From the NCBI GenBank assembly GCA_023487765.1, contig JAMDBW010000039.1, positions 1-32,855 of the forward strand: a stretch of DNA of 32,855 nucleotides, written 5' to 3'. This document shows, in pieces, positions 1 to 32,855 of this stretch. The notes below the pieces were generated by a model that ran no database searches, was not told where the DNA came from, and worked only from the letters and a program-made list of their open reading frames with translations. A program made the translations under genes and the position numbers. This DNA comes from Thermoplasmatota archaeon (GTDB taxonomy: Archaea > Thermoplasmatota > Thermoplasmata > Thermoplasmatales > Thermoplasmataceae). Each line of letters opens with the position of its first letter. Within the stretch, counting starts at the first letter, position 1.

Positions 1-1863
1 CCGATTCTGCTGGAATCGGACAGAGGCACCAGGATACTGAGACATTCCGCTGCCCATCTTCTGGCCCAGGCGGTCACGGAGATCTTTCCTGATGCCAAAC
101 CGAACGCCGGACCCCCGACGGAGGATGGTTTCTATTACGACATAGAAATGAAGGCGATTAACCAGGAGGAACTGGAAAACGTCGAAAAGAGGATGAGGGA
201 GATCATTTCCAGGAATCTGAAGATAAATAGGGAAGTCCTGTCCAAGGCTGATCTACTTAAGAAATTTTCACACAATCCCTACAAGATCGACAAGATAAAC
301 GAAAATGTGCCCGATGGCGGATTTTCATCTGTTTATTCGCAGGGCGGTTTCACAGATTTCTGTAAAGGACCCCACTTGCCGTCGACGGGATATCTCAGGG
401 CTGTGAAACTCCTTTCAGTTGCCAGCACACACTATAAGGCTGACGCAACGCGCCCCATGCTTGTAAGAATATACGGCACAGCTTTCCCTGACGATAAATC
501 CCTGAAAGAATATCTGAGAAACAGGGAGGAAGCCATGAAGAGGGATCACAGGAAAATCGCGCAGGAAATGGACCTTCTTGTTTTCAATTCAGAACGTGCC
601 CCGGGATTTCCCCTGTATACCCCAAACGGACTGGTACTGAAACAGGAACTGATGGAGTTCATGAAAAGGCTCAACAGGAAGCATGGCTGGCAGGAAGTAG
701 CCACACCCCACATTTACAGAGATACAATATGGAAACAGTCAGGGCATTACGCCAAGTACAAACCGGACATGTTTCTTTTCACGCTTGAGGACGGGGACAG
801 CTATGGGATAAAACCCATGAACTGCCCCGGACACATAACAATATTCGAGAGGGAGCCGAAGAGCTATAGGGATTTGCCGGTTAAATACTGCGAGGCTGGA
901 ACGGTTTACCGCTACGAGAAATCTGGTGAAGTTGGAGGTCTCACAAGGCCGAGAATGTTCACCATAGACGACGGTCATGCTTTCCTGAGGCTGGACCAGA
1001 TTGTCAGCGAGGTCAGGGACATCATGTCGATGATTAAGGAGACGTTTTCCACAATCCTCGGAGAAGCTCAGCTGACGTATGACCTGAGTGTCATAGATCG
1101 CGAGAATCCCGGCAATTATCTTATCACCTACAAATGCGCCAGTTGCGGAACCGCGACCGAAACGCGCAGGGAATCCACGTCAGGTGAGTTCGCCTGTCCA
1201 AATTGCTCATCAACCGATCTGACTCCTGATTTCTCGACATGGGATCAGGCCACGGATCAACTGAGAAGCGCACTGGAAAGTGAAGGCCTGAAATATAGTG
1301 AGAATCCGGGAGAAGCGGCATTTTACGGCCCTAAGATCGATGTGCACGTAAAGGATGCCCTGGGAAGGATGTGGCAGCTCTCGACCGTGCAGGTGGATTT
1401 CTTCATGCCCACAAACTTCGGGCTTTACTATATCAACAGCGAAAGCAAGCATGACAGGATACTGATGATACACAGGGCAGTATTCGGATCATACGAGAGG
1501 TTCATGGCTATCCTGATAGAGAATTTCGCTGGAAAGTTTCCGGCGTGGCTTGCCCCGCTTCAGGTATACATCGTTCCGGTGAGCGAGAAGTATAACGATT
1601 ATGCTCAGAAGGTTCATGCTGATCTTGTGGAAGAAGGCATACGGTCCAGGATCGATACCGGATCCGAAACAATCAGCAAGAAGATAAAGCTCATAAGGAA
1701 GATGCGCCCGCCATACATACTGGTTATCGGTGAGAAGGAACAGAATGATGGTACTGTATCGGTCAGAAACCGTTCCGATAAGCAGTCAGTCATGACGGTG
1801 GATGAATTCCTGCGGAAACTGAAGAACGAGATCAGGTCTTACAGCCTGGACCAATCCATCTGA
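1..1863 (+). CDS. thrS: Threonyl-tRNA synthetase, 5' end cut by window
   Basis: Charges tRNA-Thr with threonine in the cytoplasm. The frame is open from base 1, so the gene starts before the window and the internal ATG at 148 is not the start. The first codons carry HSAAH of the second additional (editing) domain, followed by the DFCKGPH motif of the same domain near 355-375. The class II catalytic core follows: KPMNCPGH (zinc Cys) near 811-834, DDGHAF near 967-984, and MIHRAVFGSYERF near 1468-1505. A C-terminal anticodon-binding domain ends the protein. Between motif 2 and the usual AFYGPKIDV segment lies an extra CxxC-X16-CxxC element (Cys codons at 1135, 1144, 1195, 1204), which looks like a zinc ribbon inserted in the catalytic domain. 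The identification is very secure; the role of the insert is unknown. Confidence 0.97.
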   Translation, partial: PILLESDRGTRILRHSAAHLLAQAVTEIFPDAKPNAGPPTEDGFYYDIEMKAINQEELENVEKRMREIISRNLKINREVLSKADLLKKFSHNPYKIDKINENVPDGGFSSVYSQGGFTDFCKGPHLPSTGYLRAVKLLSVASTHYKADATRPMLVRIYGTAFPDDKSLKEYLRNREEAMKRDHRKIAQEMDLLVFNSERAPGFPLYTPNGLVLKQELMEFMKRLNRKHGWQEVATPHIYRDTIWKQSGHYAKYKPDMFLFTLEDGDSYGIKPMNCPGHITIFEREPKSYRDLPVKYCEAGTVYRYEKSGEVGGLTRPRMFTIDDGHAFLRLDQIVSEVRDIMSMIKETFSTILGEAQLTYDLSVIDRENPGNYLITYKCASCGTATETRRESTSGEFACPNCSSTDLTPDFSTWDQATDQLRSALESEGLKYSENPGEAAFYGPKIDVHVKDALGRMWQLSTVQVDFFMPTNFGLYYINSESKHDRILMIHRAVFGSYERFMAILIENFAGKFPAWLAPLQVYIVPVSEKYNDYAQKVHADLVEEGIRSRIDTGSETISKKIKLIRKMRPPYILVIGEKEQNDGTVSVRNRSDKQSVMTVDEFLRKLKNEIRSYSLDQSI

Positions 1864-2019
1864 TCATTTCTTCATGTAACAGACTGCGTACATGTCCCCG
1901 TCGAAGAAAATCTGCCTGTCCGGATGCTGCTGCCGGTAGTCCTCCATGTACTTTATCACGTCATTCAGGGTCGTACCGGTCCCCTTTTCAAACTTATGCA
2001 CTATCACGGTCTTTGGCAA
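1864..2019 (-). CDS. Small 51-aa protein of unknown function
   Basis: A short reading frame from a TTG at 2019-2017 to a TGA at 1866-1864, directly abutting the stop of thrS on the other strand. The product begins MPKTVIVHKFEKGTG and contains YMEDYRQQHPDRQIFFDGD, with a single Cys near the end. It is a balanced mix of basic, acidic and aromatic residues and reads like a folded mini-protein rather than noise. An upstream stop at 2067-2065 leaves TTG 2019 as the only normal start. An A/T-rich TATA-like stretch at 2041-2052 sits about 26 bp upstream, which fits leaderless transcription from exactly this codon. It lies downstream of etfA on the same strand but probably has its own promoter. I do not recognise the family; two-stranded beta plus helix is only a guess. 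Confidence 0.62.
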   Translation of the reverse strand: MPKTVIVHKFEKGTGTTLNDVIKYMEDYRQQHPDRQIFFDGDMYAVCYMKK

Positions 2020-2040
2020 CTTGGCTAAAAATAACCGGCG

Positions 2041-2052
2041 AATATAATAAAT
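2041..2052 (-). promoter_or_regulatory. TATA-like element for the 51-aa gene
   Basis: On the minus strand this reads ATTTATTATATT. Its centre is 24-28 bp from the TTG at 2019, the same spacing seen before many starts in this window. It supports a leaderless transcript. Confidence 0.45.
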
Positions 2053-2119
2053 GTGCGGGTGAAGTTATTTCAACGCCCCGCCATGCCTGAAGGTCCCACT
2101 GCATTGATCTTTTCGAAAA

Positions 2120-3178
2120 TTATTTTTTTGTGGCTTTTGCAAGATTTTTCTTCTTTTCTTTTATGGAATCAAGGAGAGCAGGAATTGCCTCGTACAGATC
2201 TGCATTGATGACGTAGTCAGAGTATTTCAATATCTCCGCTCCCGGATCTGTATTTATCGAGAGAATGGTCTCGCTGTTCTTCATTCCCATGATATGCTGT
2301 ATCTTTCCCGATATGCCCGCCGCAATGTATAGTCTCGGACGCACGGTCTGGCCGGTTTGCCCGACCTGGTGATCCCTTGTAATCCATTCCATGTCAACAG
2401 TAGGCCTGCTTGAACCGACCACCCCCCCAATCTCATCTGCCAGGTCCTTGAGGATCTTGAAACCTTCCGGTTTACCCAATCCCATTCCTCCGGAAACCAC
2501 AACCTTTGAATCCGTGAGATCCACTGTGTTCTTCTTCCTGAATTCCAGCACTTCCTTCCTGAGAAGCGACTGATCAATGCTTGCTTTCTTGATCCTGATT
2601 TCTCCCTTTGGTGACTCGACCTTTTCCGGCACCGGAAATATACCCGGCCTTGCGGTAGCCATCTGAGGCCTGTGTTTTCTGCAGAGAATCTCAGCAAGCA
2701 TGCTCTCTCCGTATGTGGGCCGGTTGGCCGATAAAATCCTCGTATCCTGTTCAACGTCCAGTTCCGTGCAGTCAGCAGTGACGCCCGCCTCGCAGCTCAC
2801 CGCAATTCTCGAGGCCAGGTCACGTCCATTTCTTGTAGCAGGGATAAGGAATATGTTGGGCTTCTCCTCTTTCACAAAATCAGATATTATTCTTGAGTAC
2901 GGGAGTGTCCTGTAAGTGCTCAGGGCAGGCGATTCCGCTCCGAGGATAACGTCACAGCCATAAGAGACCGCCACATCGGCTTCCTTCTTTATGTTTTCTC
3001 CAAGCAATACACAATAGAGCTTTTCGCCAACCTTCTCCGCGATCCTCTTTCCAACCCCTATCATTTCCAGCGCCGGCTTGATAAGCTTATCCTCCCTGGT
3101 TTCAAGGAATACAAATACATTCCTGTATTCATCCAGATTAGCTGCCGGGGTTGCGAATTTAATGCCAGCCATCTTCAC
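2120..3178 (-). CDS. etfA: Electron transfer flavoprotein alpha subunit (FixB/EtfA)
   Basis: Alpha subunit of an electron transfer flavoprotein, the partner of EtfB, 352 aa, near family length. The C-terminal FAD-binding domain is clear: GSSRPTVDMEW, then QVGQTGQTV, then LYIAAGISGKIQH, and a terminal NTDPGAEI/ADY segment. The N-terminal half is the usual adenine-nucleotide-hydrolase-like fold. The start is GTG at 3178, whose GTGA overlaps the TGA of etfB by 4 nt, giving translational coupling; an ATG two codons on is an alternative. It is the last gene of the fixC-fixX-etfB-etfA operon. Together these proteins pass electrons between acyl-CoA or other dehydrogenases and the quinone pool or ferredoxin. 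The Lys-rich C-terminal tail (KEKKKNLAKATKK) is a small lineage-specific addition. Confidence 0.95.
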   Translation of the reverse strand: MKMAGIKFATPAANLDEYRNVFVFLETREDKLIKPALEMIGVGKRIAEKVGEKLYCVLLGENIKKEADVAVSYGCDVILGAESPALSTYRTLPYSRIISDFVKEEKPNIFLIPATRNGRDLASRIAVSCEAGVTADCTELDVEQDTRILSANRPTYGESMLAEILCRKHRPQMATARPGIFPVPEKVESPKGEIRIKKASIDQSLLRKEVLEFRKKNTVDLTDSKVVVSGGMGLGKPEGFKILKDLADEIGGVVGSSRPTVDMEWITRDHQVGQTGQTVRPRLYIAAGISGKIQHIMGMKNSETILSINTDPGAEILKYSDYVINADLYEAIPALLDSIKEKKKNLAKATKK

Positions 3179-3972
3179 TCATCCTCCAGCTTGAGTATTT
3201 TCTTCTCATAAAGCTCATCCACCAGGTCTCCAATACTGCTTACTTCTATTTTCTTTGCCGCGCGTTCCCTTTCCCTGATAGGATTCATTTTCCTGACTAT
3301 TGTTGGAGATCCCCTGACACCAACCCATTCAGGCTGAAGCCCAATCCTGTCATGGTCCCACATCTCAATCCCTTTTCTGGTGGCATCTATCTTCCTTCTA
3401 AGCGTCTGCATCCTTGGTGTATTGGAGTTCAGCAAAACGGTGACCAGTACAGGCAGAGGGACTTTGACAACCTCTGTCCCGCCTTCCAGTTCTCTCTCTG
3501 CGATAACGTGACCGTCTTCATATTCCACACTGCTTGCATAGGTTATCTGGTCTATGTCCAGAAACTCCGCAACGCCCGGGCCCACATGTCCGGTACTTGA
3601 ATCCGATGACTCCTCTCCGGCGAATATTATGTCAAACTTTCCTGTCTTTGAAATAGTAGCAGCGATAGTTAATCCCGTCGGGTATGTATCTGCCCCCCCG
3701 AAAAACCTGTCTGATGCAAGTATTGCCCTGTCCGCCCCTCTTGCAAGGCATTCGATCATTGTAGTTTCAGCCTGCGGGGGTCCCATTGAAATTACAGTAA
3801 CGTTCGCGCCGGTCTTATCCTTTATTCTTAAGGCGGCTTCCAGAGCGTTTTCATCTGCACTGTTGGTAACGTTCCTTGTAAGGCTTCTGTTCAGATTCAT
3901 TGTAACCGGATCAATGACAACCTCTTGCTTGTCGGGAACCTGCTTCACCATAACGATTATTTCCAAGGTCAT
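3175..3972 (-). CDS. etfB: Electron transfer flavoprotein beta subunit (FixA/EtfB)
   Basis: Beta subunit of the electron transfer flavoprotein, 265 aa. The N-terminus MTLEIIVMVKQVPD is the standard EtfB opening (beta strand plus VKQVPD). The internal NSADENALEAALRIKD and the ILASDRFFGGADTYPTG segment match the nucleotide-binding region. TYASSVEYEDGHVIAERELEGG followed by LPVLVTVLL is the usual mid-protein signature. The start ATG 3972 is preceded by GGGTGA, which overlaps the fixX stop and would serve as ribosome binding site. It ends in a 4-nt overlap with etfA. Whether this ETF bifurcates electrons, as in some FixABCX systems, cannot be decided by eye. Confidence 0.95.
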   Translation of the reverse strand: MTLEIIVMVKQVPDKQEVVIDPVTMNLNRSLTRNVTNSADENALEAALRIKDKTGANVTVISMGPPQAETTMIECLARGADRAILASDRFFGGADTYPTGLTIAATISKTGKFDIIFAGEESSDSSTGHVGPGVAEFLDIDQITYASSVEYEDGHVIAERELEGGTEVVKVPLPVLVTVLLNSNTPRMQTLRRKIDATRKGIEMWDHDRIGLQPEWVGVRGSPTIVRKMNPIRERERAAKKIEVSSIGDLVDELYEKKILKLEDE

Positions 3973-3978
3973 TTGTGT

Positions 3979-4251
3979 TCACCCAAATTTATACTTTATG
4001 CCATGAGCGCCCTTTGTGTTTGTCCAGGTAACGCTATCGTGCGCACATGCTACAACACAAGTTCCGCATTCCACGCAATCCTCGTATTTGAAATTCAGTC
4101 TGCCATCAATGAGAGTATAACATTTGGCCGGACAGGCAAAGGTGCAGAAATGATCAGGGCAGGTTTCACAAATATCCGGTTTAATTGTTATGTGCGCATA
4201 GGATTTGTCGGTCTTGTAATTCAGCAGCGATAACCTGTCTTCGATTTTCAT
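3979..4251 (-). CDS. fixX: FixX-type ferredoxin-like protein
   Basis: A 90-aa iron-sulfur protein that works with FixC to move electrons from ETF to quinone. It begins MKIEDRLSLLNY, typical of FixX. There are two Cys clusters: CETCPDHFCTFACPAKC and CVECGTCVVACAH. The second has the CxxCxxCxxxC pattern of a [4Fe-4S] site, followed by WTNTKGAHGIKYKFG, the usual FixX ending (GxxGVxYxFG). The first cluster is partly degenerate as a second [4Fe-4S] site, which is normal for this family. It starts 4 nt after the fixC stop, with an AGGAGG ribosome binding site built from the last Arg-Arg codons of fixC. Confidence 0.93.
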   Translation of the reverse strand: MKIEDRLSLLNYKTDKSYAHITIKPDICETCPDHFCTFACPAKCYTLIDGRLNFKYEDCVECGTCVVACAHDSVTWTNTKGAHGIKYKFG

Positions 4252-4255
4252 TTGT

Positions 4256-5548
4256 TTACATCCTCCTCATCATTCTGTAGGTGTCCATCAAGCTGGATAC
4301 CCTCAGCATATCATTCTGGGATAATGCATCAAGTAACATTCTCGTCATGTGTTTCTTTGGCCTGCCTTCCTCCATGAAGAGCCCCATCATCAGTGTTTCA
4401 AGCATAGCCGGGACTTTTTTGTGAACGAAAGGACTCCACGTCACATCCCCTATGCCTTTGAAAGTACGCATATCCCTCATGACGTATGAGGCTTCCAGCC
4501 TGTCCTGATACGATTTGAACGAATTTTCAGTGTAATTTTTCCTGTCATATGCTGCTGCAAACGTATCGGCAGCGGCTATTCCTGAGTCGATTGCATAATT
4601 CATGCCCTGTAAAACAAGGCCGTTGCTGAATGAGAAACCCGCAGAGTCGCCGGCTATCATGTATCCGTTTCCGAACAGTTTTGGAATTGATCTGAGTCCT
4701 CCTTCCTGAACCAGGTGAGCACTGTATTCCTGCATTTCTCCGCCCTGCAGGAGTGGGGCTATGTACGGGTGGGCAGTAAATTCCTCAATCATATTATAGG
4801 AGTAAGTGGCATTGTTTTTCCTCAGGTGAGACATTGATACAACAATCCCGACCGAGATGCTATCCTTGTTTGTATAAAGAAATCCGCCGGCTTCGAGACC
4901 GCCCTTAAGATATCCCAGGACATATTCACATGCGAATCCGGCACCACTCTTCAGGTGGAATCTTTCATTTATGGTATTTTCTGGAAGTTTTATGACTTCC
5001 TTCACGCCGATTGCAACGTCATGATCAGATAGGGGTTTGCGCAACCCGGAATTTATGGCAACACGGGGATTGGCTCCCTCGCAGAGTATTACTGCGTCAG
5101 AGGTGATTACATCCCCATCCTGTTCAATGCCGGTGACTCTTCCGTCTTCCACGTGAAGTTTTTCAACCGTGACTCCGTTTATCACCATTGCACCGGCTTC
5201 CTTGGCCTTTCTGGCCAGCCACTGATCCAGCCTTGCCCTGAGAACTGTATAACCTGTTTTTTTCTGTTCCAGCTTCTTTGAACTGAAATCTATCCCTATC
5301 TTAGAATCCTGAGTCAGGAAAGCCACAGACTTGGTGTCTACGAATCTTTCAACCGGAGCGCTCTTTTCCCAGTCAGGAATGATCGCGGAAAGTCCGTTGC
5401 CCCATAATACTCCGCCTGATACGTTTTTGCTTCCAGGTGGATCGGATTTTTCAACAAGAAGAACATTTTTTTTGGAAGATGCGAGTCTAATAGCCGCTGA
5501 TGCCCCAGCCGGACCTGCGCCGACTACGATAGCGTCAAATTCGCTCAT
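4256..5548 (-). CDS. fixC: FixC-type FAD-dependent ETF:quinone oxidoreductase
   Basis: Flavoprotein of the ETF-quinone oxidoreductase/FixC family, 430 aa with the start chosen here. It opens MSEFDAIVVGAGPAGASAA, a dinucleotide-binding GxGxxG motif for FAD, and later has GNGYMIAGDSAGF, the second FAD contact. The frame stays open for 45 codons upstream, but that extension shows no family similarity. ATG 5548 has a TATA-like AATTATAA centred 26 bp upstream (5571-5578), so it is most likely the leaderless start. It heads the fixCXAB-like operon and supplies the quinone-facing or hydride-handling partner of EtfAB and FixX. The intergenic region with the divergent glycosylase gene is about 150 bp. 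Confidence 0.93.
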   Translation of the reverse strand: MSEFDAIVVGAGPAGASAAIRLASSKKNVLLVEKSDPPGSKNVSGGVLWGNGLSAIIPDWEKSAPVERFVDTKSVAFLTQDSKIGIDFSSKKLEQKKTGYTVLRARLDQWLARKAKEAGAMVINGVTVEKLHVEDGRVTGIEQDGDVITSDAVILCEGANPRVAINSGLRKPLSDHDVAIGVKEVIKLPENTINERFHLKSGAGFACEYVLGYLKGGLEAGGFLYTNKDSISVGIVVSMSHLRKNNATYSYNMIEEFTAHPYIAPLLQGGEMQEYSAHLVQEGGLRSIPKLFGNGYMIAGDSAGFSFSNGLVLQGMNYAIDSGIAAADTFAAAYDRKNYTENSFKSYQDRLEASYVMRDMRTFKGIGDVTWSPFVHKKVPAMLETLMMGLFMEEGRPKKHMTRMLLDALSQNDMLRVSSLMDTYRMMRRM

Positions 5549-5570
5549 ATTCCACGGATTGAAAGATGAC

Positions 5571-5578
5571 TTATAATT
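5571..5578 (-). promoter_or_regulatory. TATA-like element of the fixC operon
   Basis: AATTATAA on the minus strand, centre 26 bp from ATG 5548. The position fits a leaderless mRNA and decides the fixC start against the longer open frame. Confidence 0.6.
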
Positions 5579-5670
5579 CTTTTCTTGGAGTTGGAGTAGA
5601 GCCCGGATATTACTGAATAGACCGGTCAGTCTGACGGAACCAGGTGGTTCAAATGTTGGTTGAATGAAAG

Positions 5671-5680
5671 TAAAATATTC
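5671..5680 (+). promoter_or_regulatory. TATA-like element of the glycosylase gene
   Basis: TAAAATATTC, centre 27 bp before the TTG at 5702. It supports that codon rather than the TTG at 5660 as start. Confidence 0.5.
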
Positions 5681-5701
5681 CACATTTGGCTAAGGGATCA
5701 C

Positions 5702-6358
5702 TTGAATCTTTCAATTTCAGGGCTGTACAATAAGCTCTATGCATATTTTGGGGACACAGGCTGGTGGCCTGCTGAAACGAGGGATGAGGTTGTCATCGGT
5801 GCGATATTGACACAGAACACTTCCTGGTCAAACGTTGAAAAAGCCCTTTTCGAGATGAAGAAAAATGGCGTGAGAACCCTTGAGGATATCGCTTCGCTCC
5901 CTGTGGATCAGCTTGCGGCATACATCAGGAGTTCCGGATTTTATAACCAGAAATCCCGTAGACTTCATAGTCTCGCGACCAGGATTCTTGAAAAATACGG
6001 GAAGCTTGATTCCATGTCATCGGAATCCATGACAGACCTTGAGGATTTTCTTCGCCCAATCAATGGTGTCGGGCAGGAAACCATGGATTCCATCCTGCTT
6101 TATGCTCTGGACAAACCTGCCTTTGCAGTGGATAAATATACAATCAGAATCTTCAGTAGAACCGGAGTAATGGAGGACCCGACACTATATTCTGTGAAGA
6201 TCGCTGTCAGCAAGGACTTAGGGAATGATGTCCCGATGCTGAAGAACTTCCATGGGATGCTGGTATATCTTGCAAAGGACTTCTGTAAAACGAAACCAAA
6301 GTGCGATGAATGTCCGGTCAGGAGCTATTGCGCATATTATGAGGCGAGCATGGAATAG
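5702..6358 (+). CDS. Endonuclease III-related HhH-GPD DNA glycosylase (COG2231 type)
   Basis: A base-excision DNA glycosylase of the helix-hairpin-helix GPD superfamily, 218 aa. The N-terminal GWWPAET...VIGAILTQNTSWSNVEKA is the mark of the endonuclease III-related group that includes MagIII-type 3-methyladenine glycosylases. The hairpin motif is INGVGQETMDSILLYAL, followed by the catalytic Asp in FAVDKYTIRI. The Lys of true endonuclease III (LPGVGRKTA) is Gln here, so a monofunctional glycosylase is likely. The C-terminus has CX5CX2CX5C, an iron-sulfur cluster site. I chose TTG 5702 because a TATA-like element lies 27 bp upstream and the family begins just before the GWWP motif; TTG 5660 is also open. 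It converges with the aIF2-gamma gene, 2 nt away. Confidence 0.9.
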   Translation: MNLSISGLYNKLYAYFGDTGWWPAETRDEVVIGAILTQNTSWSNVEKALFEMKKNGVRTLEDIASLPVDQLAAYIRSSGFYNQKSRRLHSLATRILEKYGKLDSMSSESMTDLEDFLRPINGVGQETMDSILLYALDKPAFAVDKYTIRIFSRTGVMEDPTLYSVKIAVSKDLGNDVPMLKNFHGMLVYLAKDFCKTKPKCDECPVRSYCAYYEASME

Positions 6359-6360
6359 GC

Positions 6361-7590
6361 TTACCCGAATGCAATTATGTTGCCGTAGCCGATGAGTCTC
6401 CACCTGTTGGAAATTCTCCTTCCGATGGCTATTCTTTCCCCTTCGTATGCTGCAACCGGATATTTCAGGTTAACTTCCACCTTGCTGTCGCGGACATTGG
6501 ATACGATACCCACGGTGTTTGATGTGCCTACAGTCAGCATGAGATTCTCCTTGCTCCTTACCGGTTCGACCTTCTGTTCCTCCTGAAAGCCGACAACTCT
6601 CTTGAGGAGATTGGAATCCAGAGTAAGGCTGAATATTGTCGGAGGCACTTTTCCCGTTCTTCCAACTATTCTGCCGGTAAAAGAGTCGCCCTTTGTCATG
6701 TAGGGGTCAAGTTTGGTACCTATCGCAGCGAGTCCACCCGGTCTGATTGTTTCGTAACTATTCCTGCCTGCCATCAATGCAGTGACCGTAGTAATTACGT
6801 TGTCCCAGACCTGCTTACCTCCACGGCTGGCCTGAAGTCCGGGAACTATCTCAATTTCATCGCCCAGCGAAAGTTCACCTTCGATGAGTGAACCTCCCAG
6901 CACACCACCCTTCAGATCGCCAGGCTTTGATCCCGGTTTGTTTACATCGAATGAGCGCGCAACATACATTCGCGGGTCCGCTCCCGGCTTGATCTCCGGG
7001 TCGGGTATCCGGTCGTTTATTGCCTTCAGCAGGGTGTCTATGTTAGAATTGTGATACGCACTGACAGGAATTATAGGCGAGTTTTCAGCCACGCTTCCCT
7101 TGAGGAAGTCCTTGATCTCTTTGTAGCTCGCAAGAGCCCTTTCCTTGGTCACGAGATCGATTTTGTTCTGTACCACTATGATATTCCTGATGCCCATTAT
7201 TTCAAGGGCGATGAGATGTTCCCTTGTCTGGGGCTGCGGGCATTTTTCATTTGCGGCAACTACAAGGAGTGCGCCGTTCATTATGGAGGAACCGGACAGC
7301 ATCGTTGCCATAAGGGTTTCATGTCCGGGTGCGTCAACGAATGAGATAACTCTGCTCAGTTCGCAGCTATCATTCACTTTCTCTCTGGCATAAAACTCTT
7401 CTCCGTCTTCCCTGATGCAGCGATAAATCGGAGTATCAGCGTATCCGAGCTTTATTGAAATACCTCGCTTGATTTCTTCAGAATGTATATCCGTTTTTGT
7501 TCCGGTCAGAGCCTTGGTAAGCGTACTTTTGCCATGATCAACATGACCTACCATTCCGATGTTCACAGAGGGTTGTGGAAGCCTTACCAT
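6361..7590 (-). CDS. eif2g: Translation initiation factor aIF2 gamma
   Basis: GTPase subunit of archaeal initiation factor 2, which delivers Met-tRNAi to the small ribosomal subunit. 409 aa. The P-loop GHVDHGKS is at residues 15-22, a switch region follows (EEIKRGISIKLGYAD), then VDAPGHE and NKID, and two beta-barrel domains with GGVLGGSL and RPGGLAAIGTKLDP. The frame extends ten codons upstream into rpS6e, but ATG 7590 has an AAGGAG site 5 nt before it and sits 1 nt past the rpS6e stop, so I use it. The zinc knuckle found after GYAD in many homologues (four Cys) is reduced here to two isolated Cys (residues 58 and 76). Second gene of an rps6e-aif2g operon. Confidence 0.96.
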   Translation of the reverse strand: MVRLPQPSVNIGMVGHVDHGKSTLTKALTGTKTDIHSEEIKRGISIKLGYADTPIYRCIREDGEEFYAREKVNDSCELSRVISFVDAPGHETLMATMLSGSSIMNGALLVVAANEKCPQPQTREHLIALEIMGIRNIIVVQNKIDLVTKERALASYKEIKDFLKGSVAENSPIIPVSAYHNSNIDTLLKAINDRIPDPEIKPGADPRMYVARSFDVNKPGSKPGDLKGGVLGGSLIEGELSLGDEIEIVPGLQASRGGKQVWDNVITTVTALMAGRNSYETIRPGGLAAIGTKLDPYMTKGDSFTGRIVGRTGKVPPTIFSLTLDSNLLKRVVGFQEEQKVEPVRSKENLMLTVGTSNTVGIVSNVRDSKVEVNLKYPVAAYEGERIAIGRRISNRWRLIGYGNIIAFG

Positions 7591-7591
7591 T

Positions 7592-7984
7592 TTACTCCTT
7601 CTTCTGGTCGCTCTGCGCATCTGGTTCTAATGGTACCGGACCATACTGTGTAATTTTCAAGTTCAACTGGGAGATGTCTGAGCCGATTATTGATCCTCTG
7701 AAGGTAACTCTCTTCCTGTAGCCGTCTTTAGCTCTCTTCCCCTTATTATAAATTCTGAGTATTCGCTTTCTTCCCGGTATCTGCAGGTCGGATCTCATTG
7801 GAAAACCATCATTCGTGCTTCCACCGGTTATCTTAAGCCTGTATCCGGGCAACTCAAAGAAAATTCCGTCCACCTCGTCTCCAACCTTTCTACCTGCCAG
7901 AGAATTTAGATTCTCCGGTGTCACTTCCTTTTTGTATGTTTTTCCTGACTTTGAATCCGCAATTATTGCAACTGAGTTTGCCAT
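7592..7984 (-). CDS. rps6e: Ribosomal protein S6e
   Basis: Small-subunit ribosomal protein S6e, 130 aa, usual archaeal length. Diagnostic stretches are GKTYKKEV, GRKVGDEVDG, the core LKITGGSTNDGFPMRSDL, and KRKRVTFRG-like GYRKRVTFRGSIIGSDI. The ATG at 7984 follows a GAGGT ribosome binding site. A TATA-like sequence near 8051-8063 is about 73 bp upstream, so this gene, unlike most here, seems to have a real leader of around 45 nt. The coupling of S6e with aIF2-gamma is a common archaeal arrangement and ties both to translation. Confidence 0.97.
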   Translation of the reverse strand: MANSVAIIADSKSGKTYKKEVTPENLNSLAGRKVGDEVDGIFFELPGYRLKITGGSTNDGFPMRSDLQIPGRKRILRIYNKGKRAKDGYRKRVTFRGSIIGSDISQLNLKITQYGPVPLEPDAQSDQKKE

Positions 7985-8089
7985 GCCTTACCTCTTTCTA
8001 ATCGATTTGACTGGTATTACCCTAAATTAGGTTCTTGCTAATGGTAATCCCGTTTATAATATTGTTGGGAGCCCAAAGAAAACATTGAG

Positions 8090-8140
8090 ACTCCGGCGCC
8101 TTCGCGCAGAGATATTCTGTCGCTTCGTCACAGAATCAAT
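8090..8140. other. Two small inverted repeats between divergent promoters
   Basis: In the 235-bp gap between rps6e and kae1-bud32, two hairpin-capable sequences lie in tandem: GCGC/CTTC/GCGC at 8096-8107, and ATTCTGT at 8114-8120 paired with ACAGAAT at 8130-8136 around a 9-nt loop. They could be a terminator-like or operator element, or part of a small RNA. No known RNA family is recognisable. Confidence 0.3.
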
Positions 8141-8219
8141 GGAAATACCGTTAATCACAAAGTATCCCCGGTTTGTCCACAGTTATATATTTATTCACGC
8201 TCCAGAACATAGATAAACT

Positions 8220-9824
8220 TTGATAGTTCTCGGTCTGGAAGGGACAGCGCACACAGTGAGCTGTGGAATCGTTGATGAGGGCCGCATACTCAGTAATTCT
8301 TCCAGAACTTATCACAACCCGAATGGGGGCATACACCCGAGGGAGGCGGCAGTTCACCACGCTGAGAACGTACACGACGTGATAAAGGAGGCACTCACCT
8401 CTTCCGGAACCTGTCTCCCCGATATAGACCTCATATCGTATTCAAGGGGACCCGGTCTTGGCCCGTGCCTGAGAATCGTTGCTACCGCTGCACGGAGTTT
8501 AGCAATAAAGTCTGCGAAACCAATAGTGGGTGTGAATCACCCGCTGGGACACGTTGAGATCGGAAGGAAACTGACAGGAGCCGGCGATCCGGTTATGCTT
8601 TACGTCTCTGGGGGTAATACACAGATTATATCCCATATAGCCGGGAGGTATCGGGTCATGGGAGAAACGATGGACATCGGGCTCGGGAACCTTCTGGATA
8701 AACTAGGAAGGGACCTTGGTTATCCTTTTCCAGGCGGGCCGGCAATTGAAAAGCTGGCAAAGGACGGTGCTAAGCTTCTCAGTCTGCCGTATTCGGTAAA
8801 GGGGATGGATACCTCCTTTTCAGGAATATATACTGCCGCAAGAGAACTCCTGAAAAAAGGTGAACGCGCGGAGGATGTCTGTTTCAGTGTACAGGAATAT
8901 ACTTTTTCCATGTTACTGGAAGTGCTTGAAAGAGGTCTTCATCAAACTTCAAAATCAGAGATTCTTCTTGCCGGGGGCGTTGCCAGGAATCAGAGACTGC
9001 GCGGCATGATCAATGATCTCTGTTCCGATCTTGGAATCAAAGCTTATGTCACTGACGATGCATACTGCATGGACAACGGAGCCATGATCGCTCAGGCCGG
9101 GCTGCTGATGTTTAAAAACGGGATGCGCGACACAGTGAATACCGCAACAGTCGATCAGAGATACAGAATTGACGAGGTCGAAGCACCATGGATCAGCGGA
9201 TCAGACAGGGAAATAGCGGAGTATCGTGGTGCTGAATCGCTGATTCAGAAGGGGGAGTTCAGGGGGAGACCAATGATCAAGAAAATCAGGATCGCCAAGA
9301 AATACAGAAACCCTGATCTGGACAGGACTATCAGAACTGAAAGACAGAGAAACGAGGTCGGCCTGATTCTCAGGTTTCAGGATGCGGGTGCCCGGACACC
9401 AGTGATTTATGATGTGGATACGGAAGAATTGAGCGTGACTTACGAGGAAATTGAAGGCCACACACTCAGGACTTTTATCCTGAACCGGGAGAGAAATTTA
9501 CACAATATGCTGGTCTCCATAGGATCTGGAATAGGAAAGGTGCATAGTTTAAAAATGACGCACGGTGATCTCACGACTGCAAATATTCTAATCTCACCTG
9601 ATTTCGAGGCATACTTCATTGACACCAGCATGGGGAAGAGTGATTCCGGACCGGAGGATATGGCCGTTGACCTTTTCCTCTTCATGGAATCTTTAAAGGC
9701 TTCCTCCACCGACTCGGACGAACTTTTTGGAGAGTTCATGAAGGGCTATAAGTCCGCTTACGGGAAATGGAGTGAGGTTATGGAGACTATGGGTCGCTTG
9801 GAACTGCGGAGGAGATACGTCTGA
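8220..9824 (+). CDS. kae1-bud32: Kae1-Bud32 fusion (t6A tRNA modification, KEOPS core)
   Basis: A 534-aa fusion of two KEOPS subunits that make N6-threonylcarbamoyladenosine at position 37 of ANN-decoding tRNAs. Residues 1 to about 330 are Kae1, the threonylcarbamoyl transferase: GGIHPREAAVHH near 36-47, the metal site HPLGH with H107 and H111, and LYVSGGNTQ. Residues about 335-534 are Bud32, a small atypical kinase/ATPase: MIKKIRIAKKYRNPDLD (352 on), catalytic HGDLTTANIL (H448-D450) and the metal-binding Asp in FIDTS (D468). Homologues usually have IDFG at that place. The tail RRRYV is typical. TTG 8220 is the start; a TATA-like TTATATAT lies about 33 bp upstream. Fusion is known in several archaea including Thermoplasmatales. 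Confidence 0.96.
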   Translation: MIVLGLEGTAHTVSCGIVDEGRILSNSSRTYHNPNGGIHPREAAVHHAENVHDVIKEALTSSGTCLPDIDLISYSRGPGLGPCLRIVATAARSLAIKSAKPIVGVNHPLGHVEIGRKLTGAGDPVMLYVSGGNTQIISHIAGRYRVMGETMDIGLGNLLDKLGRDLGYPFPGGPAIEKLAKDGAKLLSLPYSVKGMDTSFSGIYTAARELLKKGERAEDVCFSVQEYTFSMLLEVLERGLHQTSKSEILLAGGVARNQRLRGMINDLCSDLGIKAYVTDDAYCMDNGAMIAQAGLLMFKNGMRDTVNTATVDQRYRIDEVEAPWISGSDREIAEYRGAESLIQKGEFRGRPMIKKIRIAKKYRNPDLDRTIRTERQRNEVGLILRFQDAGARTPVIYDVDTEELSVTYEEIEGHTLRTFILNRERNLHNMLVSIGSGIGKVHSLKMTHGDLTTANILISPDFEAYFIDTSMGKSDSGPEDMAVDLFLFMESLKASSTDSDELFGEFMKGYKSAYGKWSEVMETMGRLELRRRYV

Positions 9825-9826
9825 TA

Positions 9827-10381
9827 ATGTTCATTACAAGCAATGCCCACAAGTTCGGGGAAATACGGGAAATCATGAATGCCTCCGGCATAGACATAAT
9901 ATGGAAAAAGATGAGTTATGAGGAGATACAGGAGGACACAACAGAGATCATCTCCCTTGATAGTGCCCGTAAGCTTTCAGTGATGATACCGGAGCCATTT
10001 TTCCTTGAGGATACAGGGTTGTACATCGACGGGCTTGGAGGATTTCCAGGACCGTATTCATCCTATGTATTCAGGACCCTGGGGAATGAAGGCATCCTGA
10101 AACTATTGGCAGGAATACCGGGCAAGGCTAGTTTCATTACTGTTGTGACTTATTTCACCGGGAAAGACTTTTTGCAGTTCAAAGGCGAGCTGAAAGGGAG
10201 CATTTCGAATAACCCCGTCGGGCACGAAGGATTCGGGTATGATCCGATATTCATACCGGACGGTTATACTCAAACTCTGGGAGAACTCAGCGTAACTGAT
10301 AAGAACAGGATTTCCCACAGATCAAGGGCCGTCGCAAAATTCGTGGAGTTCCTGAAAAATACAGAAAATTATGGGAAATAG
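9827..10381 (+). CDS. XTP/dITP pyrophosphatase (Ham1/RdgB family)
   Basis: House-cleaning enzyme that hydrolyses non-canonical purine nucleoside triphosphates (ITP, XTP, dITP) to monophosphates. 184 aa, standard length. Seen: N-terminal TSNAHKFGEIREIM (the family's T-x-N-x-x-K-x-x-E), EDTGLYIDGLGGFPGPYSSY for the catalytic Asp loop, EGFGYDPIFIP, and the terminal KNRISHRSRAVAKF. It starts 2 nt after the kae1-bud32 stop, so the two are co-transcribed, an arrangement repeated in many archaea. Confidence 0.96.
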   Translation: MFITSNAHKFGEIREIMNASGIDIIWKKMSYEEIQEDTTEIISLDSARKLSVMIPEPFFLEDTGLYIDGLGGFPGPYSSYVFRTLGNEGILKLLAGIPGKASFITVVTYFTGKDFLQFKGELKGSISNNPVGHEGFGYDPIFIPDGYTQTLGELSVTDKNRISHRSRAVAKFVEFLKNTENYGK

Positions 10382-10460
10382 CAACATAAAACAGGGACGA
10401 ACACAAGGTGACCGGGAAAATCCACCCCAGGAATTTGCGAGGAACCATTGCCAGCGATGA

Positions 10461-10471
10461 AATTATATAAG
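10461..10471 (+). promoter_or_regulatory. TATA-like element of the two-helix membrane protein gene
   Basis: AATTATATAAG, centred 29 bp before ATG 10495 and only 14 bp before ATG 10480. It favours the second ATG as the leaderless start. Confidence 0.5.
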
Positions 10472-10494
10472 TCCGATAGATGAATCGTGAGATT

Positions 10495-10869
10495 ATGGCA
10501 ACAACCTGGAGAAGCTTTCAGTCTTACATATATGTTATTTTAATGGCTATTGGAGCCGTTTTATTGGTGATCACTCTTAACGATCTTCTATTTCACAATC
10601 AGGTTCTGATCGATAACGGCTTCTCTCTCACTGCGGCAGGAAACTGGGAATACTGGATTTTTGCCATTTCCCTCATTATGGCATTTACTTTTGTTTACAT
10701 GTTTGTAAAGGTTACAAATGACGCAAAGAAGTTCAAGACCCTTATAAATAGCTCCAGTAAGCATACATTTGTCAAAAACCTGGGACAGCTGCGGAAAATA
10801 TCAAGAAATCTCGGGCCTGAATACGTTATCGAGCTGGAACGATCGATGGAAAAATGGAAAGTGAAATAA
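10495..10869 (+). CDS. Small membrane protein with two helices, unknown function
   Basis: A 124-aa protein with two membrane segments: roughly residues 11-30 (IYVILMAIGAVLLVITL) and 53-72 (WIFAISLIMAFTFVYMF). A short polar loop with NWEYW lies between them, and the rest is a basic, helical cytoplasmic tail ending MEKWKVK. It resembles small two-helix proteins of unknown function reported in Thermoplasma (I believe Pfam DUF3198, not verified). ATG 10495 is preferred over ATG 10480 from TATA spacing. The stop directly abuts the stop of speE on the opposite strand. No function can be assigned. Confidence 0.75.
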   Translation: MATTWRSFQSYIYVILMAIGAVLLVITLNDLLFHNQVLIDNGFSLTAAGNWEYWIFAISLIMAFTFVYMFVKVTNDAKKFKTLINSSSKHTFVKNLGQLRKISRNLGPEYVIELERSMEKWKVK

Positions 10870-11697
10870 TCACTTTATGATTTCTTTCACGAATTGCGGA
10901 AGCTTGAAAGCGCCTTCCAGAACTTCCATGTTGAAATATTTGCCAGTACTGGCACTCGCTCCACTCCTCAGGGCAGGTTCATAATCTGCACCCATAGTGA
11001 ACGACCAGTAGCCGCTTGGATAGGTTGGTATGAATGCGGTATAGGTCAGGACATTCCTGAAGACTTTTCTCATACCGTTGCTGGCCATCTTTAATGCCTT
11101 TGGCTGGTAGAACGGGGATCCGGATTGAGTAACAACTATTCCGGAGGGTGTCAGTATTCCCTCTATAGATCTGTAGAAATCCTCCATGAAAAGTCCTTCA
11201 GCAGGGCCTACCGGGTCTGTGGAATCGATGATGATAAGGTCGAATTTTTCCTTTGTAGTCTGGATATATTTCACGCCATCCTCAATTCTCAGTGAAACTC
11301 TCTTGTCTCCGAATGCACTGTAAAGGTCCGGGAAATATTTCTTCGCTACCTCAACTACGTGGTTGTCAATTTCAACGTTAACTATTTTGTCGAAGCCGAT
11401 TTTTAACAGCTGTCCGGCAGTGCCGCCATCACCACCGCCAATGACAAGGGCGGACTTTGGTTCCTTTGATGCCAGAAAATACGGCACCATGGTGATCATC
11501 TCATGATAGACGAATTCGTCTCTTTCTGTAAGTTGCACAGTACCGTCTATTGTCAGGAGTTTCCCGAAATCATACGTGTCGAAGACATCAATTCTCTGGA
11601 AATCAGTTTTTACGGACAGAAGCTGATCCATTACACGGAATGACAGTTGCAGATTGTCTGAATATCTTTCAGAGAACCAGTTTTCTATTAATTTCAC
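10870..11697 (-). CDS. speE: Spermidine synthase / aminopropyltransferase
   Basis: Transfers an aminopropyl group from decarboxylated S-adenosylmethionine to a diamine or polyamine such as putrescine or agmatine. 275 aa, usual length. Motifs: the N-terminal small beta domain with YHEMI (near residues 65-69), the Rossmann glycine loop [12 protein letters not shown], acidic [16 protein letters not shown], the catalytic [15 protein letters not shown], and late [10 protein letters not shown]. The start is GTG 11697, with a TATA-like CATATTTAAG centred 26 bp upstream. Substrate choice in archaea varies and cannot be read from this sequence. It is a single-gene unit. Confidence 0.96.
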
Positions 11698-11718
11698 GGG
11701 TACTTCAATACTTAAAGC

Positions 11719-11728
11719 ATATTTAAGA
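11719..11728 (-). promoter_or_regulatory. TATA-like element of speE
   Basis: CTTAAATATG on the minus strand, 26 bp from GTG 11697. Its core is nearly palindromic, so it could also fire toward the right. Confidence 0.5.
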
Positions 11729-12057
11729 GTTCAGAACCTGAATCTTATGGAGCTATGTATCACAATAACCCGTTTCGCAACGGCATGCAAGCACAGGTCT
11801 TGTCTGTGATACTGGTTTTCAGGCATGATTTACTGCCGGGTATCCATGTTTTCCCGTTCGCGACGTAGAAAATTTCGTTACATATTCAAATGTGCCGGTT
11901 TTCCGGGGACAAATGTCCGAGGGTTGATCAATTTTATAGCTTGCTGGTTGAGTGCAGGGAAATACGCAGAATCCGTGATATCCGGAAATTCCGTACATTA
12001 ATATTTGTTAATTTTTATTATAAATATATAATATCTGCTAACCCAAATTTTCCTTGA

Positions 12058-12093
12058 TTGTATTAAAACGTCAATACAAATATTTTAATACAA
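12058..12093. promoter_or_regulatory. Perfect 11-bp inverted repeat upstream of the HTa gene
   Basis: TTGTATTAAAA at 12058-12068 and its exact reverse complement TTTTAATACAA at 12083-12093, separated by 14 bp (centre-to-centre 25 bp, about two and a half helical turns). The right arm overlaps one A/T-rich TATA candidate and directly adjoins another at 12094-12107. This is a plausible operator, perhaps for autoregulation of the HTa gene. Confidence 0.5.
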
Positions 12094-12123
12094 CTAAATA
12101 TATTATCATATTGGAGGGATGAT

Positions 12124-12393
12124 ATGGTAGGAATAAGTGAGCTCTCTAAGACGGTTTCGAAAAAGACAAACACAACGCAGAAGGTTGCGAGAAACGTTAT
12201 CAAGACCTTCCTGGACACTGTCGTCTCCGAGGCGGACAGAAGCAGCAAAATAAACCTTGCTGGTTTTGGAATCTTCGAGAGAAAGATACAGCAGGCCAGA
12301 AAAGCCAGAAACCCGCAAACCAAGAAAATTATAGACGTACCGTCCAAGAAGAAATTTGTCTTCAGAGCATCAAGCAAAATAAAGTACAAATAA
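12124..12393 (+). CDS. HU-like histone analogue HTa
   Basis: An 89-aa DNA-bending, chromatin-forming protein of the bacterial HU/IHF family, the kind that replaces archaeal histones in Thermoplasmatales. It has the HU layout: a helical N-terminus (GISELSKTVSKKTNTTQKVA), the dimer core NLAGFGIFERKIQQARKARNPQTKK (GFG turn followed by the RxxRNPxT beta-arm with its intercalating Pro), and VPSKKKFVFRASSKIK at the end. ATG 12124 follows a GGAGGG site and a very A/T-rich promoter with a perfect inverted repeat. HU genes in this lineage are thought to come from bacteria by ancient transfer. It stands alone, as expected for a highly expressed chromosomal protein. Confidence 0.96.
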   Translation: MVGISELSKTVSKKTNTTQKVARNVIKTFLDTVVSEADRSSKINLAGFGIFERKIQQARKARNPQTKKIIDVPSKKKFVFRASSKIKYK

Positions 12394-12410
12394 TCTTTAA
12401 TATAAATAAA

Positions 12411-12450
12411 TTAATTTTTTGAAATTTTCTTCTTTCTTTCTTTTGATGAG
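12411..12450 (+). terminator. T-rich stretch after the HTa gene
   Basis: A run of six T at 12415-12420 followed by TTTTCTTCTTTCTTTCTTTT-like sequence about 20-55 nt past the HTa stop. Oligo-T tracts terminate archaeal transcription. The tract also encodes the Lys-rich end of the convergent gene, so it may be only a by-product of that. Confidence 0.3.
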
Positions 12451-12713
12451 AAACCAGTCGCTTCTTCGATCAGTTTGTTGAAAATTCTCACCGTATCAAG
12501 CGGATCAGAATGCTTTTGATCAGCTTCTGTGGCCACTTCAAGGTTTTTTCCGTTAAAATGCAGATCTACAAATTTTAGACCCGGAATCACACAAGTTACG
12601 TGATCACCGTTTGTTTCACCATTGCCGGTAACGGCCTTCGCTTTCTCAAGAAGAAACTCTATTGTAATCTCTCTTCCCTTCTTAACAGGATATTCTCTTG
12701 CCGTTGTTCTCAC
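12411..12713 (-). CDS. Small conserved-looking protein, unknown function
   Basis: A 100-aa soluble protein beginning MRTTAREYPVKKGREITIEFL and containing THVTCVIPGLKFVDLHF-like sequence (actual: HVTCVIPGLKFVDLHF) and ending in a basic KERKKKISKN tail. Alternating hydrophobic residues suggest a mixed alpha/beta domain. Its GTG start overlaps the TGA of the upstream TIM-barrel gene by 4 nt (GTGA), so the two are translationally coupled. I believe similar small proteins occur in Thermoplasma under a DUF name (possibly DUF5611), but this is unverified. Function unknown; a partner of the AP-endonuclease-like protein is the contextual guess. Confidence 0.75.
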   Translation of the reverse strand: MRTTAREYPVKKGREITIEFLLEKAKAVTGNGETNGDHVTCVIPGLKFVDLHFNGKNLEVATEADQKHSDPLDTVRIFNKLIEEATGFSSKERKKKISKN

Positions 12714-13735
12714 CTTTCCGCCGCTTTTTTCGCTGCAGCCTTTTTCTGGAACTTTTTCGACAGCGCCCTGAGGTAGATAAGATTCATGTACTGGGAATCG
12801 TGCTCCAGAAGTGGAGAACTGGAGATTATTGTCATGTCGGAACCGAAGTCTATCAGGGTTTCAGCCAGAGTTTCAAATTTCAGGTCACCGTGTTTTATGG
12901 CGGTGAGTTTTCCCTCGTTGTGGTCTTCATAGTCAACTCCGGAGAATTCGCTGTAAAGGTCGCCTTTGCTGTATTTCTGAAATTCACTGATCACGGCATC
13001 GAAATCCTTGACTTCTATAAGTGATCCGCCGGTGACCGAGTGAACGTGCGGGAAATTCAGGATTGGTTCTATTTCGTGAACCTTTTTGGCAAGTGACATG
13101 AGTTCCGATACGGAACCGAATATTTCTGATTTGCCGGTTGTTTCAACACCAATGTAAGGGTACCCTGAATCGTGGGAATAACGCTTAGAGATGTCGGAAT
13201 ATATCTCAGCAGCTTTCTTGAGGCTGTCCTTTTTACTGCCGTTATAGAAACCTGTATGGGTAATAACTCTATGTGCGATCATTGCCTTGCCTATTATCAG
13301 AGTCCACTTGAGATGGTTATAGGACTTGTCTCCCATTTCATCTTCCTGAAGCAAGTCCATGTAGTATGGAGCGTGCATTGACAGTTTAACATCAAGCTCT
13401 TTCGCAAGCTTGCCGCCGTCATTGAGATCGTCATAATTTCTGGCCATGTTCCAGAAGAGTTCCTGGACTATGTCGTCCTCTTCAATTACGGCATCTATGC
13501 CAATGCCCTGATAGTTCCCGTCTTCATCCTGCCTTAGAACATCAACGATAATGGATGAATCGATATCTCTTGGATTCCGGCCTGCATATTCCAAGGCTGG
13601 CCTTTCTTCAACGTTGACCCTGAGCAGCTGGACTTCAAGAGCGTTCAGACCAAGGTTGTGTGCGTCCTCAACAGATTCTATAAAAGTCCTACCTTTGCTG
13701 GTGAGGGGTATCCCAGCTATTCCAAACCTTATCAT
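12710..13735 (-). CDS. AP endonuclease family 2 (Nfo-like) TIM-barrel protein
   Basis: A 341-aa protein of the xylose-isomerase-like TIM-barrel superfamily that includes endonuclease IV. It begins MIRFGIAGIPLTSKG and has successive metal-ligand stretches at barrel strand ends: ALEVQLL (Glu), LSMHAPYYMDL (His), ITHTGFYNG (His), IGVETTGK (Glu), NFPHVHS (His), LYSEFSGVDYEDHNEGK (Glu, Asp, His). These match the Zn sites of Nfo enzymes. It is longer than E. coli Nfo (about 285 aa) with a Lys/Ala-rich tail, and has an acidic insert near residues 60-90. The frame opens five codons earlier, but ATG 13735 fits the TATA-like region at 13759-13772. Repair of abasic sites is likely but not proven, since sugar isomerases share the fold. 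Confidence 0.82.
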   Translation of the reverse strand: MIRFGIAGIPLTSKGRTFIESVEDAHNLGLNALEVQLLRVNVEERPALEYAGRNPRDIDSSIIVDVLRQDEDGNYQGIGIDAVIEEDDIVQELFWNMARNYDDLNDGGKLAKELDVKLSMHAPYYMDLLQEDEMGDKSYNHLKWTLIIGKAMIAHRVITHTGFYNGSKKDSLKKAAEIYSDISKRYSHDSGYPYIGVETTGKSEIFGSVSELMSLAKKVHEIEPILNFPHVHSVTGGSLIEVKDFDAVISEFQKYSKGDLYSEFSGVDYEDHNEGKLTAIKHGDLKFETLAETLIDFGSDMTIISSSPLLEHDSQYMNLIYLRALSKKFQKKAAAKKAAER

Positions 13736-13898
13736 AATGCATACTCTCAATGCTCAGACATTATTTAAGTTTATCAACCGGGATGTTGCAGCAGGATTGG
13801 AAAACCGCTATTTTTTCCTGTCGCGATCTGCATCGAATATGTTAAATATTATCAAAACATTCAAAAGCGATGGTGATTAATCGGAAAGGGGACGTTTC

Positions 13899-13908
13899 CA
13901 TAATTATC
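13899..13908 (+). promoter_or_regulatory. TATA-like element of the dnaG operon
   Basis: CATAATTATC, centred 24-25 bp before GTG 13928. It supports that codon as leaderless start of dnaG. Confidence 0.5.
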
Positions 13909-13927
13909 TCCATTGGAAATTATTCGG

Positions 13928-15271
13928 GTGATCATAGTGAATGTAGATCCAAATTTAACAAAATATCTAATCAAAGCCAAGATTTCGACGGACGGGGTGG
14001 TTGAGAAGCCAGATGTGGTAGGAGCCATATTTGGGCAGACCGAAGGACTTCTGGGAGAAGAGCTTGATCTCAGGGACCTTCAGAAAAGTGGAAAAATAGG
14101 TAGAATTGAAGTAGAAATAGACAGCAAGAAAGGACGAACCGAGGGATACGTTCTGATACCCTCGGGTCTTGACCAGGTAGAGAGTTCAATTCTGGCTGCA
14201 TCTCTTGAGACCATTGATAGAATTGGTCCGTGCAAAGCCAAGGTTGAAGTTGAATCTCTTGAGGATGTCAGGATACAGAAGAGACACAAGATCGTTGAGA
14301 GAGCTGAAGAACTGTACAAGAAAATGAGCGATACAGGAAAGAGCGTCAGCGAAAGTATTGTGGCATCCGTCAGGGAAGAGGTTGAAAAGGGAGAAATTGT
14401 ATCTTACGGCGAAGAGAAATTACCTGCAGGTCCGGCAGTTAAGGACTCTGATTCCATAATAGTTGTGGAGGGAAGGAGTGATATCCTGAACCTGCTGAGA
14501 TATGGAATAAAGAATACCATAGCCGTGCAGGGGACAAACATCCCGAAAACCGTACAGAAATTATCCAGGGAACGCACAGTGACTGTTTTTCTTGATGGAG
14601 ACCGCGGAGGAGACCTGATTCTGAAGGAGATGCTTCAGGTAGCGGAGATCGATTTCGTTGCCAGAGCTCCTCCCGGAACCGAAGTGGAGGAACTTACTTA
14701 CAAGCAGATAGTTAAGGCTCTCAGATACAAAACACCGATAGATCAGTACCTGTCAATGAGGGGTATGTCCGATGAACTGAAGGAACTGACGGAACGCAAC
14801 ACACCGGAAAACCAGAACAAGCAGATCAAGAGAGGCTACGAGGACGCTAAGGCCGTTGTGGAGATAAAGTCCCTCAAATTTGACGAGGAAGAGAAAAAAG
14901 AGGAGAAGCTTCCCAAAGAAAAAGTTCCGGCTAAAATAGAGCAACCAGAACCGGAGGAAATACCGGGAAAAGTTGATTTAGCCAATACGAGATCTATTGA
15001 AAAGAGAGGCATAATCCTTACAAAGGATAAGATGACCGAGGTTTATAGCCACGATGGAAACATAATCGCAGCATTTCAGGTGGCTGAGGCAGTGGAAAAA
15101 ATGAGTGAAATTACTTCTGGTGAGACAATAATCACCGGTGGTGTGATTTCTCAGCGCCTTGTTGATGTTGCCTTCAAGTCCGGGATAAAGAACATATACG
15201 GTGCCAAGTTGGGACACATAACCAAGAAGCCAACAGAAGTCAGGGTAATTTCATGGGAGCGCCATTCATAA
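13928..15271 (+). CDS. dnaG: DnaG-type primase (archaeal)
   Basis: Archaeal DnaG, a TOPRIM protein with primase activity in vitro that is also a subunit of the RNA exosome in archaea. The N-terminus VDPNLTKYLIKAKISTDG and EKPDVVGAIFGQTEGLLG is highly characteristic. TOPRIM follows: VVEGRSDILNL with E181, and FLDGDRGGD with D223 and D225. A charged, low-complexity linker rich in Glu/Lys/Pro (EEKKEEKLPKEKVPAK) leads to a C-terminal domain (TRSIEKRGIILTKDKMTEVY...). Possible starts are TTG 13913, GTG 13928 and GTG 13937; TATA spacing favours 13928, giving 447 aa. The last 19 nt overlap the next gene. Confidence 0.95.
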   Translation: MIIVNVDPNLTKYLIKAKISTDGVVEKPDVVGAIFGQTEGLLGEELDLRDLQKSGKIGRIEVEIDSKKGRTEGYVLIPSGLDQVESSILAASLETIDRIGPCKAKVEVESLEDVRIQKRHKIVERAEELYKKMSDTGKSVSESIVASVREEVEKGEIVSYGEEKLPAGPAVKDSDSIIVVEGRSDILNLLRYGIKNTIAVQGTNIPKTVQKLSRERTVTVFLDGDRGGDLILKEMLQVAEIDFVARAPPGTEVEELTYKQIVKALRYKTPIDQYLSMRGMSDELKELTERNTPENQNKQIKRGYEDAKAVVEIKSLKFDEEEKKEEKLPKEKVPAKIEQPEPEEIPGKVDLANTRSIEKRGIILTKDKMTEVYSHDGNIIAAFQVAEAVEKMSEITSGETIITGGVISQRLVDVAFKSGIKNIYGAKLGHITKKPTEVRVISWERHS

Positions 15272-16752
15272 ATACTGACGTCAGGGATGCGACTGACACT
15301 TCTCAGATTCCAATACCGGCCAATCCTCTGGAAAGGGTTATAGGACAGGATGAAGCTGTCCGAATGGCGCAAATCGCAGCGAAACAGAGAAGGCATCTGC
15401 TCCTTGTGGGACCACCTGGCGTGGGTAAGTCGATGATCGCGCAGGCAATTTCGTTCTATATCTCGAGACCGCGCGAAGAGATCAGGGTCGTGCATAACCC
15501 ACAATATCCGGAGAGACCATTCATAGAGATTAAGACTGGAGATCAGATAAGTCAGGAAAGAGAGGAACAGAACCTGGTTGAGGGAGAGGTCATCGATCCC
15601 AGGGATGCCCCGGTCAATGTTGCTGAAAGGCTTGGATACAGATGCCAGAGATGCGGGTATTATTCATTTCCGACTGAACCGACCTGCCCGAACTGCAGTA
15701 ATCCTAAAATCCAGACATCTACGCAAGGTCCTTTCGGAGACGTTTTTAACGTTATTGGTGCTGCATTCGGCGTCCAGAACAATACTGAAAAAATCACATC
15801 GACGAGAAGGAACGGAGATCGGGAGGAAGTTATAGTCTACGAGCGTTTCGGTGACCACATAAGGATTCTGGATGAAAAAACGCTTGAACGAAGAAGAAAA
15901 ATGGAAAAGAAAAGTCCGGGCAAAGTTATTGTGCCCATAGACAGGACTCCTTTCGTGCTCGCAACCGGCGCAAGCGAAACTGAACTGCTGGGAGATGTTA
16001 GGCATGACCCGTACGGGGGACATCCCCAGCTTGGTACCTTGCCATATGAAAGAGTGATAGCAGGTGCGGTGCACGAATCACACGAAGGTGTGCTTTTCAT
16101 AGACGAGATCACCCATCTTGGAAACCTTCAGAGATTTATCCTCACTGCAATGCAGGAAAGAAGTTTTCCGATAACCGGGAGAAACCCGCAGAGTGCAGGA
16201 GCCAGCGTCAGGGTGGACAGGGTTCCTGCCAATTTCATACTCGTTGCGGCATGTAACATACGGGACTTGCAGTACATCCTTAGCCCGCTGAGATCAAGAA
16301 TCGTCGGGAGCGGCTACGAGATGCTCATGGCAGTCTCAATGCCTGATATCCCGGAGAACCGCTTCAAATATCTACAGTTCATGGCTCAGGAAATAATAAT
16401 CGACGGGAAGATTCCTCACCTGGCAATGGAGTCTGCTCAATTGATAATTGAAGAAGGCATCAGGCGGGCCAAAGAAATTGATCATAAAGATCATTCCCTG
16501 ACTCTCAGACTGAGAGAGCTAGGCGGGCTGATACGGGCTTCCGGAGATATCGCTGTTTCAAAGAAAGGCAGTCTGATAGAGATCTCAGACGTGAAAGAGG
16601 CACTCCAGATGTACCTGCCGGTAGAGGAAAAAATAAAGAAATATTACGGCAACATGGGGGCCGCTGTATCGTCTGAGAGCACTCTCTCGCAGAGAAGTGA
16701 GGAGTATATGATGAACTACCATAACTACAGGGAAGATCGATCGTATGACTGA
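15253..16752 (+). CDS. LonB-like AAA+ ATPase with zinc ribbon, no protease domain
   Basis: A 499-aa AAA+ ATPase whose core matches archaeal LonB: ERVIGQDEAV at the start, Walker A GPPGVGKS (53-60), ELLGDVRHDPYGGHPQLGT, Walker B VLFIDE (280-285), then AACNIRDLQYILSPLRSRIVG (sensor region), MPDIPENR, and LTLRLRELGGLIRASGDIA (sensor 2 region). Two departures stand out. Where LonB has its membrane-anchor hairpin, between Walker A and B, this protein has CQRC...CPNC (Cys 131, 134, 145, 148), a zinc ribbon. And the chain ends soon after the ATPase module with no S16 protease domain or Ser-Lys dyad. It overlaps dnaG by 19 nt, so expression is coupled. It is probably a soluble remodelling ATPase; the substrate is unknown. 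Confidence 0.85.
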   Translation: MGAPFINTDVRDATDTSQIPIPANPLERVIGQDEAVRMAQIAAKQRRHLLLVGPPGVGKSMIAQAISFYISRPREEIRVVHNPQYPERPFIEIKTGDQISQEREEQNLVEGEVIDPRDAPVNVAERLGYRCQRCGYYSFPTEPTCPNCSNPKIQTSTQGPFGDVFNVIGAAFGVQNNTEKITSTRRNGDREEVIVYERFGDHIRILDEKTLERRRKMEKKSPGKVIVPIDRTPFVLATGASETELLGDVRHDPYGGHPQLGTLPYERVIAGAVHESHEGVLFIDEITHLGNLQRFILTAMQERSFPITGRNPQSAGASVRVDRVPANFILVAACNIRDLQYILSPLRSRIVGSGYEMLMAVSMPDIPENRFKYLQFMAQEIIIDGKIPHLAMESAQLIIEEGIRRAKEIDHKDHSLTLRLRELGGLIRASGDIAVSKKGSLIEISDVKEALQMYLPVEEKIKKYYGNMGAAVSSESTLSQRSEEYMMNYHNYREDRSYD

Positions 16753-16835
16753 TCTTTACGGCGGTTGCAATTTTTCATCAGCGATCAGGCAAAAATTTAA
16801 CTATAATTCGCACTAACACATTTTCGATAGCAAAA

Positions 16836-18608
16836 ATGAAGGTTCAGTACGTCTTGGCGATGGAAAAGCCTCAAACCCACTTTTTTAACATAACCATGAA
16901 AATTGAGGACTTCAACGAGGATAACATGCTTGTGACTATGCCCGCGTGGGCACCGGGCTCTTATGAAATCTATGACTTTGCAAGGTTTGTCAGGAACCTG
17001 AAAGCAGTTTCCGGAGAAAATGAGCTTGAAGTCGTGAAGAAAGATAAATCAACCTGGAAAATCGCTACAAAGGAAAGTCACTCGATCAGCCTGACGTATG
17101 AAGTGTACGCCAACGATCTGAGTGTACACACAAGCCAGATCGATTTCACGCATGCTTATCTCAACGGAACCAGTGTTTTCCTCTATGTGGAGGGTTATAA
17201 GGATCAGTCGGTTGAGTTAATAATAAGGCCATTTACAGGCTGGAAAATATCCACTGGTCTGGAGAAGCTCGGCGAAAACAGGTACAGGGCAATCAACTAT
17301 GATATCCTGGCTGACTGCCCGATTGAAATAGGCCTGCACAGAAGCCTTTATTTCAATGTGGAGGGAAAGGAACACGAAATAGTGATCTACGGCCATGGCA
17401 ATGAGAATGAGGAAAAGCTGATAGAGGATCTGAAAAAGATTGTCGAAGCGTATAACAGGATGTTCGGCCACCTGCCTTACAAGAGGTATGTGTTCATATA
17501 TCATCTCGTTTCAGGAGATGATGATGTTGCCGGCGGGCTTGAACATCTCAATTCAACCACTATAGATGTCGACAGATTTATATTCTCTCCTTTTGATAAA
17601 TACAAACAGTTCCTGTCGGTAACGTCGCATGAGTTTTTCCACCTCTGGAATGTCAAGAGAATCAGGCCACAGGAACTGGGTCCTTTCAATTACAAGGAAG
17701 AGAACTACACCACGATGCTCTGGATGGCGGAGGGGATCACGAATTTCTATGCATACCTGATCCTTCTGCGGGCAGGGCTCGTAGACCGGAAAGAATATCT
17801 GAAGCACCTTGCTGAGAATATGAGATTTCATGATTTCCTTCCGGGATCGGGCAACACATCCGCTTCAGAATCATCGTTCGATACGTGGATCAAACTTTAC
17901 AAACCCACGCCAAACAATGTCAACAGCTACATATCGTACTACCTCAAGGGAGAAATGCTCGGATTCATGCTTAATACGAGGATCCTGGAAGTTACCAGAG
18001 GTGGCAAGACCCTTGATGATCTCTACAGGCACCTCATGGAAAAATTCAACCGGGATGGCAAGGGTTATTCTGAGAAAGACGTAATAAACTCTATCAGAGA
18101 GGTTACCGGACACGACTTCTCGGATTTTTTCCAGACTTATGTGAGGAAGCCGGGTAAAATTGATTTCTCCCAGGAACTGAAAAAGCTGGGCCTCATAATC
18201 GGGAAAGGATACCGGAAAGTGGACGGGAAGGAGCCCGAAAGAAAATCATATCTCGGGATAATCGTAAAGGGGAACGGGGGGCGTTATGTTGTGGATTCTG
18301 TTCTGGAGGGATCTCCTGCATTCGAAGCGGGACTCAATCCAAAGGACGAAATAGTAGCCGTTAACGGTTTCAGATTCGGGGACAGATTTCTGAAAGACAT
18401 AAGAGAGGACTTCAAGAAGCTCAAGCTTGACAACCTCACCGATTACGATCCCGGCGGCAAGGTCAGGATCAACTTCTTCAGACGAGGCATGCTGATGGAT
18501 GTGGAACTTACACTATCCAGTGCTCCTTACGAGTATTACGAAATACTGGATGATCCTCAACCGAACAATGGTTCGGAAAATCTCAAATCGAAGTTTCTTG
18601 TAACCTGA
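16836..18608 (+). CDS. M61-family metallopeptidase with PDZ domain
   Basis: A 590-aa zinc aminopeptidase of the M61 (glycyl aminopeptidase) family. The N-terminal beta domain has the family's PAWAPGSYEIYDFARFV. The catalytic part has HEFFHLWNVKRIRP (H265, E266, H269) and the downstream third ligand in WMAEGITNFY. A C-terminal PDZ domain follows: LGIIVKGNGGRYVVDSV, then GSPAFEAGLNPKDEIVAVNGF. No signal peptide is visible, so it should act in the cytoplasm, perhaps trimming peptides from the proteasome. A TATA-like AACTATAATT (16799-16808) lies 32 bp upstream. It is monocistronic. Confidence 0.94.
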   Translation: MKVQYVLAMEKPQTHFFNITMKIEDFNEDNMLVTMPAWAPGSYEIYDFARFVRNLKAVSGENELEVVKKDKSTWKIATKESHSISLTYEVYANDLSVHTSQIDFTHAYLNGTSVFLYVEGYKDQSVELIIRPFTGWKISTGLEKLGENRYRAINYDILADCPIEIGLHRSLYFNVEGKEHEIVIYGHGNENEEKLIEDLKKIVEAYNRMFGHLPYKRYVFIYHLVSGDDDVAGGLEHLNSTTIDVDRFIFSPFDKYKQFLSVTSHEFFHLWNVKRIRPQELGPFNYKEENYTTMLWMAEGITNFYAYLILLRAGLVDRKEYLKHLAENMRFHDFLPGSGNTSASESSFDTWIKLYKPTPNNVNSYISYYLKGEMLGFMLNTRILEVTRGGKTLDDLYRHLMEKFNRDGKGYSEKDVINSIREVTGHDFSDFFQTYVRKPGKIDFSQELKKLGLIIGKGYRKVDGKEPERKSYLGIIVKGNGGRYVVDSVLEGSPAFEAGLNPKDEIVAVNGFRFGDRFLKDIREDFKKLKLDNLTDYDPGGKVRINFFRRGMLMDVELTLSSAPYEYYEILDDPQPNNGSENLKSKFLVT

Positions 18609-18654
18609 GAATATACTATATAATATTTATAGTTAGAAAAAATAGGCATCTCAC

Positions 18655-19257
18655 ATGCTGTTGATTCTCGAAGAATATTTTAAGGACCATCCAATCAAAA
18701 AAAGGATAGTGGAAGGACTCTACCGGAGAGGTATTTCGGTGGTCGACAGCAAGTTTTATTCCGATGGAATCGAGATCGCTATCAGCGAAGTTGCAAAGAC
18801 ATTTCGCGTGAACAGGAGAACAGTCTATGATACCATACGCCTTATTGAGGATACACCGTCAATAAAGACGGTAATGTCAAAATTGCTGCCTGCTACAGAC
18901 ATATCCCGTATTTCACCCCTCATGGGCGATCAGGTCGTTACCGTATCGATATCCCCCGGCTACTTCTCGAAAACCATGGCCGGTGTCATGGATGTGGCAA
19001 AGAGATATGGATCTTACGTCAGGGAGATTTACGGCAGGAATATGATCCGGAATGAGGTTTTCCTGAGGGCAATTTTCCACCATACTGTTCCGAAGAAAAT
19101 CTTTGAAGAAATGAGCAAGATTGAAGGAGTTCAGAAGATACTCATTGAAACATCAGAAACTTTGGATGAGGACACAATCTGCAGTAAATGCGAAGTGAAG
19201 TTGTGCCCGGCTAAACTCTCTTCAGAACTGTTCAGTGAAACGCTGGCTGAAATTTAA
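18655..19257 (+). CDS. HTH-ACT type regulator of amino-acid metabolism (COG2150-like)
   Basis: A 200-aa predicted regulator. Residues about 35-75 form a helix-turn-helix (ISEVAKTFRVNRRTVYDTIRLI). The middle and C-terminal parts (DQVVTVSISPGYFSKTMAGVMDVAKRYGSYVREIYGRN) look like an ACT-type ligand-binding domain, matching what I know of archaeal COG2150 proteins. Close to the end is CSKCEVKLCPAK, a three-Cys motif that could bind metal or sense redox state. ATG 18655 lies about 25 bp after a TATA-like TTTATAGTTA. Targets and ligand cannot be read from the sequence. Confidence 0.78.
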   Translation: MLLILEEYFKDHPIKKRIVEGLYRRGISVVDSKFYSDGIEIAISEVAKTFRVNRRTVYDTIRLIEDTPSIKTVMSKLLPATDISRISPLMGDQVVTVSISPGYFSKTMAGVMDVAKRYGSYVREIYGRNMIRNEVFLRAIFHHTVPKKIFEEMSKIEGVQKILIETSETLDEDTICSKCEVKLCPAKLSSELFSETLAEI

Positions 19258-19360
19258 CGGCTCGTGCGCGAAGTGCCTTACTGTGGCTTCGGAAGGACTC
19301 CGACTTGATTATGCTGTTTGCAGATCGAAAATCTCAAAGTTTGTCGCCTTCGATAAAAAC

Positions 19361-19375
19361 AATTATATATAATCA
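19361..19375 (+). promoter_or_regulatory. TATA-like element of the COG1395-like regulator
   Basis: AATTATATATAATC region centred 26 bp before GTG 19392. A leaderless start is implied. Confidence 0.6.
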
Positions 19376-19391
19376 TTAGTACTAGTAAAAC

Positions 19392-20342
19392 GTGGAAGAC
19401 CGGCGTTATGCACTGGTTAGACATATTTTTAAAGTTCTAACCCGAGACGGATTCAGAGTATCCAATCCCAATCTGGGAGGCCTGGTTAGTTTTGACCTTA
19501 TCGCAAAAAGAGAGCGCCTCAAGTTCATCATAAAGGTTCTTCAGAATGTCGATACATTCAGAGGATCAAATGCTGAGGAAATGATCAGAATTTCAAAGCT
19601 CACTTATGCTGCCCCTCTCGTGATAGGAGAAAAAGCCGGAAGCGGCCCCCTGGAACGGAACGTGGTTTATTACCGGCATCACATCCCCATCCTGTCCCCG
19701 GAGAGTTTCTCGGACTACATTGGCGGGGAAAGGCCGTGCATATCTTCCGGCCCTGGTGGCTTTTACGTCTCCATGGATGTTGAAGTTCTGCACCGGAGAA
19801 GAGAAGAGCTAGGTTTCTCCATAGGTTATCTTTCAAACAAGATCGGAACATCCAGAAGATCAATCTCCCTTTACGAATCAGGTGGTGCTGTCACCATTGA
19901 CGTATTCCTGAAGCTCGAGAAGATTCTTAATCGCGATCTCACAAAGGCTATAGACCTCCTCGAAATTGCCTCGCAACTGGAAATGCCGATTGAAGATTCC
20001 AGCCTTGAAAACGAGTTTTTAAAAGAGGTGATAAGCATAATGATGAATCAGGGATTTGATTTTCACACAATAAAGAAATCCCCGTTTGATGCCATAGTTC
20101 GTGAAAAGATGGAAAAATTCTTCCTGATTGGCCTGCTGGAGTCACTTGGCGAAAGGATAGAAAGGATAACTGCCATGAAGAACATCAGCCAGATATTTGA
20201 AAATGAGGCTTTCATCATCAGCCATTCCAGTACAGAAAAGGAAACTATTGGCGGGTGCCCGGTTGTAAATCTTTCGGAACTCAGGAATATAGGGGAAGTT
20301 GAGCGACTTCAGAGGCTGATAGAAAAGAGAAAGATTGCCTGA
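19392..20342 (+). CDS. Archaeal HTH (Cro/CI-type) transcriptional regulator, COG1395-like
   Basis: A 316-aa protein conserved in many archaea. The N-terminal third resembles a nuclease/Holliday-resolvase-like fold (RYALVRHIFKVLTRDGFRVSN, then FDLIAKRERLKFIIKVL), as reported for the COG1395 group. Then comes a Cro/CI-type HTH: LHRRREELGFSIGYLSNKIGTSRRSISLYESG. The C-terminal part again has a FDFHTIKKSPFDAIV / FFLIGLLES pattern, similar to the N-terminal one, and ends LQRLIEKRKIA. GTG 19392 is supported by the TATA-like element. Its stop overlaps the next ATG by one base, so the downstream gene is coupled. Confidence 0.85.
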   Translation: MEDRRYALVRHIFKVLTRDGFRVSNPNLGGLVSFDLIAKRERLKFIIKVLQNVDTFRGSNAEEMIRISKLTYAAPLVIGEKAGSGPLERNVVYYRHHIPILSPESFSDYIGGERPCISSGPGGFYVSMDVEVLHRRREELGFSIGYLSNKIGTSRRSISLYESGGAVTIDVFLKLEKILNRDLTKAIDLLEIASQLEMPIEDSSLENEFLKEVISIMMNQGFDFHTIKKSPFDAIVREKMEKFFLIGLLESLGERIERITAMKNISQIFENEAFIISHSSTEKETIGGCPVVNLSELRNIGEVERLQRLIEKRKIA

Positions 20343-20995
20343 TGTTTGTTAAGCTGATGTGTCACGACAGCAGGGTGCTCAACATTTTTTCCGGGGTAAA
20401 GGGACTCGTTTCCCACGGGAATGAACTCAGGAATTTACTTGACGCTGCCAGGCCCGCCATTGTAATGGTTTCCATATCGCCTCCAGAGGTTGATGGCCTG
20501 AAAATGTTTCTCAAATCTCCTTTTGAAATGAATCTCTCCGACTATGAGATAATCTATGGAGTCAGGCTTGCGAAATATGGAGAAGTTATGACCCCGCCAC
20601 CAATATATATTGAGGCCGTGAAATACGCCGTGGATAACGCCAGGGAAATCTCGGGAATCGATATGGAAGAGGAAAAATACGGCGAGACTTACATAAAACA
20701 TGTAAAAGGTTCTCATCTCATACGCCATTCAATCAGAAAAAAACGAATCCTGAATGCCGACTACCATGACACGACACCGTACGAGTTTGCCGAAGCATGG
20801 AATTCCAGGGTGAATTCGATAAAAGGGCTCTCACTGGTGGATATGGAACGTGCCGAGGACATGGCCGGGAAGATAGCAGATTTTCTCCATGGAGAATATA
20901 CCGCGGATCATCTGATCGTGATTGATCACGAGTTTTACAGGCCCGTGGTTACCAGGCTGAACGCGAAAGGCTGCATGGGTCCGGTTACCGGCTAA
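20342..20995 (+). CDS. Unknown protein, 217 aa
   Basis: I do not recognise this protein. It starts MFVKLMCHDSRVLNIF at an ATG sharing a base with the preceding stop. It has ARPAIVMVSISPPEVDG, a pattern of strand then loop, PPPIYIEAVKYAVDNAREISGIDMEEEKY, and near the end ADHLIVIDHEFYRPVVTRL. The general run (residue class inferring who is responsible, helix, then an IDHE strand) faintly recalls TraB/PrgY-type proteins, but the defining motifs are missing, so this is only a lead. No membrane segment or signal peptide. Coupled to the COG1395-like regulator, suggesting a joint function. It overlaps rlmE convergently by 4 nt. Confidence 0.8.
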   Translation: MFVKLMCHDSRVLNIFSGVKGLVSHGNELRNLLDAARPAIVMVSISPPEVDGLKMFLKSPFEMNLSDYEIIYGVRLAKYGEVMTPPPIYIEAVKYAVDNAREISGIDMEEEKYGETYIKHVKGSHLIRHSIRKKRILNADYHDTTPYEFAEAWNSRVNSIKGLSLVDMERAEDMAGKIADFLHGEYTADHLIVIDHEFYRPVVTRLNAKGCMGPVTG

Positions 20996-21582
20996 CTCCT
21001 GTATCCCTTGAAAATTATGTAAACTTCCTTGCTGGCGTCCCTCGAAGCCGCTACTTTTGTGATTTTTGAATACTGAAACATTCCTGACCATTTGTTTACG
21101 AACTCAGTTGTCAAATCACCGTAGAACTGTTTCACAACAACAAAACCTCCGGCACTGAGAAACTCAGTAGCCAGTTTCATCACTTCCTGGCATATGAGGT
21201 ATGAAGAGGCATGATCGATGTCGTTGTTGCCGGAAGTGTTGATCATTGCGTCGGAAAGAATGCCCTGGAAGGTATCGATAGAGTTCCTTTCCATTTCCTC
21301 CCTGATTCTCCCGGGGAGCTGTTTAGTTCCCACTTTCCCTTTCACGAATATTACCCCTTCCAGCGGATCCATCTGATTCAAGTCCACAGACATTACTTTC
21401 GACCTGGTTATGCTGCTTATAATCTGGCTCCAGCCTCCCGGGGATGAACCAATTTCAAGAATTCTCTGGCCTTCAGACAGGAGGTTGAATTTTGTCTGCA
21501 GCTCTATCAGCTTAAATGCAGCCCTGCTCCTGTATCTTTCTTTCTTGGCAAGGTAGTAATAACGGTCTCTGTGATCAGGCAT
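20992..21582 (-). CDS. rlmE: RlmE/FtsJ-type 2'-O-ribose methyltransferase
   Basis: S-adenosylmethionine-dependent RNA 2'-O-methyltransferase, expected on 23S rRNA (U2552 equivalent) by homology. 196 aa. The catalytic K-D-K-E set is visible: Lys in YRSRAAFKLIEL, Asp in ILSDAMINTSG, Lys in VVKQFYGD, Glu in SRDASKEVYIIFKG. The AdoMet loop is ILEIGSSPGGWSQI. It starts 8 nt after the gcvH stop, so it is the second gene of a gcvH-rlmE unit. Confidence 0.95.
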   Translation of the reverse strand: MPDHRDRYYYLAKKERYRSRAAFKLIELQTKFNLLSEGQRILEIGSSPGGWSQIISSITRSKVMSVDLNQMDPLEGVIFVKGKVGTKQLPGRIREEMERNSIDTFQGILSDAMINTSGNNDIDHASSYLICQEVMKLATEFLSAGGFVVVKQFYGDLTTEFVNKWSGMFQYSKITKVAASRDASKEVYIIFKGYRS

Positions 21583-21590
21583 TTATACGG

Positions 21591-21965
21591 TTATTCTCCA
21601 ATGAACTTCTTGTATTCCTTTGCAGACATGGACGCATTCTCAGGCCCTGTTTTCCTGATCTTTACCATCCAGTAGGCGTAGGAATCCTGATTCACCAGTT
21701 CTGGTTTGTCAACGAGTTCCTTATTCACTTCAATAACTTCGCCTTCAACGGGGGAGAAGACATCCTCGGCTGATTTCACGGATTCGATCGTGAGCAGTGT
21801 TTCCCCGGCTTTCTTCCTGGAGCCAATCTGCGGCAGCTCAATGAAGACTATATCCGTGAGCTGGCTCTGGGCATAGTCTGATATCCCCATAACAATGGTG
21901 CTGCTTTCCGCGCTGAACCATTCGTGGGTTCTGGTATATCTTAATTCTTCAGGTATCTTGGACAT
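21591..21965 (-). CDS. gcvH: Glycine cleavage system H protein
   Basis: Lipoyl carrier protein, 124 aa. It begins with RYTRTHEW, and the lipoyl-lysine is K64 in ESVKSAEDV, followed by SPVEGEVIEVN and VNQDSYAYWMVKI. These are the canonical H-protein elements. The other glycine cleavage genes (P, T, L) are not in the window. ATG 21965 lies 26 bp after a TATA-like element. In some archaea H protein also carries lipoate for oxo-acid dehydrogenases; that cannot be decided here. Confidence 0.97.
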   Translation of the reverse strand: MSKIPEELRYTRTHEWFSAESSTIVMGISDYAQSQLTDIVFIELPQIGSRKKAGETLLTIESVKSAEDVFSPVEGEVIEVNKELVDKPELVNQDSYAYWMVKIRKTGPENASMSAKEYKKFIGE

Positions 21966-21985
21966 ATTGTCATTATCTTAAGATG

Positions 21986-21996
21986 ATATATAATTA
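21986..21996 (-). promoter_or_regulatory. TATA-like element of gcvH-rlmE
   Basis: TAATTATATAT on the minus strand, centred 26 bp from ATG 21965. It indicates a leaderless transcript. Confidence 0.6.
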
Positions 21997-22077
21997 TTTT
22001 ATGGGATGGAGGAACAGTTCAACAAATGCGACCCGATCTTCCGGATGCATGTAATACTGAACTTCAGCACGATATGC

Positions 22078-22087
22078 CTTAAATAAT
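22078..22087 (+). promoter_or_regulatory. TATA-like element of thpR
   Basis: CTTAAATAAT, centred 23 bp before ATG 22105. Confidence 0.45.
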
Positions 22088-22104
22088 GAGTCACGGATGA
22101 CATA

Positions 22105-22629
22105 ATGTTGAGGATATTCATAGCGAGTTCCATTGATCGATTCCCGGGTTTAACTCCGCTTATTGAGGAACTGGAAAGCATAAAAGGTAGCAGACCGGTC
22201 AGGACCCGCGAACTGCATCTCACCTTCAGTTTCATAGGCGAGATATCCGGGGCTGAGCTGCGCGTGATTCAGGATCGGTTTGCCGAACTTCAGTGTGACA
22301 GGTACATTCTGAAACTTTCAGGACTGGGGTCATTCCCCGCTGCCGGCAGGGCAAGAGTTCTGTTCATCAATGTTGAACAGAACGCGGAGATCATGGAAAA
22401 CTGGCTGAAAATATCCAGCTTAACGGGAAATACGGTATCGCCTGAAAGGGAATTCATTCCCCACATAACCGTCTGCAGGTTCAGGATTCCATGTGACACC
22501 CGTCCCCTCGTGACGAAATACAAATATATGGGTTTTACACAGCAGATCCAAAAAATATCAATATTCAGGAGCGTTCTTTCAGGAGACGGCCCGGAATACG
22601 ACGAGATCTGTGCGCTTCAATTGAAGTAG
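22105..22629 (+). CDS. thpR: RNA 2',3'-cyclic phosphodiesterase (2H family, ThpR)
   Basis: A 2H-phosphoesterase, the so-called 2'-5' RNA ligase LigT/ThpR, 174 aa. The two HxTx motifs are HLTF (in ELHLTFSFIGE) and HITV (in FIPHITVCRF), spaced as in the family. The N-terminus MLRIFIASSID is the usual opening strand. It hydrolyses 2',3'-cyclic phosphate ends and can join tRNA halves in vitro; the physiological role in archaea is unsettled. It overlaps the convergent 104-aa gene by 13 nt. Confidence 0.95.
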   Translation: MLRIFIASSIDRFPGLTPLIEELESIKGSRPVRTRELHLTFSFIGEISGAELRVIQDRFAELQCDRYILKLSGLGSFPAAGRARVLFINVEQNAEIMENWLKISSLTGNTVSPEREFIPHITVCRFRIPCDTRPLVTKYKYMGFTQQIQKISIFRSVLSGDGPEYDEICALQLK

Positions 22630-22931
22630 GTGGTCTTTTCGGGATCGTCGACCTTCTTCTTTGCTGCCATCAGCTCATCGTCCCCGAATTCTATGGCAAT
22701 TAAACCGGAGACCGGTATGAGACGCAGGATGCTCTTCTCCTCCTCCCCCTTAATCCTGAAACAGACAGCGCCTTCCTCTCCCAGGAGAGTGTAACCCACA
22801 AATTCGCCGGTAGTCTCCATTGGTTCATCCCTACCGCTGTTTGAAACAACTTTGTATTTTCCGCCTTTCTTGATTTCGATCAAATCCATATTAATCAACA
22901 ACTCTGACAACAGGGACAGGTTAATTTTCAT
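22617..22931 (-). CDS. Small beta-rich protein, unknown function
   Basis: A 104-aa soluble protein: a short N-terminal helix (LSLLSELLINMDLIEI), then strand-rich segments KYKVVSN, TTGEFVGYTLLGEEGAVCFRI, SILRLIPVSGLIAIEFG. The pattern recalls small Sm-like or barrel domains but no signature can be named. ATG 22931 follows a strong GAGGGGGAT site, so this mRNA seems to have a leader. It runs convergent to thpR, overlapping its 3' end. I do not recognise a family. Confidence 0.72.
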   Translation of the reverse strand: MKINLSLLSELLINMDLIEIKKGGKYKVVSNSGRDEPMETTGEFVGYTLLGEEGAVCFRIKGEEEKSILRLIPVSGLIAIEFGDDELMAAKKKVDDPEKTTYFN

Positions 22932-22989
22932 CTGATCCCCCTCGGACGCTCATTCAAAATGTCATATAAAACTTTATGATTTTATAACC

Positions 22990-23433
22990 CTATGGCTTTG
23001 ATTTGAGGCGCGATAACTGCCATATGTGTTCCACTGTTTTCCGGTAATTATCGATTGCCATCTTCAGGTTGACTTCAACCCAGTTCCATGCCCTCATGAT
23101 ATCTCCGGACCTCAGCCTGTATTTCTTTGTTTTCCCGTCCTGCACCTCTTCCAGTATATCCATGGATTTCAGCTTGTTAAGGTGCCTGTACAGGGTTGTC
23201 CTGCTTGTCTTGAGATATGCCAGTAGTTCTTCTCCTGTCCAGTATCTGTCGGAATTCAGAAGGAAGCACTCCTTGAACAGCCTGAAATAGGCAGACCGGG
23301 ATATCACCTGTAAATCTGTGCCAGGCTTAAGCCTTGGAATGTAACCAATGTCCGAGAGGAAATATGCAATGTTCTTGTCAATGTCTTCATCCAGAACCCT
23401 GGTCGGTGTTGATACCACTGTCATCTTGAACAT
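22990..23433 (-). CDS. Winged-helix transcriptional regulator
   Basis: A 147-aa DNA-binding protein. Residues about 60-110 make a winged helix: YWTGEELLAYLKTSRTTLYRHLNKLKSMDILEEVQDGKTKKYRLRS, where the recognition helix is SRTTLYRHLNKL and the wing is DGKTKKYRL. An N-terminal domain (DKNIAYFLSDIGYIPRLKPG) and a C-terminal helix (WNWVEVNLKMAIDNYRKTVEHIW) flank it and probably mediate dimerisation. It is close to ArsR/GntR-like winged helices but not clearly in one family. ATG 23433 lies near the expected transcription start from the A/T-rich stretch at 23458-23470. Confidence 0.8.
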   Translation of the reverse strand: MFKMTVVSTPTRVLDEDIDKNIAYFLSDIGYIPRLKPGTDLQVISRSAYFRLFKECFLLNSDRYWTGEELLAYLKTSRTTLYRHLNKLKSMDILEEVQDGKTKKYRLRSGDIMRAWNWVEVNLKMAIDNYRKTVEHIWQLSRLKSKP

Positions 23434-23500
23434 AATACCTTTCTGCCTAACGGTACAAAATTAATAAATCTATAGACTCCGGAACTTCAGCCTGCTCGTT

Positions 23501-24136
23501 TCAAATTCCGGTTACAATTGCGATCAGCCCTGTTACCATGAACTCAACGCCTATGGACGCAAGAAGAAGTCCCATTATTCTTGATATTATGAGAGACCCC
23601 GTTTTGCCCATTCTCTCAAAGAGAGGAGTGGACAGCCTCAGGATGATGTACGAAAAAATCAGCACAGTTATTATCGCAACAAGCACAACAAGTTTCTCAA
23701 TCGGCCCGTATCCGCTCGTATTGAAATATATTATGGCAGTCGTTATTGTTCCAGGACCGGCGAGAAGCGGTGTCCCAATCGGTACAACGCCTATGGCCTC
23801 CTTCTCCAGTGACTCGTCTGTTTCCTGCTGCGTAAGCTTGGTACGCGAGGTTTTCCCCTGGAGCATATCAAAAGCAACAATGAAAAGCAAAGCGCCACCT
23901 GCTACCTTGAAGTCGGAGATGCTTATTCCAAGGACGGAAAATATATAGACTCCCAGAAGCATGAAACCCAGTATCATGCCGGTCGCAACCATGATGCTCC
24001 TGAATATCACCCTTGACTTTTCCTTCTTCGTATAATTTTCTGTCAGTACCATAAGTGTCGGTACTGCCCCTATGGGATTGAGAATCGCAAAGATGGTCAA
24101 TACCGTGGAAATATAGAGGAATATTAAGACAGTCAA
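23501..24136 (-). CDS. MarC-family integral membrane protein
   Basis: A 211-aa membrane protein of the MarC/UPF0056 family with about six hydrophobic segments. Diagnostic sequences: the N-terminal FAILNPIGAVPTLMVLTENYTKKEK, the central IGVVPIGTPLLAGPGTITTAIIYF, and the C-terminal RIMGLLLASIGVEFMVTGL. The function of the family is unresolved despite the name (multiple antibiotic resistance). The start is TTG 24136; an A/T-rich stretch about 27 bp upstream allows a leaderless transcript. It is a single gene, divergent from the DUF47 gene. Confidence 0.94.
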   Translation of the reverse strand: MTVLIFLYISTVLTIFAILNPIGAVPTLMVLTENYTKKEKSRVIFRSIMVATGMILGFMLLGVYIFSVLGISISDFKVAGGALLFIVAFDMLQGKTSRTKLTQQETDESLEKEAIGVVPIGTPLLAGPGTITTAIIYFNTSGYGPIEKLVVLVAIITVLIFSYIILRLSTPLFERMGKTGSLIISRIMGLLLASIGVEFMVTGLIAIVTGI

Positions 24137-24263
24137 TCTACAAAGTTATAGATTTACAGCCTAAATTACTTTCGGGAATGTTACAGTTGTTGTTTCAGGC
24201 ACAGCTTGCGCACTGTTTTTACAGCCGGGTATTGTATTTATATAGGCTAAAGATTGGGGAGGG

Positions 24264-24947
24264 ATGGTTAATGCCAATTTTCTCAAGAAAATAATGGTTG
24301 TTGGAGAAAAAAGCGTGCTTCAGCAGCTTACCCGGTTTATAGACCTGGCAGTTGACTCTACAGGGGCCCTCAAAGAGATGCTGATGACAGAGGAAAACAA
24401 GAAGAGCCAGCTTAATGATAAAATAAAGTCCATAGAGAAAAAGGGCGACACACTCTGCATGACAGTTAAGCAGCATATAACGGGTGGAGCAATAAGCTCC
24501 AACCTGATGGATAATCTTATTACTCTTGTTGAAACCTGCGATGACCTGCTGGATAAATCCTATTTCGTCAGCCGTGAATTCAAGCGCGTTCATGAAAATA
24601 AACATAAGTTTGACGACCAGGCCAGAGCCATTCTGAGGGATGGATATGACGTCTGCGTGAAAATCCTTGATAATACCCTTATAGCCCTCGGGGAGGTCAG
24701 GATATTGCTTGAATCCAGGGACACAAAAGACATGCAGGAATCCAGGGCAAAGATAGAGATTCTTGAGGAAAAAGTTGATGATCTGAAGGATAACCTGATT
24801 GATGAAGTATACAATAATGCAGACAGTTTACCATACCTCATTTTCATTCACCTGATAGAGCTGGCCCATAAACTCGATGACATGCTGGATGACTGCGAGG
24901 ATATCTCTGATCTTGTGCAGACCATTAACATCTCGATAACCAGGTAA
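24264..24947 (+). CDS. DUF47 / PhoU-like protein paired with phosphate transporter
   Basis: A 227-aa all-helical protein of the DUF47 (PhoU-related) family that regulates PiT-type phosphate transporters. Typical stretches are KIKSIEKKGDTLCMTVKQHI, ETCDDLLDKSYFVSREFK and HKLDDMLDDCEDISDLV. The start is uncertain. A GGGGAGGG site at 24257-24263 best serves ATG 24271, which gives MPIFSRK, the usual family opening, but hits a stop at 24292. The listed frame from ATG 24264 (or ATG 24294) gives an atypical beginning. One extra A in the run 24288-24291 would join both. One nt separates its stop from the PiT gene. Confidence 0.88.
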   Translation: MVNANFLKKIMVVGEKSVLQQLTRFIDLAVDSTGALKEMLMTEENKKSQLNDKIKSIEKKGDTLCMTVKQHITGGAISSNLMDNLITLVETCDDLLDKSYFVSREFKRVHENKHKFDDQARAILRDGYDVCVKILDNTLIALGEVRILLESRDTKDMQESRAKIEILEEKVDDLKDNLIDEVYNNADSLPYLIFIHLIELAHKLDDMLDDCEDISDLVQTINISITR

Positions 24948-24948
24948 A

Positions 24949-25848
24949 ATGTTATACAGTTATCTCATCATCCTGCTTTCAGTGGTACTGACCGCGCTGG
25001 TTTCGGGAAACAACCTGTCCGCAGCGGTGGGAACACTCATAGGCTCCAGAATCGTCTCGAGGATCGGAGGTATCATAATCGGGATACTCGGCTTCACTTC
25101 CGGTCTCCTGATACAGGGGGAAAGTCTCGCTGACACCGCGACGAAGCTGATACCGAGATCCAGCGAAATCATAGTATTCGCACTTCTCATTGCCCTTATC
25201 ATTTTTGCGCTGGCCACATACTTCCGTGTTCCGCTTTCACTGATCATGGCACTGGTGGGAGTCTCAATAGGGCTTTCATACAGATTCGGGTATCCCGGGC
25301 ATACCTACCTGATCAGGATAATAATTCTGACGTGGATAATTGCACCTCTGGCTTCAATAGCCCTGGCATTTGTCATGAACAGGAAACTCACAGGCCTGCA
25401 GCCCAGAAACGTCTGGAATTTTGCATTATCATTGAAACTGGCACTTGTGGCAGTATCCTTCCTCACCGCATTTACACTGGGCGCCAACACGCTCGGCTTC
25501 ATAGAGCAGATATCCGGACTGAACGGCTTCGGCGTGATTTACATGATCATCGGCATCATCCTGGGATCAGTCTTCCTGAGCAAAGGCGTAATCAGGAGAG
25601 TCGGGCAGGAAATGTATCTCATGCGATATACCAATGCTTTTGTGGCGCTGATAGTCTCCTCCGCGCTTGTTGAGGGAGCGACACTGATCGGACTACCCCT
25701 CAGTAACACCCAGACCCTGACCTCCAGCGTTTTCGGAACCGGACTTTCTTATCGGAACAAGCTCATGGAGATCAGGCCTTTTCTGATCACTGTTGCCACC
25801 TGGATACTGTCTCCGGTGCTTGGTGTAATATGCGGACTACTGGCCTGA
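24949..25848 (+). CDS. PiT-family phosphate (anion) permease
   Basis: A 299-aa membrane transporter with about nine hydrophobic helices, of the inorganic phosphate transporter (PiT) family. The duplicated signature is visible as SGNNLSAAVGTLIGSR near residue 20 and GLPLSNTQTLTSSVFGTGLSY near 245. The canonical GxND of the first copy is changed to GNN, as far as I know a form found in some archaeal members. It is short compared with bacterial Pit (about 500 aa), lacking the central cytoplasmic region. It follows the DUF47 gene by 1 nt, so the two make a phosphate-uptake pair. The last 12 nt overlap the convergent unknown gene. Confidence 0.9.
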   Translation: MLYSYLIILLSVVLTALVSGNNLSAAVGTLIGSRIVSRIGGIIIGILGFTSGLLIQGESLADTATKLIPRSSEIIVFALLIALIIFALATYFRVPLSLIMALVGVSIGLSYRFGYPGHTYLIRIIILTWIIAPLASIALAFVMNRKLTGLQPRNVWNFALSLKLALVAVSFLTAFTLGANTLGFIEQISGLNGFGVIYMIIGIILGSVFLSKGVIRRVGQEMYLMRYTNAFVALIVSSALVEGATLIGLPLSNTQTLTSSVFGTGLSYRNKLMEIRPFLITVATWILSPVLGVICGLLA

Positions 25849-26652
25849 CAGAGGATCGTAGTCGAATATGGTGGTTTTGGATATTTTCTCCATATAATTA
25901 TAGAATTGCCTGATGAAACGGCGCCTGTACTCATCGAAATTCGTCGGGTAGTACAGGTACTGTCCCCTTGACTTGAAAACTCCCGCACCGACAATATTCC
26001 TGACAAGGTCCTGGAAATCCCTTCTTATCTGGTCCTTTCTTATCCCGATTGAGTTTTCATAGGCGTCATTCAGGCTGTGCGCCATGATTAGATTCCTGTT
26101 TATCGGCGGTTTGAGGAGCAGGTTTCTTGTGAGGAATAGCGACTTGATCAGCGGATCAAGATCCGGGTGATACGGTGAAGGGAAATTGATCATTCTTGGA
26201 GCTTCCGCGCTGGCCAGCCTCACTACGGCTTCGAATCCTTCCGTCGATCCTCCCGTGAATTTAAGAGTCCCTGACGGTACATTCATGGAAATTGCCGGAT
26301 TCTGGCTGTCGCCTGCGGTTTTTACGGTCTTTCCCGGAGCGAGGAGCTTAACTGCCCTGATTCCGGATCCGAACCTTTCCTGCAGCCCGTCAATTATTTC
26401 AGTCACTATGGAACGTTCCGGAGCTTTTCTGTCTTCAGAGAAAGTATAGAAGAGGAAATTCCCGATTTGCATCGCACCGGATCTCCTGCCGGCGAGAATG
26501 TACCATGCAGGCGAATGAAGACCTAATTCCAGCGGCATCAGGCCGGTAATTTCATGCCCGGCCTGCAGCCTTGAGAATACCTCGCTTATTATTGTGTGAT
26601 TGTTGAGATTTGTGCGGAATGCCGCATTCCTGTCACTGTAAGTTCTAGTCAT
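25837..26652 (-). CDS. Unknown protein, 271 aa
   Basis: I do not recognise this protein. The N-terminal two thirds look alpha/beta with strands such as SPAWYILAGRR and AMQIGNFLFYTFSED, then GTLKFTGGSTEGFEAVVRLAS. The C-terminal third is helical and basic: SIGIRKDQIRRDFQDLVRNIVGAG, then EYRRRFIRQFYNYMEKISK, which could be a winged-helix-like or protein-binding region. No signal peptide, membrane helix or catalytic motif is evident. It is the last of three co-directional genes, overlapping the preceding one by 8 nt, so expression is coupled. The cluster is divergent to the Nre/radical SAM operon. Confidence 0.8.
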   Translation of the reverse strand: MTRTYSDRNAAFRTNLNNHTIISEVFSRLQAGHEITGLMPLELGLHSPAWYILAGRRSGAMQIGNFLFYTFSEDRKAPERSIVTEIIDGLQERFGSGIRAVKLLAPGKTVKTAGDSQNPAISMNVPSGTLKFTGGSTEGFEAVVRLASAEAPRMINFPSPYHPDLDPLIKSLFLTRNLLLKPPINRNLIMAHSLNDAYENSIGIRKDQIRRDFQDLVRNIVGAGVFKSRGQYLYYPTNFDEYRRRFIRQFYNYMEKISKTTIFDYDPLSGQ

Positions 26653-27502
26653 TTTGAATCAGCCTTTCCGTGACATCCATCAGTTTTATGCCGAAATCCA
26701 GTCGCGTTTCCGACTGGAAATTCAGGAGAACGTGGCCTTCATCAACCATTATGCTGCCTCTCTCGCCGGATCTGCCAGTGAAAGCTATTCCGTAAGGGGG
26801 ATAAGGCCTGAATGAACATTCACGCGCGAAATGTGAAGATAATGCGGAACTCAGGCTCATGATGTTCTTTACTCTCCCGCCTATCTCCATCGGCCTGACT
26901 ATGGCAACATCGTCATCGTTTCTCTTTGGAGTGAATGCCCGGAACACATCCTCGTACACCCGGCTCTGTCCCATGACTCCCGCCGACATTTCGAATATCA
27001 GCCCGGCACTCCCGGCATCGGGATTATGCAATGTGAAGGTCATTTCACTGTCTACGTGGATTCTGCAATCTGAATTTGCAAAACCAAAACTGACCGGCCA
27101 CCTGGAGAGGTCGCCTGATGCCTCGAGCCACATCTTCTCCGCCAGAGACGGGTCGTCCATCACGTTGCTGACAGTCGCGTCTCCCCTGGACAGGGTCAGG
27201 CCTGTCATGGCGTATCCGTGTTCAGCGGCCAGCCCGGGGAACATCGAGAATGTTCTGGAAAATACCCGGATCCTGTGTACCTGGCCTGATGCAGCAGATG
27301 TGGAAAGATAACGTTCATTTTGTGCCATAGCCACTTTGAAATGTTCCTGCACAGGTATCATGAACACCCTCGGGGACTGATTCTGCATCGTGAGAGGGCT
27401 CGTGTCTGAGGCAAAAAATAACAGTCTGACATAAACACGTCCCTTCCTTCCGATTATGTTTATGTTCTGGCTGAAAAGCTCCATGAATTCTTCCTTGTTC
27501 AA
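26645..27502 (-). CDS. Unknown protein, 285 aa
   Basis: Not recognised. It starts at TTG 27502 (MNKEEFMELFSQNINIIGRKG; an ATG lies six codons on). The body is rich in predicted beta strands: GRVYVRLLFFASD, RVFMIPVQEHFKVAM, HRIRVFSRTF, ATVSNVMDD, EMTFTLHN, GSIMVDEGHVLLNFQ. There are scattered Met, Phe and His but only two Cys. No transmembrane segment. It overlaps the following 271-aa gene, suggesting the two proteins act together. Nothing in the sequence names a reaction. Confidence 0.8.
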   Translation of the reverse strand: MNKEEFMELFSQNINIIGRKGRVYVRLLFFASDTSPLTMQNQSPRVFMIPVQEHFKVAMAQNERYLSTSAASGQVHRIRVFSRTFSMFPGLAAEHGYAMTGLTLSRGDATVSNVMDDPSLAEKMWLEASGDLSRWPVSFGFANSDCRIHVDSEMTFTLHNPDAGSAGLIFEMSAGVMGQSRVYEDVFRAFTPKRNDDDVAIVRPMEIGGRVKNIMSLSSALSSHFARECSFRPYPPYGIAFTGRSGERGSIMVDEGHVLLNFQSETRLDFGIKLMDVTERLIQND

Positions 27503-27565
27503 CTCATGAAAGTAAGCGAGCGACGCTAAAAAAAATTTGTATCCGTAATCACGAATGCGACAGGT

Positions 27566-27988
27566 TCACAGATCGCCGTTCGCGAGAAAATCCCTGATGT
27601 CATCGTCACTGTACGGACCTTCCACGGCTACCGGGAGCATAATAGGCTCTTCGACAAAGCCACCGTCTTCATATTCCTCCGATATATTCTCCAAATGCAC
27701 TTCAAAAGTGTCAGGATAGGATTCTGTTGTTTCATCTTCCAGTTCACCTTCTCTGGCGTACACTTCGTCAAACCAGATTATGTAACAGTGACCTCCGAAT
27801 TTGTACACTTTCCTGTGGTCTGAATCCATGCTCAGCTTGCTGAGGCTGTTCTCTGTCAGCAGCCCGTAAATGTAGCCCACCAGGACAGCCTCCTGAAATG
27901 TGCCCTGCCCGCCGTACTCTTCGTCTCCGAGGGTATGGAATTCGGACATTATTTCATACAGCAGCCTTGCATCAAGTTTCAACGTCAT
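27566..27988 (-). CDS. Acidic unknown protein, 140 aa
   Basis: A strongly acidic small protein, unrecognised. It opens MTLKLDARLLYEIMSEF, contains YGGQGTFQEAVLVGYIYGLL (helix) and KVYKFGGHCYIIWFDEVYA (strands), and ends in a very acidic region (EYEDGGFVEEPIMLP ... YSDDDIRDFLANGDL). I chose ATG 27988 because a GGGTGATC ribosome-binding sequence sits just before it; GTG 27994 is in frame two codons earlier. It is the first of three minus-strand genes, 63 bp ahead of the next. The acidic character could mean DNA mimicry or protein partnering, but this is speculation. Confidence 0.78.
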   Translation of the reverse strand: MTLKLDARLLYEIMSEFHTLGDEEYGGQGTFQEAVLVGYIYGLLTENSLSKLSMDSDHRKVYKFGGHCYIIWFDEVYAREGELEDETTESYPDTFEVHLENISEEYEDGGFVEEPIMLPVAVEGPYSDDDIRDFLANGDL

Positions 27989-28094
27989 GATCACCCGGGT
28001 CCGGGAACTGTTCTCCCCTTATCCTCAGATATTCCTTATGTCCCGATCATTGTAAAACTTATTCACTTTGATTTATGTTCGAAAGAAATCTCAA

Positions 28095-28110
28095 ATCAAT
28101 TATATATTCA
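28095..28110 (+). promoter_or_regulatory. TATA-like element of the Nre operon
   Basis: AATTATATATTC near 28098-28109, centred about 27 bp before position 28130. It is followed by AGGTGA at 28132-28137, which would be the ribosome binding site for ATG 28146. Confidence 0.5.
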
Positions 28111-28145
28111 ATGATACTGATTGTTCTGTGCAGGTGAAAGCGACC

Positions 28146-29378
28146 ATGAAGATTCCGGCATCTCTGTGCCTGAGATGCAGAGGCGCCAAGATGTTATGCG
28201 GCCTTTCATACTGCCCGATATCGGTAAAGTACATGACGCAGCCCGGCCTGAAAATGGTCAGGGGGAACACACTCAGCGGAGCGTCTCCTCCAAGTATCTT
28301 CGTGGGAAGATACGGCTATCCTAAAGTCAAGATGTATCCTTCGACTCCCCTGGTTCACGGTGATACTTCCCTCTACGAAGACCCCAAGGAATGGATGAAC
28401 ATTCCTCTCGAGAAATTTCTCTCAATGAGGCTTTCCATGATCAGGGGCGGTGTGGACGTTGAAGTGGGCCAGGCTGTTGATCCCACGAGACTTTTCCATG
28501 AAATACAGCTCATGGCTCTTTCTGAGAAATCTGTCGAGGTGGAGATGGTGCTGGACAGAAACATTTCGGACAAAGATGTCATACTGGATGAACATACTCC
28601 CCCAATGGGCCCGTCGGCACCGGTCAGGAAATTTACTGCAGATTATTCAGCACCGGACCTGCACATGGAAAAGGTGTACGGGGATACCGACCTGAAGGCA
28701 ATGGATGCCATGATCTATCTGTATTCCAGCGGACAGGATGTTTCCAAAATTTCCAGGATACTGAGCGTTGGCGCGGTAGGCCAGAAAAATTCCAGGAAAG
28801 TTGTCCCGACCAGGTGGTCAATAACCGCCGTTGACAAGAACCTCTCGGATCACGTTGTTGAAGACGTTAAGGACTACAGGCAGATAGATAAATTCATCGC
28901 ATTTGTGAGGGGGACTCCCGGAAATCTTTTCATGGCTGTGCTCACCCCGTCCAACTGGATATACGAATGGGGAGAGTCCTGGTTTCCGGGCAGCACGTGG
29001 AACCAGTGGGGAGAAGAGGCATACGTGGAGATTGACGATGAGGGTTATTACGGCAGGACCGATTATCCGGGAATAGGGGGCTGTTATTATTCAACAAGGC
29101 TTGCAACGGCAGAAAAATTCGCTTCAATGAAGAGAAGCGGCGGAGCAATAACCTGGCGGGAAATTTATCCCGGTTTCAATCTCCCGGTAGGAGTATGGTA
29201 CGTCAGGGAGAACATGAGGGCACTCTTCAACTCGGATCCCGTTGAATTCGATACCCTTGACATGGCACTTGCGTATATTTCCAGGTTCATGAAGGTCCCC
29301 CTCCAGAAGTGGACTGCAAAATCAAATGTGGTCAAGACCCTGAAATACAACAATCTTGACAGGTTTTTCATGATCTGA
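28146..29378 (+). CDS. nre: Nre-type archaeal DNA repair protein
   Basis: A 410-aa protein of the archaeal Nre family, which takes part in DNA repair and binds the sliding clamp PCNA in studied archaea. The N-terminus has the family's Cys motif CLRCRGAKMLCGLSYCPI. Further family-like blocks are SPPSIFVGRYGYPKV, PMGPSAPVRKF, the central RKVVPTRWSITAVD, and GGCYYSTRLATAEKF. The C-terminus ends YNNLDRFFMI, a recognisable PIP-box-like sequence (hydrophobic-x-x-F-F, with Tyr in the usual Gln place). The frame is open from TTG 28068, but ATG 28146 has an AGGTGA site and the family start. One nt separates it from the radical SAM gene, so they form an operon. Confidence 0.92.
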   Translation: MKIPASLCLRCRGAKMLCGLSYCPISVKYMTQPGLKMVRGNTLSGASPPSIFVGRYGYPKVKMYPSTPLVHGDTSLYEDPKEWMNIPLEKFLSMRLSMIRGGVDVEVGQAVDPTRLFHEIQLMALSEKSVEVEMVLDRNISDKDVILDEHTPPMGPSAPVRKFTADYSAPDLHMEKVYGDTDLKAMDAMIYLYSSGQDVSKISRILSVGAVGQKNSRKVVPTRWSITAVDKNLSDHVVEDVKDYRQIDKFIAFVRGTPGNLFMAVLTPSNWIYEWGESWFPGSTWNQWGEEAYVEIDDEGYYGRTDYPGIGGCYYSTRLATAEKFASMKRSGGAITWREIYPGFNLPVGVWYVRENMRALFNSDPVEFDTLDMALAYISRFMKVPLQKWTAKSNVVKTLKYNNLDRFFMI

Positions 29379-29379
29379 G

Positions 29380-30219
29380 ATGAAAATCGTAGAATATGAA
29401 GCGAAAAAGGGAATTTCCAGATCGAATTTGCCCGAACTGGATTACGCTGTGAATCCCTACAGCGGATGCCAGCACAGGTGTCTCTACTGTTTCGCCATAA
29501 ACTTCACCTCCGTGCCCGAAGCCAGGGAAAACTGGGGAAAAGTTGTGTACGTCAAGACGAATATCGTGAAATTATTAAAACGGGAAATAAACGGCATGAG
29601 GCGCGGAACTGTCGGCATTTCCACCATAACTGATCCGTATCAGCCCGCGGAAGCGATATACCGGCTGACAGGGAGTGCTGTTGAACTGCTGGCAAAAAAC
29701 GGGTTTCGTGTAACCATCCAGACCAAGTCCCCGCTTGCGAGGAGGGACATGGAAATTTTCAAACGCTACCGGAACAGCCTCGACCTTGGGGTGACAATAA
29801 CTACTCTCGACAGGAAAAAAGCCCTGATAATTGAGCCACAGACGCCGTCTCCTCAAGAAAGAGCCAGATTGCTTATGGAACTGAAAGAAGAGAAAATCCC
29901 TGCGTGGATATTTCTGGGTCCGATAATCAGGGAATTCAACGATAATTACGAGAATCTGGATGGAATTTTCTCCCTTGCCTCCATGACCGGATCAAGAGTG
30001 ATCTATGATTTCTACTCCCAGTATGACGGATCGAAGGAACTGATGATGAGAGAATTTCCCGGATATGTTTCCGGCGAGGCGTTTCATGGTGATAGATCAT
30101 GGCAGTCCGGAGTCACGAAATTGATCGAGAACATGGCAGGGGAGTATTCCGTGAAATGCAACAGCCAGGCCGATGAATGGGTGGCCTCCAAAACGCAGGC
30201 CGGCCAGAGTTTTCTTTGA
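29380..30219 (+). CDS. Radical SAM protein, spore-photoproduct-lyase (SplB/COG1533) family
   Basis: A 279-aa radical S-adenosylmethionine enzyme. The [4Fe-4S] motif is CQHRCLYC, that is CxxxCxxC, preceded by NPYSG, a hallmark of the SplB-related COG1533 group. Later GTVGISTITDPYQPAE and the LGVTITTLD strand fit the TIM barrel of this family. Spore photoproduct lyases repair UV-made thymine lesions, but most archaeal COG1533 members are uncharacterised. I see no extra Cys that clearly matches the H-atom donor of true SPL. Its coupling to nre, 1 nt away, supports a DNA-lesion role by context. Confidence 0.9.
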   Translation: MKIVEYEAKKGISRSNLPELDYAVNPYSGCQHRCLYCFAINFTSVPEARENWGKVVYVKTNIVKLLKREINGMRRGTVGISTITDPYQPAEAIYRLTGSAVELLAKNGFRVTIQTKSPLARRDMEIFKRYRNSLDLGVTITTLDRKKALIIEPQTPSPQERARLLMELKEEKIPAWIFLGPIIREFNDNYENLDGIFSLASMTGSRVIYDFYSQYDGSKELMMREFPGYVSGEAFHGDRSWQSGVTKLIENMAGEYSVKCNSQADEWVASKTQAGQSFL

Positions 30220-30371
30220 AACCATGCCTGTTCATTGCAGCAAAGACATTTTCCGGTGCCTGTGCCCTGCCTTCAGGACGATATCCCGGACATTTCCTCT
30301 GCTTCAGCAGGTGCCTCAAGCCATTCAGATTGTTTCCGTTTTCTTGTGCCGTTCAGGAAAATTGCAGGAGG

Positions 30372-31061
30372 CTAAAGATAAAACTTTTTCAGGGAATTTA
30401 GATGGTCCCGGTGATCTCCAAGTATGCCTGACAGTTTGGCGACTGTCCTGGCGTTATCATACCTGAAACGTTTGAAGACCAGTTCGTCGTTCTGCGTGTC
30501 GAGCATGGCGTACATAGGCATCCAGTTTCCGTCCCTTGGTTGACCGGAGCTTCCCGGATTTATGATTTTCCCCCTGTACAGCATCGGAAAATGCGTATGC
30601 CCGACCATGATGTAATCAAACTTCCGGTAACTGGCATTTTTCCAGATCATCTCGGCCTCCGTGGAGAACAGGTAACCAAAAAGATTGTTGTTGGGGGAAG
30701 CATGCGTGATCAATACTTTCCTGCCATCTATCTCTATCTCGTCCTGCTGCTTCAATCCGGACAGCCTGGAAATATCCCCGGTCGAGAGATATTTTCTTGT
30801 TATGAATTCTCTAGTAAATTCACTGAGATCGTGCATTTCTGCTGCACATCTGCAGTCTTCGTTTTCTGCAGCCGCATAATCATGGTTGCCCATGACCATG
30901 TAATCGGCTTCCTGAAAAACAAGGTCAAGGGTTTCAGCCGGTTCCGGACCGTAGTCAACGATGTCGCCAAGGAAAATTGCCTTGTCGTACGACTCCCTGT
31001 TAATCAGCGCTTTCAGGGCCTCGAAATTTGAATGAATGTCTGAAAAAATCAGGACCTTCAT
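30372..31061 (-). CDS. YfcE/MJ0936-type metallophosphoesterase
   Basis: A 229-aa two-metal phosphoesterase. Motifs are in the right order: FSDIHSN (DxH), GDIVDYGPEP, MGNHDYA, ITHASPN, and VGHTHFPM. The C-terminal KFIINPGSSGQPRDG-like sequence (actual IINPGSSGQPRDG) is typical. Members hydrolyse phosphodiesters or phosphomonoesters with Mn or Ni; the natural substrate is unknown. ATG 31061 lies about 24 bp after a TATA-like TAATATTTAT (31080-31089, read in reverse). Neighbours give no clear pathway. Confidence 0.94.
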   Translation of the reverse strand: MKVLIFSDIHSNFEALKALINRESYDKAIFLGDIVDYGPEPAETLDLVFQEADYMVMGNHDYAAAENEDCRCAAEMHDLSEFTREFITRKYLSTGDISRLSGLKQQDEIEIDGRKVLITHASPNNNLFGYLFSTEAEMIWKNASYRKFDYIMVGHTHFPMLYRGKIINPGSSGQPRDGNWMPMYAMLDTQNDELVFKRFRYDNARTVAKLSGILGDHRDHLNSLKKFYL

Positions 31062-31147
31062 GTCCAGCCGATACGATAATAATATTTATCATTATCAGCA
31101 GTGCCGGGAAGCCGAACTCTTTTTTAGGGGTGCCCGAATTATATGCC

Positions 31148-31933
31148 ATGGACGATTTGAAAGGTAAACGTGGCATCATTACGGCAGCCAGTTCCGGAAT
31201 AGGACAGGCCGTTGCCAGGGTGCTGCATGAAGCTGGTGTTGAATTGCTTATCAGTTCAAGCAACCGGGACAAAATTAAGCTGTCCGCGGAAAATATCGCC
31301 TCAGGCGGAGATGCAAAGGTCATATGGCAGAAATGCGACCTGAACAGCAAAAGTGATCTTCACTCAATCCGCCAGACCGTCCAGAAACAGTTTGAAACCC
31401 TGGATTACATAATAGTTAACTACGGAGACCCGAAAATTTCAGAATTCCAGCAGTTGACAGATGAGGACTGGTCCACTTACATGAATATGTTCATAGGTGC
31501 AACCACTACTCTTGTCAGGGAGCTCCTCCCCTTCCTTCAGAAACCCGGAGGGAGGATCATATTCATCACGTCGATGACGACAAGGGAAGCATACGAGGGT
31601 TTCTCCCTTTCCGGATCCTTGAGGGCCGCCATAGTCAATCTTGGAAAGATTCTCTCACTCGAACTGGGTCCAGCGGGAATTAACGTGAATTCCATTTCCC
31701 AGGGATATTTCCTGACGGACCGGCTCAAGGCAGTGCTGGAAAAAAATTCAACAAAGAACGGTACGGATATGGACGCAGAACTTCAGAAGATCAAGGATCA
31801 GATTCCTCTTCGAAGAATCGGGGAACCCGAGGAAATCGGCCGTCTCGTGGCATTCTTATGCTCAAGCGATGCCTCTTACATTACGGGAGCCAACATACCG
31901 ATTGACGGTGGAATAACAAGATATCCCTATTGA
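31148..31933 (+). CDS. Short-chain dehydrogenase/reductase lacking catalytic Tyr and Lys
   Basis: A 261-aa SDR-fold protein. It has the Rossmann motif ITAASSGIGQA (residues 11-21), the Ser of the usual triad at S142, and the C-terminal SSDASYITGANIPIDGG. In the expected YxxxK position, 13 residues after S142, it has S155 and R159 (in FSLSGSLRAAI). Thus the catalytic Tyr and Lys are absent. A FabG-like subgroup with a similar LSNxxR pattern exists in bacteria and archaea, so this may be an inherited variant. It may bind nucleotide without standard dehydrogenase chemistry. ATG 31148 is used; the open frame extends upstream without family similarity. Confidence 0.9.
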   Translation: MDDLKGKRGIITAASSGIGQAVARVLHEAGVELLISSSNRDKIKLSAENIASGGDAKVIWQKCDLNSKSDLHSIRQTVQKQFETLDYIIVNYGDPKISEFQQLTDEDWSTYMNMFIGATTTLVRELLPFLQKPGGRIIFITSMTTREAYEGFSLSGSLRAAIVNLGKILSLELGPAGINVNSISQGYFLTDRLKAVLEKNSTKNGTDMDAELQKIKDQIPLRRIGEPEEIGRLVAFLCSSDASYITGANIPIDGGITRYPY

Positions 31934-31948
31934 TTACCTCTGATTATC

Positions 31949-32003
31949 CCATATTGCATGCCATAATCCGGCATATGGCTCATAATTTATTCGTATCACG
32001 AAT
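31949..32003. repeat. Two short inverted repeats between SDR and cyclase genes
   Basis: ATGCC (31958-31962) and GGCAT (31970-31974), extended by CCAT (31949) and ATGG (31975), could form a hairpin behind the SDR gene. ATTCGT-ATC-ACGAAT at 31989-32003 is a second palindrome about 40 bp ahead of the cyclase TATA element and might be an operator. Confidence 0.35.
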
Positions 32004-32038
32004 GAATATCATCAATTAATGTATTTAATGTAAAAAAA

Positions 32039-32048
32039 GTTTAATTAT
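32039..32048 (+). promoter_or_regulatory. TATA-like element of the cyclase-permease operon
   Basis: GTTTAATTAT, centred 25 bp before ATG 32069, as in other leaderless units of the window. Confidence 0.55.
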
Positions 32049-32068
32049 CTCCCTGTTCATGTTACGGG

Positions 32069-32722
32069 ATGAAGATCAACGGAATCTATGATCTGTCCGT
32101 TACGCTCAGGACTAACATGCCCGCGTGGCCGACAAACCCCCTTATAACCATTAATCCTGTTGGAACGGTAGCCAGGGACGGTTACAGCGTTGAATCTTAT
32201 GCCTCCGCTACACACAGCGGAACTCATATAGACGCTCCGTCGCACATGATTGAAAAGGCAAAAACTGTTGATAAGGTGGAACTCGACAAGCTCATTGGCG
32301 AAGGCTACTGTATAAGACCGGAACTCAACGGGAGAGAAATTGGCAGATCTGCCCTGGCCGCGGTGTGGAAACCTGAATATGACGGAAAGATAATCCTTAT
32401 TAACACCGGGTGGGACAGGAAGAGAGATTACACGAAGGAATTCCAGTTCAATTTTCCCGGGCTTGCCATGGATACTGTTGATTTCTTCGTGGAACACAGG
32501 ACAAAGGTAATCGGCATTGATACCCTGGGCATAGAGCCGTATGATCACTCTGACTTCAGGGTACACAAAGCACTTCTTGTGCATGATATGGCTTTCATCG
32601 AAGATATGGCTAACCTGGATCAGTTGAAGGAAGGAAAAAAATACCTGGTCGTGGCATTACCGCTCAAGATTGAAAATGGTAGCGGGGCAATGGCAAGAGT
32701 CGTTGCCCTGGATGTAGTTTGA
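32069..32722 (+). CDS. Cyclase-family metal-dependent hydrolase (kynurenine formamidase-like)
   Basis: A 217-aa protein of the cyclase/kynurenine formamidase (KynB-like) family. The metal motif HxGTHxDxPxH is present as HSGTHIDAPSH (H49, H53, D55, H59). The N-terminus YDLSVTLRTNMPAWPTNP and the later ILINTGWDR and VIGIDTLGIEPYDHSDF are further family blocks. Family members hydrolyse N-formylkynurenine, isatin or other amides; the substrate here is unknown. The permease gene starts 9 nt after its stop with a GAGGTG site spanning the stop, so the substrate may be an amino-acid derivative that is taken up. Confidence 0.92.
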   Translation: MKINGIYDLSVTLRTNMPAWPTNPLITINPVGTVARDGYSVESYASATHSGTHIDAPSHMIEKAKTVDKVELDKLIGEGYCIRPELNGREIGRSALAAVWKPEYDGKIILINTGWDRKRDYTKEFQFNFPGLAMDTVDFFVEHRTKVIGIDTLGIEPYDHSDFRVHKALLVHDMAFIEDMANLDQLKEGKKYLVVALPLKIENGSGAMARVVALDVV

Positions 32723-32731
32723 GGTGTTGAA

Positions 32732-32855
32732 ATGACGGAAGAAAAAGGAACATACAAGAAGGGGCTTGGATTCTGGCACGTAGTTTTTCTGACCATCGGG
32801 GCAATACTGGGACCGGCTGTCGCATACATACCGGTAACCGTTCTTGCTGACGGTG
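32732..32855 (+). CDS. Amino acid permease (APC-like), 3' end outside window
   Basis: Only the first 41 codons are present. The ATG at 32732 follows a GAGGTG site 5 nt before it. The peptide has a polar start (MTEEKGTYKKGLGFWHVV) then a hydrophobic segment FLTIGAILGPAVAYIPVTVLA that looks like the first transmembrane helix with the Gly-rich unwound site of amino acid-polyamine-organocation transporters. Probably co-transcribed with the cyclase-family gene. The subfamily and substrate cannot be told from this fragment. Confidence 0.7.
   Translation, partial: MTEEKGTYKKGLGFWHVVFLTIGAILGPAVAYIPVTVLADG

Follow-up and report, generated by a model that had tools for sequence, protein, structure and literature searches.

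A zinc-ribbon, protease-less relative of archaeal LonB encoded beside dnaG

The window analyzed here, a 32,855-nucleotide stretch of DNA from a Thermoplasmatota archaeon, carries an intact open reading frame, starting with ATG, for a 499-aa Lon-type AAA+ ATPase (Table 1). As the earlier note had pointed out, this gene begins inside its upstream neighbor: the last 19 nt of dnaG, which ends at 15271, overlap it. On its other side, 83 nt 3' of the ATPase, lies a gene for an M61 glycyl aminopeptidase with a PDZ domain (16836-18608), a neighbor that is not kept at other loci. Farther upstream, an 89-aa ORF (12124-12393) looks, by eye, like an HU/HTa-type bacterial histone-like protein, of the kind known from Thermoplasma.

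Table 1. Coordinates of dnaG, the ATPase gene and its features in the window
Feature	Position	Strand	Remarks
Archaeal DnaG ORF (exosome-associated primase-like), operon partner; exact start unsettled	13913..15271	+	NF003108, 524.5 bits, cut-off 300
Zinc-ribbon, protease-less Lon-type AAA+ ATPase (499 aa + stop)	15253..16752	+	
Walker A region LLLVGPPGVGKSM, residues 48-61	15394..15435	+	G53, P54, G56, G58, K59, S60, M61 invariant
138-residue insert, residues 93-230, in place of the LonB membrane-anchor segment	15529..15942	+	
Zinc ribbon (predicted) CQRCGYYSFPTEPTCPNC, residues 131-148	15643..15696	+	4 cysteines invariant
Segment around ELLGDVRHDPYGGHPQLGTLPYERVIAG, residues 241-271	15973..16065	+	Mostly invariant; homologous LonB stretch taken as central-pore region
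Walker B GVLFIDEITHLG	16087..16122	+	D284, E285 invariant
Presumed sensor 1 (N335) and PLRSRI segment with candidate arginine finger R347, R349	16255..16299	+	All invariant
Sensor 2 region LTLRLRELGGLIRASGD	16495..16548	+	LonB alignment and family alignment
Flexible C-terminal tail, residues 476-499, ending ...EDRSYD	16678..16749	+	

What kind of AAA+ protein is this? The NCBIfam model for archaeal LonB, TIGR00764, matches it at E=2.4e-96 with 323.7 bits, a score below the model's curated full-length cut-off of 516.6 bits. Among solved structures, that of Thermococcus onnurineus LonB is the closest (3k1j; phmmer E=4.7e-78, Foldseek E=1.7e-34), and LonB is likewise the best fold match of an AlphaFold model computed from a 36-sequence alignment (mean pLDDT 80, pTM 0.69). 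Residues 13-92 align to LonB residues 27-107 of 3k1j, and residues 231-465 to 156-386. The chain has a single Walker A/B set, and little or no variation is seen at its motor residues (Walker A, the Walker B DE pair, N335, R347/R349 and the sensor 2 region) among 36 diverse members of the family; N335 we take to be sensor 1, and R347/R349 the candidate arginine finger, by analogy with other AAA+ proteins. The segment around ELLGDVRHDPYGGHPQLGTLPYERVIAG would form the pore region. The ATPase shares with archaeal LonB (TIGR00764; 3k1j, 4zpx) the AAA+ module, the order of motifs, the sensor 2 region and the point of insertion between Walker A and Walker B; it differs in lacking S16 and the membrane hairpin, in having a zinc ribbon and a docking-type tail, in forming a separate clade and in scoring below the LonB cut-off.

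The insertion, residues 93-230, has no LonB counterpart and holds C131, C134, C145 and C148. The earlier note had described a LonB-like core with CxxC...CxxC where LonB has its membrane hairpin, and the TIGR00764 match, the 3k1j alignment and hydropathy confirm it; the note's ribbon in place of the anchor is correctly positioned but fills only part of the 138 residues, the remainder of which includes a beta-rich segment and a short amphipathic stretch. On the ribbon, Pfam zf-ChsH2 matches at E=9.4e-4, under its gathering cut-off. The two CxxC knuckles, a predicted metal site, are strictly kept in 48/48 relatives and likewise in all other complete members examined (the 105-member Thermoplasmatota set used below for tails had been filtered on the four cysteines). 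The hydropathy maximum of the insert (Kyte-Doolittle, window 19) ranges from 0.2 to 1.5 in 115 family members, the highest being 1.53, versus 2.1-2.9 in LonBs, the lowest being 2.09; hence, the family has no membrane helices. The same genome encodes a complete LonB elsewhere (contig C43; 658 aa), with S16 and a membrane hairpin whose hydropathy peaks at 2.81; it is the genome's only PF05362 match.

Beyond the motor, the chain stops after the sensor-2 helices and a tail of ~30 residues, and Pfam and NCBIfam profile searches of the 499-aa ORF gave no match to an S16 peptidase domain, as the earlier note had claimed. Its view of a soluble, protease-less Lon-type protein that binds zinc, as judged from sequence, is supported by hydropathy, the invariant cysteines and the missing S16; a search for ribbon-bearing homologs with membrane helices or S16 found none. 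Residues 484-499 have pLDDT <50 in the AlphaFold model, which fits a flexible segment.

The family is common. A long match (taken as E<=1e-80, our own count) is present in 127 of 150 sampled genomes of the class; members occur in 71 of 194 sampled genomes of the phylum, and long matches in 57 of 196 genomes of the Asgard phylum Thorarchaeota. A scan of named genomes located members in Methanomassiliicoccales, Thermoplasmata, Micrarchaeota, one Altiarchaeales and Thorarchaeota. Several of the counts in this analysis were tallied by reading through result tables. An unrooted tree splits the family from LonB at 100/100 support. Two families of the class, f9 (16 genomes) and f3, do not have the ATPase, though most of the class does; one f3 genome (G096) retains dnaG and PAN. 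In Thor-type Asgard genomes (e.g., G306, G307, G308, G309 and G310) the single match in each is the zinc-ribbon ATPase and none is LonB-sized; full-length LonB may thus be absent there.

The ATPase is not a LonB because it has neither S16 nor the membrane anchor and does not reach the score cut-off. It is a conserved, uncharacterized variant of the Lon AAA+ kind that belongs neither to LonB nor to PAN or Cdc48. The PAN model NF003069 (cut-off 500 bits) gives E=0.014 and 14.6 bits. The second-best fold match is MtaLonC, also a Lon relative off the standard Lon plan, which has been described as devoid of ATP-powered unfolding (PMC3391209). LonC is the reverse case: it keeps the protease, whereas the ATPase keeps the motor and has lost the protease. 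A related P-loop region is found in YifB/ComM and Mg-chelatase-like AAA+ proteins (Pfam Mg_chelatase E=2.3e-14), but the similarity is local and far below equivalog cut-offs. We found no description of the family in the literature searched, most subscription journals lying outside its reach. A Cuniculiplasma proteome paper lists, in addition to LonB, an unspecified "protease Lon homolog", CSP5_1716, which may be the same protein; members are likely auto-annotated as LonB or as a Lon homolog.

The clearest genomic association is with dnaG. In the phylum sample, 66 of 71 members have dnaG as their immediate upstream neighbor in the same orientation (tables compared by hand); among the remaining five, three sit at contig ends, one has dnaG ~1 kb off and one has it on a different contig. 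The two genes overlap by 16-19 nt in most sampled relatives of the window's family and are elsewhere mostly separated by short gaps. An apparent dnaG-ATPase fusion (a 976-aa ORF at L071) proved to be an out-of-frame shadow ORF. No neighbor besides dnaG is consistently conserved in Thermoplasmatota, and a larger operon was rejected on this ground. Asgard loci fall into three types. In the Thor type (n=16), with the order dnaG-ATPase-pelota, pelota is directly downstream in 16/16 and dnaG is within 1.5 kb upstream in 12/16; the downstream gene is identified as Pelota by an NCBIfam equivalog (285 bits, cut-off 178). In group 2 (n=7) dnaG is upstream in 6/7, and in group 3 (n=7) there is no dnaG within 1.5 kb. 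Neither the Micrarchaeota members nor the Altiarchaeales member lies close to dnaG. With dnaG at most loci and Pelota in Thor, the association is primarily with DnaG and secondarily with RNA surveillance.

Does the link to dnaG, then, reflect the exosome? In five genomes of >=90% completeness, from three families (G167, G175, G181, G186 and G214), no Rrp41 scores above the cut-off, which MAG incompleteness could explain; these genomes encode a full-length bacterial-type PNPase (~820 bits; two RNase PH domains and S1) on contigs C66, C47, C61, C74 and C25, respectively (loci L362-L366). All five keep dnaG and the ATPase, adjacent in 4/5. These data suggest that PNPase has replaced the archaeal exosome core in some archaea; a related genome, G193, appears to carry both PNPase and Rrp41. 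Since the pair persists with PNPase where Rrp41 is undetected, its linkage is not simply an exosome matter, and the exosome core is weakened as the cause. Archaeal DnaG occurs also in archaea that have no exosome (PMC4227792), and together these observations fit a partnership with DnaG itself better than a role at the exosome ring. Of the DnaG, exosome or replication biology envisaged by the earlier note, the first has held up as a gene linkage in Thermoplasmatota and Asgard archaea alike, the exosome core has lost ground, and no replication link was seen.

The clearest mechanistic clue, which the earlier note missed, is the conserved docking-type tail. In a set of 105 distinct Thermoplasmatota sequences, 104 have Y or F as the second-last residue (Y in 81, F in 23) and the one exception has I; position -3 is G in 52, M in 26, S in 22 and another residue in five, so that it is G or S in 74/105 and in about half is G, which is not hydrophobic. 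The chain ahead of the motif varies in length, which indicates that the motif is anchored to the C-terminus. For comparison, dnaG products have F at the second-last position in 8/130 and Y in none, and none of the LonB chains compared has such an ending. The tails of PAN and Cdc48 dock in pockets of the 20S proteasome α-ring, and the ATPase shares their vocabulary. In methanogenic families its tail is M-F-x, like that of PAN in the same genomes: PAN, an accepted 20S cap, ends in M-F-x in 37/42 genomes of the phylum, and in the sample compared with PAN (n=43) the ATPase ends in M-F-x in 20, M-Y-x in two and G-Y-x in 18. Because PAN has M-F-x nearly everywhere, real covariation of the two tails is not separable, and the M-F tail of the ATPase may be a single evolutionary event. 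Thermoplasmatota PAN (L182-L186, L261-L307) ends mostly in MFA or MFG, not the canonical hydrophobic-Y-x, a phylum-wide variant of the docking motif.

Cdc48, too, has a tail with an aromatic second-last residue. In the window's own family, which lacks PAN, it ends in GLYQ where checked, and in several Thor-type genomes in P-G-Y-V or P-G-Y-I; thus, G ahead of the tyrosine occurs in a recognized family of proteasome partners. The Thor-type ATPase ends in YFF, YFL or YYL, matching the Y-Phi (Y-F/Y) motif of human 20S activators, and hexavalent caps put up with departures from the canonical motif (PMC8907193). Tails in Altiarchaeales and Asgard group 3 are GYR or LYG. PAN and Cdc48 are nevertheless different machines: PAN, with an intact AAA+ motor like that of the ATPase, is of another AAA+ lineage, and Cdc48/VAT has two AAA domains where the ATPase has one, of the Lon type, with a zinc ribbon; the putative link of the ATPase to 20S is read from its sequence.

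Two branches do not have the docking-type tail. Micrarchaeota members end in ETA, ETV, EVA or similar. The seven Asgard group 2 members (L225-L227, L229, L231-L233) end in PxNxWN-G/S and have no terminal aromatic tripeptide; this ending resembles the internal SPYxYWN (YxxWN) motif of Thermoplasmatota tails, which suggests two separate tail motifs, one YxxWN-type and one the terminal tripeptide. A programmed stop in group 2 was rejected, as there is no conserved reading past the stop. Genomes of Micrarchaeota and the Thor type encode 20S subunits in 14/14 tested; loss of the Micrarchaeota tail for want of 20S or DnaG was rejected, since every genome tested has 20S and nearly every one has DnaG. 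The window's family (f1, 19 genomes) has no PAN above the cut-off in any sampled member, and relatives of the same order have it. Replacement of PAN by the ATPase was rejected: most genomes with the ATPase have PAN as well, other lineages lack both, and the profile thus shows no replacement signal.

With an intact motor, a zinc-ribbon insert in place of the anchor, a flexible tail in place of S16 and a gene tied to dnaG, the ATPase may be a soluble Lon-family unfoldase that has exchanged its own protease for the 20S proteasome in trans and serves quality control linked to DnaG and Pelota. We favor this reading, at a little short of even confidence. The protease of LonB comes after the AAA+ module in the chain, and substrate therefore reaches it by way of the motor; a protease ring docked by the tail would keep this direction of threading, which favors a Lon-type unfoldase acting in trans with 20S. 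Subunits would assemble into a ring that draws substrate through its pore as LonB does, and the tails, [G/M/S/L/Y]-[Y/F]-x-COOH, would sit in the α-ring pockets; the zinc ribbon, on the entry side, would read a substrate or an adaptor. Expression together with DnaG, joined by Pelota in the Thor type of Asgard archaea, makes RNA-surveillance or ribosome-rescue complexes the most likely place of action, where the ATPase would extract or destroy proteins at DnaG-marked complexes. In the tail-less lineages, the ring could be a pure remodeler or use a different dock. The more specific proposal, a Lon-derived proteasome cap with HbYX-like docking to 20S that is dedicated via DnaG (Pelota in Asgard) to RNA surveillance or ribosome-associated quality control, we put forward tentatively.

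The nearest rival to a 20S-linked unfoldase is a dedicated, non-proteolytic remodeler or loader of DnaG-containing RNP complexes (an exosome cap, or Pelota-bound stalled ribosomes), with the tail and YxxWN binding DnaG or another partner. The tail might indeed dock there. In favor of a remodeler, linkage to dnaG is the strongest and deepest signal, Asgard group 2 keeps it along with a YxxWN-like motif and not the terminal tripeptide, and binding of nucleic acid or protein is common among zinc ribbons. However, a terminal tripeptide like those of proteasome caps is conserved in Thermoplasmatota beyond YxxWN, GYR or LYG tails are kept where dnaG is not nearby (Altiarchaeales and Asgard group 3), and the pairs that persist with PNPase show that the exosome core is not required. 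We regard such a remodeler as a credible but somewhat doubtful account. It is improbable that the ATPase serves as a Lon-type chaperone or unfoldase of general use, transcribed along with dnaG only for the sake of expression and functionally unconnected to it: members in Micrarchaeota and Asgard group 3 do lie away from dnaG, and no further gene recurs around the pair in Thermoplasmatota, but the linkage has held across Thermoplasmatota families and distant Asgard lineages while most neighbors have not.

Could DnaG be acting as a primase, with the ATPase as an MCM-like or RuvB-like replication or primosome ring? Pfam models for MCM, RuvB and the Mg-chelatase P-loop match the ATPase weakly, and an interaction of DnaG with MCM has been reported in S. 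solfataricus and is cited as weak (PMC4227792). Yet LonB is closest by a wide margin in sequence and fold, replication genes do not recur in the neighborhood, in Asgard archaea the partner is Pelota, and archaeal DnaG acts mainly in RNA metabolism (PMC4227792), which leaves this a very slim prospect. A degenerate or frameshifted LonB, for which the homologous AAA+ core might speak, has a negligible chance of being correct: the ATPase motifs are intact, a complete LonB is encoded separately, the family forms its own clade, and relatives end at the homologous point, so the protease was not lost by a frameshift.

Widespread in Thermoplasmatota and recurring in Asgard archaea, the family suggests that Lon is not bound to its usual form of a self-contained protease: the motor can be split off and work with a partner. 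Should its tail dock to 20S, the ATPase would join PAN and Cdc48 as a third kind of archaeal proteasomal motor, and small recombinant proteins would allow a direct test of whether RNA surveillance (DnaG, Pelota) is tied to protein destruction. The ATPase also offers a handle on the job of DnaG in lineages without a detectable exosome core.
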